The notes below the pieces were generated by a model. The model was not told where the DNA came from. It worked only from the letters and a program-made list of their open reading frames with translations, and ran no database searches. A stretch of DNA of 64,000 nt from Pseudomonas flavescens (lineage in GTDB: Bacteria; Pseudomonadota; Gammaproteobacteria; Pseudomonadales; Pseudomonadaceae): assembly GCF_013408425.1 (NCBI RefSeq), contig NZ_JACBYV010000001.1, forward strand, positions 5,270,001-5,334,000, given 5' to 3'. Shown in pieces: positions 1 to 64,000 of this stretch (its first letter is position 1; each line of letters opens with the position of its first letter). The translations under genes and the position numbers were made by a program.

Positions 1-450
1 GCCACCGGTGGCAAGCTGTTCGCAGCGGGTACCGCAGGTGAGCGTTTCGCGGTGCGCAACTCCGGCGCCCATTCCGTGGTGGAAGGCGTGGGTGACCATT
101 GCTGCGAGTACATGACCGGTGGTTTCGTCTGCGTGCTGGGCAAGACCGGCTACAACTTCGGCTCAGGCATGACCGGTGGTTTCGCCTACGTGCTGGACCT
201 GGACAACAGCTTCTACGACCGGGTCAACCACGAGCTGGTAGAGATTCAACGGATCAACAACGAGTCCATGGAGGCTTATCGCAGCCACCTGGAGCGGGTG
301 TTGGCCGAGTACGTCGAAGAGACGTCGAGCGAGTGGGGGCGCAATCTGCTGGAAAACCTGGACGACTACCTGCGCAAGTTCTGGCTGGTGAAACCCAAGG
401 CTGCGAACCTCAAGTCGCTGCTCTCCAGCATCCGCGCCAACCCGCAATAA
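1..450 (+). CDS. gltB: Glutamate synthase large subunit, C-terminal end (partial)
   Basis: The reading frame is open from base 1 and ends at a TAA at 448-450, so only the last 149 residues are present. The sequence is rich in glycine repeats ([11 protein letters not shown], then two MTGGF motifs), which is the C-terminal beta-helix domain of the large subunit of NADPH-dependent glutamate synthase. This subunit carries the glutaminase and FMN/3Fe-4S synthase sites upstream of the window. The tail ends in a helical segment rich in Leu and Lys. gltD follows 103 bp downstream on the same strand, the usual gltBD arrangement for ammonia assimilation. Identification is secure; the N-terminal domains cannot be assessed. 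Confidence 0.95.
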
Positions 451-459
451 GCAGCTTCA

Positions 460-491
460 AGCGGCGAGCCCTGACAGCGGGGCTCGCCGCT
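460..491 (+). other. Perfect 12-bp stem-loop in the gltB-gltD spacer
   Basis: Bases 460-471 (agcggcgagccc) pair perfectly with 480-491 around an 8-base loop. No T tract follows, so it is not a classical terminator. It may stabilise or process the gltBD transcript, or lower gltD expression relative to gltB. Function is inferred only from position. Confidence 0.5.
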
Positions 492-541
492 CAACGTGAT
501 TGTCTTGCAGCTTCGAGCGTGTCGCTCGGCGCTGCTGCTAA

Positions 542-1972
<1,431 letters not shown>

Positions 1973-1986
1973 GTCTCACCCTTGCT

Positions 1987-2020
1987 GACGAGGCCGGCCG
2001 TACGCCGGCCTCGTCGTTTT
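1987..2020 (+). terminator. Rho-independent terminator after gltD
   Basis: A GC-rich hairpin (stem gacgaggccggc with its complement, short loop) is followed by a short T run (tttt). It lies 15 bp after the gltD stop codon and fits a terminator for gltBD. The T run is short. Confidence 0.75.
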
Positions 2021-2155
2021 AGGCCCTCTAGAGCCTGTTTTCGACGTAGCAGTGCCGGCGCACAGCGGATGTAACCGGTTCCTGGCTGACCTGGGGCAAT
2101 ACGCCGCGTTGATCGTGCCTTTACAGTACCTCCATCGTTTTCTCAGGAGGTTCCC

Positions 2156-3256
2156 ATGCTGACCACTGCCATCTTCCCATCCCGTTACGTGCAGGGCCGC
2201 GGCGCGCTCGAGCAACTCGGCTTCGAGTTGTCGCGCTTCGGCAACAAGGCACTGGCGCTGCTCGATCCCTTCGCTGACGATCACCTGGGCGATCTGCTGG
2301 AAAACACCTGTGCCGGCCATCTCGATTGTCAGCGGGTGCGTTTTGCCGGTGAGTGCTGCGACGAAGAAATCGCCCGTCTGGTGGCATTGGCTCGGCAGGC
2401 CGGGCCCGAGGTGATTCTCGGCATGGGCGGCGGCAAGGCACTGGATACCGCCAAGGCGCTTGCCTACGAACTGCGCCTGCCCGTTGCTGTGGTGCCCACC
2501 CTGGCCTCCAGCGACGCCCCCTGCAGCGCACTGTCGGTGATCTACACCGCCGAGGGGGCCTTCAAACGGTATCTGGTGCTGCCGCGCAACCCCGATCTGG
2601 TGCTGGTCGACAGCCAGGTGATCGCCCAGGCACCGGCGCGCTTTCTGGTTTCCGGTATGGGGGACGCTCTGGCCACCTGGTTCGAGGCCGAGGATTGCCG
2701 CATCAGCGGCGCCGCGAACATGACCGGTCGGCAGGGCCCGCGTACGGCTCATGCACTGGCCCGGTTCTGCTACGACACGTTGCTGGAGTACGGCCCTCTG
2801 GCATTGCAGGCCTGCCGCCAGCAGGTGGTGACGCCTGCTCTGGAACATGTCATCGAGGCCAACACACTGCTTTCCGGTCTGGGCTTCGAAAGTGGCGGCC
2901 TCGCCGCAGCTCACGCGATTCACAATGGCTTCACGGTCCTCGAGGGTACCCATGCCTACTGGCATGGCGAGAAGGTCACCTTCGGCGTGCTGAGCATGCT
3001 GATGCTGCGTGACAGCGAGCCGAGACTGATCGATGAGGTCTATGGTTTCTGTCTCGCCGTCGGCTTGCCGGTCACGCTCGCCGAGATCGGTCTGCCCGAT
3101 GTCAGCGATGTCGATCTGCTGCGCGCCGCCGAGCTTGCCTGCGCCGCGGGTGAAAGTATCCACAACGAGCCCTTTGCGGTAGATGCGCAGAGCGTGCTTG
3201 CCGCCATGCGTACCGCCGACGCCGAGGGCTGCCGTCGACTTCAGGCGGCTAGATAG
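2156..3256 (+). CDS. gldA: Glycerol dehydrogenase-like iron-containing alcohol dehydrogenase
   Basis: A 366-residue protein of the group III metal-dependent alcohol dehydrogenase family, closest in layout to glycerol dehydrogenase, which oxidises glycerol to dihydroxyacetone with NAD+. The nucleotide-binding GMGGGKALD motif is near residue 90. Likely metal ligands are the Asp in GMGDA (about 170), the His in AAHAIHNG (about 253) and the His in HGEK (about 270). A strong AGGAGG ribosome site precedes the ATG. Its stop lies inside an 8-bp tail-to-tail overlap with the convergent monooxygenase gene. No glycerol or dihydroxyacetone kinase neighbour is present, so the true substrate is uncertain. 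Confidence 0.85.
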   Translation: MLTTAIFPSRYVQGRGALEQLGFELSRFGNKALALLDPFADDHLGDLLENTCAGHLDCQRVRFAGECCDEEIARLVALARQAGPEVILGMGGGKALDTAKALAYELRLPVAVVPTLASSDAPCSALSVIYTAEGAFKRYLVLPRNPDLVLVDSQVIAQAPARFLVSGMGDALATWFEAEDCRISGAANMTGRQGPRTAHALARFCYDTLLEYGPLALQACRQQVVTPALEHVIEANTLLSGLGFESGGLAAAHAIHNGFTVLEGTHAYWHGEKVTFGVLSMLMLRDSEPRLIDEVYGFCLAVGLPVTLAEIGLPDVSDVDLLRAAELACAAGESIHNEPFAVDAQSVLAAMRTADAEGCRRLQAAR

Positions 3257-4616
3257 CTGCCCGATGGGCGGCGTGGCGAGGGGCTAGGCGGTCGCCTTGG
3301 CCGAACAGTTGCTGCCTGAGGCTGCCGCCCTCGTAGGCCTGGCGGTAGCGGCCACGGCGCTGCAGCTCTGGGACCAGCAGATCGACCACCGCGCTGAGGT
3401 CTTCATGGGCGACGGCATAGGTCAGGTTGAAACCGTCGATGCCGGTGGCGTCCAGCCATTCCTCCAGCTGATCGGCCACTTCGCCGGGGGAGCCGAGCAG
3501 AACAGGCCCGCGACCACCCAGGCAGACGAACTCGGCGGCTTCGGCCACTGTCCATTGGCGGTTCGGATCGCTGCGCGTGAAGGACGCCAGGGCTGTGCGC
3601 CCGGCATCGTTTTCCAGGTACTCGATGACCTGGTCGCCGCGCAGGTTCGACAGGTCGATGCCTGTCCAGCCGGATAGAAGCGCCAGCGCGGCCTCGACGT
3701 CCACGTAGCGACGATAGTCGGCCAGCTTCGCCTCGGCAGCGGCGCGGCTCGGCGCGACGATGATCAGCGCCTGGGCGTAGATCAATTGCTCCTCCGGCTG
3801 CCTGCCTGCGTCCCGCAGGGCTTGGCGCAAGCCCGCTACCAGGCCCTTCAGGACGGTCTGGGTGGGGCCGCTGATGAATACGCACTCGGCATGGCGAGCC
3901 GCGAAGGCCTGGCCCCGGGGCGAGGCGCCCGCCTGGAACAGCACCGGTGTGCGTTGCGGGGACGGTTCGCAAAGGTGGATGCCGGGCACCTGGTAGTGCT
4001 CGCCATGATGGCCGATCGGGTGCACCTTGCTTGGGTCGATGTAGGAGGTTCCGGCCCCGCTGCGGTTGACCGCATCATCTTGCCAACTGCGCTCCCAGAG
4101 TTTGTAGAGCACCTGCAGGTATTCCTCGGCCAGCTCATAGCGCTGGTCATGGCCCAGTTGCCTGCCAAGGCCCAGGTTGCGTGCCGCGCTGTCCAGATAG
4201 CCGGTGACGATGTTCCAGCCAACCCGGCCATCGGTAAGGTGATCCAGGGTCGACATGCGCCGGGCGAAGGGATAGGGATGCTCGTAGGTCAGTGAGAACG
4301 TCACGCCGAAACCCAGGTGCCGGGTCACGGCGGCCATGGCAGGCACGATCAGCAGCGGATCGTTGACCGGTACCTGCACGCCCCCGCGCACCGCTGCATC
4401 CGGGCTGCCCTGATAGACATCGTAGACACCCAGTACATCGGCGATGAACAGCGCATCGAACAGCCCCCGCTCGAGCAGATGCGCCAGTTCAAGCCAATAA
4501 GGCAGACGGTTGTGGTGCTGGCTGCGATTGAGTGGATGGCGCCACAGGCCGGGTGACTGGTGGCTGGCGGCATTCATGCTGAAGGCGTTGAAGCGGATCG
4601 GTGTGCGGGAGGTCAT
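3249..4616 (-). CDS. NtaA/SnaA/DszA-family FMN-dependent monooxygenase
   Basis: A 455-residue protein with the bacterial luciferase-like fold of the NtaA/DmoA/DszA group. These enzymes use reduced FMN from a partner reductase to oxidise or desulfurise small organic compounds. Recognisable stretches are the N-terminal RFNAF, the LFIADVLG segment, and the GVTFSLTYEHPYPFARR and GRVGWNIVTG blocks typical of this subgroup. The adjacent upstream gene on the same strand encodes a sulfonate-type binding protein 102 bp away, so an organosulfur substrate is a reasonable inference. No flavin reductase is seen nearby. The substrate cannot be read from the sequence. Confidence 0.85.
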   Translation of the reverse strand: MTSRTPIRFNAFSMNAASHQSPGLWRHPLNRSQHHNRLPYWLELAHLLERGLFDALFIADVLGVYDVYQGSPDAAVRGGVQVPVNDPLLIVPAMAAVTRHLGFGVTFSLTYEHPYPFARRMSTLDHLTDGRVGWNIVTGYLDSAARNLGLGRQLGHDQRYELAEEYLQVLYKLWERSWQDDAVNRSGAGTSYIDPSKVHPIGHHGEHYQVPGIHLCEPSPQRTPVLFQAGASPRGQAFAARHAECVFISGPTQTVLKGLVAGLRQALRDAGRQPEEQLIYAQALIIVAPSRAAAEAKLADYRRYVDVEAALALLSGWTGIDLSNLRGDQVIEYLENDAGRTALASFTRSDPNRQWTVAEAAEFVCLGGRGPVLLGSPGEVADQLEEWLDATGIDGFNLTYAVAHEDLSAVVDLLVPELQRRGRYRQAYEGGSLRQQLFGQGDRLAPRHAAHRAAI

Positions 4617-4718
4617 GACGGCTCCACCGTTGTAGGGTACACGGACAGGGCAATGGCAAGTGGCCGCCCCACCCGGTTGGGCGGGAGGCTAGTCGGCTCG
4701 GCCAGGCGCATGCTCCTT

Positions 4719-5699
4719 TCAGGGCAACAGGGACTGCGGGTAGACCGCCTCGTCGACGCGCAGGGGATTGGGGATCAGCCCGAGGCCGAGGAAGGTATCT
4801 GCCAGTTTTTGCTGCTCCGCGACGATCTCGGGAGTGATCGCCTCGGCGGCATAGTTGCGGCGCTGGGTGGCGAGAAGCAGTACGTCCGGTGCTATTCCCA
4901 ATTGCGGTGCGAGCAGGTCGGCGACCTGCTGAGGATTCTTGTTGGCCCAGTCACTGACGTGCGCCAATTGCTGGAAGAACGTCTTCACCAGATCGCCGTT
5001 GTGGTCGGTGAATTCGGCTGTGGACAGGTAGAAGGTGCGGTTGTTGGTCAGCCCCTGGCCATCGCGCAGGTTGCGCACCGGCAGCTTCTTTTCGGCTGCA
5101 GCGAGGAATGGATCCCACAGCGTGACGGCTTGCACGGAACCCGATTGCAGCGCGGCGATGGCGTCCGCGGCGTTGTTGACGTATGCCGCCGTGATATCGG
5201 TATAGCTCAGGCCGGCCTCCTGCAGAGCCAGGGCCAGCAGGTACTGGGCATTCCAGCCTCGGCCGGTGGCTACTCGCTTGCCCTTGAGGTCGGCAATGTT
5301 CTGTATGCCGCCCTCATTGTGCACCAGAATGCCGATGCCTTTGGGGTAGGGTTGCTCTGCTGCCAGATAGACCACCGGTTTACCGGCAGCCTGGGCGAAT
5401 ACCGAGGGCGCATCGGCAGCGTGCCCCAGATCGATGGCGCCGGTACTCAGCGCTTCCAGCAATTGCGGGCCGGCGGCGAACTCGTGCCAGCTGACCTTGA
5501 CGCCCCGGGTTTCGAGCGCCTTCTCCAGTGCGCCGCTTCCCTTGAGAATATTCACGCTGTTGAACTTCTGGTAACCGATTCGCAGCGTCTTGGCGCTCTC
5601 GGCGTGGGCTGCTTGCCAAGGCAGCAAGACAGCGCTGGCAGCCGCCAGGAGGCCCAGTGTAAAGGCGCGACGGCTGGGGAAGCGGAAAGAACGGGCCAT
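4719..5699 (-). CDS. Aliphatic sulfonate/taurine-type ABC transporter substrate-binding protein (SsuA-like)
   Basis: A 326-residue periplasmic binding protein. A basic N-terminus with Arg residues (SRRAFTLG) and a hydrophobic core ending near AHA form a signal peptide, possibly Tat-like. The mature part has the SsuA/TauA hallmarks: LRIGYQK, the ATGRGWNAQYLL block, and ALQSGSVQAVTLWDPF. It would capture organosulfonates in the periplasm. No permease or ATPase gene is adjacent, so it must use transporter components from elsewhere or belong to a split operon. It is followed by an organosulfur-type monooxygenase on the same strand. A GGAG-like site precedes the ATG. Its promoter must lie in the spacer shared with hemE (5700-5931). 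Confidence 0.88.
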   Translation of the reverse strand: MARSFRFPSRRAFTLGLLAAASAVLLPWQAAHAESAKTLRIGYQKFNSVNILKGSGALEKALETRGVKVSWHEFAAGPQLLEALSTGAIDLGHAADAPSVFAQAAGKPVVYLAAEQPYPKGIGILVHNEGGIQNIADLKGKRVATGRGWNAQYLLALALQEAGLSYTDITAAYVNNAADAIAALQSGSVQAVTLWDPFLAAAEKKLPVRNLRDGQGLTNNRTFYLSTAEFTDHNGDLVKTFFQQLAHVSDWANKNPQQVADLLAPQLGIAPDVLLLATQRRNYAAEAITPEIVAEQQKLADTFLGLGLIPNPLRVDEAVYPQSLLP

Positions 5700-5931
5700 G
5701 CTGAGCTCCGAAATCGAACCTGATGTGGATGGCCCTCAATATAGAACCGGACGGAACTAGCGAGCACGCGTAATCTTCGTTTTGGGTATAACGTTTTCTT
5801 TTCAGTACCTCATCAAGGAATATAAAGAGCAGGTTTGGCGTGGCCAAAAGCCGCAGCTGAGCACCTGCGCCGTGTCTTTTAGGTCGCGCTTTGCGACAAT
5901 GGCGGGTCTGCCGTCCCTGGAATCCTGTGCC

Positions 5932-6999
5932 ATGACTGCCCTGAAGAACGACCGTTTCCTGCGTGCTCTGCTCAAGCAACCCGTCGATGTCACCCCGGTG
6001 TGGATGATGCGTCAGGCGGGCCGCTATCTGCCGGAGTACCGGGCCAGCCGGGCCAAGGCCGGGGATTTCATGAGCCTCATGATGAACCCCGAGTTCGCCT
6101 GCGAAGTCACCCTGCAGCCGCTTGATCGTTACCCACAGCTCGATGCAGCCATCCTCTTCTCCGACATCCTCACCATCCCCCACGCCATGGGCCAGGGGCT
6201 GTACTTCGAGACGGGTGAAGGGCCGCGCTTCAAGAAGGTCATCAGCAGCGCTGCCGATGTCGACGCGCTGCCGATCCCTGATCCGCAGAAGGATCTGGGC
6301 TATGTGATGGATGCAGTGCGCACCATCAAGTCGGCGCTAGGCGGCCGTGTTCCGCTGATCGGCTTTTCCGGCAGCCCGTGGACGCTGGCGACCTACATGG
6401 TCGAGGGCGGCTCGTCGAAGGACTTCCGCAAGATCAAGGCGATGCTTTACGACCAGCCCGAGGCCATGCACGCGCTGCTCGACAAGCTGGCGCAATCGGT
6501 CACCGCCTACCTCAATGGGCAGATCCTCGCCGGTGCCCAGGCGGTGCAGATCTTCGACACCTGGGGTGGCAACCTGTCGTCAGCGGCCTACCAGACGTTC
6601 TCCCTGGCTTACATGCAAAAGATCGTCGACGGTCTGATCCGTGAGCATGACGGGCGCAGGATCCCGGTGATCCTGTTCACCAAGAATGGCGGGCTGTGGC
6701 TGGAATCGATGGCAGCCACTGGCGCCGATGCGCTGGGGCTGGACTGGAGCTGCGACATTGGCGAGGCGCGCCGCCGAGTCGGTTCTCAAGTGGCCTTGCA
6801 GGGCAATATGGACCCTACCGTGCTGTATGCCAAACCGGCGGCAATTCGCGCCGAGGTCGCGCGCATTCTCGCCAGCTATGGCACCGGCAGCGGTCACGTC
6901 TTCAACCTGGGGCATGGGATTACCCCGGAAGTCGACCCTGTTCATGCAGGGGCCTTCCTCGAAGCGGTGCATGAGCTGTCTGCCGACTATCACCGCTGA
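5932..6999 (+). CDS. hemE: Uroporphyrinogen decarboxylase
   Basis: A 355-residue cytoplasmic enzyme that removes four carboxyl groups from uroporphyrinogen III to give coproporphyrinogen III in haem synthesis. The signature [15 protein letters not shown] lies near residues 23-37. The catalytic Asp is in FSDIL near residue 78. The glycine-rich C-terminal block FNLGHGI is also present. An upstream in-frame ATG at 5782 would add 50 residues that do not resemble the family, so the start was placed at 5932, giving the N-terminus [13 protein letters not shown]. Divergent from the sulfonate-binding protein gene and convergent with the DUF2141 gene. Confidence 0.96.
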
Positions 7000-7005
7000 T
7001 CGGCA

Positions 7006-7458
7006 TCACTGCGCCTGGCGCCCACCGCGCGGTTGGCGCAGGCGTACATCGACCAGGGTGTCGTCTTCGCCATGCTCGAATCTGGCGCCTCCTGGGGTGG
7101 GCTTGCCCTTCAGGAGTGACGGATTGCCGGAAAAACCCACAGGCTCGAGAGGGATGCCTCGCGGGCTGAGGTCGAGACGCCCGTTGCCGTTGCTGTCCTG
7201 AAACAGTTGCAGGGCGTATTGCCCGGGCGGTACGTCTTTGACGATCAGTTGCTCGCCTTCACCCTGCAGCTCGCGCAGCATCGGCTCCCAGTCTTTCTGC
7301 TCGGCAGCCACTAGTGCCAGATACAGGCTGGCGGCACTCCCGTTGCCCTCCACGCGTATCAGCAGATCTCCCGCCTGCGCCGACGAACAGACGAACAGGA
7401 GAACCACTGCGCAGACCGTGCAGCGTTTGGTTACGATTTGAAGAATTCTCTGTGGCAT
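7006..7458 (-). CDS. DUF2141-family exported protein
   Basis: A 150-residue protein with an N-terminal signal peptide (hydrophobic core VCAVVLLFVC, cleavage near SSAQA). The rest fits the DUF2141 pattern: a beta-rich domain with LFQDSNGNGRLD, followed by GIPLEPVGFS. The D-N-G-N-G-D run looks like a calcium-binding-type loop. Function of the family is unknown. It ends 6 bp from hemE, tail to tail, and is divergent from the DarA-like gene at 7490. Confidence 0.8.
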   Translation of the reverse strand: MPQRILQIVTKRCTVCAVVLLFVCSSAQAGDLLIRVEGNGSAASLYLALVAAEQKDWEPMLRELQGEGEQLIVKDVPPGQYALQLFQDSNGNGRLDLSPRGIPLEPVGFSGNPSLLKGKPTPGGARFEHGEDDTLVDVRLRQPRGGRQAQ

Positions 7459-7489
7459 AATCCGCCCATTTTGCAGGGATTCGCTTTAA

Positions 7490-8407
7490 ATGCGTCAGGT
7501 TCTAGTCGTTCACTTCTCACAGACTGGCCAATTGAACCGCCTGGTGCAATCGGTCTGTGCGCCGTTGCAGGTGAGTGAAGGCATTCAGGTGGATTTCCTG
7601 GCGCTGCAACCGGCCAAGCCGTTTCCCTTCCCGTGGCCCTTCCTTGGTTTTTTCCGGATATTCCCGGAAACCGTGTTGATGAAGCCGCAGCCTTTGTTGC
7701 CGCTGACGGTCGATCCCGACAAACGCTACGACCTGATCATTCTCGCCTACCAGGTGTGGTTCCTGTCACCCTCGTTGCCCTTCACCAGTTTCCTCGCGTC
7801 GCCTGAGGCCGCTCGGCTGCTCAAGGATACGCCGGTGATGACCCTGATCGGTTGTCGCAACATGTGGTTGATGGCCCAGGAAAAGGTCAAGGCCCGTCTG
7901 CAGGCGCTGGGCGCGAAGCTGGTCGACAACGCCGTGCTGACCGACGCCTGCGGCACGGCAGCGAGTTTTCTGGCCACGCCGCTGTGGATGTTCACCGGCC
8001 GGCAGAAACCCTACAGCTGGGTGCCGCGCGCCGGTATCGACGAGAATGAGATGGCCGCCGCCAGCCGTTTCGGTGATGCCATGGCACGGCGCCTGCTCGC
8101 TGACCAGCAGCCGATCGAGCAGCCGATGCTGGGCGGTCTCGGTGCCGTCAAGGTGGATGAAAAGCTGATCGCCAGCGAGAAGGTCGGCAATCGCAGTTTC
8201 ACGCTGTGGAGCCGACTGCTTGCCGCCCTCGGCCCGCAGCAGAGCAGGCGGCGGGGTGCCGGGCTGGTGGTCTACATCGTTTTCCTGATCTGCCTGATTC
8301 TGACCGTGGTGCCGATCAGTGCCCTGTTGAAAAAGTTGTTGGCCCCGCTGTCCAAGGCGCGAATCCAGCGTGAAAAGGCCTACTTCGCCGGCCCGTCCGG
8401 CGAATAA
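7490..8407 (+). CDS. DarA-like protein (dialkylresorcinol condensing enzyme family)
   Basis: A 305-residue protein that I recognise as the family databases call dialkylrecorsinol condensing enzyme. The N-terminus (VLVVHFSQTGQ) resembles a flavodoxin-type fold with a phosphate-binding turn. A single transmembrane helix lies near the C-terminus (VVYIVFLICLILTVVPIS, about residues 263-280), followed by a basic tail. It is the first gene of a four-gene operon with a KAS III enzyme, an arrangement known from dialkylresorcinol and flexirubin loci. By that analogy it would help cyclise or condense two ACP-bound acyl chains at the membrane. The exact reaction is inferred. Confidence 0.7.
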   Translation: MRQVLVVHFSQTGQLNRLVQSVCAPLQVSEGIQVDFLALQPAKPFPFPWPFLGFFRIFPETVLMKPQPLLPLTVDPDKRYDLIILAYQVWFLSPSLPFTSFLASPEAARLLKDTPVMTLIGCRNMWLMAQEKVKARLQALGAKLVDNAVLTDACGTAASFLATPLWMFTGRQKPYSWVPRAGIDENEMAAASRFGDAMARRLLADQQPIEQPMLGGLGAVKVDEKLIASEKVGNRSFTLWSRLLAALGPQQSRRRGAGLVVYIVFLICLILTVVPISALLKKLLAPLSKARIQREKAYFAGPSGE

Positions 8408-8426
8408 ACTGGTCCGAGGTAATCCC

Positions 8427-9584
8427 GTGGTATCTCCTGTATTCATCAATCGCGTCAGTGCAAGCCTGCCCTTTGATCCGGTCGACAACGAGCAGATGGA
8501 AGCTCGCCTCGGCATGGTCGGCGGCAAGCCGTCGCGCGCCCGCAAGCTGGTCCTGCGCCGTAACGGCATTCAGCAGCGCCACTACGTCATCGACCCGCTC
8601 ACCGGCGAGCCAGGCATGAGCAACGCGCAGCTTAGCGCTGCGGCGATCCGTGGCCTGGTCGGCGAGGGGTTCGCGCTGGAGGGTCTGGATTGTCTGGTCG
8701 CCAGCACCTCTTCGCCCGACCAGGTGATGCCAGGCCATGCGGTGATGGTGCATGGCGAGCTGGGCAACCCGCCTTGCGAAGTCGCCACCACGGCGGGTAT
8801 CTGCCTGTGCGGTATGACCGCGCTGAAATACGCCTGGATGAGCGTCGCCAGCGGTGAAAGCCGCAACGCCGTGGCCTGCGGCTCCGAAGTGGCGTCGACG
8901 CTGATGCAGGCGCGCAACTTCAATGCCGAATACGAGAGCCGCATCGAGGAGCTGGAGAGTCATCCGGAGATCGCCTTCGAGAAGGATTTCCTGCGCTGGA
9001 TGCTTTCCGACGGTGCTGGCGCCGTGCTGCTGCAGAATCATCCCAACGCCAGCGGGTTGAGTCTGCGTGTCGACTGGCTGGATATTCTCTCGTTCGCCGA
9101 TCAGATGCCAGCTTGCATGTACGCCGGTGCCGATATGGAGGACGGCAGCCTGCGTGGCTGGAGCCGCTACGACGCCGATGAGCGCGCCCGCAAATCGGTG
9201 ATGGCGATCAAGCAGGACGTCAAACTGCTCAACGAGAATATCGTCAAGTACACCGTGGAAGAGGCATTGCGGCGCATCATGGCGCGCCGTGAACTGCGCG
9301 TGGCGGATATCGACTGGTTCCTGCCGCACTATTCCTCGGAATTCTTTCGCGACCGTTTGGCCGAGGGCCTGGCCAATGTCGACCTGCCGATTCCGATGGG
9401 TCGCTGGTTCACCAACCTGACTCGCAAGGGCAATACCGGGGCGGCGTCGATCTTCATCATCCTCGAAGAACTGTTCAATGGCGGACAGCTGCGCAGCGGT
9501 CAGAAACTGCTGTGCTACGTGCCGGAAAGCGGGCGTTTCTCCAGTGCATTCATGCACCTTACGGTGGTCGGCAATGAAGCTTGA
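8427..9584 (+). CDS. KAS III-type beta-ketoacyl synthase (DarB-like)
   Basis: A 385-residue ketosynthase III-type condensing enzyme of the thiolase superfamily. Putative catalytic residues are a Cys in GICLCG (Cys126 or Cys128), His in FLPHYSS (about 302) and Asn in RKGNTGAAS (about 337). In dialkylresorcinol synthesis the DarB homologue joins a 3-oxoacyl unit to an unsaturated acyl unit. GTG at 8427 was chosen because a CCGAGGT ribosome site lies 7 bp upstream and the protein then starts VSPVFINRV; a longer frame from 8370 would overlap the previous gene by 38 bp. Its 3' end overlaps the next gene by 11 bp, suggesting coupled translation. Confidence 0.82.
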   Translation: MVSPVFINRVSASLPFDPVDNEQMEARLGMVGGKPSRARKLVLRRNGIQQRHYVIDPLTGEPGMSNAQLSAAAIRGLVGEGFALEGLDCLVASTSSPDQVMPGHAVMVHGELGNPPCEVATTAGICLCGMTALKYAWMSVASGESRNAVACGSEVASTLMQARNFNAEYESRIEELESHPEIAFEKDFLRWMLSDGAGAVLLQNHPNASGLSLRVDWLDILSFADQMPACMYAGADMEDGSLRGWSRYDADERARKSVMAIKQDVKLLNENIVKYTVEEALRRIMARRELRVADIDWFLPHYSSEFFRDRLAEGLANVDLPIPMGRWFTNLTRKGNTGAASIFIILEELFNGGQLRSGQKLLCYVPESGRFSSAFMHLTVVGNEA

Positions 9585-9981
9585 TGAAGTCCCCCAGGAC
9601 CCCGATTCTGCATACGGCGGACACAGCAAGTTGCTGTATGCCGTGGATGAAAAAGGACATTACCAAGGGGCACAAAGTGCCGGTTGGGAGCCAGAGTCCT
9701 ACTCCACCCAGCTGGCTGTCGCCGAGCTGGAGGCGCAGGAGGCCGAAGCCCATGCTGCCTGGCAGCGCGGTGAGCTGTCGCCGTTGAAGTGCCTGATGTA
9801 TCGCTATCGCATGGACGAGCCGGCGCTGGCGCAGATCGCCGGGCTCTGGCAGTGGCGCGTGCGCCGGCATTTTCGACCCGAGATCTACCGACGCCTGAAC
9901 GATTCGCTGTTGGCTCGCTATGCCGAGGCCTTTGGCCTGTCCGTCGACGAATTGCGTCGCTACCAGAAGGAACTGCCATGA
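9574..9981 (+). CDS. Conserved small protein of unknown function in DAR-like operon
   Basis: A 135-residue soluble protein that I do not recognise beyond its context. It has an acidic N-terminal part and a basic, helical C-terminal half with QWRVRRHFRP and LLARYAEAFGLSVDELRRY, which could be a degenerate helix-turn-helix or a docking domain. It starts inside the end of the ketosynthase gene and its stop overlaps the start of the BtrH-like gene (ATGA), so it is almost certainly co-translated with both. The upstream in-frame start at 9478 was rejected because it lies fully inside the ketosynthase. A role in the same pathway is inferred from the coupling only. Confidence 0.75.
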   Translation: MKLDEVPQDPDSAYGGHSKLLYAVDEKGHYQGAQSAGWEPESYSTQLAVAELEAQEAEAHAAWQRGELSPLKCLMYRYRMDEPALAQIAGLWQWRVRRHFRPEIYRRLNDSLLARYAEAFGLSVDELRRYQKELP

Positions 9982-10979
9982 GCGCGTTCGAGCACCGTCA
10001 GAGCGCCCACTGCGAAAGCGGCGTCATGGCCAGTCTGCTGACCCATGCCGGCCTGCCGATGAGCGAGCCGATGGCGTTCGGCCTGGCATCGGGCCTGGCA
10101 TTCGCCTACCTGCCGATCGTCAAGCTGGGCGGCATGCCGCTGATTGCCTATCGGATGCCGCCCCGCCACCTGATCAAGACGCTGAGCAAGCGTCTGGGCG
10201 TGCGCCTGACCAGCCGTACCTTCGCCAATCCCGAGCAGGGCCGCGTCGCTCTGGATGCCGCGCTCGACAGTGGTCGCCTGGCCGGGCTGCAGAGTTCGGT
10301 GTTCTGGTTGCCGTACTTTCCGCCGGAGATGCGCTTTCACTTCAATGCCCACAACCTGCTGGCCTATGGTCGTGAGGGCAACGAGTACCTGCTCAGCGAT
10401 CCAGTCTTCGAAGCGCCGGTGCGCTGTGCTGCCGAGGATTTGCAGAAAGCGCGCTTCGCCAAGGGTGCCCTGGCGGCGAAGGGCTTGATGTATTACCTGG
10501 ACGACGTATCCCCCGATCAGGATTGGGAGCGGCTGATTCGCAAGAGCGTGCTGTCGACCTCACGCATCCTCGATGGCATGCCGCTGCCGTGGATCGGCAT
10601 TCGCGGTATTCAGCACCTGGCCAAGCGCGTCGAGGTGCTCGACCCGGGGCAGGCCAAGTACAACCGCCTGTACCTCACCCATATCGTGCGCATGCAAGAG
10701 GAGATCGGTACCGGTGGTGCGGGCTTCCGCTTCATGTACGCGAGCTTCTTGCAGGAGGCCGGTGAGAGGATCGGTGATACCACGTTGCAGGAAGCCTCGA
10801 CACGCATGACCGCCGTAGGCGATGACTGGCGCCAGTTCGCCTCGGCATGCGTGCGGGCCAGCCGCAGCAAGGGCGAAACACCGGATTTCAGGCCGATCGC
10901 CGATAGGCTGCGCGGCATCGCCAGTCAGGAACGCGTGCTGATGAAAGAGCTGGGCGCCTGGGCCAAGCGCAAGGGGTAA
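9978..10979 (+). CDS. BtrH N-terminal-domain protein, candidate ACP-dependent acyltransferase
   Basis: A 333-residue protein. Its N-terminal half (HCESGVMASLL near residue 8, with a Cys and His, then PMAFGLASGLAFAYLP) matches the BtrH N-terminal fold. BtrH moves an acyl group from an acyl carrier protein to an aminoglycoside in butirosin synthesis. The conserved Cys near residue 12 is the likely nucleophile. The C-terminal half is helical. ATG at 9978 overlaps the previous stop by 4 bp. In this setting it could transfer a polyketide acyl chain from an ACP to a hydroxyl or amine, for example joining an aryl polyene acid to a resorcinol. That role is inference. Confidence 0.72.
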   Translation: MSAFEHRQSAHCESGVMASLLTHAGLPMSEPMAFGLASGLAFAYLPIVKLGGMPLIAYRMPPRHLIKTLSKRLGVRLTSRTFANPEQGRVALDAALDSGRLAGLQSSVFWLPYFPPEMRFHFNAHNLLAYGREGNEYLLSDPVFEAPVRCAAEDLQKARFAKGALAAKGLMYYLDDVSPDQDWERLIRKSVLSTSRILDGMPLPWIGIRGIQHLAKRVEVLDPGQAKYNRLYLTHIVRMQEEIGTGGAGFRFMYASFLQEAGERIGDTTLQEASTRMTAVGDDWRQFASACVRASRSKGETPDFRPIADRLRGIASQERVLMKELGAWAKRKG

Positions 10980-11020
10980 GCGAGCGCTGCAGAAAGGCGA
11001 TAGCGGTCATCGGCGCAGTA

Positions 11021-11074
11021 GTGTGGGAGCGGGCCATGCCCGCGATTTTTCGCGCGCATGGCGCGCTCCCACAG
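11021..11074. repeat. Palindromic REP-type element between convergent operons
   Basis: Outer arms tgtgggagcg and cgctcccaca enclose two smaller palindromes, cgggccatgcccg and gcgcgcatggcgcgc. It fills the 110-bp gap between the two convergent DAR-like operons and could act as a two-way transcription stop. A near copy of the same element lies in reverse orientation at 28327-28375 inside the APE cluster. Confidence 0.8.
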
Positions 11075-11089
11075 TGAGCAGCCACTGTT

Positions 11090-11641
11090 TTATAGCGGCA
11101 ACCGCAGCACGTCGATCCCGGCCGTCAGCTCGGCAAAATCTGCTGCCTGGCTCGGGCCGGCGATTAGTACCGCCTGGGCTTCGAACTCACCGTCTTCATC
11201 GATCACCACCAGCAACGCCTGGCTGATCAGGCCGTCTGCCAGATCCAGCCCGGCCAGGGCCTGCAGCTGTTTCCAGGCACGCGGGCCTGCGCCGATGAAC
11301 AGGTTCGGCCCCTCCAGCCCCAGCTGCGCGGCGACGTGAAAGCCCGCTGCGTTGCTTACGCTGTTGACGAATTCGAAGGGCTTGGGCTGCAACTGATTCA
11401 CGCATACCGCGTCGAGCAGCGAGCCCATGGTTCCTCTGGCCGGATGACGAGAGGCCAGATACAGCCCGCAATCACGGCGTACCTTCGCCTTGAGTGGCGC
11501 GCTGCACAGCAGTGCCTGGAGGATCAGCCGATCGATTCGTCGAGGCGGGCTGGCCAGCCACTGACTCAGAGTGGCCTTCAGGTCCTTGTCGGAAGCGCTG
11601 GCGTCACCGCGGACGCTGCAGGCGGCAATGACCGTGCTCAT
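11090..11641 (-). CDS. Ketosynthase-like protein without active-site Cys (chain-length-factor-like)
   Basis: A 183-residue protein resembling the N-terminal half of a type II beta-ketoacyl synthase. The block NSVSNAAGFHVAAQLGLEGP matches the segment that precedes the nucleophilic elbow in ketosynthases. The following stretch reads IGAGPRAW, without the TACTS cysteine motif, and the His motifs are absent. It starts inside the stop of the full-length ketosynthase upstream (4-bp overlap). This is the pattern expected of a reduced chain-length-factor partner, similar in logic to ApeC at the other locus. It is the last gene of the minus operon. A decayed ketosynthase is the alternative. Confidence 0.7.
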   Translation of the reverse strand: MSTVIAACSVRGDASASDKDLKATLSQWLASPPRRIDRLILQALLCSAPLKAKVRRDCGLYLASRHPARGTMGSLLDAVCVNQLQPKPFEFVNSVSNAAGFHVAAQLGLEGPNLFIGAGPRAWKQLQALAGLDLADGLISQALLVVIDEDGEFEAQAVLIAGPSQAADFAELTAGIDVLRLPL

Positions 11642-12744
11642 GGTGTTTCTCCCGTGCCACGCTGCAGCACCAGGCTGGCGTTGTTGCCGCCGAAGCCGAA
11701 GAAATTGGCCAGCAGCAGGCTGTCATCGGCGATCGCCAGGGGGGCTGCCGCCAGGGGCAGCAGCGCTTCGTCGGCGTAATCGCAGCCTGGCAGGTGCGCG
11801 AGGTTCTGCACCAGCAGCAGGGTTTCAGCCAGGCCACAGGCGCCCAGGGTATGGCCGAGCCACGGTTTGAGCACGCACAGCGGCGGCAGCGCGTCGCCGA
11901 ACAGCAGGCGCACGCCGTTGCTCTCGGCGCGGTCATTGGCGCCGGTGGCTGTACCGTGGAGTTTCACCAGACCGATTTGCTCGACGCTGCTGCCCGCGCT
12001 ACGCAGGGCTTCGCGCATTACCCAGTCGATGTGGCTGCCGTCTTCCCGCGTGGTGGTCAGGTTGCTGGTGTCGCAGGCGCTGAAACCACCAAGCAGTCTG
12101 GCCAGCGGTGCCGGGCCTGGCTCCAGTCCCAGCAGCGTTGCCGCGTAAGCCTCGCCGAGAATCAAGCCGTCGCGCTGAGGGTGGAAGGGGCGATAGCGGC
12201 CGCTGGGCGAGACCAGATCCAATGCGCCGAAGCCTTGCTGCGCTATGGCACTGGGGGTTTCGAAAGCCAGCACCAGGGCGCGGCGATAAAGCTTCGCACC
12301 GAGCAGTCGGGCACCGTACAGCAGCCCGTTGGCGGCGCTGGTGCAGGCGGTATTGAGGGTGTAGGCATCGGCGAAGCCCCAGCGCTCGCGCAATTGCTCG
12401 GCGATCAGGTCGAGAGAGGTCGAGTGATCGTGATGAAAGCCAGCCTGCCGCTTCGTACGCTCTTCCAGTTCGTCGATATCCAGGCTGGTGCTGGCGACGA
12501 TCAGCAGGCAATCGTCCAACGGGCCGGCATCTGTGCCAAGTGTCTCGCGGATCAGGCGGTCGACGTGCTGATGCCGACTTTCGCCCGCAGGCAGGCCGAG
12601 GTGGGCGCGCGGCTGCAGCAGTTCATGCAGCACGAAGTTGCCCGCTTCGGGCAGTACGCCGCGTTGCAAGGCCTCACCGGCGGCGTGCAGATCTGCGCCA
12701 AGCGCACTGTGCAGGGCACCTCGTTGGAGGTAGACGGGCGTCAC
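11638..12744 (-). CDS. Type II beta-ketoacyl-ACP synthase (FabF/ApeO-like)
   Basis: A 368-residue condensing enzyme with an intact Cys-His-His site: Cys in NTACTSAANG, His in KLHGTATG and His in WLGHTLGACG. It would elongate ACP-bound chains by decarboxylative condensation with malonyl-ACP. The ACP gene overlaps it upstream by 4 bp and the truncated ketosynthase-like partner overlaps it downstream by 4 bp, so ACP, synthase and partner are probably made in a fixed ratio. It is slightly short for a FabF (about 410), mainly from a compact N-terminal region. Confidence 0.88.
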   Translation of the reverse strand: MTPVYLQRGALHSALGADLHAAGEALQRGVLPEAGNFVLHELLQPRAHLGLPAGESRHQHVDRLIRETLGTDAGPLDDCLLIVASTSLDIDELEERTKRQAGFHHDHSTSLDLIAEQLRERWGFADAYTLNTACTSAANGLLYGARLLGAKLYRRALVLAFETPSAIAQQGFGALDLVSPSGRYRPFHPQRDGLILGEAYAATLLGLEPGPAPLARLLGGFSACDTSNLTTTREDGSHIDWVMREALRSAGSSVEQIGLVKLHGTATGANDRAESNGVRLLFGDALPPLCVLKPWLGHTLGACGLAETLLLVQNLAHLPGCDYADEALLPLAAAPLAIADDSLLLANFFGFGGNNASLVLQRGTGETP

Positions 12745-13007
12745 TGCTTCTGCCTGATGAAGGCCGCGATGCTGGAGATGCTATTGAGGATGCGCCGCCC
12801 GTCCTTGGCGCCTTCGATACGCACCCCGTAGTGCTGCTGAAGGGCCAGCGAGACCTGCAGCGCGTCCAGGCTGTCCATCTGAATGCGGCTCTGCTGACCG
12901 AACAGCGGCTCGTCATCCTCAATGCTCTGCCAGTCGATGTCGTCTTCCTTGTCGCACTCGCGAATCAGCAATTGCTTGAGCTTTTCTTCTAGTAATGTGT
13001 GGTCCAT
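12741..13007 (-). CDS. Acyl carrier protein of the DAR-like locus
   Basis: An acidic 88-residue protein with the phosphopantetheine attachment motif MDSLDAL; the Ser is near residue 44. The family fold is clear from the preceding IEDDEPLF and the following VSLALQQHYGV. The start at 13007 was picked because the upstream extension (to 13088) lies inside the ABC permease gene and does not look like an ACP. It overlaps the permease end by 19 bp and the ketosynthase by 4 bp. It probably carries the chain made by the adjacent ketosynthase and handed to the DarB-like or BtrH-like enzymes. Confidence 0.88.
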   Translation of the reverse strand: MDHTLLEEKLKQLLIRECDKEDDIDWQSIEDDEPLFGQQSRIQMDSLDALQVSLALQQHYGVRIEGAKDGRRILNSISSIAAFIRQKQ

Positions 13008-14176
13008 TGCGTTTGCTGTACTCGTTTGTGGAACAGGAACAAGCCACTGGCACCGGCCAGCGCTGCGAACAGCAGCAGGCGCACGCACCAGGGGGCTACG
13101 TCGTTCAGTGAGCCGTGGCCCACCAGCAGGGTGAGGAAAGCGTCTAGCGCCCAGCTCATTGGAGAAACTTCCGCCAGTTGGCGCATGGCCTCCGGCATCA
13201 CGCTCTTGGGTACCATGATGCCGCCGATGGCTGCGAGGATGATATTGATCCCGCCGCCAAGCAATAGGGCTTGTTCACTACTTCGTGCCAGTGCGGCCAG
13301 CAGCAGGCCCAGGCTGCTGGTGGCCAGTGCGATGCTCGCTGCCAGCAGGGCGTAAGCGGCCAGGCTGCCATTGAGTTCCAGCGCCGGCAGGCCGACCAGC
13401 GGCAGGCCATGCATGCCGATGCTCAGCAGCAGCACGAACTGCAACAGGTTGATGGCCAGGTAAGGCAGCATCTTGCTCAGTGCCAGGGTGCCGAGCCCCA
13501 GGCCCAGGCAGCGGAAGCGCAGCAGCGCGCCACTCTGCTGTTCGCGCTGAAAGCTGCCGGCCATTGGCAGCACCACGAAGAACATGCCGAAAATCAGCCA
13601 TGCCGGGACGCTCATCTGCGTGGCGTTGGCCTGGTTGCTCAGGTCGCCGCTGGCCAGGCGCTCCTGCTCGTCGATCTGGCTCTCGGTACGTTGCTGGATC
13701 AGCTCGAGTTGTTCGCTGGGGCTGAGGCCCTCATCCAGCGCACCGCTGTCCTGCAGATAGGCGAGCAGTCGGGTCTGGGCCAGGGCGATGGTCACGGCAC
13801 CATGCAAGCGTTGGCGCGAGAGACGGTCGAACTGCGCCGGAAAGCTCAGGGTAGGGCCCTGGTGGGGGGTATCCAGCAGCCTGTCGTCGAAGTCGGCGGC
13901 CAGGCTGATACGCGTCATTTCGGGCGGCCCACTGGCCAGCAACTGGCTGTCAGGCAGTTGCGCCTGCAGCGCACTGTGGAAAAAACGGCTGGAATCGCTC
14001 TGCTGCGGTGTTTCGATCACCAGTTGCAGGGGCGGTAGGCGATCCTGCAGGTAGCTGGACATGGCTCCGGCCATGATCACCAGAAACAGCGTCGGCATGA
14101 TGAACAGCACGGCCAGGGCGTGAGGGTCACGCAGCAGCAGAAGGATTTCCTTGCGAACCAGGGCACGCAGCCTCAT
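12989..14176 (-). CDS. ABC-2 type exporter permease
   Basis: A 395-residue membrane protein. A first transmembrane helix near residues 20-40 (ALAVLFIMPTLFLVIMAG) is followed by a large periplasmic stretch to about residue 190 and then five hydrophobic helices. This is the ABC-2 family (DrrB/YhhJ-like) layout. It overlaps the ATPase gene by 4 bp, so the pair forms one exporter. Its place between a hot-dog protein, an ACP and ketosynthases suggests it moves the lipid-like product, or a precursor, across the inner membrane. The substrate is inferred. Confidence 0.88.
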   Translation of the reverse strand: MRLRALVRKEILLLLRDPHALAVLFIMPTLFLVIMAGAMSSYLQDRLPPLQLVIETPQQSDSSRFFHSALQAQLPDSQLLASGPPEMTRISLAADFDDRLLDTPHQGPTLSFPAQFDRLSRQRLHGAVTIALAQTRLLAYLQDSGALDEGLSPSEQLELIQQRTESQIDEQERLASGDLSNQANATQMSVPAWLIFGMFFVVLPMAGSFQREQQSGALLRFRCLGLGLGTLALSKMLPYLAINLLQFVLLLSIGMHGLPLVGLPALELNGSLAAYALLAASIALATSSLGLLLAALARSSEQALLLGGGINIILAAIGGIMVPKSVMPEAMRQLAEVSPMSWALDAFLTLLVGHGSLNDVAPWCVRLLLFAALAGASGLFLFHKRVQQTQWTTHY

Positions 14177-15057
14177 AGCCTGCCTCCATTGAGGCGCAGG
14201 TAGAGCTGCTCCAGTGACGGGCGGCCAAAGCGCAGCAGGCTCGGTGCATGTTGCTGTTCGCTGATGAAGCGGGTAATCGTCAGCAATTGCTCCACGTCCA
14301 GCGAGGCGATGCGCACGCCATTGGTTCGTTGTTCGACACTCAGGCCCAGGCTGTCGAGCAGTGGTAGCAGGGCATCAGGTTGGCGCTCGGGCCACTCCAG
14401 AAACAGGCCTGGCTGATCGCCGAGCAACTGCTGCTTGTCGATGTCCAGCTGCACGCGACCTTCGTGAAGCAGCAGGATGCGATCCGCTACTCGCTCCACT
14501 TCGTCCAGATAATGACTGGTGTAAATCACCGCCTTGCCCTCGGCGGTCAGTGTCTGGACGGCTTCGAGGAGCATCTGCCGGCTGGCAGCGTCGACGCCGA
14601 CGGTGGCTTCGTCGAACAGATACAGCTCCGCCGGTTGCAACAGGCCGATGGCGAAATTCAGGCGTCGCTGCTCACCGCCAGAAAGCCGTTCTGCACGGCG
14701 ATCGAGCTTGTCTTCCAGAGCCGTACTGGCGATGCAGCGAGCGAGGCGCTGATGACGCTCCGGACCGCGCAGCTCGTAGAGATCGGCGAACAATGCGAGG
14801 TTTTCCCTGACCTTCAGCCCGGCATAGAACGCCAGTTGCTGGGGCACCAGGCCAAGGCGCCGTTCGCCTTGCCAGACGATCTCTCCGCCGAGCGGCTGCA
14901 GCACGCCGCTGAGCAGTGACAACAGGGTCGTCTTGCCTGCGCCGTTGCTGCCGAGCAGCCCCAGGCATTGCCCCGCCTGCAGGTGCAGGTCGATACCTTG
15001 CAGCGCCGGCTGTTGAGCTTCGGGGTAGCGATAACCGAGGTTCTTCAGCTCAAGCAC
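14173..15057 (-). CDS. ABC transporter ATPase of the DAR-like locus
   Basis: A 294-residue ATP-binding subunit. Walker A is GSNGAGKTT near residue 39, the signature LSGGEQRR near 134, and Walker B with the catalytic Glu is YLFDEATVG near 155; a His switch follows in YTSHY. GTG at 15057 is preferred because the protein then starts with the normal LELKNLGYRYP strand and overlaps the upstream stop by 8 bp. An ATG at 15084 would add nine residues. The C-terminal domain after residue 215 is of the drug/polysaccharide exporter type. It works with the overlapping permease gene downstream. Confidence 0.9.
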   Translation of the reverse strand: MLELKNLGYRYPEAQQPALQGIDLHLQAGQCLGLLGSNGAGKTTLLSLLSGVLQPLGGEIVWQGERRLGLVPQQLAFYAGLKVRENLALFADLYELRGPERHQRLARCIASTALEDKLDRRAERLSGGEQRRLNFAIGLLQPAELYLFDEATVGVDAASRQMLLEAVQTLTAEGKAVIYTSHYLDEVERVADRILLLHEGRVQLDIDKQQLLGDQPGLFLEWPERQPDALLPLLDSLGLSVEQRTNGVRIASLDVEQLLTITRFISEQQHAPSLLRFGRPSLEQLYLRLNGGRL

Positions 15058-15457
15058 GGACGAGCACCAGGAGAAGTTTGCCATCGAGCAGCAGGCGGCC
15101 CTCGCTGTGCACGCTGAAGCCATACAGCGCGCCCAACGGGCTGATGGTCTCCTGGGCCGCGTCGACCAGCAGGTCGCCGCTGCGCTGCACGGGGTGGTGG
15201 TGCAACTGCAGTTGCGAGAGCTTGCCGACCAGAGCCATTTTTATGGCGCTGTCGTTGCCGTATAAGGCACCATGCGCTGCACACAGTTGAGCAGCGGCTT
15301 CGAACAGCAGGCAGGGTGAGGCGTTCTTGCCCAGGCTGTCGAGGTGGTGCCAGCCGCTCAGACCGCGGATGGTGCGGGCGTCATGTTCGACTAGCGCGTC
15401 CAGCCAGAGCGCCTTGCCCTGGTGCGGCAGCAGTGTATGCAGTTGGGTGCGATCCAT
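15050..15457 (-). CDS. Hot-dog fold thioester dehydratase-like protein (ApeP/FabZ-related)
   Basis: A 135-residue protein with a hot-dog layout. It opens with LLPHQGKALWLDALVEHD, the PH-x-G-x-M/L-x-LLD pattern seen in ApeP and FabZ-type 3-hydroxyacyl-ACP dehydratases. The central helix reads CLLFEAAAQLCAAHGALYG, where the Glu would be catalytic. It is the first gene of the six-gene minus operon (dehydratase-ABC-ABC-ACP-KS-KS-like). It probably makes the 2-enoyl units the pathway needs. A thioesterase function cannot be excluded. Confidence 0.75.
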   Translation of the reverse strand: MDRTQLHTLLPHQGKALWLDALVEHDARTIRGLSGWHHLDSLGKNASPCLLFEAAAQLCAAHGALYGNDSAIKMALVGKLSQLQLHHHPVQRSGDLLVDAAQETISPLGALYGFSVHSEGRLLLDGKLLLVLVRA

Positions 15458-15514
15458 GGCGAGCGTCTGGGCGTGCGAGCGTGGCAGTGTAACAGAGGGT
15501 GATTAGGGAGGAGT

Positions 15515-16072
15515 GTGGTGGAGGGCTGGCAATTACTGGTTTTCGTGGGGCTGAGTATCGTTCTGACGGGTATTTCCTGGCGGTCGCTGGGTAACCCGCG
15601 TAGCCATGGGTTCTACCGTTTCATCGCCTGGGAACTGATGGCAGTGGCACTGGTGCTCAATGCGCCGTTCTGGTTCGAGGACCGCGATGCGACGCATCAG
15701 CGGGTTTCCTGGGTACTGCTGACGGCTTCACTGCTGGTGCTGTTCGCCGGCGTGTACCAGATGCGCCGTTTCGGGCGTGCCGATGAGCAGCGTCAGGATG
15801 ACGAGCTGTTCGCCTTCGAACGCACCTCGAAACTGGTCACCAGCGGCATCTTCCGCTACATCCGTCATCCGATGTACTGCTCGCTGCTGCTGCTTGCCTG
15901 GGGCATCGCCTGGAAGCAGCCGACGGCGGTGACGCTGATACTGGCATTGCTGTCGAGTGTGGCGCTGTGGCTCGCCGCCAGGTGCGAGGAACGTGAGTGC
16001 CAGGCCTACTTCGGCGATGCCTATCGCGACTACATGGCGCGCAGTCGGATGTTCGTGCCGTTCATTTTCTGA
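15515..16072 (+). CDS. Isoprenylcysteine carboxyl methyltransferase-family membrane protein
   Basis: A 185-residue protein with about four transmembrane helices. Its C-terminal block (SGIFRYIRHPMYCSLLLLAWGIAW, then EERECQAYFGDAYRDYMARSR) is the cofactor-binding signature of the ICMT/PEMT/NnrU group. Members methylate isoprenyl or phospholipid groups with S-adenosylmethionine, but most bacterial ones have no known substrate. It is divergent from the hot-dog gene (58-bp spacer). It lies between the two polyketide loci and might methylate a pathway product; no direct evidence supports that. Confidence 0.8.
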   Translation: MVEGWQLLVFVGLSIVLTGISWRSLGNPRSHGFYRFIAWELMAVALVLNAPFWFEDRDATHQRVSWVLLTASLLVLFAGVYQMRRFGRADEQRQDDELFAFERTSKLVTSGIFRYIRHPMYCSLLLLAWGIAWKQPTAVTLILALLSSVALWLAARCEERECQAYFGDAYRDYMARSRMFVPFIF

Positions 16073-16081
16073 GCCCTGCGT

Positions 16082-16684
16082 TCAGTGAGTTATTGGCTGA
16101 CTCTCAAGCATGAGTTGGCGATAAGCTCGCTGGTAAGCCTCGTAGTCAAGGTTCTGCTGCTGCAGTTCGCGCAGTCGTTCATCCAGACTGGTGGTGCTCG
16201 CGGCAGGGGTTTTCGCCGACGCGCTCGGCGCAGGCTCGGTAATCAACTTGGCATCACTCAGTAGCTCATCGATAACCGGGTCCATCTTGCTTTGCGTGCC
16301 TTGCCATTTCATCAAGGAGAGGCCGCCTTTGCCGCGCAGGTGATAGTTGGCTTTTGCCAGTGTCTGGCGCCGCGGGCCGAGGATGGTCAGCTCTGCACTC
16401 GACAGGTAAGGCGCCATATCCCAAGAGCGTCGTGCAGTGTAGGTCACCACGTAAGGGCATTGAGCCCAGGGTATCTGCGAATACAGCTGGGTAGAGATAC
16501 CGTGGCGAGCGAAGCCTTGCTGTAGCACTGGTACGAAGTCGCTGACTTTGACCTTGAGGTTTTCCTCGATACACATCGTGCTCGGCGCACTCTGCAGCGG
16601 TGTCACACGCACTGCGGTGCACGCACTCAGGGCTATTCCCAGTGCAGCCAGCGATAGAGCGGCTAAGGCGTTGGGCATGATCAA
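16082..16684 (-). CDS. Predicted lipoprotein (Sbal_3080-like)
   Basis: A 200-residue protein with a lipoprotein signal peptide ending at LSAC (Cys near residue 22). The mature part has a Cys in TMCIEENLKV and another in PWAQCPYVVTY, a pair that could form a disulfide, and ends with a Gln/Tyr-rich helix. I recognise this as a family of small proteobacterial lipoproteins of unknown function. It ends 10 bp from the convergent methyltransferase-like gene and lies 62 bp after another exported protein on the same strand, separated by a terminator. Confidence 0.7.
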   Translation of the reverse strand: MIMPNALAALSLAALGIALSACTAVRVTPLQSAPSTMCIEENLKVKVSDFVPVLQQGFARHGISTQLYSQIPWAQCPYVVTYTARRSWDMAPYLSSAELTILGPRRQTLAKANYHLRGKGGLSLMKWQGTQSKMDPVIDELLSDAKLITEPAPSASAKTPAASTTSLDERLRELQQQNLDYEAYQRAYRQLMLESQPITH

Positions 16685-16699
16685 CCTCTTCCTTGATAT

Positions 16700-16725
16700 G
16701 AAAAAGCCGCCCGCAGGCGGCTTGG
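16700..16725 (-). terminator. Rho-independent terminator after the 16746-17186 gene
   Basis: On the minus strand the stem aagccgcc pairs with ggcggctt around a 4-base loop and runs directly into a T tract. It sits 20 bp after the stop of the gene at 16746, so it probably ends the transcript that includes the APE genes or the small exported-protein genes. Confidence 0.8.
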
Positions 16726-16745
16726 TTTTCTGAAACCGGGCAGCC

Positions 16746-17186
16746 TTACTTGACGCGAGCGTACTTGGCCTTCAGTGCGACGCCAGCCATGATGGCGCCG
16801 GCGTGGCATTCGTATTTGCTGTTGTCGCGGTATTCCTTGTTCTTGTAGTTGCTGGCCAGGTCGACAACGGCGTTGGCGCCTGCCGCCTTGGCCGAGTTCT
16901 GCAGCTTGATCAGCGCCGATTGCAGCGCCCAGCTGCAGGCGGCTTCGTCGGTCTTGTTGAAGGCGTTGGTCTTCTGGCTGGTGGTGACGTTGGCGTTGAT
17001 GATCTTGGCGCCAGCTGGCGTCTTGTTCAGGTAGAACTTCACCGAACCATCGAGGCGGCCAGCCTGGGTGGCTTCGTTGACCACCGACTGGAAGTCCAGG
17101 AAGTGGGCGGTGTCACGGGCCTGGCTGACGGCAGGCAGCAGGGCGGCGGTGAGAAGTGCGGCAGCGGTCCAGGTTTTTGCGTTCAT
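16746..17186 (-). CDS. Small exported protein of the YbjQ/UPF0145-like type
   Basis: A 146-residue protein with a clear signal peptide (AAALLTAALLPAVSQA). The mature part ends in AAGANAVVDLASNYK and a Cys-containing GAIMAGVALKA, a pattern like the YbjQ/UPF0145 fold. Close homologues are often misnamed excinuclease subunit in databases; nothing here resembles UvrA, since it has no P-loop or zinc fingers. Two Cys (in AACSW and KYECH) may pair. Function unknown. It sits 19 bp downstream of another exported protein, so the two are likely co-transcribed. Confidence 0.7.
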   Translation of the reverse strand: MNAKTWTAAALLTAALLPAVSQARDTAHFLDFQSVVNEATQAGRLDGSVKFYLNKTPAGAKIINANVTTSQKTNAFNKTDEAACSWALQSALIKLQNSAKAAGANAVVDLASNYKNKEYRDNSKYECHAGAIMAGVALKAKYARVK

Positions 17187-17204
17187 GGGTAACTCCTTGA
17201 GTGT

Positions 17205-17609
17205 TTACTGGGGCATGTAAAGGGAAGGACTGCTCAATTCCTGCTGAATGCTGCGATCCAGGTTCTGGATCCACTTGTTGTAGTTACGGTGGATCTTGCC
17301 GTCGCGGTAGCCGAGATTGTGACTGTCGCGGTAGCGGATCGAGTAGGTCGACGCGGTATAGGGAATGGTGATTTGCGCCTGGTGGCTGCGGCGGGTGATC
17401 GACGCCAGGATCTGCCCCTGGTCTGCGCGTTCCACCGTCCATTGACGGCGCTGCAGCGCCGTCAGCACCGCCCTGCGCATGTCGTCCTGGCCCTTGACCG
17501 CGGCCGGCGGGGCGCTGTTTTCGATGTTCACCACCGGCTTCGAGGTGCAGGCGGTGATGCCCAGGAGCAGAAGGGCGAGCAGAGCAATGCGGTTGAAACG
17601 AGACATCAT
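17205..17609 (-). CDS. Predicted small lipoprotein downstream of the APE ketosynthase
   Basis: A 134-residue protein with a lipobox ITAC after a hydrophobic stretch (Cys near residue 21). The remainder is soluble, with an alpha/beta segment (MRRAVLTALQRRQWTVE) and a Tyr/Arg-rich region ending in a helix. Family not recognised beyond small envelope lipoprotein. It begins 35 bp after the last APE ketosynthase on the same strand and may be read through from that operon. Confidence 0.7.
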   Translation of the reverse strand: MMSRFNRIALLALLLLGITACTSKPVVNIENSAPPAAVKGQDDMRRAVLTALQRRQWTVERADQGQILASITRRSHQAQITIPYTASTYSIRYRDSHNLGYRDGKIHRNYNKWIQNLDRSIQQELSSPSLYMPQ

Positions 17610-17643
17610 CCATGTTCCTTGTCAGTGAAGAAGTTACGGTCTT

Positions 17644-18870
17644 TCAGTGCCAGCGGCGGAAGATCAGCGACGTATTGACACCGCCAAAGGCGAAATTGTT
17701 GTTCATCACGTACTCATTGTGCATCTCGCGGAATTCGCCGCGCAGATAATCCAGCTCGCCACACGCCGGATCGATCTGGTCCAGGTTGAGCGTATGCACA
17801 TAGCTGTCGCTGTTGAGCATTTCGATGCTGAACCAGGATTCCAGAGCGCCGCAGGCGCCCAGGGTGTGGCCGAGGTAACTCTTCTGCGAGCTGATCGGCA
17901 TGCGTGCGCCGAACAATTCGCTGGTGGCCTGGGTTTCCGCCACGTCGCCTTGCTCGGTGGCGGTGCCATGGCCGTTGATGTAGCCAATGGCATCCGGCGC
18001 CAGCGCGGCGTCTTCCAGGGCCAGTTCCATGGCGCGGCGCATGGTGGCCTGCACGGGTTTGGTGGCGTGCTGGCCATCGGCGTTGCAGCCGAAGCCGACG
18101 ATCTCGGCGTGGATGGTGGCACCGCGTGCCAGCGCATGCTCGAGCTCTTCGAGCACCAGCATGCCGGCGCCTTCTCCGATCACCAGGCCGTCGCGGCCGC
18201 TGTCATAGGGGCGCGGGCTGGTGTGTGGGGCATCGTTCTTCAGGCTGGTGGCGTACAGCGCATCGAAAACCATGGCTTCGGTCGGGCACAGCTCCTCGGC
18301 ACCGCCAGCGAGCATCAGTGGCAGGCGGCCGAACTTGATTGCCTCGTAGGCATAGCCGATGCCCTGGCTGCCGCTGGTGCAGGCGCTGGAGGTCGGAATC
18401 AGCCGGCCAGTGAGGCCGAAGAAGATGCTGATATTGGCCGCCGTGGTGTGCGGCATCATGCGGATGTAGGAGTTGGCGTTGAGGCCGTCGGCCACCGAGT
18501 TGATCAGCATGTTACCGAAGGCCCTGACCTCATCGGTGCTGCCGGTGGACGAGCCGCAGGCCACGCCCATACGGCCGTCCTTGATACGCGCATCGCCAAG
18601 CAGCCCGGCGTGTTCCAGCGCGCGCTCGGCGGCATGGACGGACAGCTTCGACACGCGGCCCATGCTGCGCAGTTGTTTGCGGGTCCAGTGGCCGGGTACG
18701 ACGAAATCGTCCACCGGGCCGCCCAGGCGGGTGTTCATCTCGATGAAACGGTCCCACTCGTGCATGACACGAATGCCATTGCGATTGGCGCGGAAGTTCG
18801 CCGAGATGCTGTCCCAGCTATCGCCCAGGGAGGTAATGCCGGCCATGCCGGTAACGACTACGCGCTTCAT
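17644..18870 (-). CDS. Beta-ketoacyl-ACP synthase of the aryl polyene cluster (ApeR-like)
   Basis: A 408-residue FabF-type condensing enzyme with Cys in SSACTSGSQG, His in NGHGTATEQ and His in YLGHTLGACG. The start at 18870 gives the family N-terminus MKRVVVTGMAGITS; the 12 extra residues of the longer frame lie in the spacer. In type II aryl polyene systems two ketosynthases act, one with a chain-length factor for polyene growth and one thought to act in priming or as an accessory. This one, last in the operon and following the ketoreductase by 19 bp, sits where ApeR sits. The individual role is inferred from order. Confidence 0.88.
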   Translation of the reverse strand: MKRVVVTGMAGITSLGDSWDSISANFRANRNGIRVMHEWDRFIEMNTRLGGPVDDFVVPGHWTRKQLRSMGRVSKLSVHAAERALEHAGLLGDARIKDGRMGVACGSSTGSTDEVRAFGNMLINSVADGLNANSYIRMMPHTTAANISIFFGLTGRLIPTSSACTSGSQGIGYAYEAIKFGRLPLMLAGGAEELCPTEAMVFDALYATSLKNDAPHTSPRPYDSGRDGLVIGEGAGMLVLEELEHALARGATIHAEIVGFGCNADGQHATKPVQATMRRAMELALEDAALAPDAIGYINGHGTATEQGDVAETQATSELFGARMPISSQKSYLGHTLGACGALESWFSIEMLNSDSYVHTLNLDQIDPACGELDYLRGEFREMHNEYVMNNNFAFGGVNTSLIFRRWH

Positions 18871-18889
18871 CGTGCCACTTCGCTCTTGA

Positions 18890-19618
18890 TCAACACAGAC
18901 CGCCATTCACGGCGATTACCTGGCGGGTGATGTAAGCCGCCTCTTCGGACATCAGAAAATTCACCGTGCCGGCCACTTCTTCCGGAGTGCCCATGCGTGC
19001 CGCCGGGATCATCTTGAGAATTTCCTCGAGCGGTACGTGCTCGTCGAGAATCTCGGTGTCGATCAGCCCTGGCGCCACGCAGTTGACGGTGATCTTGCGT
19101 TTGCCCAACTCGATAGCCAGGGCCTTGGCTGCCCCGATGATACCGGCTTTGGACGCACTGTAATTGACCTGGCCGCGATTGCCGATCAGCCCGGAAACCG
19201 AGGTGATGCAGACGATACGCCCAGCTTTGCGGCGGCGCACCATGGGCATCGTCAACGGATGCAGGACATTGTAGAAACCGTCCAGATTTGTGCGCAGCAC
19301 CACATCCCAGTCCTCTTCGCTGAGCGCCGGGAAGGCGCCGTCGCGGGTCAGGCCGGCATTGCACACGACGCCGTAATAGGCGCCGTGGGCTTCCACGTCT
19401 GCCTCCAGGGCGTTGCGGCAGGCCAGGCGGTCGGCCACGTCGAACTGCAGGATGCGGGCGCTCTGGCCGAGGGCTTCGATCTGCGCCTGCACCGCTTCGG
19501 CCTCGTCGCGGCGCGAGCGGCAGTGCAGCACCAGGTCATAACCGGCGCGGGCGAGGCGCAATGCAATGGCGCGGCCGATACCGCGGCTCGATCCGGTGAC
19601 CAGAATGGTCTCGCTCAT
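18890..19618 (-). CDS. 3-ketoacyl-ACP reductase (FabG/ApeQ-like)
   Basis: A 242-residue short-chain dehydrogenase. It has the NADPH motif TGSSRGIG near residue 8 and the catalytic Ser-Tyr-Lys set (Ser in TSVSG; Tyr and Lys in NYSASK near residue 150). It reduces the 3-keto group after each condensation in polyene synthesis. The start at 19618 overlaps the preceding dehydratase stop by 4 bp and gives the normal SETILVTGSSRG start; the longer frame adds 41 unrelated residues. In E. coli and Xenorhabdus APE clusters the same gene order is seen (dehydratase then reductase). Confidence 0.92.
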   Translation of the reverse strand: MSETILVTGSSRGIGRAIALRLARAGYDLVLHCRSRRDEAEAVQAQIEALGQSARILQFDVADRLACRNALEADVEAHGAYYGVVCNAGLTRDGAFPALSEEDWDVVLRTNLDGFYNVLHPLTMPMVRRRKAGRIVCITSVSGLIGNRGQVNYSASKAGIIGAAKALAIELGKRKITVNCVAPGLIDTEILDEHVPLEEILKMIPAARMGTPEEVAGTVNFLMSEEAAYITRQVIAVNGGLC

Positions 19619-20085
19619 GCGGACGGCTCCTGAGAAAGGGGGGGTTCCTGAATGTAGGTGGCCACATCGCGGGGCTGAAACACGTTCAGCCTGGCCTCGA
19701 CGAGTATGTCCGGGCCTTGCAGGCGGCATTCGAATACGCACATGCCGTTGTCGTCCTGCAGCGAGCGGGTAGCGGTGATGTGCAGTGTACTGCCGGCCGG
19801 GAAACGATCCACGTTGCAGGTGAAATTACGCGTGCCGAGCAGGAAACCGAGCTCCACCGGGCGGCCTTCCTGGCGTGCATGGCAACCCGCGAAGGCCGCC
19901 ACGCTCTGGGCCATCAGCTCGATGCCGACCGACGCGGGCAAGCTGCCATCAGAATGGCTGAACAGCCCGCCCGGGCTTACTACCAGGCGAGTCTCTATAT
20001 GCTCGGCGCCGAATGTCAGCACCTCGTCGATCAGAATCATGTCGCCAGCGTGGGGCACCAGCTCGGCGACGGGCCATACACTCAC
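19615..20085 (-). CDS. 3-hydroxyacyl-ACP dehydratase (ApeP-like)
   Basis: A 156-residue hot-dog enzyme. The N-terminal LVPHAGDMILIDEV is the ApeP signature. The helix SVGIELMAQSVAAFAGCHA carries the catalytic Glu, and GFLLGTRNF is the conserved strand. It would dehydrate 3-hydroxyacyl-ACP to the conjugated enoyl form; without an enoyl reductase this yields a polyene. It overlaps its neighbours by 4 bp on both sides, so ketosynthase, dehydratase and reductase are made together. Confidence 0.88.
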   Translation of the reverse strand: MSVWPVAELVPHAGDMILIDEVLTFGAEHIETRLVVSPGGLFSHSDGSLPASVGIELMAQSVAAFAGCHARQEGRPVELGFLLGTRNFTCNVDRFPAGSTLHITATRSLQDDNGMCVFECRLQGPDILVEARLNVFQPRDVATYIQEPPLSQEPSA

Positions 20086-21341
20086 GGCAGGTCTCCTAGG
20101 GGCTGTTGGCGCTTCAGCGCACGTCGTGCGGAAGGGTCAACGGAGCCTAAAATCAAGGAAATGTTGTTGCCGCCAAAGGCGAACGAATTGCTCATCAGGT
20201 AACGGCGTCCATCCGTTGGCAGTGGAACGGGGGTGGTCGCTTCGACCAGGTTCAGGCGCGGCAGTTGCGTATCGGCCTGACCATCCCAGACATGAGGCGG
20301 CAAGCGATTGGCGGTGTTGTAATCACTCAGGGTCAGCCAGCAGAAGGCAGCCTCCAGTGCCCCGGCGGCGCCGAGGGTATGACCGGTCAGTGATTTGCTC
20401 GACGAACAGGCCACGCCGGCGGGAAACAGCGCCTGCACCGCCAGGCTCTCCATGGCGTCGTTATGGGTGGTGGCGGTGCCATGCAAGTTCAGATAGCTGA
20501 TCTGCTCGGCCGCCAGGCCCGCAGCGCTCAGCGCCTTGCTCATGGCTTGCTGGGCACCGATGCCTTGAGGGTGCGGCGCAGAGATATGGTGGGCGTCGGA
20601 GCTGGCGCCGCCGCCGAGCAGGGCAATGCCCGGGGCATGATCGCCGTCGTGCGCGCGGGTCATCAGGAACAGCGCTGCGGCTTCACCGATATTGATCCCG
20701 TGGCGGTTGGCCGAGAACGGGTTGCAGCGCTCGTCGGATACCGCCTCCAGGCTGGCGAAACCGTTCAGGGTCAGCTTGCAGAGGCTGTCGACACCGCCGC
20801 ACAGCACGGCATCGCACACGCCCAGTTGCAGCAGGCGCTGGGCACTGAGCAGGGCGCGAGCGCTGGAGGTGCAGGCGGTGGACTGGCAGTAAACCGGCCC
20901 ACTCAGCCCCAGCCAGTCGGCGAGGAAGGTGGCCGGTGCGGCGATTTCCTGGTGGCTGTAGCGGTACTCGGCAGGCAGCACGCCGTCGTTCACGTAGGCA
21001 GCGATATGCTCGCCCGCTTCGGCGATGCCCGAGGTGCTGGTGCCGAGCATCACGGCGATGCGCCCGGCACCGTGCCGAGCGATGGCGGCCTGGATCTCGT
21101 CGTGGATTTCCAGCGCCGCGGCCAGCAGCAGTCTGTTGTTGCGGCTCGCGGCGTGTTCCTGGCCAGCGGGCATGTCCGGCAACGGCGTGTCGACCGCGCC
21201 GACGGTCACGCTGCGCTCCGGTATCCAGCCAGCCTGGCGGCGCATGCCGCTGGTGTCACCGGCGAACAGCGCATCGGCCACTGCCTGCTTGCCCTGGCCA
21301 AGGGCGCAGACCACGCCAAGGGCGTCGAGTCGAGCGATCAT
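20082..21341 (-). CDS. Beta-ketoacyl-ACP synthase (ApeO-like elongating KS)
   Basis: A 419-residue condensing enzyme with an intact triad: Cys in STACTSSARAL, His in NLHGTATTHND and His in SLTGHTLGAAG. By position (before ApeP and ApeQ homologues) it matches ApeO, the ketosynthase that pairs with the chain-length factor ApeC. The ApeC-like gene in this window is the first gene of the operon, 14 kb away at 35076. It overlaps the lipoprotein gene upstream by 4 bp. Confidence 0.88.
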   Translation of the reverse strand: MIARLDALGVVCALGQGKQAVADALFAGDTSGMRRQAGWIPERSVTVGAVDTPLPDMPAGQEHAASRNNRLLLAAALEIHDEIQAAIARHGAGRIAVMLGTSTSGIAEAGEHIAAYVNDGVLPAEYRYSHQEIAAPATFLADWLGLSGPVYCQSTACTSSARALLSAQRLLQLGVCDAVLCGGVDSLCKLTLNGFASLEAVSDERCNPFSANRHGINIGEAAALFLMTRAHDGDHAPGIALLGGGASSDAHHISAPHPQGIGAQQAMSKALSAAGLAAEQISYLNLHGTATTHNDAMESLAVQALFPAGVACSSSKSLTGHTLGAAGALEAAFCWLTLSDYNTANRLPPHVWDGQADTQLPRLNLVEATTPVPLPTDGRRYLMSNSFAFGGNNISLILGSVDPSARRALKRQQPLGDLP

Positions 21342-21820
21342 GGTTGTGTCTCCAAAGGGCTCACCTGGTAGCGCTGCTTGCCGTTATCCAGGCGGATGGC
21401 CAGCGGCGCCGTGTAGTGGATGCGCCAGTTGGGCGCGAGCCGACGGCTATCGGTGCCTTGCTGCTGCCAGTCGGCCAGATCGTAGGCGTGCGCCAGCTGA
21501 TCGGCCGGGGTGAGGGCGAACAGCAGGGCGGCGAACAGTTCGCGGGCATCGCCGTTGGGCGGCAGCAGGCCGTCATTGTGCCAGGCGCCGGCGATCAGTG
21601 ACTGTCGGGCCAGCGGCACGCCGAGCGGGTCGAACAGCGACCAGCGCAGGCTGCTGCCCTCCGCCTGAATCACCAGCAGCCAGTCCTGGCCCTCGGCGCT
21701 GCTCACCTGCAGCGAAATCGGCAGCGGGGCGACCAGCGCTGGTGATGAGTCGGGCAGCGGCGTGCGGGCGGCACAGGCCGTCAGCAACAGCGCGCAGGCG
21801 AGCAGCAACAGCTTGTTCAT
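21338..21820 (-). CDS. DUF3261-family lipoprotein of the APE cluster
   Basis: A 160-residue outer-membrane lipoprotein candidate: signal peptide with lipobox LTAC (Cys near residue 14), then a mainly beta domain. The C-terminal LAPNWRIHYTAPLAIRLDN fits DUF3261, a family found almost only in aryl polyene clusters next to LolA and MMPL genes. It probably helps carry or anchor the product at the outer membrane. The start at 21820 overlaps the methyltransferase gene by 4 bp; the frame beyond it has no signal-peptide character. Confidence 0.82.
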   Translation of the reverse strand: MNKLLLLACALLLTACAARTPLPDSSPALVAPLPISLQVSSAEGQDWLLVIQAEGSSLRWSLFDPLGVPLARQSLIAGAWHNDGLLPPNGDARELFAALLFALTPADQLAHAYDLADWQQQGTDSRRLAPNWRIHYTAPLAIRLDNGKQRYQVSPLETQP

Positions 21821-22545
21821 GTCGGCGTCTGCTCGAATGGTTTGCGCACCGCCGCATTGACCAGGGTTTCGTTGCGCTGGCCAAAGGGCTTGGGTCGGCG
21901 AATGCCCCAGCGTTCCAGCAGGCCGAAGTCCTGCGAACGGCTCCACCACAGGTAGGGGTAGGACACATTCCGCTCGCTGAACTCGAAGCCTTGGTCACGC
22001 AGCATGCCCAGGTATTCGTCGGCGCTCTTCTGCACCTCCATCGGGTGGCGGAACAGCCAGCGAATCACCCAGGTATCGATGTAGTACTTGGTCGACTCGG
22101 CGAACAGCAGCAGGCCACCGGGCTTGAGCACGCGCCAGAACTCGGCGAGGGCCTGTTCCTGCTCGACCAGATGGTGGAACGTCTGGTGACAGAAGAGGAT
22201 GTCGACACTGGCATCGGGCAGTTGGATCGCCGCGCAGTCACTGACGATGAGCTGTACGTCCAGGCCCAGGCGCTGCGCTTCGGCGCGCGAGCAGTCGAGG
22301 CTGTGCGGGTCGGCATCCAGGCCGAGGATGCGGGCTGGCTGAAAGGCCCGCTGCAGCAGGGCGAACGATTTGCCCTGGCCACAGCCGGCGTCGAGCAGCA
22401 CTGGAGTGTTCGGCAACGGGCCGCTGATCAGCCTGTGCAGATCGTCGATGGCCACGCGCAGCACATGGTGCTGCCACACGTGGCTTTGCAGAAACCAGAA
22501 ACCGAAACCGGTTTCCTCTACATAGTTGGATGCGGCGCGATCCAT
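21817..22545 (-). CDS. SAM-dependent methyltransferase of the APE cluster
   Basis: A 242-residue class I methyltransferase. Motif I is VLLDAGCGQGKS near residue 60, with the acidic residue in ILGLDADPHS, and the post-motif block DILFCHQTFHH is present. In aryl polyene pathways a methyltransferase can O-methylate the aryl head group or C-methylate the ring. A good GAGGAG ribosome site precedes the ATG at 22545. It follows the FAD oxidoreductase gene by 10 bp. The target position is not readable from sequence. Confidence 0.87.
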   Translation of the reverse strand: MDRAASNYVEETGFGFWFLQSHVWQHHVLRVAIDDLHRLISGPLPNTPVLLDAGCGQGKSFALLQRAFQPARILGLDADPHSLDCSRAEAQRLGLDVQLIVSDCAAIQLPDASVDILFCHQTFHHLVEQEQALAEFWRVLKPGGLLLFAESTKYYIDTWVIRWLFRHPMEVQKSADEYLGMLRDQGFEFSERNVSYPYLWWSRSQDFGLLERWGIRRPKPFGQRNETLVNAAVRKPFEQTPT

Positions 22546-22555
22546 CGCAATCTCC

Positions 22556-23800
22556 TCAGGCACTGGCGCACAGTTCGGCGAGAACCCGCAGGCGACGGCG
22601 TGGTTCGGCAACGTATGGGTTGCGCTCGTCCCAGGCATAGCCGGCGAGAATGGAACTGATCATGGCGCGGATTTCGGGCGAGGCATTGGGGTAATAGATC
22701 ACGTCCTGGAAGCTGCCGTCGTACCAGCCTTCCACGTAGACGCGGAAGGTGTCGACGCCGCGTTTGAGCGGCACGGCGAAGTCCAGTTCCCAATCCACGC
22801 TTTCCCCGTTCAACTGGCGATGCAGCAGATTCGCGGCCATGCTCGCCGAGCGCATGGCGATGGTCACGCCGGAGGAGAACACCGGGTCGAGGAACTCGGC
22901 GGCATTGCCGAGCAGGGCGAAGCCAGGGCCGTGCAGGGTTTTGACATTGGCCGAGTAGCCCTTGATCTCGCCAACCGGGGTATCCCAGACGGCGTTGCCC
23001 AGCACCTTGGTCAGGCTCGGCGTTTCGGCGACGAACTGCTTGAGCGCCGCGTCCTTGTCCTCCGGGTAGCCGTCGAAGCGCTCGGCCAGGCCGACCACGC
23101 CGAGGGAGCAGCGACCGTTGCTGAACGGAATGGTCCAGAACCACACGTCGCGCAGGGTCGGGTGGGTGGTGATGAGGATCTTCTCGCGGTCGAAGGCCGG
23201 GTGATCGATACGGTCTTCGATATGGGTGAACAGCGCCTTGCGCATCGGCAGGTTGGACGGTAGCTCGAGGTCGAGCAGGCGCGGCAGCAGGCGGCCATAG
23301 CCACTGGCGTCGAGCACGAAGGTGCAGCGCACCTGGTACTCGTGGCCATCGGTCAGGCGACGCACCGACAGCAGCGGCTGCTCGCCGCTGAAGTCCACGG
23401 CGACGATTTCCTCTTCGTAGCGGATGGTCACGCCCTGGCGCTCGGCGTCGTCGGCGAGCACCTTGTCGAACGTGGCGCGCTGCACCTGGAAGGTCGAGCC
23501 GAAGCTTTTCGTGAAGGTCTCGCGGAAGTCGAAGTCGGTGTAGCGATCGTCCCAGGCGAAAGCCGCGCCGTGCTTGGTCTGGAAGCCAGCCGCGCGCACC
23601 GCGTCGATCATTCCGGCTTCTTCGACGAAGTCCAGGCAATGCGACAGCAGGCTTTCACCGATCGAGAACCGCGGGAAACGCTGGCGCTCGAGAATCAGCA
23701 CCTCGTGGCCCTTGCGTTTGAGGATGGCGGCAGCGATGGCCCCGGATGGGCCGGCGCCGACTACGACGATCTGATGCTGTTGGACTTCAGGAGACTTCAT
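22556..23800 (-). CDS. FAD-dependent oxidoreductase (tryptophan halogenase-like fold)
   Basis: A 414-residue flavoprotein. It has the FAD Rossmann motif VVGAGPSGAIAAA near residue 12, the GRLLPRLLDL region, and WFWTIPFSNGRCSLG near residue 205. The last block is close to the WxWxIP motif of flavin halogenases but also occurs in geranylgeranyl-reductase-like enzymes. It could hydroxylate or oxidise the aryl head or the chain. Halogenation, as in xanthomonadins, is possible but unproven. Overlaps the antiporter-like gene by 14 bp. Confidence 0.85.
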   Translation of the reverse strand: MKSPEVQQHQIVVVGAGPSGAIAAAILKRKGHEVLILERQRFPRFSIGESLLSHCLDFVEEAGMIDAVRAAGFQTKHGAAFAWDDRYTDFDFRETFTKSFGSTFQVQRATFDKVLADDAERQGVTIRYEEEIVAVDFSGEQPLLSVRRLTDGHEYQVRCTFVLDASGYGRLLPRLLDLELPSNLPMRKALFTHIEDRIDHPAFDREKILITTHPTLRDVWFWTIPFSNGRCSLGVVGLAERFDGYPEDKDAALKQFVAETPSLTKVLGNAVWDTPVGEIKGYSANVKTLHGPGFALLGNAAEFLDPVFSSGVTIAMRSASMAANLLHRQLNGESVDWELDFAVPLKRGVDTFRVYVEGWYDGSFQDVIYYPNASPEIRAMISSILAGYAWDERNPYVAEPRRRLRVLAELCASA

Positions 23801-24935
23801 AGCGGCTTTTCGCCTCGCGTGTGTATGCACGCCGACCCAGCAGGGCCGGCAGCAGGGTGGAGAACAGGCTCATCAGCAGCAGGCCGAAATAGACCATGGC
23901 ATCGATCAGCTGCAATTGCAGGAGCAGGTTGAGGAAGACGATTTCGGTCAGCCCGCGGATATTCAGCAGCAGGCTTTCCTGCCACTTGATCCGCGCCGAG
24001 GCAGCGGGCTCGGCCCAATGCAGGCCAAGCCAACTGCCCAGCAGCTTGCTGGCCACTGGCGCCACCAGCAGTACGCCGACGGCGAGCCAGGAGTCCGAGG
24101 CGCCAATGCCATGGAAGTCCACGCGCAGGACGCCGCAAGTGAGGATCAGCGGAACGGCCAGGCCATTGATCAGCAGCTTCCATTGCCGCTCCGGCAGCGG
24201 CAGGCGGAACGGCACGCGGATCGCGGCGAGGCACAGCATGTAGGCGATGCCGAATACCAGAGCGTTGAGCTTGAGGTTGTGCAGCAGCACCATCAGGGCG
24301 AAGAACGGCAGGCTATAGAACAGCGGGTGGCGCAGCTTGAACAGGTGCAGCAGCAGTGGCAGGGCGGCAGCCAGCAGAGGCCACAGCAGGCTGATCGGAT
24401 GGCTGCTGCCCTGGGCCAGGCCGAACAGGCTCCAGCACATGAAGTCCATCAGGATCGCCGCGTGCAGCAGGCGTCTGGTCGCTGCGGGCGGATAGTCGAT
24501 GCTCTGCAGGAACAGGTAGAGCACCGGGATCGCGGTGATCGAGAACAACAGGCCGATACCCACCGCGCTCAGCCAGCCATAGTCACCGGGCAGTACCCAT
24601 AGCGCACAGGCCAGGCCGGCCAGCAAGGGAATCAGAAAGCTTGGCAGAGCGATCTTCAGGCATGCCGGGCTCAGCTCCAGGTCGATCACATCGCTGAGGA
24701 TATAGCCCAGCAGCAGAGCGAAGCACAGGCCGTAGAGCAGGTTTATCCAGATGGGCGCGAGCAGGTCGGCCGCACTGAGTTGCAGGTGCGGCTCGACCCA
24801 GCCGAGCAACAGCGCGGGTACCGCCAGGCTGGCGACCAGCAACTGGCCAACGATGGGGATCAGGCGACGACCGCCAACGATGCTGACCAAGGCGTAGATC
24901 GCCAGGGCCAGCAGCCAGAAACCAAGCACGGTCAC
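23787..24935 (-). CDS. CPA2-like cation/proton antiporter-family membrane protein in the APE operon
   Basis: A 382-residue protein with about 11-12 transmembrane helices. The C-terminal LLNIRGLTEIVFLNLLL is the Arg-Gly-Leu-x-Glu block of the CPA2 (KefB/NapA/GerN) family. The central helix has AAILMDFMCW, where the usual acidic pair is reduced to a single Asp, so antiport may be changed or lost. There is no cytosolic TrkA domain. It overlaps the MMPL exporter by 4 bp and the FAD enzyme by 14 bp, so it is an integral part of the operon. Function in polyene production is unknown; coupling export to the ion gradient is one guess. Confidence 0.75.
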   Translation of the reverse strand: MTVLGFWLLALAIYALVSIVGGRRLIPIVGQLLVASLAVPALLLGWVEPHLQLSAADLLAPIWINLLYGLCFALLLGYILSDVIDLELSPACLKIALPSFLIPLLAGLACALWVLPGDYGWLSAVGIGLLFSITAIPVLYLFLQSIDYPPAATRRLLHAAILMDFMCWSLFGLAQGSSHPISLLWPLLAAALPLLLHLFKLRHPLFYSLPFFALMVLLHNLKLNALVFGIAYMLCLAAIRVPFRLPLPERQWKLLINGLAVPLILTCGVLRVDFHGIGASDSWLAVGVLLVAPVASKLLGSWLGLHWAEPAASARIKWQESLLLNIRGLTEIVFLNLLLQLQLIDAMVYFGLLLMSLFSTLLPALLGRRAYTREAKSRYEVS

Positions 24936-27280
24936 GCGATGACCTCCTTGTCAGACCGTGTTGCGGCCCAGGGTGAGAGCATGAAGCAGAACATCAGCCC
25001 CAGGCTGATGGCCAGGCCGAAGTTGGCGATGGCGGGTGTCTGGCTGATCAGCAGCAGGCCGAACGACAGCCAGCTGGACACCGCCGAAAGCAGGGTGCCG
25101 AGCAGGCTGACGGCGGGGCCGCCGATATTTTCGCGCATCAGGATGGCGTAATCGACACCGATGGCAGTGATCAGCAGCAGGCCGAACAGGCTGAACAGGG
25201 TCAGTGGCTGGCCCAGCCAACCCAGGCAGGCCAGCGCTGCGAGGGCGGCCAGCAGCGGCAGGCAGACCACCCGCAGTGCGCCGCCGATGCCGAACGGGAT
25301 GCACAGCAGCAGCACGATCGCCAGGCAGGAGATCAGCTTGAGTTCGGCGGCGCTGATCTGGGTGGCGGCGAACAGCTTGTTCAACTCGCCCAGGCGGTCG
25401 ACCAGTTGTACGCCGTCGAGGCCGTCTGCGGCGGTTTGCAGCAGTGTGCTGTCGGTCTGCCCCTGCAGGCTGACGATGGCCGCCACGCCGCTGTCGTCGC
25501 GGCCGAGCCACAGGGTTCGCCACGGTTCGCCCAGCGGGCCGGCGAGGGCCTGATCCAGGCTGCTCTGCGGCTGTTCCAGCAACTGCTGCAGCTCAGCTTG
25601 CAAGGCGCTTGCCGGCACGCCCAGATCGAGCAGTGCCTGCCAGTGTTTCGGCAGTTCCGTCAGGGCAGTGCGCAGCGCCTGTAATTGTGCGTCAGGTGCT
25701 ACCAGTTGGTTGAGCGACAGGTAGCTGCGCAACTGTTGGTTTTGCACCAGCGTATCCAGGCGTGCGCCCAGCGCCTGCTGGCGCTGCAGCAGTTGCGCCT
25801 CGTCGCTGGCGCGCACCAGGAAGAACTGGCTGGTGGGCTGCTGCCCGGTGAGTTCGACGATGCGTTGCGACTGGGCGAACAGCGCCGGGTCCTTGCCCAG
25901 CCATTGGCGCAGGTCGTTCTGGCTGTGCAGCTGCCAGATACCGCCAGCGCAGAACAGCAGGAACGCGCCGAGCAGCCAGAAATTGCCGTTGCCGCTCTGT
26001 ATGCGGGAATGCCAGCTCAGCAGGCGTGTGGCAATCGCCAGCAAGCGAGGTGCCGGGCGCAGTCGCATGCCATCCAGCCAGGCGGGAAGCAGGCAGACCG
26101 AACAGAGGTAGGCCCCGATCAGGCCCGCAGCGGAGAACGCCGCGATCTGGGTGAGGGCCGGGAACGGCGTGAAGGCCAGTGCCAGGTAGCCGATCAGGTT
26201 GGTGCCCAGGCTCAGACTCAGGCCTGGCAGGGTACTGCGCAGCGCGCTCCAGCTGCGCCACTCCACATGGCCCCAGCTCTTGCTCAGGTAATGCAGCGGG
26301 TAGTCGGCCGCGACACCGATCAGGCTGGCGCCCAGTACCAGAGTCAGGGCATTGATCTGCCCGAAGATGAGCACGCAGGCGGCGCTGCCAGCCAGCAGGG
26401 CGACGCCGATGGGCAGCAGGCTGAGCAGGACGCGCGGGCGCCTGAATGCCAGCAGCAGAAGTAGCAGGGTACCAAGGCTGGCGGCACCGCCGATCAGGGT
26501 CATCTCGCCCATGGCCTTGCTCTGGCCTGCCGCGGCATACAGGGCACCACCGGTGGCGAGCAACTGGCCGCCCGCGGCCTCGGTGGTGGCACGCGCTGCC
26601 TGGATGCTCTGGGCGATGGCCAGTGGCGCCTGCATGTCGAAGGCGTCGCCGCGGCTGTGCAGGTTCAGCACCGCCCAGGTCATGCCTGATTCCTTGACCA
26701 ACAAGGTGCCGCTGGCCAGATCCGGCTGTATGCGGCCGCCGAAATTCAATGCCTGTTGAGCACGCCCGCCGAGGCCGAGCCAGTCCTGTTCCGGGGCAAG
26801 CAGGCTGAAGGACGCGAAGGGGTCGAACAGCTCCCCAGTGCGCTGCTCGATGAAGGCTTGCGGGTGTTCGGTCAGTAACTGACGGTCGGCAGCAGGCAGC
26901 AGGTTGAGGCGGCTTTCACGCAGATCCTGGCGGAGCGCATCCAGATCGCTGTCGAGTGTCCAGCGCACCTTTTCGAAGTGACCGCTATCGCGCCATTGCT
27001 GACCGAGGGTCGCCGCGAGGTCCACGGCACGGTCGCGCTCGGGGTGGCCGACCAATACCAGCACATCGCGCTGAATGGGCTCCTGCATGCGCGCTTCGGC
27101 CTGTTGCAGGCGGGCATCGCCTGCGCCACTGGGCAGCAGGGCGAGCATGCTGGCTGCCACCGGCGGGCCGCTGCGCCACTGCCAGGCCGTCAGCGCGAGC
27201 AGCGCCAGCAGCAGCACGGCGAACAGCCGCGGCAGGCGGCGTTCGATAAGTGCTTTTCCAGGTTCAGCGGGCAAGATCAC
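24932..27280 (-). CDS. MMPL/RND-type lipid exporter of the APE cluster (ApeM-like)
   Basis: A 782-residue inner-membrane transporter. One N-terminal helix (LFAVLLLALLALTAW) is followed by a periplasmic domain of about 200 residues, a five-helix block, a second periplasmic domain and a second five-helix block. This is the duplicated MMPL layout. The Asp in GVAADYPLHYL and the Asp in IGVDYAILM are the proton-relay positions. It should flip or export the aryl polyene lipid. Overlaps LolA by 17 bp and the antiporter-like gene by 4 bp. One of the most typical members of APE clusters. Confidence 0.9.
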   Translation of the reverse strand: MILPAEPGKALIERRLPRLFAVLLLALLALTAWQWRSGPPVAASMLALLPSGAGDARLQQAEARMQEPIQRDVLVLVGHPERDRAVDLAATLGQQWRDSGHFEKVRWTLDSDLDALRQDLRESRLNLLPAADRQLLTEHPQAFIEQRTGELFDPFASFSLLAPEQDWLGLGGRAQQALNFGGRIQPDLASGTLLVKESGMTWAVLNLHSRGDAFDMQAPLAIAQSIQAARATTEAAGGQLLATGGALYAAAGQSKAMGEMTLIGGAASLGTLLLLLLAFRRPRVLLSLLPIGVALLAGSAACVLIFGQINALTLVLGASLIGVAADYPLHYLSKSWGHVEWRSWSALRSTLPGLSLSLGTNLIGYLALAFTPFPALTQIAAFSAAGLIGAYLCSVCLLPAWLDGMRLRPAPRLLAIATRLLSWHSRIQSGNGNFWLLGAFLLFCAGGIWQLHSQNDLRQWLGKDPALFAQSQRIVELTGQQPTSQFFLVRASDEAQLLQRQQALGARLDTLVQNQQLRSYLSLNQLVAPDAQLQALRTALTELPKHWQALLDLGVPASALQAELQQLLEQPQSSLDQALAGPLGEPWRTLWLGRDDSGVAAIVSLQGQTDSTLLQTAADGLDGVQLVDRLGELNKLFAATQISAAELKLISCLAIVLLLCIPFGIGGALRVVCLPLLAALAALACLGWLGQPLTLFSLFGLLLITAIGVDYAILMRENIGGPAVSLLGTLLSAVSSWLSFGLLLISQTPAIANFGLAISLGLMFCFMLSPWAATRSDKEVIA

Positions 27281-27872
27281 TGCGCTCCTGTTCGCTCAGG
27301 CTGTCGTCCACCACGCTGGCGGGCATGCGCATCAATGTGCGGTCGCCCTGGGTTTCGTGCAGTTCGATGCGCTCGACCAGATCGCCTCCGCTGATATCGA
27401 TGCGGCTGAATACCTGCTTGAGCAGCATCGACGTCGGCAGCAGGGTCAGCGTCCAGGCCTTGGCGTCGCCGCTCAGTTGCAGGTCGAAATCCCGTGCCAG
27501 GCCGGTGTGGTCGCCCTTGAGCACGTCGAGAAAAAGGCGGCTCTGTTGCGCGGCAACGTCGCGCCCCGGCTGCATCTGCCAGCCGTCAGGAGTGCGTCGG
27601 GCGATCCCCTTGGAGTCGATACGGTAGTCCTGCTGCAGCGGCTTGCGCAGCTTCCAGAGCAGGCTGGCATCGGCGGTGAGCACGAACTCGCCGGTGCTGG
27701 TCAGGGGCTGGGGCAGGGCACGCAGATGCTTTTCCTGAATGAACGGCCCGCGCACCACGGCATGCTGGGAGAGCTGCTTGCCGAGTTCGTCGAGGGTCAG
27801 GGGCTCTGCCTGGCTGCACAGCGTGGTCAGCATCAGGCCGAGCAGCACAACGAAGCGCGTAGGTAACTTCAT
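27264..27872 (-). CDS. LolA-like periplasmic carrier of the APE cluster
   Basis: A 202-residue exported protein with a signal peptide (VVLLGLMLTTLCSQA) and the LolA-type half-barrel pattern: ALPQPLTSTGEFVLTADASLLWKLRKP, then DISGGDLVERIELHE. It probably shuttles the aryl polyene lipid, rather than lipoproteins, from the MMPL exporter to the outer membrane. The start at 27872 overlaps the thioesterase stop by 4 bp; the longer frame is a shadow of that gene. ApeL is the equivalent in E. coli-type clusters. Confidence 0.87.
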   Translation of the reverse strand: MKLPTRFVVLLGLMLTTLCSQAEPLTLDELGKQLSQHAVVRGPFIQEKHLRALPQPLTSTGEFVLTADASLLWKLRKPLQQDYRIDSKGIARRTPDGWQMQPGRDVAAQQSRLFLDVLKGDHTGLARDFDLQLSGDAKAWTLTLLPTSMLLKQVFSRIDISGGDLVERIELHETQGDRTLMRMPASVVDDSLSEQERSDLAR

Positions 27873-28294
27873 GCGATCACCCGCTGTACGGCATCGATGA
27901 ACACCTGAGGGGAGGCCAGCTGCATCTCGCGGCTGGCTATTTCCACGGCCACCTGCACGCTGCTGCCGCGGGTCATGCGCTCGCCGGTAGCGGTGTCGCT
28001 GATCAGGTAGTGGATCTTCAGACGGTTTTCCCACTCCACCAGATCGGCGCACACGGTAATGCGCTGGCCGAACTGGGCACCGCGGATATAGCGCAGTTGC
28101 AGATCGATCACCGGCCAGGCGTAGCCACTGTCGCGCATCTGCGGGTAGCCGTGGTCGAGCCGGTCGAGCAGCGCACAGCGGGCCTGCTCGAAGTATTTGA
28201 CGTAGTGGCCGTGCCAGACGATTTCCATCATGTCCACGTCGAAGAACGGCACGAGGATTTCCACCTCGGCCTGCAGAACGCCTTTAGCGCGCAT
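27869..28294 (-). CDS. 4-hydroxybenzoyl-CoA-type thioesterase (ApeK-like)
   Basis: A 141-residue hot-dog thioesterase. The motif VPFFDVDMMEIVWHGHYVKY near residues 14-33 holds the Asp and the Trp-His-Gly turn of the 4HBT family. It likely releases the finished polyene acid, or edits stalled chains from ACP. It overlaps lolA by 4 bp and is separated from the ammonia-lyase gene by a 90-bp gap filled with a palindromic repeat, the only repeat-filled gap inside the APE operon. Confidence 0.87.
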   Translation of the reverse strand: MRAKGVLQAEVEILVPFFDVDMMEIVWHGHYVKYFEQARCALLDRLDHGYPQMRDSGYAWPVIDLQLRYIRGAQFGQRITVCADLVEWENRLKIHYLISDTATGERMTRGSSVQVAVEIASREMQLASPQVFIDAVQRVIA

Positions 28295-28326
28295 GGGCGA
28301 TGAGCTCCCCTGTCATGACATAGAAT

Positions 28327-28375
28327 GTGGGAGCGCGCCATGCGCGCGATTCGCGGGCATGGCCCGCATCGGCAT
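28327..28375. repeat. Palindromic repeat inside the APE operon
   Basis: It contains the palindromes gcgcgccatgcgcgc and gcgggcatggcccgc after a gtgggag arm. It matches the reverse complement of the element at 11021-11074 over most of its length, but the terminal arm is degenerate (atcggcat in place of ctcccac). It sits between the ammonia-lyase and thioesterase genes and could change mRNA stability or partly end transcription. Confidence 0.8.
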
Positions 28376-28383
28376 GAGGCGAA

Positions 28384-29925
28384 TTACGCATACAGGCTCC
28401 AGTGCTGGGCACGGATACGCTGCAGGCACAGGCGCAGTTCGCCTTCCAGGGCGCGATCTTCGATCAGCGGCGGGAAGTCTTCGCCCAGCTGCCCGCGCAT
28501 GTCCGCGAGGGCGGCCGGCAGAACGCTGGCTTCGGCGCGCTGGCGCAGCCAGACACCCTGATTGGCAGCCAGCAGCGTGGCCGCGGCGACCTGCTCGGCC
28601 AGCTCCAGGCTGCGCAGGGCGTCACGGGCGGCGATGGTGCCCATGCTCACCTTGTCCTGGTTGTGGCATTCGGTGGAGCGCGAGAACACGCTTGCCGGCA
28701 GGGTGTTCTTCAACGCCTCGGCCGTCCATGCGCTGGCACCGATCTGCACGGCCTTGAAACCGTGATTGATCATCGCGGTCTCTGCCGGGGCACCGGACAG
28801 GTTGCTTGGCAGGCCGTGGTTGTAACGGGTGTCGACCAGCAGGGCGAGCTGACGGTCGAGCAGGTCGGCGAGGTTGCCGATCAGGTTCTTCAGGCTGTCC
28901 ATGGCGAAGGCGATATGCCCGCCGTAGAAATGCCCGCCGTGCAGTACGCGTTCCTCGTCGGGGTCGATCAGCGGGTTGTCGTTGGCGCTGTTCAGCTCGG
29001 TTTCGATGAACTGGCGCAGCAGCCCCAGGCTGTCGGCCAACACGCCAAGCACGTGTGGCGCGCAGCGGATCGAGTAGCGATCCTGCAGGCGGTGCAGCGG
29101 GGCGGTCGGCGCGTCGATGGCCAGGTCCTGGCGAATCCAGGCGGCCACCTGGTTCTGGCCCGGGTGCGGCTTGGCGGCGAACAGGCGCTCGTCGAAGTGT
29201 TCCGGGTTGCCCTGCAGGGCGATCACGTTGAGCGCGGTGATGCGTGTCGCCAGCTTGAGCAGGTAATCGGCGCGGGAATAGGCCTGGCAGGCCAGGGCGG
29301 TCATCACCGCGGTGCCGTTCATCAGCGCCAGGGCTTCCTTGGGGCGCAGCACCAGCGGCGTCCAGCCCAGTTCGGCGTGAACGTCAGCGGCGCTGCGGCG
29401 TTCGCCGCGATACATCACCTCGCGCTCGCCACACAGGGTCGCAGCGATGTAGGACAGCGGCGTCAGGTCGCCACTGGCGCCCACCGAGCCCTCTTCCGGA
29501 ATCAGCGGCAGCACGTCGTGTTCGATGAACGCCTGCAGACGCTCCAGCAGCTCCAGGCGAACCCCGGACATGCCCTGGCAGAGCGACTGCAAGCGGGCCG
29601 CCAGCACCGCTCGGGTGGCCTGCTCGTCGAGCAGCTTGCCCAGGCCGCAACCGTGGAAGGTGTACAGATGACGGGGCAGCGCCTCGACCTGGTGCAGCGG
29701 TACCGCCACCACGCAGGAGTCGCCGTAGCCGGTGGTGATGCCGTAGATCATGCCTTCGCGGTCCAGCAGGCTGTCGACGAATCGCGCGCCGCGGCCAATG
29801 CGATCGCGCCATTCGGCACTGCTGTCCAGCTCGCCGCGCGCAGTGCGCTGGGCCAGGCCGACGATCTGTTCAAGACGCAGCGGCTGAGCGCCGAAGGTCA
29901 CCGTTTCAGGCTGATTGGTTGTCAT
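28384..29925 (-). CDS. Aromatic amino acid/histidine ammonia-lyase-like enzyme (MIO family)
   Basis: A 513-residue lyase. The Ala-Ser-Gly triad that cyclises to the MIO cofactor is at 150-152 (GSVGASGDLTPLSY), and the catalytic Tyr is in IYGITTGYG (Tyr61). Such enzymes release ammonia from histidine, phenylalanine or tyrosine; in aryl polyene and flexirubin loci a tyrosine or phenylalanine lyase can supply the aryl starter. The selectivity pair read from my remembered alignment is Phe90-His91, a mix of the PAL-like Phe and HAL-like His, so the substrate is open. The start at 29925 overlaps the acyltransferase by 20 bp. The long N-terminal extension to 30096 is a shadow. Confidence 0.9.
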   Translation of the reverse strand: MTTNQPETVTFGAQPLRLEQIVGLAQRTARGELDSSAEWRDRIGRGARFVDSLLDREGMIYGITTGYGDSCVVAVPLHQVEALPRHLYTFHGCGLGKLLDEQATRAVLAARLQSLCQGMSGVRLELLERLQAFIEHDVLPLIPEEGSVGASGDLTPLSYIAATLCGEREVMYRGERRSAADVHAELGWTPLVLRPKEALALMNGTAVMTALACQAYSRADYLLKLATRITALNVIALQGNPEHFDERLFAAKPHPGQNQVAAWIRQDLAIDAPTAPLHRLQDRYSIRCAPHVLGVLADSLGLLRQFIETELNSANDNPLIDPDEERVLHGGHFYGGHIAFAMDSLKNLIGNLADLLDRQLALLVDTRYNHGLPSNLSGAPAETAMINHGFKAVQIGASAWTAEALKNTLPASVFSRSTECHNQDKVSMGTIAARDALRSLELAEQVAAATLLAANQGVWLRQRAEASVLPAALADMRGQLGEDFPPLIEDRALEGELRLCLQRIRAQHWSLYA

Positions 29926-30841
29926 GGTCGTTCCAGAACGGATAGAAATTGAACCACTGCCGCGGGGCTTGCAGGCAGCGTTGGGCCAGGTGGTCGGCGT
30001 AGCGTTGTGCCCAGGCCTGGATGACCGCTTCGCGCTCGCTGCGCTTCCACTGCACGGCCTCGGTGAACGGCTGCAGCATGACCTTGTAGCGGCCATCGAT
30101 CTTCAGGCAGTCGATCAGGTTGACCGGGCACTGCAACAGCCCGGCGAGCAGCCAGGGGCCCTGGGGCAGGGGCGCCGACTGGCCGAGAAAGTCCACGTTC
30201 ACCGTACGCTCGCCGTGCAGTGGCACGCGATCGCCGGCGATTGCCAGCCATTCGCCGCGCTCCAGGTGATCGGCCAGGCGCATCATCACCGCCGGGTCCA
30301 GTTCGCTGACCTGAATCAGCCGCAGGTTGTTGGCACCGGTTTCCTTGAGCAGGCGATTGAACTGCTCGGCGTGCCGGGTGTGAACGAGCACGTTCATGCG
30401 CACCTGGGCGCTCAGCTCGGCCAGGGCACGGCACACTTCGAGGTTGCCCAGGTGGGCGCCGACCAGCAGCTGGCCGCGTGTTCCGCTCATCTGGCCGTGC
30501 AGCCCGTGCGGGTCGATCAGTTCGATGTCGCTGAAATTCAGGCGGCCGCTCCATACGTCCAGTTTGTCCAGCAGGCTGTCGGCGAAGGCCATGAACTGGG
30601 CGAATACCGAGCGACGGGTCGGGCGCAGCTCAGGGCGTGCGCTCCAGCTCGCCAGGTTGTTCTGATAGTGGCGAACGCTGCGCCGCGCCTTGGCACCGAA
30701 CAGGAAGAAGTAAGCGACGATCAGATACAGCAGCGGGCTCAGTGCACGGCGGCCCAGGTAGCGGGAGGCCAGGGCGGTGAATTTCATAAGGGCGAAACTG
30801 CCGCGCTCGCGCTGGCCGGCCCAATGTCTGCTGCGGTCCAT
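29906..30841 (-). CDS. LpxL/HtrB-type lipid acyltransferase of the APE cluster
   Basis: A 311-residue membrane-associated acyltransferase. One N-terminal hydrophobic segment (LSPLLYLIVAYFFLFG) is followed by the HX4E motif AHLGNLEV near residue 125, typical of lipid A late acyltransferases. It may attach the polyene acyl chain to a glycolipid-like carrier. The start is set at 30841, where ATG shares one base with the glycosyltransferase stop; the longer frame is a shadow. It follows a GT2 gene, consistent with building a glycolipid head for the pigment. Confidence 0.87.
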   Translation of the reverse strand: MDRSRHWAGQRERGSFALMKFTALASRYLGRRALSPLLYLIVAYFFLFGAKARRSVRHYQNNLASWSARPELRPTRRSVFAQFMAFADSLLDKLDVWSGRLNFSDIELIDPHGLHGQMSGTRGQLLVGAHLGNLEVCRALAELSAQVRMNVLVHTRHAEQFNRLLKETGANNLRLIQVSELDPAVMMRLADHLERGEWLAIAGDRVPLHGERTVNVDFLGQSAPLPQGPWLLAGLLQCPVNLIDCLKIDGRYKVMLQPFTEAVQWKRSEREAVIQAWAQRYADHLAQRCLQAPRQWFNFYPFWNDHDNQSA

Positions 30842-31590
30842 CAGCGCCACCGCCGGTAGAGCAGCATGGGCGCCCGGCAGAGCATGCCGAAGAACAGCCG
30901 CGCGTGCATTTTCGAGATCAGTACGTTGTCCTGCCACAGGCGGAAATGCGAGATGCCATCCGCGGGATAGTGCACGCGGGTCGGCAGCCAGCGCATCGGC
31001 TGCCCACGCCAGGACAGGCGCACGAGAATTTCCGAGTCGAAATCCATGCGCTTGCCGAGTTTCGCCGAGTCGATCAGCGCCACGCTGGCGGCCAGCGGGT
31101 AGACGCGAAAGCCGCACATGGAATCGCGGATCTGCAGCGACAGGCTGTTGATCCACACCCAGACGTGGGTCAGGTAGCGGGCGTAGAGGCGGCCCTTGGG
31201 CACGCTGGCGTCGTACTGCGGGTAGCCACAGACGATCGCCTCGGGATGGGCACGGGATTCGTCGAGAAAGGCCTGTACCGCCAGCAGGTCGTGCTGGCCA
31301 TCGGCGTCCACTTGCAGGGCATGGCTGAACCCCAGGCGCTGCGCTTCGCGCAGGCCGGCCATTACCGCGCCGCCCTTGCCCTGATTCTCGGGCAAACGCA
31401 GCAGGTAGGTATCGGCTTCAGTCGCGAGCTTGTCGATTACTGCCGCGCAAGCGGCGCTGGATGCATCGTCGACCAGCACGCAAGGCAGCCCGGCTTCGAG
31501 CAGGGCTGCGACCACTGCGGGCAACGCATGCTCATGGTTGTACACCGGGATCAGCGCGCAAGGGCGGTGAGCGGCAGCAATCGGTGTCAT
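30841..31590 (-). CDS. Family 2 glycosyltransferase
   Basis: A 249-residue GT-A enzyme. It has LIPVYNHEHAL near residue 13, VDDASS near 40 and the metal-binding QVDADGQHD near 95. These match dolichyl-phosphate mannosyltransferase-like GT2 proteins. A short hydrophobic tail ends in a basic run. It overlaps the ligase gene by 4 bp (start) and the acyltransferase by 1 bp (end). It probably places a sugar on the lipid that anchors the pigment. Confidence 0.88.
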   Translation of the reverse strand: MTPIAAAHRPCALIPVYNHEHALPAVVAALLEAGLPCVLVDDASSAACAAVIDKLATEADTYLLRLPENQGKGGAVMAGLREAQRLGFSHALQVDADGQHDLLAVQAFLDESRAHPEAIVCGYPQYDASVPKGRLYARYLTHVWVWINSLSLQIRDSMCGFRVYPLAASVALIDSAKLGKRMDFDSEILVRLSWRGQPMRWLPTRVHYPADGISHFRLWQDNVLISKMHARLFFGMLCRAPMLLYRRWR

Positions 31591-33245
31591 GGCGCGGCCT
31601 TGAGCAGGATGCGGCCGGAGGAGCAGTTGGCCTCGCCGTTGCGGAAGGTGAAGTACAGCTTGTTGCGCTCGGCGTCGAAACGCAGGGTCAGCTGCAGGCG
31701 GTCGCCAGGGCGCACCAGTTGCTGGAACTTGAGCACTTCCATGCCGCCGAACAATGGCGGCAGATCGCTGATCAGGGTACGCGCCAACTGTTGCGCCCAG
31801 TCGATCTGCACCACACCTGGCAGCACCGGCGTGCCCGGAAAGTGGCCGCTGAAGTGCGCCAGATCCAGGGGCACGTCCAGCTCCAGATGCCACTCGCCTT
31901 GCTCTTCCCGTGCGCTGATCGGCGCGACCCGCGTGGGGCGGTCGGCGGCCAGCAGGTCGTTGACCTGCGCCTGACCCAGCTTGCCCTGGCTGCTGTACGG
32001 CAGATGGGGCAGCAGCCGCCAGCGGCGTGGCAGGGCGATGGGTTCGCAATGGCCGGCCAGGTGCTGGCGCAGGCCCTCGGTCAGATGGCGACGGCCCTGA
32101 TTACGCAGCACGTGCAGGCCTTCCGGAGACAGCGCCACCAGTGCGCCGAGAAAGGCACGGCCCTGCTGCAAGACGCCAAGGCGCGCTTCACTGACCCAGT
32201 CATGCAGCGCCAGGGCCTGCTCCAGCAGGGGCAGGGAAATGCGTTTTTCTTCCAGTTTGACGATGCGGTCCAGACGTGCGCCGAGCATGAAGCGGCCATC
32301 AGCCTCGATTTGTGCGGCATCGGCCATCTGTTCCCAATGCCCGGCAGGCAGATAAGGCGAGCTCAGGCGCAGTGCGCCTTCGTCGTTCAGCTCGAGCTTC
32401 ACGTCAGCGAACGGCAGCCAGTGCTCTCCGCCCTGACGCCAGGCGATGCCACCGGTTTCCGAACTGCCGTAGATTTCCGTCGGCCACTGGCCCAGGCGCT
32501 GCTGCACGGAGGCGGCCGCTTCGGCTGGCAATGCGCCGCCGGAAGAAAATACCTGACGCACGCGGCTCAGTGCCGGCCAGTCCAGGTTGTCGCCCATGCG
32601 CTTGAGCAGCGCTGGGCTGGTGATCCAGGCGAAAGCCGGATGAGGCAGGCTGGCCAGTTGCAGGTCTTCAGGAAAGGGCAGCGCCCTGGGCAGAAATACC
32701 CGTCCGGCGCACAGCGGCCAGAGCACGCGGAACAGCAGCCCGTAGATGTGCTGAGCGGCCACGCTGCCGATGATCAGGGCATCGCCGAGGCGTTCGCCCC
32801 ACAGTGTTTCCAGTGCCTGCACTTCGTTGGCCAACTGGCCAAGGCTCTTGTCGATCAGTTTGGGTTCGCCGCTGGAGCCCGAGGTGCACAGGGTCAGGTG
32901 GCAGCGCTCACGATCCAGCGGGCGGGCGGCCAGGGGGGCAGCAGCCATCGAGTCATCGAGGTGCTCCAGCCAAAGGTCGGCCTGGGCACCAAGGCGCTGG
33001 CGCGTCTGCTGCTGCGCATCGGCAGGCAGCAGGACGTGAATGTCGGCCTGCCAGGCGGCGAGCAGGGCAATGGCCAGCTCGGAGGCGTCTTCCAGGTGCA
33101 GGGCGATGCGCTTCACACCCGCTGCCTGCCAGTGTGCCGCCAGGCTCAGAGCTCGCCCGCACAGCTGCGCGTGATCGAGCGTCGGGGTTACCTGGCGGCT
33201 GGCGTCCGCCTCCAGCAGCAGGTTTTCAAGGCTCAGCCAGTTCAT
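31587..33245 (-). CDS. AMP-forming acyl ligase fused to an ApeI-type dehydratase
   Basis: A 552-residue protein with two parts. Residues 1-450 are an ANL-superfamily adenylating enzyme with LTLCTSGSSGEPK near 118-129 and IYGSSETGGIAW. Residues about 451-552 are a hot-dog domain with HFPGTPVLPGVVQ, the FabZ/ApeI dehydratase motif including the active His. The ligase half should activate the aryl starter acid and load it on an ACP. The dehydratase half would act on 3-hydroxyacyl-ACP. In other APE systems I know ApeH and ApeI as separate genes. An AAGGAG site precedes the ATG at 33245. Confidence 0.9.
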   Translation of the reverse strand: MNWLSLENLLLEADASRQVTPTLDHAQLCGRALSLAAHWQAAGVKRIALHLEDASELAIALLAAWQADIHVLLPADAQQQTRQRLGAQADLWLEHLDDSMAAAPLAARPLDRERCHLTLCTSGSSGEPKLIDKSLGQLANEVQALETLWGERLGDALIIGSVAAQHIYGLLFRVLWPLCAGRVFLPRALPFPEDLQLASLPHPAFAWITSPALLKRMGDNLDWPALSRVRQVFSSGGALPAEAAASVQQRLGQWPTEIYGSSETGGIAWRQGGEHWLPFADVKLELNDEGALRLSSPYLPAGHWEQMADAAQIEADGRFMLGARLDRIVKLEEKRISLPLLEQALALHDWVSEARLGVLQQGRAFLGALVALSPEGLHVLRNQGRRHLTEGLRQHLAGHCEPIALPRRWRLLPHLPYSSQGKLGQAQVNDLLAADRPTRVAPISAREEQGEWHLELDVPLDLAHFSGHFPGTPVLPGVVQIDWAQQLARTLISDLPPLFGGMEVLKFQQLVRPGDRLQLTLRFDAERNKLYFTFRNGEANCSSGRILLKAAP

Positions 33246-33787
33246 GCGAATCTCCTTACACGTTGACGCACCAGCCATTCGCCGGCGAATAGCAGGCCCA
33301 TCAGCAGGTAAGAAATCAGCCCGGTGTAGAGTGTCCACCAGGACAGCGGTGCCCACAGGTTCAGGGCCACCACCACCAGGCCGTTGGCGAGCAGGAACAC
33401 TGCCCAGACTTCGGTCACCCGGCGGGTGTACTGCACCGCGACCTCTGGCAAATCGGGCTCGCGCAGGCGTGCCAGGCGTTCAGCTATCGGCATGCCGATC
33501 TTCAGGCTGCCGGCGAACAGCGCCAGCAACAGGGCGCTGACCAGTACCGGGTACCAGCGCAGCAGCGCCGGCTCATCGGCCAAGGCCAGCAACAGGCAGA
33601 ACACCAGCACCGCACCGGTCATCCTGCGGCTGTTGCGATCATTCGGGTTGGCGAGCAGGCGGGCCAGCCAGAGGCCGCCGAGCAGCCCGGCGAACACCGC
33701 GGGCGAAAGATGGCCCGCGCCGAAATACACGGCGAACGGATAGGCCACGCTGGCCAACGCTACCAGCAGGCCGAGCAGACGGCTCAT
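33242..33787 (-). CDS. COG4648-type inner-membrane protein of the APE cluster
   Basis: A 181-residue membrane protein with about six hydrophobic helices in pairs (for example MSRLLGLLVALASVAYPFAV and LPALLRWYPVLVSALLLALFAGSLKIG-like segments). This is a family found next to ACP and ligase genes in aryl polyene clusters, with no known activity. It overlaps the ligase gene and the ACP gene by 4 bp each. The mature role could be in anchoring the synthesis complex. Confidence 0.78.
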   Translation of the reverse strand: MSRLLGLLVALASVAYPFAVYFGAGHLSPAVFAGLLGGLWLARLLANPNDRNSRRMTGAVLVFCLLLALADEPALLRWYPVLVSALLLALFAGSLKIGMPIAERLARLREPDLPEVAVQYTRRVTEVWAVFLLANGLVVVALNLWAPLSWWTLYTGLISYLLMGLLFAGEWLVRQRVRRFA

Positions 33788-34041
33788 GCCGGTTCCGCAT
33801 TGACCAACTGGTAGACCGCTTCGACCACGTCACCGACGGTACGTACCGACTTGAACGCTTCGGCGGCAATCTTCTTGCCGGTCTGGCGCTTGATATGGTC
33901 GATCAGATCGACGGCATCGATGCTGTCGATTTCCAGGTCTTCGTACAGGTTGGCATCCAGGCTGATTCGCTCGGGGCTCAGCTCGAACAGCTCTACCAGG
34001 GCGTCGCGCAAGGTGGCGAAGATTTCGTCACGGGTTTGCAT
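33784..34041 (-). CDS. Acyl carrier protein (ApeF-like)
   Basis: An 85-residue acidic protein with phosphopantetheine Ser in IDSIDAVDL (about residue 39). It differs from the second ACP 12 bp upstream, which is consistent with one ACP for starter loading and one for elongation, as shown for ApeE and ApeF elsewhere. It overlaps the membrane protein gene by 4 bp. Confidence 0.9.
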   Translation of the reverse strand: MQTRDEIFATLRDALVELFELSPERISLDANLYEDLEIDSIDAVDLIDHIKRQTGKKIAAEAFKSVRTVGDVVEAVYQLVNAEPA

Positions 34042-34052
34042 GGTGTCCTTCC

Positions 34053-34313
34053 TCAGGCTGCCTGGCGGCTGGCAACGAAGGCTGCCAGGCTGGCCACGTT
34101 GGCGAAGTGGGTGCGGGTGTCCTTGGCTTCGGCATCGATCTTGATGCCGAAACGCTTCTGGATCGCCAGACCCAGCTCCAGGGCGTCGACCGAGTCTAGG
34201 CCAAGGCCTTCACCGAACAGGGTGAGGTCGTCGTCGATGTCCTGGGGGGTGATGTCTTCGAGTCCCAGGGAGTCGATGATCAGGTGTTTGATTTCAAGCT
34301 GTAGAGCGCTCAT
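34053..34313 (-). CDS. Acyl carrier protein (ApeE-like)
   Basis: An 86-residue acidic protein with the attachment Ser in GLDSVDALELG (about residue 40). The helical layout is normal for an ACP. It overlaps the acyltransferase gene by 20 bp and is followed by a second ACP gene after an 11-bp gap. Which of the two receives the aryl starter cannot be told from sequence alone. Confidence 0.9.
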   Translation of the reverse strand: MSALQLEIKHLIIDSLGLEDITPQDIDDDLTLFGEGLGLDSVDALELGLAIQKRFGIKIDAEAKDTRTHFANVASLAAFVASRQAA

Positions 34314-35103
34314 CTCTTGCGAGCTCCTTTATGAAATGCTGATGCAAATGGTCGTTGAGTTTGCGAGACGCTACCGGTGCAGCACCCATCGCGCTGAACT
34401 GGGCCGGATCGATGTCCTCACCCACGCGCAGGTGAATGTGGAAGCGCCGCGCTGGAATTCGGTACCAGGGCTCTGCCTTGGTCAGGGTGGTAGGTGTGAC
34501 GCTGATGACCACCGGGGTAATCACACGGGCGCCACGCAAGGCGATGGCCGCGGCACCCCGGTGGAACTCCGGTGCACAGCCTGGCGTGGTGCGCGTGCCT
34601 TCAGGAAAGATGACCAGCGTCTGGCCTTGCTGCAGTACACCGGCCGCTTCATCGAGCATGTCCATGCTGCCGCTGTTGCTGATGTAACCCGCGGAGCGGA
34701 TCGGCCCACGCATGCAGGGGTTGTTCCACAGGCTTTGCTTCACCACGCAGTTGGCATTGCGAGTGAAGGCGATGGTCACCACCACATCGATCAGCGAGGG
34801 GTGATTGGCGATGATCATCTGTCCTGGGCGGCCCAGGCGTTCGGCATGCTCGACTTCATAGGTGAGCACGCCACTGCGGTGCATGAACTTGACGAAGGTG
34901 CGGAAATTCCAGCTCACCACCTGGCGGGCGCGACGCTGCTGAGCCGCGGCACCGCCCGGCAGCAATGACAGCACGGGAAACACCAGCACACGCAGCACCA
35001 CGCCGCCGATGCCGAACAGGGTAAAGCTCGCCGCCGTCGCGATCAGTCGCCACCAGTAGGGCGCGCTGTAGCGCCTCACGGGCTTTTGTGTGACCAGGTC
35101 CAT
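34294..35103 (-). CDS. 1-acylglycerol-3-phosphate-type acyltransferase (PlsC-like)
   Basis: A 269-residue membrane acyltransferase. It has an N-terminal hydrophobic helix, the HX4D motif ANHPSLIDVV near residue 80, and FPEGTRTTPG near residue 151. It should transfer an acyl chain, here probably the polyene, to a glycerol- or sugar-phosphate-type acceptor. The start at 35103 makes it overlap the ApeC-like gene by 28 bp; a longer frame adds 26 residues without family likeness. Confidence 0.88.
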   Translation of the reverse strand: MDLVTQKPVRRYSAPYWWRLIATAASFTLFGIGGVVLRVLVFPVLSLLPGGAAAQQRRARQVVSWNFRTFVKFMHRSGVLTYEVEHAERLGRPGQMIIANHPSLIDVVVTIAFTRNANCVVKQSLWNNPCMRGPIRSAGYISNSGSMDMLDEAAGVLQQGQTLVIFPEGTRTTPGCAPEFHRGAAAIALRGARVITPVVISVTPTTLTKAEPWYRIPARRFHIHLRVGEDIDPAQFSAMGAAPVASRKLNDHLHQHFIKELARDERSTA

Positions 35104-35789
35104 TGGCGCTCTTTCCAGGTGTGTTCGAGGGTTGTGCAGCCGTTGCACAGGCCTTGTATCAGGCTCAGTGGATGCGGCCACGGCGCGCGTGGGCCGGTGC
35201 CCGTGCGCAGTTGCAAACTCCAGTCTTCGCCTGGCACCAGCAGCAGAGCCAGTGCATAGGGGAATGGAACATCGTCAATAAACGAGGCGTAAAGTTCCGG
35301 CTGGGCCTCTTCTCCGATCACCAGCAGCACTGCCGGTGCGCCATCGGCGAGCAGCGTTGCGGCTTCGAGCATGGCCATTTCCAGGCCATCGCCTTCTCCG
35401 GCCAGCGCGGTCATCTCGCTGGTATCGCCGCGCAGGATCGACCATTGACCGATGATCGCGTTGTGCACAGAAAGACTGAACTGTGTCGGCGACAGCGGTT
35501 CTGCTACTGCAAGGTCCTGGAGAATGGCCAGGTTGCGCGGGGTTTCGCCATGACGTGACGCGAACACCAGTGGCAAGGCCGAGTGACCTTCGGCAAGCGG
35601 CCAGGCGACCTGGAAAACCATGCGAGCCAAACGGCTCAAGCGACGGCGTTGCAGGGCCGGCAGAAAGCTGACATCCGGGCTCTCGCCAGAATCGTGCAGG
35701 TGCTCGGGCGCCTTGCTCCAGGCGAGCCAGTCATCCGTACTGTCCAGGCCGGGGGCCCAGGCACGCCATTGATCGATCCTGAAATGCAT
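35076..35789 (-). CDS. Ketosynthase chain-length factor-like protein (ApeC-like)
   Basis: A 237-residue protein like the N-terminal half of a ketosynthase. VFASRHGETPRNLAIL and SPTQFSLSVHNAIIGQWSI match the pre-nucleophile region. The active Cys is absent and the protein ends soon after. In characterised APE systems ApeC pairs with ApeO as the chain-length factor. It is the first gene of the APE operon, so the operon promoter should lie in 35790-36080. Confidence 0.83.
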   Translation of the reverse strand: MHFRIDQWRAWAPGLDSTDDWLAWSKAPEHLHDSGESPDVSFLPALQRRRLSRLARMVFQVAWPLAEGHSALPLVFASRHGETPRNLAILQDLAVAEPLSPTQFSLSVHNAIIGQWSILRGDTSEMTALAGEGDGLEMAMLEAATLLADGAPAVLLVIGEEAQPELYASFIDDVPFPYALALLLVPGEDWSLQLRTGTGPRAPWPHPLSLIQGLCNGCTTLEHTWKERQWTWSHKSP

Positions 35790-35945
35790 TTCTAGATGGA
35801 ACTCTGCTTGGCCCGCCGGGCATTCCTTGTCTGTACGACTGCCCTGTGCGACAAGAGCCTTGTCGATGGGAGCGATGCTGCACTGCCATTATCCGGGTGA
35901 TAACTTGGCCCCGCAAACATTAAGTAGCGATTTTCTGATGTATGA

Positions 35946-36005
35946 CGCGTTTCACCGCGTTTCTCGCTACTGTCAAGAACATATGCCTAGTATCAATGTA
36001 CTAGG
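35946..36005. promoter_or_regulatory. Candidate operators in the APE/parA divergent spacer
   Basis: Two motifs stand out in this 291-bp intergenic region. First, an 8-bp direct repeat cgcgtttc at 35946-35953 and 35956-35963, one helical turn apart. Second, a perfect 7-bp inverted repeat cctagta/tactagg at 35986-35992 and 35999-36005 with a 6-bp spacer. Either could bind a regulator of the APE operon (start 35789) or the parA-like gene (start 36081). No regulator gene is present in the APE cluster. Confidence 0.4.
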
Positions 36006-36080
36006 GGCTTTGGAGGTTTCGGTGCTACCACGCGGTTTGCGCTGAAAGTCCGGCGGACCCGGCTCAATATGGAGGTGCAG

Positions 36081-36851
36081 ATGCGGCGCGTGGTTTTCAA
36101 TCAGAAGGGTGGAGTGGGCAAATCCAGCATTGCCTGCAACCTGGCGGCGGTGAGTGCCTCCCAGGGTTATCGGACGTTGCTGGTCGATCTGGATGCTCAG
36201 GCCAATTCGTCCCACTACCTGACCGGGCTGACCGGTGACGATATCCCCATGGGCATCGCCGACTTCTTCAAGCAGACCCTGTCCAGCGGGCCGATTTCCA
36301 GGAAGAGCAAGGTCGATATCTACGAAACGCCGTTCGAGAACCTGCATGTGATCACCGCCACGGCCGAGCTGGCGGAACTGCAGCCCAAGCTGGAGCAGAA
36401 GCACAAGATCAACAAGCTGCGCAAATTGCTCGAAGAGCTTTCCGAGGACTACGAGCAGATCTATCTGGATACGCCGCCAGCGCTGAATTTCTATACGGTT
36501 TCCGCATTGATTGCCGCCGATCGCGTGTTGATTCCCTTCGATTGCGACACCTTCTCGCGCAACGCCCTGTTTGGCTTGCTGCGCGAGATCGAAGAGCTGA
36601 AGGAGGATCACAACGAAACGCTGGAAGTGGAGGGCATCGTGGTCAACCAGTTTCAGCCGCGTGCTTCGCTGCCGCAGCAACTGCTCGACGAGCTGATCGC
36701 CGAAGGGCTGCCGGTGCTGCCGGTGAACCTGATGAGCTCGGTGAAGATGCGTGAATCACACCAGGCCTGCACGCCGTTGATCTATCTCGACCCCCGGCAC
36801 AAACTCACTCAGCAGTACGTCGAGCTGCACGACCTGTTGCAGCAGCGCTGA
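36081..36851 (+). CDS. ParA-family ATPase, orphan
   Basis: A 256-residue P-loop ATPase with the deviant Walker [11 protein letters not shown] near residue 6, [10 protein letters not shown] near 35 and YLDTPPALN near 128. These are the ParA/Soj/MinD hallmarks. There is no ParB partner or centromere-like repeat near it, so chromosome partition is unlikely. A similar orphan ParA-like gene lies near gltB/hemE in other pseudomonads as I recall. It was started at 36081 because GGAGGT sits 5-10 bp upstream; an ATG at 36069 would add four residues. Confidence 0.88.
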
Positions 36852-36961
36852 TCGCGTCAGGCCAAGGCTTTGCTATCACTGCCCTCAACCACAGGCGACG
36901 GTGATGCTGCTCTAGGTCACGCAGGGAGACCCGGCTGAGGCAGGGTACGCACTGCTCATGG

Positions 36962-37396
36962 TCAAACGCCCTGAGTGTTCAACCAGGCGAGCAGTTGCGG
37001 CAGGGGCAGGGCGCCGCTCTGCCTGGCCACTTCCTTGCCGTCACGAAACAGAATCAGACTGGGAATCGAGCGGATACCCAGCTGGGTGGAGAGCTGTGGG
37101 TTGGCCTCGCTGTCCAGCTTTCCCAGTCGGCAGCGGGTACGCAGTTCGCTGGCCGCCTGCGCGAAAGTCGGTGCGAAACTGCGGCAGGGGCCGCACCACG
37201 AGGCCCATACGTCGACCAGCAACGGCAGGTCGCCCTTGAGTTGTGCGGCGAAGTTGCCCTGGCTGAGGTCGAACGGCGCACCCGGAAGCACCTCGGCCTT
37301 GCAGTGGCCACAACGCGGCGCCTCGCTCAGGCGGGCCGCAGGAATGCGGTTCAGGCTACTGCAACGGGGGCAGGGGATGATCGGCGAATCGCTCAT
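36962..37396 (-). CDS. trxC: Two-domain thioredoxin (TrxC/thioredoxin 2-like)
   Basis: A 144-residue protein. An N-terminal zinc ribbon (Cys9, Cys12, Cys29, Cys32) is followed by a thioredoxin fold with WCGPC at residues 67-71. The cis-proline loop is in IRSIPSLILF. It reduces protein disulfides and is the oxidative-stress-linked thioredoxin 2 type. The start at 37396 was chosen to give the family N-terminus MSDSPIIPCPRC. It is not the same gene as trxA at 56851. Confidence 0.88.
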   Translation of the reverse strand: MSDSPIIPCPRCSSLNRIPAARLSEAPRCGHCKAEVLPGAPFDLSQGNFAAQLKGDLPLLVDVWASWCGPCRSFAPTFAQAASELRTRCRLGKLDSEANPQLSTQLGIRSIPSLILFRDGKEVARQSGALPLPQLLAWLNTQGV

Positions 37397-37471
37397 GACA
37401 GGCTCCGGAAAGTCATTCAAGTCTCCGCAGACTATGGACTGCGCCCTGCCATCGCAAGGCGCACCTCATGC

Positions 37472-38449
37472 TCAGGTCAGGCTGGCGTAGATGTTGTAGG
37501 CACTGATGCAGGTGATCAGACAGCCGACGATGGTCAGCAGGGTACGTGCCGACAGCGTCTTGCACAGCAGGGCCGCCAGCGGCGCGGCGAACATGCCGCC
37601 GAACACCAGGCCGGCGACCATCAACCAGGTATCCGGCTGACCCGCCAGGAGGATGAAGGATGTTGCACTGGTGATGGTCAGGAAGAATTCGGCGAAGTTG
37701 ACCGAGCCGATGGTCGTGCGCGGGTCGCTGCCCGAGCCGAGCAGGCTGCTGGTGACCACCGGGCCCCAGCCACCACCGCCAGCGGCGTCGACGAAACCGC
37801 CGAACAGCGCCAGCTTGCCGACGTGTTTTGGCTCCTTCCTGACCAGCCTCACGTGACGATAGGCCTTGTGCAGGATGTACAGGCCCATCAGCAGCAGGTA
37901 GGCGGAGATGAAGGGCTTCATCACGTCGCCATCGAAGGTGGTGATCAGCACCGCACCGAGAATCGCACCGATGATGCCCGGCAGCAGCAGGCGTAGAAAC
38001 AGCGCCTTGTTGACGTTGCCCAGTTTGGCGTGGGAAATCCCCGACAGCCCGGTGGTGAACACTTCGGCGATGTGCACGCTGGCGCTGGCGGCAGCGGGTG
38101 TGGCGCCGGTACTGAGCAGGAAGGTCGTGGCAGTGATGCCGTAGGCCATGCCCAGCGCACCGTCGATGACCTGTGCGAAGAAGCCGACTGCCACGGCGCT
38201 CCAGAAGGCGCGACTGGTCAGCGCATCTTCGATGATCTCCAGGCCGGTGCTTTCGTGGTTGCCGAAGAACAGGCGCCAGGCGAGGAACAGCAGCAGGCCA
38301 GCCAGGGTGAGGATGGCGAACCACATGGCGGCGCGCAGGATCGGGTGGTTGTCCGGGTGGGAGACGTGGTCTTCCAGGGGGGGTAATCCCAGTGCCTGGT
38401 GTTCGTCGTTGACCGGGCTGTTGCTGAGATCGAGATTGCGAATTTTCAT
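37472..38449 (-). CDS. TauE/SafE (TSUP)-family permease
   Basis: A 325-residue membrane protein with about eight helices. The GFVDAAGGGGWGPVVTSSLL repeat and the earlier GFFAQVIDGALGMAYG repeat are the duplicated TSUP signature. Members carry sulfite, sulfoacetate or other organic anions. An ATG at 38449 was preferred to a TTG at 38458. It is upstream of, and on the same strand as, the thioredoxin gene, 76 bp apart. Substrate unknown; the neighbouring organosulfur genes at 3249-5699 are too far to link. Confidence 0.87.
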   Translation of the reverse strand: MKIRNLDLSNSPVNDEHQALGLPPLEDHVSHPDNHPILRAAMWFAILTLAGLLLFLAWRLFFGNHESTGLEIIEDALTSRAFWSAVAVGFFAQVIDGALGMAYGITATTFLLSTGATPAAASASVHIAEVFTTGLSGISHAKLGNVNKALFLRLLLPGIIGAILGAVLITTFDGDVMKPFISAYLLLMGLYILHKAYRHVRLVRKEPKHVGKLALFGGFVDAAGGGGWGPVVTSSLLGSGSDPRTTIGSVNFAEFFLTITSATSFILLAGQPDTWLMVAGLVFGGMFAAPLAALLCKTLSARTLLTIVGCLITCISAYNIYASLT

Positions 38450-38671
38450 GCAGTGCAAAGGCCTGACAGCGGGTGGTAGAACAGGCGAGTTGAAGCGGCG
38501 CGACGATAAACGGCTTTTGCCTGCAGGTCTAAGAACCTTTGGAAAGGTCTATATGCCTATTCGGTTTAATAGATAAGCAAATGCTCGCCAGTCGGCTATA
38601 CCAAGACTGCGTGCCAGCGTTCGCGTGCGGCGAGGGTTATCATGGATCGTTTGCGGGGGAGAGGTTGAGGC

Positions 38672-40135
38672 ATGAAGGCAGCGGTGAAAAAGTGGGTGCG
38701 CCTGACCGGGCTGGTAGTTGCCGTGACTGCCATGACCTTCTTCGCCCTGCGGATTTACGACGCCCAGAGCAAGCCTGATCTGAGCCCCTGGCATACCTTC
38801 GTGCCCCACGAGCTGAATGCCGATGAACTGGACTCCGCCAGTTGGCAGGATTACCTGCTGGCCGAACAGGCACTGTTCGCCTCGCTGCCGGACAAGGTCT
38901 ACGAGCGCCTCGACGATGCCGAGCGCGTGCCGGACAACCGCTACTTCGCGGACAGCCCGCTGAATGCCTCGCGCTTCGAATGGGACTGGAACCGATCCTA
39001 CGTGCTGGAGCCCGATGGCGAGCCGAAAGGCGCCGCCGTGATGCTTCACGGGCTGACCGACTCACCCTACAGCCTGCGCCACATCGCCAAGCTGTATCGC
39101 GACGCCGGTTTCATCGTCGTCGGCCTGCGTCTGCCGGGGCACGGCACCACGCCCGGCGCGCTTACCGACGTGACCTGGCAGGACTGGCTGGCCGCCACGC
39201 GCCTGGCCGTTCGCGAGGCCAGGCGGCTGACCGGTGCCGGTGACCCGCTGCATCTGGTCGGCTATTCGGCAGGCGGTGGTCTGGCGCTCAAGTACGCTCT
39301 CGATGCCCTCGGTAACGATGAACTGGCGCGGCCGGATCGATTGACCCTGATCTCGCCGATGATCGGCGTGGCCGGTTATGCCCGCTTCGCCGGGCTGGCG
39401 GGGCTGCCTGCCATATTCCCGGCTTTCGCCAAGGCCGCCTGGCTGGATGTACTGCCCGAGTACAACCCGTTCAAGTACAACTCCTTCGCCCTCAACGCGG
39501 CGCGGCAGTCCTACCTGTTCACCTCGGCCCTGCAAGAGCAGATCGCCACGTTGAGCCAGCGCGGTGCTTTGCAGGGGCTGCCGCCGCTGCTGACGTTCCA
39601 GTCGCTGGTCGATTACACGGTCAGCACGCCCGCGGTGGTCGACGCCCTGTACGCTCATCTGCCCGCCAATGGCAGCGAACTGGTGCTGTTCGACCTCAAT
39701 CGATTCGTCGACTTCGGGCCGTTGCTCGGTGCTCATGCCAAATCACCTACCGACTTGCTGCCAGCCACGCCGCGTCATTACCGCACCACGCTGATCGGCA
39801 ATACCTCGTCGCAGACGCTGGATGCTGCCGCCCGTATCACCGAAGCCGGTGCCACTGAGGAACAGGTGATACCGCTCGGCCTGGCATTCCCCCGTGAAGT
39901 GTTCTCGCTGTCCCACGTCGCCCTGCCATTTCCGCCGAGCGACTCGTTGTACGGCTTGCAGCCTGACGAGCCGGAGGATTACGGCGTGCACCTCGGCGCG
40001 TTGTCCGTGCGTGGTGAGCGAGGGGTGCTGCTGGTCAGCATGGAAGCCCTGCAGCGGGTGACGTCCAATCCGTTCTATTCCTATATGGTTCAGCGACTGG
40101 CTGAGCATGCCGGGTTCGAGGCGGCCAGGCAGTAG
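38672..40135 (+). CDS. Membrane-anchored alpha/beta hydrolase
   Basis: A 487-residue hydrolase. A single N-terminal helix (LTGLVVAVTAMTFFALRIY) anchors it to the inner membrane, and the rest faces the periplasm or remains attached. The oxyanion region is VMLHGLTDSPYS and the nucleophile elbow is GYSAGG (Ser about 199). The late His is in LSHVALPFPP. It looks like a lysophospholipase-type enzyme with an unusually long C-terminal part. Divergent from the TauE gene. Substrate unknown. Confidence 0.82.
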   Translation: MKAAVKKWVRLTGLVVAVTAMTFFALRIYDAQSKPDLSPWHTFVPHELNADELDSASWQDYLLAEQALFASLPDKVYERLDDAERVPDNRYFADSPLNASRFEWDWNRSYVLEPDGEPKGAAVMLHGLTDSPYSLRHIAKLYRDAGFIVVGLRLPGHGTTPGALTDVTWQDWLAATRLAVREARRLTGAGDPLHLVGYSAGGGLALKYALDALGNDELARPDRLTLISPMIGVAGYARFAGLAGLPAIFPAFAKAAWLDVLPEYNPFKYNSFALNAARQSYLFTSALQEQIATLSQRGALQGLPPLLTFQSLVDYTVSTPAVVDALYAHLPANGSELVLFDLNRFVDFGPLLGAHAKSPTDLLPATPRHYRTTLIGNTSSQTLDAAARITEAGATEEQVIPLGLAFPREVFSLSHVALPFPPSDSLYGLQPDEPEDYGVHLGALSVRGERGVLLVSMEALQRVTSNPFYSYMVQRLAEHAGFEAARQ

Positions 40136-40221
40136 TTCGCATCGCCCAGGCGGGGGCGCGCGAGCTAGGCGCGCTCTGTAGGCGACGACCCTTCGGCGAA
40201 GGTTACGCAATAACCATCATC

Positions 40222-40294
40222 GCATCGCCCGCAAGCGGGCTCCTACGGAGTTGGTGACGCACCCGACCATGTAGGAGCCGGCTTGCCGGCGAAT
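40222..40294. repeat. Inverted pair of Pseudomonas REP sequences
   Basis: Left arm at 40222-40246 is the inverted form of gtaggagcccgcttgcgggcg; the right arm at 40271-40294 is gtaggagccggcttgccggcg. The pair forms a REP doublet (BIME-like). A 16-bp direct repeat accatcatcgcatcgc also occurs at 40213-40228 and 40322-40337. It lies in the 264-bp gap between convergent genes and is a likely mRNA 3'-end element. Confidence 0.85.
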
Positions 40295-40399
40295 GGCGGC
40301 CACGGCGCGTGCTTGCGAAATGACCATCATCGCATCGCGCCTAAATCCACGCTCCTGCAGCGATGGCGTTTTACCGTTTTTTGGCCGCTGTCAGCTGGC

Positions 40400-42589
40400 T
40401 CAAGCCACTGCGTTGGCGCGTGCCGCATGCAGCTTCTTGTAGCTGTCGATCAGGCGCAGATGCCGGTCGAGGCCTTCGAGCGTCATGCTGGTCGGCGTCA
40501 GGCCATGGAAGCGCACGCTGCCGGCCACCGAGCCGATTGCCGCGTCCATGCGCTCGCCACCGAACATGCGCCGCAGGTTTCGTTCGAAGTTGCTCAGCTC
40601 GAGGTCGTCCTCCAACTGGATCTCCAGCACCGCGTTTACCGCCTGATAGAACAGCCCGCGCTCGACCGTGTTGTCGTTGTACTGCAGGAAGGCCTCGACC
40701 AGCTCCTTGGCATCGTCGTATTTCTTCAGCGCCAGGTGGATCATCAGCTTCAGCTCGAGAATGGTCAGCTGGCCCCACACCGTGTTGTCGTCGAATTCGA
40801 TGCCGATCAATGTGCTGATATCGGTGTAGTCGTCGACCTCGGTGTTGTTCAGGTTGCGCAGCAGCGACTTGAGTTCGCGGTCGCTCAGGGCATGCAGGTT
40901 GAGGATGTCCTTGCGGAACAGCAGCGCCTTGTTGGTGTTGTCCCAGATCAGGTCTTCGACCGGATAGATCTCCGAGTAACCCGGCACCAGGATGCGGCAG
41001 GCGTTGGCGCCGAGGTCATCGTAGGTCGCTACGTATACCTCCTTGCCGAGGTCTTCGAGGATGCCGAACAGGGTGGCGGCCTCCTGCTCGTTGGAGTCGG
41101 CGCCTTGCCCGGAGAAATCCCATTCGACGAATTCGAAGTCGGCCTTGGCGCCGAAGAAGCGCCAGGACACCACGCCGCTGGAGTCGATGAAGTGTTCGAC
41201 GAAGTTGTTCGGCTCGGTCAGCGCCAGGCTGTCGAACGTTGGCTGCGGCAGGTCGTTGAGGCCCTCGAAACTGCGGCCTTGCAGCAGTTCGGTGAGGCTG
41301 CGTTCCACCGCCACCTCAAGGCTGGGGTGCGCGCCGAAGGAGGCGAACACGCCGCCGGTACGCGGGTTCATCAGGGTGACGCACATCACCGGAAATTCAC
41401 CGCCCAGGGACGCATCCTTGACCAGCACCGGGAAGCCTTGCTCTTCCAGGCCCTGGATGCCGGCGACGATGCCCGGGTATTTGGCCAGTACGTCCTGCGG
41501 CACGTCCGGCAGGCACAGCTCACCTTCGAGAATCTCGCGTTTCACCGCCCGCTCGAAAATCTCCGACAAGCACTGCACCTGCGCTTCGGCCAGCGTGTTG
41601 CCGGCGCTCATGCCGTTGGAGAGGTACAGGTTCTCGATCAGGTTGGACGGGAAATACACCGTCTCGCCATCGCTCTGGCGCACGAAGGGCAGCGAGCAGA
41701 TGCCGCGCAGCGTGTTGCCCGAGTTGGTGTCGTACAGGTGCGAGCCGCGCAGCTCGCCATCCGGGTTGTAGATCGCCAGGCAATGCGCGTCGAGGATATC
41801 TTCGGGCAACGCATCTTTCGGGCCCGGCTTGAACCAGCGCTCGTTGGGGTAATGGACGAACTCTGCATTGGCGATGTCCTCGCCCCAGAACTGGTCGTTA
41901 TAGAAGAAGTTGCAGTTCAGCCGCTCGATGAACTCGCCCAGCGCCGAGGCCAGGGCGCTTTCCTTGGTCGAGCCCTTGCCGTTGGTGAAGCACATCGGCG
42001 ACTGCGCGTCGCGAATATGCAGCGACCAGACGTTGGGCACGATGTTGCGCCAGGAGGCGATCTCGATCTTCATCCCCAGGTCGGCGAGGATGCCCGACAT
42101 GTTGGCAATGGTCTGCTCGAGCGGCAGATCCTTGCCCGCAATGTAGGTGGTGGTATCTGACACCGGCATCAACAGCGCCTGGGCATCGGCGTCGAGGTTG
42201 TCGACTTCCTCGATGATGAATTCGGGGCCCTGCTGCACCACCTTCTTCACCGTACAGCGATCGATGGAACGCAGGATGCCCAAGCGATCCTTCTCCGAGA
42301 TATCGGCGGGCAACTCGACCTGAATCTTGAAAATCTGCGCGTAGCGGTTTTCCGGGTCGACGATGTTGTTCTGCGACAGGCGAATGTTCTCGGTGGGAAT
42401 GTCCCGCGTCTGGCAGTACAGCTTGACGAAGTAGGCCGCGCACAAGGCCGACGAAGCCAGGAAATAGTCGAACGGCCCCGGTGCCGAGCCATCGCCCTTG
42501 TAGCGGATGGGCTGATCGGCGATCACCGTGAAGTCATCGAATTTGGCTTCGAGGCGAAGGTTGTCGAGAAAGTTGACCTTGATTTCCAT
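40400..42589 (-). CDS. OsmC domain fused to YcaO domain
   Basis: A 729-residue protein. Residues 1 to about 130 fit an OsmC-like peroxiredoxin-fold domain (SAPGPFDYFLASSALCAAYFV with a Cys). From about residue 160 on it is a YcaO ATP-dependent domain, with GSTKESALASALGEFIERLN, then EIFERAVKREI, and a Pro-rich conserved region further on. YcaO proteins activate backbone amides using ATP; the E. coli protein helps RimO methylthiolate ribosomal protein S12. The start at 42589 gives MEIKVNFLDN. No RiPP precursor or partner dehydrogenase is present, so a housekeeping role is more likely than natural-product synthesis. Confidence 0.87.
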   Translation of the reverse strand: MEIKVNFLDNLRLEAKFDDFTVIADQPIRYKGDGSAPGPFDYFLASSALCAAYFVKLYCQTRDIPTENIRLSQNNIVDPENRYAQIFKIQVELPADISEKDRLGILRSIDRCTVKKVVQQGPEFIIEEVDNLDADAQALLMPVSDTTTYIAGKDLPLEQTIANMSGILADLGMKIEIASWRNIVPNVWSLHIRDAQSPMCFTNGKGSTKESALASALGEFIERLNCNFFYNDQFWGEDIANAEFVHYPNERWFKPGPKDALPEDILDAHCLAIYNPDGELRGSHLYDTNSGNTLRGICSLPFVRQSDGETVYFPSNLIENLYLSNGMSAGNTLAEAQVQCLSEIFERAVKREILEGELCLPDVPQDVLAKYPGIVAGIQGLEEQGFPVLVKDASLGGEFPVMCVTLMNPRTGGVFASFGAHPSLEVAVERSLTELLQGRSFEGLNDLPQPTFDSLALTEPNNFVEHFIDSSGVVSWRFFGAKADFEFVEWDFSGQGADSNEQEAATLFGILEDLGKEVYVATYDDLGANACRILVPGYSEIYPVEDLIWDNTNKALLFRKDILNLHALSDRELKSLLRNLNNTEVDDYTDISTLIGIEFDDNTVWGQLTILELKLMIHLALKKYDDAKELVEAFLQYNDNTVERGLFYQAVNAVLEIQLEDDLELSNFERNLRRMFGGERMDAAIGSVAGSVRFHGLTPTSMTLEGLDRHLRLIDSYKKLHAARANAVA

Positions 42590-42727
42590 GGAGCGGCACC
42601 GGCAAGCAAAACGAATGGCCGGCATTATCCGGGTTTTCGCCAGGAAGTCTTGTGCGTGGCCGGGTTGGCGGCTGAGTGGTGGCTTGTTGGCTGAATGCGT
42701 CGGAAAGCCGCTTTACCAAGATCTTTT

Positions 42728-42748
42728 ATGCGCATAAATTGTGCGCAT
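42728..42748. promoter_or_regulatory. Palindromic operator candidate upstream of ccdA
   Basis: A perfect 7-bp inverted repeat atgcgca/tgcgcat with a 7-bp AT-rich spacer ends 20 bp before the ccdA start. CcdA/CcdB complexes repress their own promoter through palindromic sites, so this is a strong candidate operator overlapping the -10 region. Confidence 0.65.
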
Positions 42749-42768
42749 TACTTGGCGAGGAAATTCTC

Positions 42769-43014
42769 ATGCTGTCTTCGTACGATCTGAACGCTCCGAA
42801 ACGAGCCGCCAACCTTCGTGTCAACGAGGATCTGCTCAACAAGGCCAAGGCTCTCGACATCAACCTCTCTGCCACCCTGGAGAAGGCATTGGCCCAGGCG
42901 CTAAAGGAAAAGCAGCGTGAGCAATGGTTGGCAGACAACCGACAGGCCATCACTGCATACAATGAGCATGTCGAGTCCAATGGCGTGTTCAGTGACGAAT
43001 TGCGGAGCTTCTGA
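42769..43014 (+). CDS. ccdA: CcdA-family antitoxin
   Basis: An 81-residue protein with an N-terminal ribbon-helix-helix DNA-binding part (KRAANLRVNEDLLNKAKALDIN) and a C-terminal toxin-neutralising tail (EHVESNGVFSDELRSF). Both match CcdA. It would bind and neutralise CcdB and repress the operon. A GCGAGGAAAT ribosome site precedes the ATG at 42769. The longer in-frame extension to 42676 crosses the operator and is not used. The stop overlaps the ccdB start by one base. Confidence 0.92.
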   Translation: MLSSYDLNAPKRAANLRVNEDLLNKAKALDINLSATLEKALAQALKEKQREQWLADNRQAITAYNEHVESNGVFSDELRSF

Positions 43015-43331
43015 TGCCGCAGTTTGCCGTTTACGAAAACACCAATCCTGCCACCAAGGCCGCCGTGCCCTTGCTGCTCAATGTACAGAGCGACCTGCTC
43101 GCGGAGCTCGGTACGCGGGTTGTCGTGCCGCTGTATACAGCCCGCGCCATGCAGGGAAAAATGCTGAGAACCCTCACCCCGCGGTTTGAAATCGAGGGTG
43201 AGCACTACGTGATGATGACGCCGCAAATGGCCGGTATTGCCAAAAAACAGCTGGGTGCCAAGATTGCGGATTTAGCGGCGCAGCGTGATGAAATCATCGC
43301 GGCGCTTGATCTGCTCATTACCGGTATTTGA
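43014..43331 (+). CDS. ccdB: CcdB-family toxin (gyrase poison)
   Basis: A 105-residue toxin with the CcdB pattern: LNVQSDLLAELGTRVVVPL near the N-terminus and HYVMMTPQMAGI in the middle. F-plasmid CcdB traps DNA gyrase and needs the C-terminal Trp-Gly-Ile. Here the tail is ITGI, so Trp is replaced by Thr. From memory, the Vibrio fischeri superintegron-type CcdB has the same tail and still acts on gyrase. The ATG shares one base with the ccdA stop, giving tight coupling. It lies just beside the cassette array, on the opposite strand. Confidence 0.92.
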   Translation: MPQFAVYENTNPATKAAVPLLLNVQSDLLAELGTRVVVPLYTARAMQGKMLRTLTPRFEIEGEHYVMMTPQMAGIAKKQLGAKIADLAAQRDEIIAALDLLITGI

Positions 43332-43348
43332 GCAACCTTGTCCGAGGT

Positions 43349-43432
43349 GTAGGGCGTATTAGCCGCAGGCGTAATTCGACAAAACGGTTCGCGGTAAACG
43401 ACGGATTACGCCTTTGGCTAGGCTACGCGCCC
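43349..43432. repeat. Imperfect inverted repeat on the ccdB side of the array
   Basis: The left arm tagggcgtattagccgcagg (about 43349-43378) is an imperfect inverted copy of the right arm at about 43401-43432 (cggattacgcctttggctag onward). It is a REP-like doublet of a type common between Pseudomonas genes. A half copy lies in inverted orientation at 47623-47655, on the far side of the array. Confidence 0.75.
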
Positions 43433-43498
43433 CGATCCATCTACGAGTTATTTTCCGTCTTACCACGTTCGGACACTCGTACCTGCTGGACGATGGAG

Positions 43499-43963
43499 CT
43501 AGAACTCACCCTGCTTGAGTACCACCGGCTCGATCAACGGCGCCTGCCACAGCTGCACAAGGTAGTGATCCTCTCCATCGAGGCCATCTTCGGAGAGCGT
43601 GTCGAAACCGGAAATTGACAGCCGCACCCTATAGTTCCCTGCCGCCAGAGCGAAGCGCGCTGCATCCGGGAAATAGTCCGTGCAACCGGCGATCACCAGC
43701 GTGCCACTGCGAACCACGAGCGAGGCCTCGGCAATATGATCGAAACTCGCCGGTTCGACGGTTGGTTCCGCGTCGAGGAATTCGAGCGTCACCGAAACCT
43801 CCATATTGCGCAGCGTGCCGACGCCCACCACACCATCGGCTACCGCGAGCATCCGTTCGACGGCTTCAGTGCCCCAAGACTGGGAGAGATCACCCTCGGC
43901 CACTTCATCCTGCAGATAGAACTGGTGGTAGTCGGCGAAGAGTTTGAGGGCGTGTGAGGGCAT
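43499..43963 (-). CDS. ComJ-like protein in the array
   Basis: A 154-residue soluble protein. The N-terminal part (FADYHQFYLQDEVAEGDLSQSWG, then EAVERMLAVADGVVGVGTLRN) resembles ComJ, a Bacillus competence protein thought to inhibit the nuclease NucA; the resemblance was judged by eye and is weak. No nuclease gene is next to it. It is the lowest-coordinate cassette-like gene and has no intact attC beyond its 3' end, where REP-like sequence takes over. An eroded attC-like copy lies upstream at 44061. Confidence 0.6.
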   Translation of the reverse strand: MPSHALKLFADYHQFYLQDEVAEGDLSQSWGTEAVERMLAVADGVVGVGTLRNMEVSVTLEFLDAEPTVEPASFDHIAEASLVVRSGTLVIAGCTDYFPDAARFALAAGNYRVRLSISGFDTLSEDGLDGEDHYLVQLWQAPLIEPVVLKQGEF

Positions 43964-44060
43964 AAGGGCTCCTGATGGGGCTTTATTGGGCGGTTAATAA
44001 TCAGTAGGGCCAGAGTGATTGATTCTTGGATACGCAATCAAAGGCTATGATCCTATCAAT

Positions 44061-44106
44061 TGGCTTCAGTCAGTCCCAGTGAGCGAAGCGAACGATTTTA
44101 GCCAGT
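44061..44106 (-). repeat. Eroded attC remnant
   Basis: The internal part gtcccagtgagcgaagcgaacgattt matches the plus-strand form of the intact attC copies, but neither end has a usable simple site. It suggests an old cassette junction that has decayed. Confidence 0.6.
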
Positions 44107-44201
44107 TTTTATACTTTATTGATTAACCATGCCAGTCCGCTTTGTGGTAGCGCCCATGAACCATAGCCGAACTTTAGATAGCCGGGCTGTTTTGTAATTT
44201 G

Positions 44202-44256
44202 ACTTGCCACGTCCTCCAAAGTGAGCGGAGCGAGCGACTTGAACCAGTTGTTAGGC
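44202..44256 (-). repeat. Partial attC site
   Basis: The right half (agtgagcggagcgagcgacttgaaccagttgttaggc-like, ending gttaggc at 44250-44256) matches the array consensus. The left half has lost the TAAC core. It is the attC that follows the gene at 44260 and is probably inactive. Confidence 0.65.
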
Positions 44257-44259
44257 GGT

Positions 44260-44724
44260 TCACAGCGAGCCAGCCATTATCTGCTTAAATTTACTCAGGC
44301 AGTCTTCAAATTCGTTACGGTCAAAGGTCGATAAAGGAGGCTTGGTGGATCTTTGCCATTTTGTCGAAATACCTACTTCCAGACCACTGGATGCGCTAAA
44401 ACCCCAGCGAAGCCATTGAACGGTGTCTTTAATTATTAGCTGTTCAACCACTAGGACGATGCAGTCAAAGTCCATGTCATCACTACACACTAATATTGGA
44501 ACAACGGTCGAGGACTCATCCTCACTTGGTGTTATACGTGACCAAGCTAGCTTGTCTTCTTCTTCGTCTAGTAGCCAGATTTGAGCCAGCCCCAAAGAAT
44601 TGGCATCTGGATAATTGAAAGTCTCGGCACACCACTTCTCGATGGGGGTTCCGTTTATTGCTATCCACGCGCAAGGGGAATTAGCAAAGCCCGCCTGATG
44701 TTTTAATGCGCTGATGTGATCCAT
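44260..44724 (-). CDS. Cassette gene, unknown (weak immunity-protein likeness)
   Basis: A 154-residue acidic protein with no signal peptide or membrane helix. The middle reads PILVCSDDMDFDCIVLVVEQ followed by VQWLRWGF. This is like the pattern of several small immunity-type proteins (a CxDD strand then WxRxG), but I cannot assign a family. It lies in a cassette bounded by attC at 44731 and a decayed attC at 44202. Stop codon is close to the R'' end, as is usual for cassettes. Confidence 0.7.
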   Translation of the reverse strand: MDHISALKHQAGFANSPCAWIAINGTPIEKWCAETFNYPDANSLGLAQIWLLDEEEDKLAWSRITPSEDESSTVVPILVCSDDMDFDCIVLVVEQLIIKDTVQWLRWGFSASSGLEVGISTKWQRSTKPPLSTFDRNEFEDCLSKFKQIMAGSL

Positions 44725-44730
44725 TCCAGA

Positions 44731-44806
44731 GCCTAACGATTAAGCTAAGGGGCGGCGGCAGGCCGTCCCAGCGAACGAAATGAGCGATTTGAGCGCCTTG
44801 TTAGGC
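44731..44806 (-). repeat. attC site, 76 bp
   Basis: Bounded by gcctaac (44731-44737) and gttaggc (44800-44806) on the plus strand. Its interior differs from the others (ggcggcggcaggccgtccc) but keeps the palindromic layout. The stop of the barstar-like gene overlaps its high end. Confidence 0.88.
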
Positions 44807-45088
44807 ATAAACCACTTCGCTTGCGAGCTGCGGATATTCACCCTGCATTTCAGTAAGGCATTCTTTTAGTAGCACAGCCTCACGAGGTAGGCGTTGAGAG
44901 AACTGCGACCAGCCAAAGAACCTAACTGTGTAGGGCATTTCAACCAAGCCAGTTATGGCGTCCCAGAAAGCGTCCCAGTTAGCACCATACCAGCCCGGAA
45001 AATTCAGCGACTCCATCAGCAACGAGTGCAGTTCTTCTGCGCTAGTGATAGCTCGGAGATCAATCTCTACTAGCTGTACGCGGGACAT
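44801..45088 (-). CDS. Barstar-family inhibitor in a cassette
   Basis: A 95-residue acidic protein. The segment LMESLNFPGWYGANWDAFWDAITGLVEMP is clearly the barstar fold core, with the Trp-Tyr-Gly-x-Asn-Trp-Asp signature. Barstar blocks the ribonuclease barnase. No ribonuclease gene lies in the window, so this is an orphan inhibitor. The stop codon lies within the attC at 44731-44806 and the start is 9 bp from the next attC, a compact cassette. Confidence 0.88.
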   Translation of the reverse strand: MSRVQLVEIDLRAITSAEELHSLLMESLNFPGWYGANWDAFWDAITGLVEMPYTVRFFGWSQFSQRLPREAVLLKECLTEMQGEYPQLASEVVYA

Positions 45089-45096
45089 ATGTTTTT

Positions 45097-45172
45097 GCCT
45101 AACGTTTGGCTAAGGGGCGAGCTTTAGCCCGTCCCAGTGAGCGAAGCGAACGGTTTGAACCAATTGTTATGC
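45097..45172 (-). repeat. attC site, 76 bp
   Basis: Ends gcctaac (45097-45103) and gttatgc (45166-45172). The interior gcgagctttagcccgtccc and gtgagcgaagcgaacg match the array consensus. The gttatgc end is repeated as gcataac at the neighbouring site 45524, as expected for a cassette that carries its own end sequence. Confidence 0.9.
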
Positions 45173-45185
45173 ATTTGCACACGGT

Positions 45186-45527
45186 TTATGCCTTTGTTTT
45201 TGTGATGTAAATGATTGTGCAAATAGCTGCTGCTAGGAACAAATAAGGCTCTATTAATGACGAGAGATTTAGGACTTGCTGGTTGAATTCTGTTGGGTTA
45301 CACCGACCATTAGGGCATTGCATTGGGATGAACGCAATTATTGAGAATTTTGTGAGTTTTGCAATGGCGCAGAGCGTGAGAAAGACGAATGATAACAAGG
45401 CAATGGCTGAGCGCTGCCTTATTGAAAATATTAACGATGCAATGCTAAACAAAGAGAATCCAGCTGCAAGGATTAACAGCTCAGGTGCAAGCATCGTCAT
45501 TGTGGTGGTGTATTCATTCATATGCAT
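45186..45527 (-). CDS. Small membrane protein in a cassette
   Basis: A 113-residue protein with three hydrophobic helices (LLILAAGFSLFSIASLIF, IALLSFVFLTLCAIAK, and YLFLAAAICTIIYI) and a short loop with two Cys in CPNGRCNP. Family not recognised. The start codon sits inside the R' end of the attC at 45524, so translation begins at the very edge of the cassette; the second Met at 45521 is an alternative. Confidence 0.78.
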   Translation of the reverse strand: MHMNEYTTTMTMLAPELLILAAGFSLFSIASLIFSIRQRSAIALLSFVFLTLCAIAKLTKFSIIAFIPMQCPNGRCNPTEFNQQVLNLSSLIEPYLFLAAAICTIIYITKTKA

Positions 45528-45599
45528 AACGTTTGGTTAAGGGGCGGGCTTTAGCCCGTCCCAGTGAGCGTAGCGAGCGGTTTGAACCACTAGTTAGGT
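45524..45599 (-). repeat. attC site, 76 bp
   Basis: Ends gcataac (45524-45530) and gttaggt (45593-45599). The interior gggcgggctttagcccgtccc is a good palindrome. It overlaps the start of the membrane-protein gene and the stop of the EF-Tu-like gene. Confidence 0.9.
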
Positions 45600-45881
45600 T
45601 GCTCGCGACACAACCCGCCCAGTACCCTTGGTGCCGCCCTCCCAGACAGTGAACTCGGCACCTACGGCAAAGTATGACAAGGCCTGTTCAGGAAGCAAGA
45701 GTTGCACAACCGCATAGAAGGTTTCGCCTGGTGCAGGCTGCCCCTCAAAGGTGAGGCGAGCAGACCAGTGCTCCTTATTGATGCTAAGTACCGTGCGCCA
45801 CTCGCCCGAGACTAACGGCCACTGTCTGCCGCCAACGTCGGCGGGAAGTAAATATATATCAGCGAAGAACACAGGCTGCAT
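45594..45881 (-). CDS. EF-Tu domain 3-like small protein in a cassette
   Basis: A 95-residue beta-rich protein. DIYLLPADVGGRQWPLVSG near the N-terminus and the later VVQLLLPEQALSYF and GAEFTVWEGGTKGTGRV match, motif by motif, the C-terminal domain of elongation factor Tu. Stand-alone proteins of this type are known in bacteria without assigned role. It could mimic EF-Tu's domain 3 and bind tRNA or EF-Tu partners such as toxins. The ATG is 5 bp from the next attC. Confidence 0.75.
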   Translation of the reverse strand: MQPVFFADIYLLPADVGGRQWPLVSGEWRTVLSINKEHWSARLTFEGQPAPGETFYAVVQLLLPEQALSYFAVGAEFTVWEGGTKGTGRVVSRAT

Positions 45882-45885
45882 TATG

Positions 45886-45961
45886 ACCTAACGTTTGGTT
45901 AAGGGGCGGGCTTTAGCCCGCCCCAGCGAGCGAAGCGAACGATTTGAACCACTAGTTAGGC
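45886..45961 (-). repeat. attC site, 76 bp
   Basis: Ends acctaac (45886-45892) and gttaggc (45955-45961). Palindrome ggcgggctttagcccgcc is perfect. It overlaps the stop of the gene at 45952. Confidence 0.9.
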
Positions 45962-46341
45962 TCATGGCTCGCCGGATTTTCTAGATACTTTAGAGCCTCG
46001 ATAATAAGAGGTATTGTGTAATTCAACCACGGGATAATAGTCGTGGCGTCTTTTGGGCGCTGGTATTCACCAGCATCAAAAGCCAAGTAAATTTTTAATG
46101 AAAATCCAGAAAGAGGTTCGCGAGATAGTGTAGATAGCCGGTTCATAGCTAAATCACCCTCGGCATATGAAAGCTCCCCCATAACAAACTCTCTGGCAAC
46201 GAGATGCGAATAGGCGTGGCAGAACTCAGCTTCGGGAAGCCCGGACTTAGCTAGGGCAAGCTCTGCTGATCTAGCCCATTGTTCATCGCTTATTTGAGTT
46301 TCATCGCGTTTGGTTATGAGGTGAAGCAAGTCTTTTTCCAT
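45952..46341 (-). CDS. Cassette gene, unknown
   Basis: A 129-residue helical, soluble, acidic protein with no recognised domain. Features seen are a Cys in AEFCHAYSH, a YAEGDLAMNRL helix and a Pro-rich end. It ends in HEPN just inside the attC. Start ATG at 46341 lies 3 bp from the next attC. No promoter is visible, so it depends on read-through or lies silent. Confidence 0.72.
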   Translation of the reverse strand: MEKDLLHLITKRDETQISDEQWARSAELALAKSGLPEAEFCHAYSHLVAREFVMGELSYAEGDLAMNRLSTLSREPLSGFSLKIYLAFDAGEYQRPKDATTIIPWLNYTIPLIIEALKYLENPASHEPN

Positions 46342-46343
46342 GA

Positions 46344-46419
46344 GCCTAACGTTTGGTTAAGGAGCGGGCTTTAGCCCGTCCCAGTGAGCGAAGCGAACGA
46401 CTTGAACCAGTTGTTAGAA
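46344..46419 (-). repeat. attC site, 76 bp
   Basis: Ends gcctaac (46344-46350) and gttagaa (46413-46419). It is very close in sequence to the sites at 45524 and 45886. The stop of the gene at 46414 lies in it. Confidence 0.9.
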
Positions 46420-46770
46420 GGTACATATGGAAAGCCCTTTTTTGCCCTCAAATATTTTTTCGAGCGAACGCTGAAGGTTCTCATGCTCTTGCTCATTCGC
46501 AGTGAATTCAATAACGTATTCTTCATGCCCATCAAGCAGCTTGGCAAGAGCGAAATTAATAATTGCCTTTAAATGATTGCGATGGAGTTGAAGAGTAAGG
46601 TCATCAGTTTTGTGATTTACTTGGTCGACAACCATTACTTCTATCTCATCTGAATTTGGTGCGCGCGTAAGGGAAAAACAATAATTTTGCACGCTATCAA
46701 AACAGTACATTAATGCCATGTCGTAATCAGCGTCATATGGCGATGCACTGATTGCTGCCCTGAGTTTCAT
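46414..46770 (-). CDS. Cassette gene, unknown
   Basis: A 118-residue soluble protein. Residues around MVVDQVNHKTDDLTLQLHRN form a strand-turn-helix pattern seen in several small integron proteins. No family is assigned. The start at 46770 is chosen because it is 10 bp downstream of the attC at 46780; an upstream start at 46875 would run across that attC. Confidence 0.72.
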   Translation of the reverse strand: MKLRAAISASPYDADYDMALMYCFDSVQNYCFSLTRAPNSDEIEVMVVDQVNHKTDDLTLQLHRNHLKAIINFALAKLLDGHEEYVIEFTANEQEHENLQRSLEKIFEGKKGLSICTF

Positions 46771-46779
46771 GCTGACGCC

Positions 46780-46846
46780 TTCTAACGTTTGGTTAAGGGG
46801 CGGCGGAACGCCGTCCCGAGCGAGCGACTTGAACAATTTGTTAGCC
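46780..46846 (-). repeat. attC site, 67 bp (shortest intact copy)
   Basis: Ends ttctaac (46780-46786) and gttagcc (46840-46846). The middle is shortened but cggcggaacgccgtcccg keeps a stem. The gttagcc end matches the core at the high-coordinate border of the array (47264-47270). Confidence 0.85.
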
Positions 46847-46852
46847 GAGCTC

Positions 46853-47227
46853 TCATGTTTCGCTAGAAATAACATGGATGATTAATTCAAGCGAGTTGTC
46901 TGCCAGTAATGGTGGATCGTCTCGGCTTGAGTGAGTAAGGGAAAACAGAGCGCCCGGTTGTGTGTCAGATGGCATTGAGAAGTAGGTGTATAGGTGGTTT
47001 TTTACGGACTCTGAGTAAGTTATGTAAATCTCCGATTCTTTAATTTCTATGGTGGCGAGCTTGCCATGACACTTGGTGTGCAGCGTGGAAAACAAGCAGG
47101 TTGAGCTGCAAAGATCAAAGGATGCTGACGCGCCGTGCCTGCCTTTATGAATTGATCTAGCGACTGTATTGAGCTCAGCTGTCTTGCCGTAAAGGTGCAG
47201 TTCCTTGCTTTTTAACTCCGCAAACAT
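46853..47227 (-). CDS. Cassette gene, unknown (weak Imm32-like pattern)
   Basis: A 124-residue protein. The N-terminal LHLYGKTAELNTVARSIHKG and the C-terminal LIIHVISSE fit the pattern of an immunity-like family (Imm32), judged by eye only. Two Cys pairs are present (in FDLCSSTCLF and HTKC). It is the first cassette of the array as read on the minus strand. Confidence is for the gene, not the family. Confidence 0.65.
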   Translation of the reverse strand: MFAELKSKELHLYGKTAELNTVARSIHKGRHGASASFDLCSSTCLFSTLHTKCHGKLATIEIKESEIYITYSESVKNHLYTYFSMPSDTQPGALFSLTHSSRDDPPLLADNSLELIIHVISSET

Positions 47228-47661
47228 GATTGCTCTCTGGCTGTGGATCTTAAGGTCTTTGGCGGCTAACAGTGATTAGATGGAGTTCTTCATTAATGCG
47301 TTATGGCGGAATTCCACATAACGTCCCTGCTTCATTAGCGATGCAGGCTGAATTTCCATAAAAAACAATAACGTGACACGTGGATATGCAGTGCCCCGCG
47401 TATTCGCGCGACTTGTGTTCTGTGCAGTATTTCTGCCCGGTTGTGCAGGCTGCGAAATTGGTGCGGTGGGGCGAAGTGCACTGCAAGTTCCTTTTGGCAA
47501 TGATTTACGCGTGCAGGCATCCGCCAGCAGAGGGTTTTGACGATAAGAGGTTGCCCGACAAACGGCAAGTGCTTGCCGAGCGATATGCTGCACGTTGCGT
47601 TGCGGGACGGTGCAGGCATGCTGGCGGATTACGACTTCGACTAATACGCCCTACGTAGTTG
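47228..47661. other. 434-bp gap holding the array border, no supported gene
   Basis: The region has a core-like ggctaac at 47264-47270 (array border), a 12-bp-spaced inverted repeat cgttatg/cataacg near 47299-47324, and the inverted REP half at 47623. Several overlapping short frames exist on both strands (up to 105 codons) but none has a ribosome site and family likeness together. An attI site should lie here if the array were complete; none can be named with confidence. Confidence 0.5.
47623..47655. repeat. Inverted REP half on the selO side of the array
   Basis: ggcggattacgacttcgact and the following taatacgccctacg are the inverted counterpart of the element at 43349-43432. Both sides of the array thus carry related repeats in opposite orientation. 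Confidence 0.65.
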
Positions 47662-48171
47662 TCAGTTGGCGTCCCAAGTGCAGTGCTTGGTGCCGTTGCT
47701 GGTGAACAGGTAGACAGTCACGTCGCCGCCCTGGCGGTGATGTGTCAGGCGCTTCGCCGGGAGAATTTCCCAGAGCCAGTCCAGGTCGGAGCCTGGGTAG
47801 CGGTCGCCGAAGGATGCGATGAATTCGGCCTTGTCGATGAAGTCTTCCCGGGAAGCGAAGCGCTCGAAGACGCAGAAACGGCCTTCGATCCGTAGCCAGA
47901 CACGGTCTTGCCAGGTCGGTAGTGCCGGTGTGGCGTAGACGATGATGTCTATCTCTTCCTGCGAACCTTCCATGGCGTCATTGGTTTCGATCCCCAGTGC
48001 CTTGAGTTTGCCGGAAGCCAGGCAGGTGTCGCAGATGCAGTCGATCGTCTCGCGGCCGTAGAAGCCTCCGGCCGAGAACCACAGCCCAGGCGTACTGCAC
48101 AGCGAGCAGGGCGCAGCCTCGGCGAGGCGATAGGCGAAGTTGTCGGGGTCTCTAAAGTAGGGAAAGAGCAT
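47662..48171 (-). CDS. CbrC-family protein (UPF0167)
   Basis: A 169-residue cytoplasmic protein. FPYFRDPDNFAYRLAEAAPCSLC near the N-terminus and two further Cys in IDCICDTC form the zinc-binding pattern of the CbrC family. In E. coli the gene is linked to colicin E2 tolerance through CreBC; its activity is unknown. It follows selO by 10 bp on the same strand, so the two may be co-transcribed. The next feature downstream is the inverted REP half. Confidence 0.82.
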   Translation of the reverse strand: MLFPYFRDPDNFAYRLAEAAPCSLCSTPGLWFSAGGFYGRETIDCICDTCLASGKLKALGIETNDAMEGSQEEIDIIVYATPALPTWQDRVWLRIEGRFCVFERFASREDFIDKAEFIASFGDRYPGSDLDWLWEILPAKRLTHHRQGGDVTVYLFTSNGTKHCTWDAN

Positions 48172-48181
48172 TGGCGCGGCC

Positions 48182-52986
<4,805 letters not shown>

Positions 52987-53127
52987 GATCGCGGGGGTGG
53001 AGTCCTGCTGAGTCTACAGACTGGTGGAGAGTCCCGCGCGGCGATCTGTCAGAACCGGTTCACGATCTGCTGCGCGCCGGCCCTGTCGTGTTCTGGCGGG
53101 GCTGTGGCGGGCGAGATCCTGGCGGTT

Positions 53128-54870
53128 TCAGAACGACAGACCGGGTCCCGGGCGGGCGCCTTCGGGGAATCTGACGCCGACCTTGCGGATCTTGTTCCCG
53201 TCCATCTCCGCGACCGTCCAGGTCAGGCCCTGCCATTCGACCTGATCGCCGACCACCGAGCCGCCACCGACTTGCTGGGCGATGAAGCGGCCCAGCTGCA
53301 GCGAGTTGTCCAGGCCCTCGGTAGACAAGCCGTAGAGTGCCGCGATCGCGCCTAGCTGGGCATCGCCTTCGAGGACGAAATCACCGAAGAAGCGCAGGTC
53401 CAGGCCGCGCTGCGGCGCCTGGCTGAACAGTTTGCCGAGGGCCGGCAGGTCGTGTTCATGGCCGATCACGCAGAGCATGTCGCCGGCTTCCAGCACGGTA
53501 CTGCCGGAGGGATGCAGCAACTGGTGGTTGCGGAACAGAGCGGCGACGCGGGTTTCTTCTGGCATCTTAAGGTCGCGCAGGTGCGCACCGATGCACCACT
53601 TCTCGGCGCCCAGGCGGTAGACGAACAGCTCCCACTGGCTGGTCGGGTGCACTTCCAGGCCCGCACGGGAAATCGGTGCCGGGTCCGGCGGCACCGTGAC
53701 CTTCAACAGCTTGGCCACCCACGGCAGGCTGGCGCCCTGCAGCAGCAGCGAGACCAGCACGATGAAGAACGCCAGGTTGAAATACAGCTGCGCGTTGGGC
53801 AAACCGGCCATCATCGGGAATACGGCGAGAATGATCGGCACCGCACCGCGCAGGCCGACCCAGGCGATGAACACCTTCTCCTTGCTATGGAAGGCACGGA
53901 ACGGAATCAGGCCGACCATTACCGACAGTGGCCGCGCGAAGAGAATCATCCACAGCGCCAGGCCCAGAGCGGGCAGGGCGATGGGCAGCAGATCGTGCGG
54001 GGTGACCAGCAGCCCGAGCACCAGGAACATGCCGATCTGTGCCAGCCAGGCCATGCCATCGAGCATGTGCAGGATGCCGTGGCGAGAACGAATCGGTCGG
54101 TTGCCCAGTACTAGGCCGCACAGGTACACGGCCAGAAAACCGCTGCCATGCAGGGTGTTGGTCAGTGCGAAGACCAGCAGACCGCCGCTGACCACCAGCA
54201 GCGGATACAGGCCGTGGGCCAACTCCAGGCGATTGATTATTTTCAGCAGCAGCCAGCCGCCGCCCAGGCCGAGCACCGCACCGATGCCGAACTCCTGCAG
54301 CAGATGGCCGAGGAAACTCAGGTGGAATTCGCCCTGGCCCTTGGCGAGCATGTCGATCAACGTCACGGTGAGGAACACCGCCATCGGATCGTTGCTGCCG
54401 GATTCGATTTCCAGGGTCGCGCTGACCCGCTCGTTGAGGCCCTTGCCACCGAGCAGCGAGAACACCGCCGCGGCGTCCGTGGAGCCGACGATGGCGCCGA
54501 TCAGCAGGCCCTGCATCAGGCTCAGGTCGAACAGCCAGGCGGCGGCCATGCCGGTCAGCCCCGTGGTGATCAGCACGCCGACCGTGGCCAGCGACAACGC
54601 TGGCCACAAGGCCACCCGGAAGCTGCCGACACGGGTGCGCACGCCGCCGTCGAGCAGGATGACGGCCAGGGCCAGGTTGCCCACCAGATAAGCGGTCGGG
54701 TAATTGTTGAAGATGATGCCGCCACCATCGACACCCGCCACCATGCCGACAGCGAGGATGATGACCAGGATCGGGATGCCGAGACGCGAGGACAGCGAGC
54801 TGACCATGATGCTCGCACCCACCATCAGGGCGCCGACCAGAAGCAGGCTGTTGATCGTACTGGCATCCAA
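53128..54870 (-). CDS. cvrA: CPA1-type K+/H+ antiporter
   Basis: A 580-residue protein with about 12 helices, with the acidic pair in [10 protein letters not shown] near residue 160. After residue 400 comes a TrkA-C domain ([26 protein letters not shown]) and a short CorC/HlyC-type domain at the end. This matches the NhaP2/CvrA K+(Na+)/H+ antiporter, which works in ion and volume homeostasis. It sits after the mechanosensitive channel in opposite order, 141 bp away, both on the minus strand. Confidence 0.9.
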
Positions 54871-55078
54871 GGCGGCGTGACTCCCGGGTCATGAGGCGAG
54901 CCCGATTCTAGCCTGCGCGTTGGCGCCGCTGTCAAAAATAGTTACAACTCAATGGGGTATGGGATTTATCTGCGTGAAACCGCAGCGTTAAGTGCGGCAC
55001 GGCGTATCGGCCGTCGAGCGCGACGGCGTGCAGGTAGGAGCGTTGCAGCGGCACTGGTGCAGTGCCGTGCTTGCCGGT

Positions 55079-56584
55079 TCAGCGAACGGTGAGGGTGATG
55101 TCGATGCGCTTGAGCCAGTCGGCTTCGCTTTCGAAGTCAGCCTGGGTCAGCGGATTGGCGGCCAGCCAGCCATCGGGGAACTGAATCGCCAGGCTGGTGG
55201 GCCCGGCTTTCAGGCGCACGGTCGGCATGTTCTGGCTGCCACGGATGTGGTGGAACAGGATGGCGAAGCGCAGCAGCACGCAGAGGCGTACCAGCTTCAC
55301 GCCTTCCTCACCGAACTCGGTGAGTTTGTCCTTGGGAATGTTGCGGCGGTGGCCGCGCACCAGTAGGGCGAGCATCTGCTGATCCTGGCGGGAGAAACCG
55401 GACAGGTCCGAGTGCTCGATCAGGTAGGCGCCATGCTTGTGGTACTGGTAATGGGCGATATCCAGGCCGACCTCATGGACCTTGGCTGCCCAGCTGAGCA
55501 ACTCGCGATGCCAGTCGTCGGTCAGCTCCCAATCCTTCGCCACCTTGTCCAGGGCAGACAGCGCCTTGGCTTCGACGCGGGCGGCCTGCTCCTGATCGAC
55601 GTGATAGCGCTCCATGAACGCCGACAGCGTGCGCTCGCGGACGTCCTCATGCTGGTGGCGGCCGAGCAGGTCATACAGCACGCCTTCGCGCAGGGCGCCT
55701 TCGGAGTGGCTCATGCGGTTCAGCTCGCAGGCATCGAAGATCGCTTCGAGAATCGCCAGCCCGGCGGGGAAAATGGGCCGACGATCCGGCTTGAGGCCGT
55801 CCAGATCGAGACGTTCGACATCGCCGCACTTGAAGACCTTGCGCTTGAGCCAGGCCAGGCCCTCGGCGGTCACCTCACCGTTGCTGCTCAGCCCCGCGGA
55901 CTGGATAGCCAGGCCGATGGCCTTGATGGTGCCCGAAGCGCCAACCGCATCCTGCCAGCCAAGGCGGGTCAGGCCGTGTTCGATACCCATTATCTCAAGG
56001 CGTGCCGCGGTGTATGCCTGGGCATAACGGGCAGGGGTGATCTTGCCGTCCTTGAAATAGCGCTGCGTATAGCTCACGCAGCCCATCTGCAGGCTTTCGC
56101 GCAGCAGCGGTTCGAAGCGTTGGCCGATGATGAATTCGGTACTGCCGCCGCCGATGTCGGCGACCAGACGTTTGCCGGGCGTGTCGGCAATGCTGTGCGA
56201 CACGCCGAGGTAGATCAGCCGGGCCTCTTCGCGCCCGGAAATGACTTCCACCTGGTGGCCCAGCAGGGCTTCCGCGCGGCGAATGAACTCGGCGCGGTTG
56301 CGGGCTTCACGCAGGGCGTTGGTGCCGACGATGCGCACCGCGCCCTGGGGCAGGCTGTTGGTCAGCTGGGCGAAACGACTCAGGCAGTCGAGGCCGCGTT
56401 GCATGGCTTCCTCGCTGAGCTGGCGATGTTCGTCGATACCCGCTGCCAACTGCACCTTGTCGCCGAGCCGTTCGAGAATGCGTATTTCGCCATGATCGGC
56501 CTTGGCCAATACCATGTGGAAGCTGTTGGAGCCCAGGTCGATGGCGGCGACCAGGGGAAAGGACTCGGCATGGGAGTGCGGCAT
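55079..56584 (-). CDS. ppx: Exopolyphosphatase
   Basis: A 501-residue Ppx/GppA enzyme of the ASKHA superfamily. It has [13 protein letters not shown] near residue 13 and [14 protein letters not shown] near residue 143 (phosphate-binding loops), and a C-terminal HD-like domain. It splits inorganic phosphate from the ends of polyphosphate. Divergent from trxA; in many pseudomonads ppx, trxA and rho lie in this order, with ppk next to ppx. ppk is not beside it here: the next gene is the antiporter. Confidence 0.94.
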
Positions 56585-56850
56585 GATCAGTCAATCTCGA
56601 GGCAGAACCCCGTCATCGTGACACGATAGAACGCTCGCGCCAACGCATACTGCCGTTGCAGGTATGCCGATTCAGGCCTGTTGACCGCCTTGCTGAAGGG
56701 CACGGCGCCGTCTGCAGGGCGCGCGGCCTATCGCCGGCATCGATAGCCGATATAGTTACGCTCAATGGCAGGCGCCTTCCTGTGTCAGACCAGCCGGGCT
56801 ATGATGGGCGCCACTTTTATCGTTATAGCCTGCGAACACGGAGACTTCCC

Positions 56851-57177
56851 ATGAGTGAATTCATCACCAACGTCAGCGATGCCAGCTTTGACCAGGACGT
56901 CATCCAGGCAGAAGGCCCGGTACTGGTCGATTACTGGGCTGAGTGGTGCGGCCCGTGCAAGATGATTGCACCGGTTCTGGACGAGATTTCCAAGGAATAC
57001 CAGGGCAAGCTGAAGATCTGCAAACTGAACATCGACGAAAACCAGGACACCCCGCCGAAGTACGGCGTGCGTGGCATCCCGACTCTGATGCTGTTCAAGA
57101 ACGGCAGTGTCGAAGCTACCAAGGTCGGCGCCCTGTCGAAGTCGCAGCTGGCGGCTTTCATCGACGCCAACCTGTAA
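56851..57177 (+). CDS. trxA: Thioredoxin 1
   Basis: A 108-residue protein with WCGPCK (Cys33 and Cys36) and the cis-Pro in GIPTLMLF. It reduces protein disulfides with NADPH-thioredoxin reductase. The start at 56851 follows a GGAGA ribosome site; the frame continues upstream to 56656 without family likeness. It is followed by a strong terminator and then rho, the conserved trxA-rho order. Confidence 0.96.
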
Positions 57178-57186
57178 GCTCGTCCG

Positions 57187-57216
57187 AAAAGCCCCGTAGA
57201 CAACGGGGCTTTTTTC
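57187..57216 (+). terminator. Rho-independent terminator after trxA
   Basis: The stem aaaagccccgt pairs with aacggggctttt around a short loop, then T6. It lies 10 bp after the trxA stop. Confidence 0.92.
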
Positions 57217-57417
57217 TGGCTAAAGGCTAGACGCATTCGTAAAGCCGATGTTACATTCGGGTCCGTTGCTTTTCCTAAGTGACCCCCTGCACGCCGCTGC
57301 CGACGCATTCCTAATCGAACATTCGACAATAAAGCGGGCGCCTGTCGCCTATCTGCGCTGCGGCCTCTCAAGCTCAATGCTTACCATCCCCTCCTTATAC
57401 GATTACGTCATTCCTAT

Positions 57418-58677
<1,260 letters not shown>

Positions 58678-58692
58678 CGTCTGGTGGCATGA

Positions 58693-58719
58693 CAAAGCCG
58701 GGGAAACCCGGCTTTTGTC
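58693..58719 (+). terminator. Rho-independent terminator after rho
   Basis: The stem aaagccgg pairs with cccggcttt around a gaaa-type loop, followed by ttgtct. It is 16 bp after the rho stop. Confidence 0.85.
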
Positions 58720-58795
58720 TGTCTGTAGTATCGCTATTCTTCTGCAATACCGACTTCGGCGCTAAACTTTGCGCCCCGAATCGAGAGGCTCCAGC

Positions 58796-60262
58796 ATGCA
58801 GTATCGCGACCTGCGCGACTTTATCCGCGGCCTGGAACAGCGCGGCGAGCTCAAGCGCATTCAGGCGCCGGTGTCGCCAATCCTGGAAATGACCGAGATT
58901 TGTGACCGTACCCTGCGCAAGGGCGGCCCGGCATTGCTGTTCGAGAACCCCACTGGCCATAACGTGCCGGTACTCGGCAACCTGTTTGGCACGCCGAAGC
59001 GCGTGGCGCTGGGGATGGGCGCGGAAGAGGTGTCGGAGCTGCGCGAGATCGGCAAGCTGCTGGCGTTCCTCAAGGAACCCGAGCCGCCGAAGGGGCTCAA
59101 GGATGCCTGGAGCAAGCTGCCGATCTTCAAGAAGGTCATCAGCATGGCGCCCAAGGTGCTCAAGGATGCGCCCTGCCACGAGGTGATCGAAGAAGGCGAC
59201 GACGTCGACCTTTCCAAGCTGCCGATCCAGCATTGCTGGCCGGGTGACGTGGCGCCGCTGATCACCTGGGGGCTGACGATCACCAAGGGGCCGAACAAGG
59301 AGCGCCAGAACCTCGGCATCTACCGCCAGCAGGTCATCGGTCGCAACAAGGTGATCATGCGCTGGCTCAGCCATCGGGGTGGTGCCTTGGACTACCGCGA
59401 GTGGTGCGAGAAGCATCCGGGCAAGCCCTATCCGGTGTGCGTGGCCCTGGGTGCTGACCCGGCGACCATTCTCGGCGCCGTGACGCCGGTGCCGGACACC
59501 CTGTCCGAATACGCCTTCGCAGGCCTGCTGCGTGGCCATCGCACCGAGCTGGTCAAGGCCATCGGCAATGATCTGCAGGTGCCGGCCAGTGCCGAAATCG
59601 TCCTCGAAGGTGTCATCCATCCGGGCGAGACCGCGCCAGAGGGGCCTTACGGCGATCACACCGGCTACTACAACGAGGTCGACACCTTCCCGGTGTTCAC
59701 CATCGAGCGCATCACCCGCCGTCGTGATCCGATCTACCACTCGACTTACACCGGCCGGCCGCCGGATGAACCGGCGATTCTCGGCGTGGCGCTGAACGAA
59801 GTGTTCGTGCCGATTCTGCAGAAGCAGTTTCCCGAGATCACTGACTTCTATCTGCCGCCAGAAGGCTGTTCCTACCGCATGGCTGTGGTGACCATGAAGA
59901 AGCAGTACCCCGGCCATGCCAAGCGCGTGATGCTCGGTGTGTGGTCGTTCCTGCGACAGTTCATGTACACCAAGTTCGTTATCGTCACCGACGACGACAT
60001 CAACGCCCGGGACTGGAACGACGTGATCTGGGCCATCACCACGCGCATGGACCCCAAGCGCGACACGGTGATGATCGAGAACACGCCGATCGATTACCTG
60101 GATTTCGCGTCGCCGATTTCCGGCCTGGGTTCGAAGATGGGCCTCGATGCCACCCACAAGTGGCCGGGCGAGACCAATCGCGAGTGGGGGCGGGCGATCG
60201 TCAAGGACGAGGCGGTCACGCGCCGGGTCGATGAAATCTGGAGCCAGTTGGGAATCGATTGA
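58796..60262 (+). CDS. ubiD: UbiD-type 4-hydroxy-3-polyprenylbenzoate decarboxylase
   Basis: A 488-residue enzyme that uses prenylated FMN (made by UbiX) to decarboxylate the benzoate ring in ubiquinone synthesis. The E-R-E catalytic set lies in the region with [16 protein letters not shown] near residue 282. The start at 58796 follows a GAGAGGCT ribosome site. The stop overlaps the next start by one base, so the two are coupled. Confidence 0.95.
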
Positions 60263-61227
60263 TGAAGGTCACCCTGCAACCCTCCGGCGCGGTGCTCGAT
60301 GTCGACGCCGGCGAACGCATCCTCGATGCCGCTCGACGCCTCGGCTACACCTGTCCGCAAAGCTGTCGCAATGGTAATTGCCATGTCTGCGTGGCGCTGC
60401 TGGTGGAAGGGCGCGTGCGTCAGGACGGCGCCGAGCTCGATCACGGCGAGTTGTACACCTGTATCGCCGAACCCCTGGAAGACTGCGTGCTGCACTGGGA
60501 TGGCGTGCTCGCGCCTGGTGAGCTCGCGGTGCGCAGCCTGGGCTGCCAGGTGCTGGCATGCATCGACGCGGGCGGCGACGTCTGGCGCGTGCGCCTGCGA
60601 GCACCGGCCGGCAAGCCGCCGCGCTACCACGCCGGCCAGTACCTGCTGATCGAGCGTCAGGACGGCGAGAAATCGGCCTTTTCCCTGGCGTCGGCGCCTC
60701 AGGAAGGTCGTGATCTGGAGCTGCATATCCTGGGCCGCGAAGCGAGTGCCCTGAACCTCTTGCAGCAACTGCGCGAGCAGGGTGTGGCACGGGTGCAATT
60801 GCCGTTCGGCGACGCCCACCTGGCTGAATTGCCGGACGGGCCGCTGGTGCTGATCGCCGCAGGCACCGGCATGGCACAGATGCACAGCCTCATCGAGGAG
60901 TGCCGCTCGCGCGGCTTCGAGCACCCGGTGCACCTTTACTGGGGCGCGCGGCGGCCGGAGGATTTCTACAGCTTGCCGCACTGGGAAGAATGGCAGGCAC
61001 TGCCCAATCTGTTCCTGCACCAGGTGGTCAGCGATCAGTGTGGCTGGGCTGGGCGTTGCGGCCTGCTGCACGAAGCGATACGCGAGGATTTCGACGACCT
61101 TGGCGCATTGCATGTCTATGCCAGCGGCTCGCCGAACATGGTCTATGCCACGCTGGATGCGCTGGTAGAAGCGGGCATGGACGCCCACCAGATGCGCGCC
61201 GACGTATTCGCCTACGCCCCACGCTAA
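60262..61227 (+). CDS. 2Fe-2S ferredoxin/FAD reductase (CDP-6-deoxy-glucoseen reductase-like)
   Basis: A 321-residue protein. Residues 1-90 are a plant-type ferredoxin with Cys in SCRNGNCHVC and the fourth in LYTCIAEP. Residues 100-320 are a ferredoxin-NADP reductase-type FAD and NAD part (RYHAGQYLLIERQ, then AAGTGMAQMHSLI). It passes electrons from NAD(P)H to an unknown oxygenase or reductase. ATG at 60262 overlaps the ubiD stop. Family members are often found beside ubiD in pseudomonads, so a role in quinone synthesis is likely but unproven. Confidence 0.87.
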   Translation: MKVTLQPSGAVLDVDAGERILDAARRLGYTCPQSCRNGNCHVCVALLVEGRVRQDGAELDHGELYTCIAEPLEDCVLHWDGVLAPGELAVRSLGCQVLACIDAGGDVWRVRLRAPAGKPPRYHAGQYLLIERQDGEKSAFSLASAPQEGRDLELHILGREASALNLLQQLREQGVARVQLPFGDAHLAELPDGPLVLIAAGTGMAQMHSLIEECRSRGFEHPVHLYWGARRPEDFYSLPHWEEWQALPNLFLHQVVSDQCGWAGRCGLLHEAIREDFDDLGALHVYASGSPNMVYATLDALVEAGMDAHQMRADVFAYAPR

Positions 61228-61272
61228 TCTTGCGCTTGCCGGGTAGCCGGGCGTAGAGCGCAGCGAAACCCA

Positions 61273-61320
61273 GGGAGCGACTTTCTTCGCGGCATGGAAA
61301 CAGGCTCGAAGAACGCTCCC
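61273..61320. terminator. Long hairpin between convergent genes
   Basis: gggagcg (61273-61279) pairs with cgctccc (61314-61320), and the inner ttcttcg pairs with cgaagaa next to it. Two related direct repeats with ccgggtag and gcgcagcga cores flank it (61238-61271 and 61361-61388). It may act as a two-way terminator between the reductase gene and the TonB receptor gene, but no T run is present. Confidence 0.45.
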
Positions 61321-61414
61321 CGCACATCGCTGCGCTCGGTGGCGGCTGCGGTCAGGCCTCGTAGGCCGGGTAGGGCGCAGCGACCCGCAAGGCGGTTCGC
61401 CGCCATGCTACCGA

Positions 61415-63790
61415 TCAGAACGCCAGCGACGTCTGCACGTACAGGGTACGTGGCTGGCCGAGGTACTTGCCGCTGTTGTTGTCGTCGAACGAGCGGGTGT
61501 AGTACTCACGAGCGAAGACGTTCTTGACCCCCGCCGCGACCGTCAGGTCGGACAGCTGCGGGCCGAAATCGTAAGCGCCGCGCAGCCCCCAGACCATGTA
61601 GCCGGGAATCTCGCCGTTGTTGCCTGCCGCGTTTTCCGCTTTGGTATTGGCGTTGTCGGCGAACTGGCTGCTCTGGTAGCTGCCATCCACGCCCCACTGC
61701 CACGGGCCGGTCTCATAGCGAGCCCCCACCACGCCCTTGTGCCGCGACGAGAAGGGCACCTGATTGCCCTTGTTGTCGCCGTTCTCGCGAATCTCGGCGT
61801 CGACGAAGGTGTAGGTGGCGTACACGGACAGGCCGCTGAGTGCAGGGTTCAGCGCCTCGAGCGCGTAATTGAGGCTGCTTTCCACGCCACGATGACGGGT
61901 CTCGCCGCGTGCGGTGACGTCGTTGGTCTGCTGATTGCTTTCGTACTGGTTGTCGAAGTTGATCAGGAAGGCGCCGATCTCCGCCTGCAGCAGGCCATCG
62001 TCATAGCGGGTGCCGAGTTCCCAGGTACGGGCTTTCTCCGGCTCGACATCGCCGCTGGCCAGCGCCTTGCCCATCTGGCTGTACTGCACGGCGCCGAACG
62101 AGCCTTCGGTATTGGCGTACAGGTTGACTCGATCATTGACCCGGTACAGCACATTCAGCGCCGGCAAGGCGGTGTTGTAGCGCCCGGCGGCACGGGTGCC
62201 GTTGAGCTTGTTGTCCTGGCGGGAGGCGATCTTCTCGTAGCGCACGCCAGGGGTGATGGTCCAGTTGCCGATATCGATACGGTCATCGATATACACCGCA
62301 CTGGCTTCGGTTTCGCCGCGGCTGTTGCGGTCTCGCAAGCTGGCGGTGCTGGGCAGTACGCCAGTGCTGGTCGGATTGCGGAAGCGCTGCTCGTGGCTTT
62401 CTTCGCTGACATAGCGGTAACCCACGCCCACTTCATGGTGCAGGGTGCCCGTGTCGAAGGCTTGGGAGTAGCGGGTCTCGATGCCGCGCACCCAGTACTC
62501 GCGTGGCGACAGGGAGAGGAAGTTGCCTTGCTCGAGGAAACCGCTGCGCAGGGTCTTGGTAAAGAAACTGGTCACGCTGAGTTCGCGATCGGCGTCCGGT
62601 GTGTAGGCGTAGCTGGCGCTGGCCAGGGTGCGGCGGCCCCAGAAACTGTCGTAGGGGCGGGTGGACTGGTACGGATCGGCATCGAAAGCCGCGGTGCTGA
62701 GGCCCCCCGGCATGTCGGCCTGCCCTTCGTAGTACTGACCCATTGCCGAGAAGGTGTGTACATCGTCGGCGCTGTACTTGCCCTTGAGGATCAGGTCGTC
62801 GATCTGCGTATCGCTGTGCTGGCGCCAGTCGCTGCCGCGGGTACCCGAGTAGAGCAGCGCGCCACCCAGGCCATTGTCGTTGGTGCCGCCGATCAGCAGA
62901 TTGCCGGTCTTCTTGAAGCCATCCTGGCTGCTGGAAGGGCTGACTTCGGTCTGCAGGCCGCCTTTGATGGTCGGCTGGTCAGGGATGGCGCGGGTCACGA
63001 AGTTGACGATACCGCCGACGTTCTGCGGGCCATAACGCACCGCGCCGCCGCCACGCACCACATCGATGGCATCCATGTTGCCCAGGGAGATCGGGGCCAG
63101 GGATAGCTGTGGCTGGCCATAAGGGGCGAAGGGCACCGGGATGCCATCCATCAGTACCGTGGAGCGCGAGGCCAGACGCGGATTGAGACCGCGGATACCG
63201 AAATTGAGCGCCAGGTCGTGGCTGCCGGTGCCATTGTTTTCCGGCGCATTGACGCCGGGAATGCGGTTGAGCACTTCCCGGGCGCTGCTGGCCCCCACCT
63301 GCTCGAAGGTTTCGCGGCGAATCACGTCGCGAGCGCCAGGGTGGTTGTACACATCGAGCGCATCGGCGCTGCCGAGCCAGTCACCCACCACGCTGGAGGC
63401 CTGCAACTGCAGCGGTTCGCCATGTGCAGCGCTGCGCAAGGTATGCAGGCGGTAACCGCCGTCCGCGTCCCGCTCGGTGCTCAGATCGCTACCCTGCAGC
63501 AGCCGGGCGAAGCCTTCATCGACTCCGTAGCTGCCCTTCAGGCCCGCGCTGCTCTTGTCGGCGGTCAGGGCAGGGTCGAAGGACAGCAGCACGCCACTCT
63601 GCGCGGCGAAGCGCGACAGGGCTGCACCCAGCGGGCCGGCGGGCACGTCATAGCTGCGGGTTGCCGTGCTGGTCGCGGGGTTTTCAGCGGCCACGGCCAG
63701 GTTGATCGGAAGCGTGCCCAGGGCGCCAAGGGTCATGCCGATGGCGAGGGTAAGCGGGTGACGGCTGGGAAAGGACGTGAGCGAGACCAT
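61415..63790 (-). CDS. TonB-dependent ferric-siderophore receptor with STN signalling domain
   Basis: A 791-residue outer-membrane receptor. It has a signal peptide, an STN/secretin domain near residues 45-115 (YDVPAGPLGAALSRFAAQSG), a plug with VRGGGAVRYGPQNVGG, and a 22-strand barrel ending in a C-terminal Phe (VQTSLAF). The sequence resembles FecA. With the FecR-like gene upstream, it would pass the siderophore signal across the envelope to an ECF sigma factor. ATG at 63790 with GGAGGG was preferred to a TTG at 63802. Confidence 0.92.
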   Translation of the reverse strand: MVSLTSFPSRHPLTLAIGMTLGALGTLPINLAVAAENPATSTATRSYDVPAGPLGAALSRFAAQSGVLLSFDPALTADKSSAGLKGSYGVDEGFARLLQGSDLSTERDADGGYRLHTLRSAAHGEPLQLQASSVVGDWLGSADALDVYNHPGARDVIRRETFEQVGASSAREVLNRIPGVNAPENNGTGSHDLALNFGIRGLNPRLASRSTVLMDGIPVPFAPYGQPQLSLAPISLGNMDAIDVVRGGGAVRYGPQNVGGIVNFVTRAIPDQPTIKGGLQTEVSPSSSQDGFKKTGNLLIGGTNDNGLGGALLYSGTRGSDWRQHSDTQIDDLILKGKYSADDVHTFSAMGQYYEGQADMPGGLSTAAFDADPYQSTRPYDSFWGRRTLASASYAYTPDADRELSVTSFFTKTLRSGFLEQGNFLSLSPREYWVRGIETRYSQAFDTGTLHHEVGVGYRYVSEESHEQRFRNPTSTGVLPSTASLRDRNSRGETEASAVYIDDRIDIGNWTITPGVRYEKIASRQDNKLNGTRAAGRYNTALPALNVLYRVNDRVNLYANTEGSFGAVQYSQMGKALASGDVEPEKARTWELGTRYDDGLLQAEIGAFLINFDNQYESNQQTNDVTARGETRHRGVESSLNYALEALNPALSGLSVYATYTFVDAEIRENGDNKGNQVPFSSRHKGVVGARYETGPWQWGVDGSYQSSQFADNANTKAENAAGNNGEIPGYMVWGLRGAYDFGPQLSDLTVAAGVKNVFAREYYTRSFDDNNSGKYLGQPRTLYVQTSLAF

Positions 63791-63865
63791 GTTGCCCTCC
63801 AATGGGTTGTGTATTGAAGGGCCAGTCGAGAATCGAAAAGGTACAGGCCGTGCAGAGGATTTTTT

Positions 63866-64000
63866 TCAGCGCGGCTCGATATGCACCCAGTAGCGGGTGA
63901 AGCGGCGGATGCGCACCGGCAGGTTGGCGGTCAGGGAATCGAGAGCGCGGTCACTGTCGTTCAGGGGGAATGCGCCGGATATGCGCAGGTCGGCCACCGC
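63866..64000 (-). CDS. FecR-like anti-sigma regulator, C-terminal end (partial)
   Basis: The frame reads LRISGAFPLNDSDRALDSL and ends in the conserved PVRIRRFTRYWVHIEPR before a TGA, the C-terminal part of the FecR periplasmic domain. It continues beyond the window end. It is 75 bp from the receptor start on the same strand, giving a fecR-fecA order; the ECF sigma factor gene should lie just outside. Confidence 0.87.
   Translation of the reverse strand, partial: AVADLRISGAFPLNDSDRALDSLTANLPVRIRRFTRYWVHIEPR

Follow-up and report, generated by a model that had tools for sequence, protein, structure and literature searches.

The array of short minus-strand ORFs between ccdAB (42769–43331) and CbrC/selO (47662–49645) in Pseudomonas flavescens is, as read from its sequence, an integron platform without an integrase that has retained its attI site, and not only a set of stray attC sites. 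It lies in a window of 64,000 nucleotides (positions 5,270,001–5,334,000 of the 5.95 Mb, single-contig source genome, G000), in which the array proper occupies approximately positions 44051–47269 (Table 1). We consider it likely that a chromosomal integron platform lost its intI gene and kept attI, and that its cassettes have since been exchanged in trans. Family models were applied to CcdB, CbrC and Barstar; CcdA, YcaO, SelO and MscK are putative names, given by the initial annotation or by us.

The attC sites were scored with a covariance model trained on 22 attC sites from three other genomes, which had been picked by means of a profile made from the sites in the window; the model is thus independent in sequence and not in the choice of its members. 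As the initial annotation of this DNA had proposed, there are six full sites of 67–76 nt on the minus strand (E values from 3.1e-28 to 4.5e-13), and their high scores run against the possibility it had allowed for, that a covariance search would place these repeats below attC thresholds. Two degenerate attC sites were matched as well, and the remaining two matches, at E values up to 1, are weak hits on the reverse strand that fall within the sites just described. When the bottom strands of the six full sites were folded, the numbers of shuffles that folded as well were 0, 5, 8, 13, 41 and 119, each out of 200. With at least two attC sites and no intI nearby, the array is a CALIN by the usual criterion. 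Among the components of a complete integron, it has attI (recognised by homology to sequences beside intI) and attC sites between genes, and it lacks an intI beside attI.

The flanks had been described as free of integrase genes, and this was borne out by our searches. A tblastn search with two intact IntI proteins gave one match in the window (E 0.78), a whole-genome profile search for integrases gave no match within the window, and no intI adjoins the array. The extent originally given to the array, 43499–47270, ends correctly at the attI crossover and starts too far to the left. The ORF at 43499–43963 was rejected as a cassette, as P. straminea and P. sp. G34, which are array-free at this locus, also have the ORF between selO and YcaO. 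The attI at the right end (47270–47325) had been overlooked. The original description of the locus as a CALIN-type remnant or a cluster delivered in trans holds in part on both counts, and "CALIN" undersells a locus in which attI is retained.

Table 1. Features of the integrase-less platform, its cassettes and its flanks, with positions in the window.
Feature	Position	Strand	Evidence or remark
ccdB flank	43014..43331	+	PF01845, E 6.6e-36
Palindromic element, ccdB side	43349..43420	.	Arm 43349–43381 pairs (85%) with 47622–47654
Neighbour gene, not a cassette	43499..43963	-	Kept at array-free locus in P. straminea (73%) and P. sp. G34 (77%)
Degenerate attC, distal array end	44051..44114	-	Covariance model, 36.6 bits, E 1.6e-8
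Degenerate attC	44166..44256	-	Covariance model, 28.3 bits, E 6.4e-6
Cassette 7 ORF, 154 aa	44260..44724	-	No family found in family searches
attC 6 (of Barstar cassette)	44731..44806	-	Covariance model, 68.4 bits, E 1.7e-18
Cassette 6 ORF, Barstar family	44801..45088	-	PF01337, E 2.4e-19
attC 5	45097..45172	-	Covariance model, 97.9 bits, E 9.4e-28
Cassette 5 ORF, 113 aa	45186..45527	-	Relative in G168 main array, 85.5% DNA identity
attC 4	45524..45599	-	Covariance model, 96.4 bits, E 2.9e-27
Cassette 4 ORF, 95 aa	45594..45881	-	No family found in family searches
attC 3	45886..45961	-	Covariance model, 99.3 bits, E 3.4e-28; bottom strand folds better than 200/200 shuffles
Cassette 3 ORF, 129 aa	45952..46341	-	No family found in family searches
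attC 2	46344..46419	-	Covariance model, 99.5 bits, E 3.1e-28
Cassette 2 ORF (start inferred)	46414..46770	-	No family found; 57% relative in G122 array
attC 1 (of cassette 1)	46780..46846	-	Covariance model, 51.2 bits, E 4.5e-13
Cassette 1 ORF, 124 aa	46853..47227	-	No family found; P. straminea relative elsewhere (protein 89%, cassette DNA 93.5%)
attI site, core CACTG^TTAG	47270..47325	-	Homologous to intI-adjacent sequences; crossover between 47269 and 47270
Platform upstream of attI, no intI	47326..47662	-	Spacer, possible trace of intI promoter region, conserved block 47470–47593, 33-nt arm
CbrC/UPF0167 flank	47662..48171	-	PF03691, E 7e-12

Over 56 nt, the window attI shares 80% identity with the DNA next to the broken intI in the same genome, and it shares 79–82% with the DNA adjoining intact intI in five further genomes. 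In a sixth intI-bearing genome, G122, the match is limited to 33 nt (88%). The platform extends approximately 340 bp upstream of attI, and no trace of an intI protein was found in this region. Integrons with intI carry, approximately 110 bp upstream of attI, a motif that we take by eye to be part of the intI promoter, and it aligns at an equal distance in the platform. This homology of the platform to the promoter region of the main intI is no more than suggestive, with 1–20 of 300 shuffles reaching the score. The main integrons have what we presume, by eye, to be a LexA-like box near the intI promoter; unlike these integrons, the window platform has no such box by eye. Within 47200–47700, there was no match to the sigma-70 consensus as a cassette promoter Pc. 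A conserved block of 124 nt is 87–94% identical among the five platforms described below. It was rejected as a structured RNA, since shuffles of the surrounding 216 nt fold equally well (z 0.35; 116/200), and Rfam at gathering scores listed nothing at this block.

Next, we focused on the occurrence of the platform in other genomes. A 401-bp platform query matched 12 of 398 genomes of the genus (drawn from a larger group), five over most of its length and seven at attI or the 33-nt arm only. The five long matches are the source genome itself, G168 (87%), G001 (81%), G362 (81%, positions 70–397) and G398 (77%); judged by their coordinates, G001 and G120 represent the same genome (P. sp. URMO17WK12:I2), which was counted once. 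When the platform without attI was compared with 298 genomes of the family, three matched, the source genome in full and two by the short arm only. A plasmid source was rejected, as the platform had no match in a plasmid collection. All five platforms sit between selO and ccdAB/YcaO. The comparison of this locus in related strains, which the initial annotation had suggested, thus revealed the same platform in five genomes and an array-free locus in three others: P. seleniipraecipitans, P. straminea (which also lacks ccdAB) and P. sp. G34. Among 80 loci fetched by YcaO, some of which end at contig ends, selO was beside YcaO in four, and one of these four has the array.

Small indels aside, the five platforms can be aligned over their whole length, and their homology ends at the core CACTG^TTAG (CACTTTTAG in G362, where the attI core itself is altered). 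Pairwise identity is 81–96% in attI, 72–87% in the upstream spacer and 15–35% past the core. At fourfold-degenerate positions, SelO and YcaO are 70–91% identical in the same five genomes. Between G000 and G168, the DNA of selO, YcaO and ccdB is 95–98% identical. Off-target insertion by an IntI located elsewhere has been put forward as a way in which CALINs form (PMC8618304, accessible part), and the array could accordingly have been seeded at an attG-type chromosomal site rather than at a true attI. This is very improbable here, as the site matches intI-adjacent attI over 56 nt and not merely at the core, and approximately 290 bp of upstream sequence accompany it in the five genomes.

The end-to-end alignment also bears on how many times intI was lost. 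If intI had remained at the selO locus until recently in each lineage, it would have been lost independently after cassettes were taken up in cis. Loss of intI is indeed common, as other loci have copies that are broken, split or truncated, or have none at all, but platforms that align over their whole length with small indels only and hold no trace of an intI protein make such repeated loss improbable. As the five platforms align in this way without an intI remnant, one loss is simpler than five, and we propose that intI would have been deleted once at the selO platform, before the five species split. The YcaO tree groups G168 with P. seleniipraecipitans, whose YcaO protein is 99% identical to that of the window, and the tree of YcaO plus SelO groups G168 with G000. 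On the species tree, the presence of the platform requires at least two changes and forms no clean clade, which makes transfer of the platform between species possible.

With one genome compared per species, the attC sites at the selO locus number nine in G168, eight in G000, six in G001 and one each in G362 and G398. No cassette body of 100 nt or more was found in common between any two of these five arrays; the sole similarities are two short stretches of 59 and 47 nt, which lie past the terminal attC in flanking DNA. Cassettes of the selO arrays do have relatives at other loci. One from the G168 selO array is 98.2% identical over 283 nt to a cassette in the main array of G000, the Barstar cassette of the window is 89% identical to cassette 1 of the main array of its own genome, and the P. 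straminea relative of cassette 1 sits at another locus. A wider comparison covered 25 arrays with 111 cassettes from eight genomes, leaving out bodies shorter than 120 or longer than 1500 nt and array parts beyond the fetched stretch (for G122, 14 attC sites were used and the array runs on). It gave 22 homologous pairs, of which two were within one array, two between arrays at the same locus and 18 at different loci; the 20 pairs between arrays are not independent, as they represent 13 families and nine of them come from two families. As different loci make up the bulk of the comparisons, rates are more telling than counts. Within genomes, the rate between loci was 5/582. Between genomes, the rates were 2/645 for the same locus and 13/4516 for different loci, and therefore the locus does not predict cassette content.

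The main rival explanation for these differences is plain decay, in which intI disappeared from an old integron with a large array and deletions left each species with its own subset of the ancestral cassettes, with no loading in trans. Non-overlapping leftovers of a large array could leave zero cassettes in common, the arrays are short, degenerate attC sites exist, and a fitting integrase was not found in G001, G362 or G398. However, each of the five genomes has a different sequence adjoining attI, and the junction lies at the core. By our reading of the alignments, attI and attC share little beyond this core, and homologous deletion would therefore hardly remake the junction. Decay also leaves unexplained the cassettes in common with other loci, including the one at 98.2% identity, and we regard it as unlikely.

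In the history that we favour, loss of intI followed by exchange in trans, the IntI of another integron in the same cell would insert and excise cassettes, both at attI and between attC sites. A single loss of intI would account for the shared platform junction, and an integrase acting in trans for the changed cassettes next to attI. The present cassettes were probably delivered in trans. A search for intI elsewhere, also suggested at the outset, revealed a broken copy in the source genome and an intact one in the related G168. The profile search of G000 found two full-length recombinases, taken for Xer proteins, and one broken intI at 1.99 Mb from the array, which has frame breaks and is missing most of its C-terminal part. 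The orthologous intI of G168 has the same neighbours and is intact (323 aa translated). Its product matches the solved Vibrio integron integrase 2a3v over residues 17–322 (E 7.4e-79). G168 combines a selO platform with an intact intI at the orthologous main locus. Loading in trans may still run in G168, and has probably stopped in G000 because the only other intI found there is broken.

The remaining three genomes fit this history less well. P. sp. URMO17WK12:I2 (G001) has a split intI at another locus, which belongs to another lineage (48–53% identical to the G122 protein) and has its own attI of another type. No intI was found in G362 and G398 at E 1e-20, and G362 holds a short 5′ piece of intI at another locus. 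An intI of the type that fits the selO attI was found only in G168 and G000 among the five, the G000 copy being broken. Several points speak against the history that we favour. Our searches of G001, G362 and G398 gave no integrase of a fitting type, the platform forms no clean clade, and the selO attI sites are less conserved in their proximal 30 nt (mean 88%, 10 pairs) than those beside intI (96%, 21 pairs, which include the attI beside the broken intI of G000). A link between the state of intI and array length would rest on five genomes, too few for a test.

Platforms with attI and without intI were also found elsewhere. G119, G120 and G121, which are three species, share at least 4.6 kb of flank up to an attI that follows a large membrane-protein gene (presumably RND-type, by reading), and differ beyond it. 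This locus has the same attI type as the selO platform, no intI and different arrays, and by eye it has kept an intI-promoter-like sequence. The split intI in G120 has a second attI type, and two further loci have this type but no full intI: one is present in G120, G362 and G398, and the other, with a short 5′ piece of intI, in G362 and G121. Apart from its two arrays, G000 contains a degenerate attI-like site with two attC sites at approximately 301 kb, as well as one isolated attC at 2.518 Mb.

The seven cassette ORFs and the neighbour gene were considered as known defence genes, and this was rejected, as none of the eight proteins had a PADLOC match. At the DNA level, the palindromic element on the ccdB side recurs just once in the genome, where it lies at the distal end of the second integron; a looser pattern occurs at two further places with 2–3 mismatches. 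That the inverted repeat flanking the array represents transposon ends is not proven, as the ccdB-side element is also present at the array-free locus of P. seleniipraecipitans, and no target duplication was seen by eye outside the arms.

The origin of integrase-less arrays, and their ability to remain active, is an unsettled question, which this platform addresses. A conserved attI without intI, next to cassettes that vary by species, is natural evidence that exchange can continue through an integrase located elsewhere. If this is true, counts of intI genes underestimate the number of active cassette docks. More tentatively, and with less than even confidence, we suggest that one integrase may serve several chromosomal attI docks in this Pseudomonas group, forming a dispersed integron in which most platforms have lost intI, the cassette pool is common and content is independent of position. 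The pair of G168, with its intact intI, and G000, with its broken one, is suited to a direct test.

We compared the platform with known systems in the accessible parts of PMC12444791, PMC9892861, PMC8618304, PMC3108266 and PMC8876359. An attI-bearing CALIN is not new in itself, as a case in a Shewanella prophage is in print. In a literature search with most subscription journals outside its coverage, we found no attI-bearing CALIN that occupies one set chromosomal locus in several species while its cassettes differ, and no paper on an "orphan attI". According to the accessible part of PMC12444791, Xanthomonas CALINs occur at recurring loci away from ilvD-intI, and CALINs can be mobilised in trans. 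Like the window, these are integrase-less arrays at recurring chromosomal loci with intI elsewhere; unlike for the window, that part of the paper makes no mention of attI, of homology that ends at the crossover or of cassettes in common between loci. A CALIN as described in the accessible part of PMC8618304 is likewise an attC array without a neighbouring intI, whereas the window retains attI and the upstream platform, at one locus in five genomes. The Shewanella prophage CALIN, as far as the accessible source describes it, is also an attI-bearing array without its own integrase and has a complete integron in the same element; it lies in a prophage, whereas the window platform is a chromosomal locus in five genomes of different species. 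Within the genus, the platform may be set beside the sedentary chromosomal integron from this group of Pseudomonas (G168, L171), which has a related attI and the same attC family, and which, unlike the window platform, has an intact intI and, by eye, a LexA-like box.

In the platform, the attI and the sequence upstream of it that lacks intI, a 124-nt block (window 47470–47593) was 87–94% identical across the five platform genomes, above the 72–87% of the spacer adjoining attI in the same genomes. The block showed no RNA family match, unusual fold or clear coding pattern.

Inverted repeat arms enclose both the array and the platform. Relatives of these arms occur at the distal end of the main integron of the close relative G168 (L171 14137–14169), and further related arms were found at other places in genomes G014, G362 and G441. 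Past the array in G362, itself a platform genome, the C-terminal part of SelO is present again (L169 8668–8871, 67 aa, 76%), as if the selO end had been duplicated by insertion.

Sites recovered in the window and elsewhere on contig C1 of its genome
Feature	Position	Remarks
Inverted repeat arms, 33 nt	window 43349–43381 and 47622–47654	85% identical to each other
Pseudomon-Rho RNA	window 57256–57364	Rfam RF01720, 46.6 bits
Degenerate attI-like sequence, intI-promoter-like stretch and two attCs	L192 4850–5400	C1 ~301 kb
Single attC, apart from other arrays	L193 5944–6015	C1 ~2.518 Mb

The L192 sites constitute another integrase-less array within the window's own genome. In the main array of this genome, one DUF3916 gene appears as two adjoining ORFs (L007 8576–9121); relatives of both pieces lie adjacent to each other in G168 (L171 12095–12637). 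Related Pseudomonas carry more loci with attI and cassettes and without a full intI (L196, L197 and L201; L195 and L205; L198, L204 and L207), and the attI sites at L195–L198, L201, L204, L205 and L207 are of two types.
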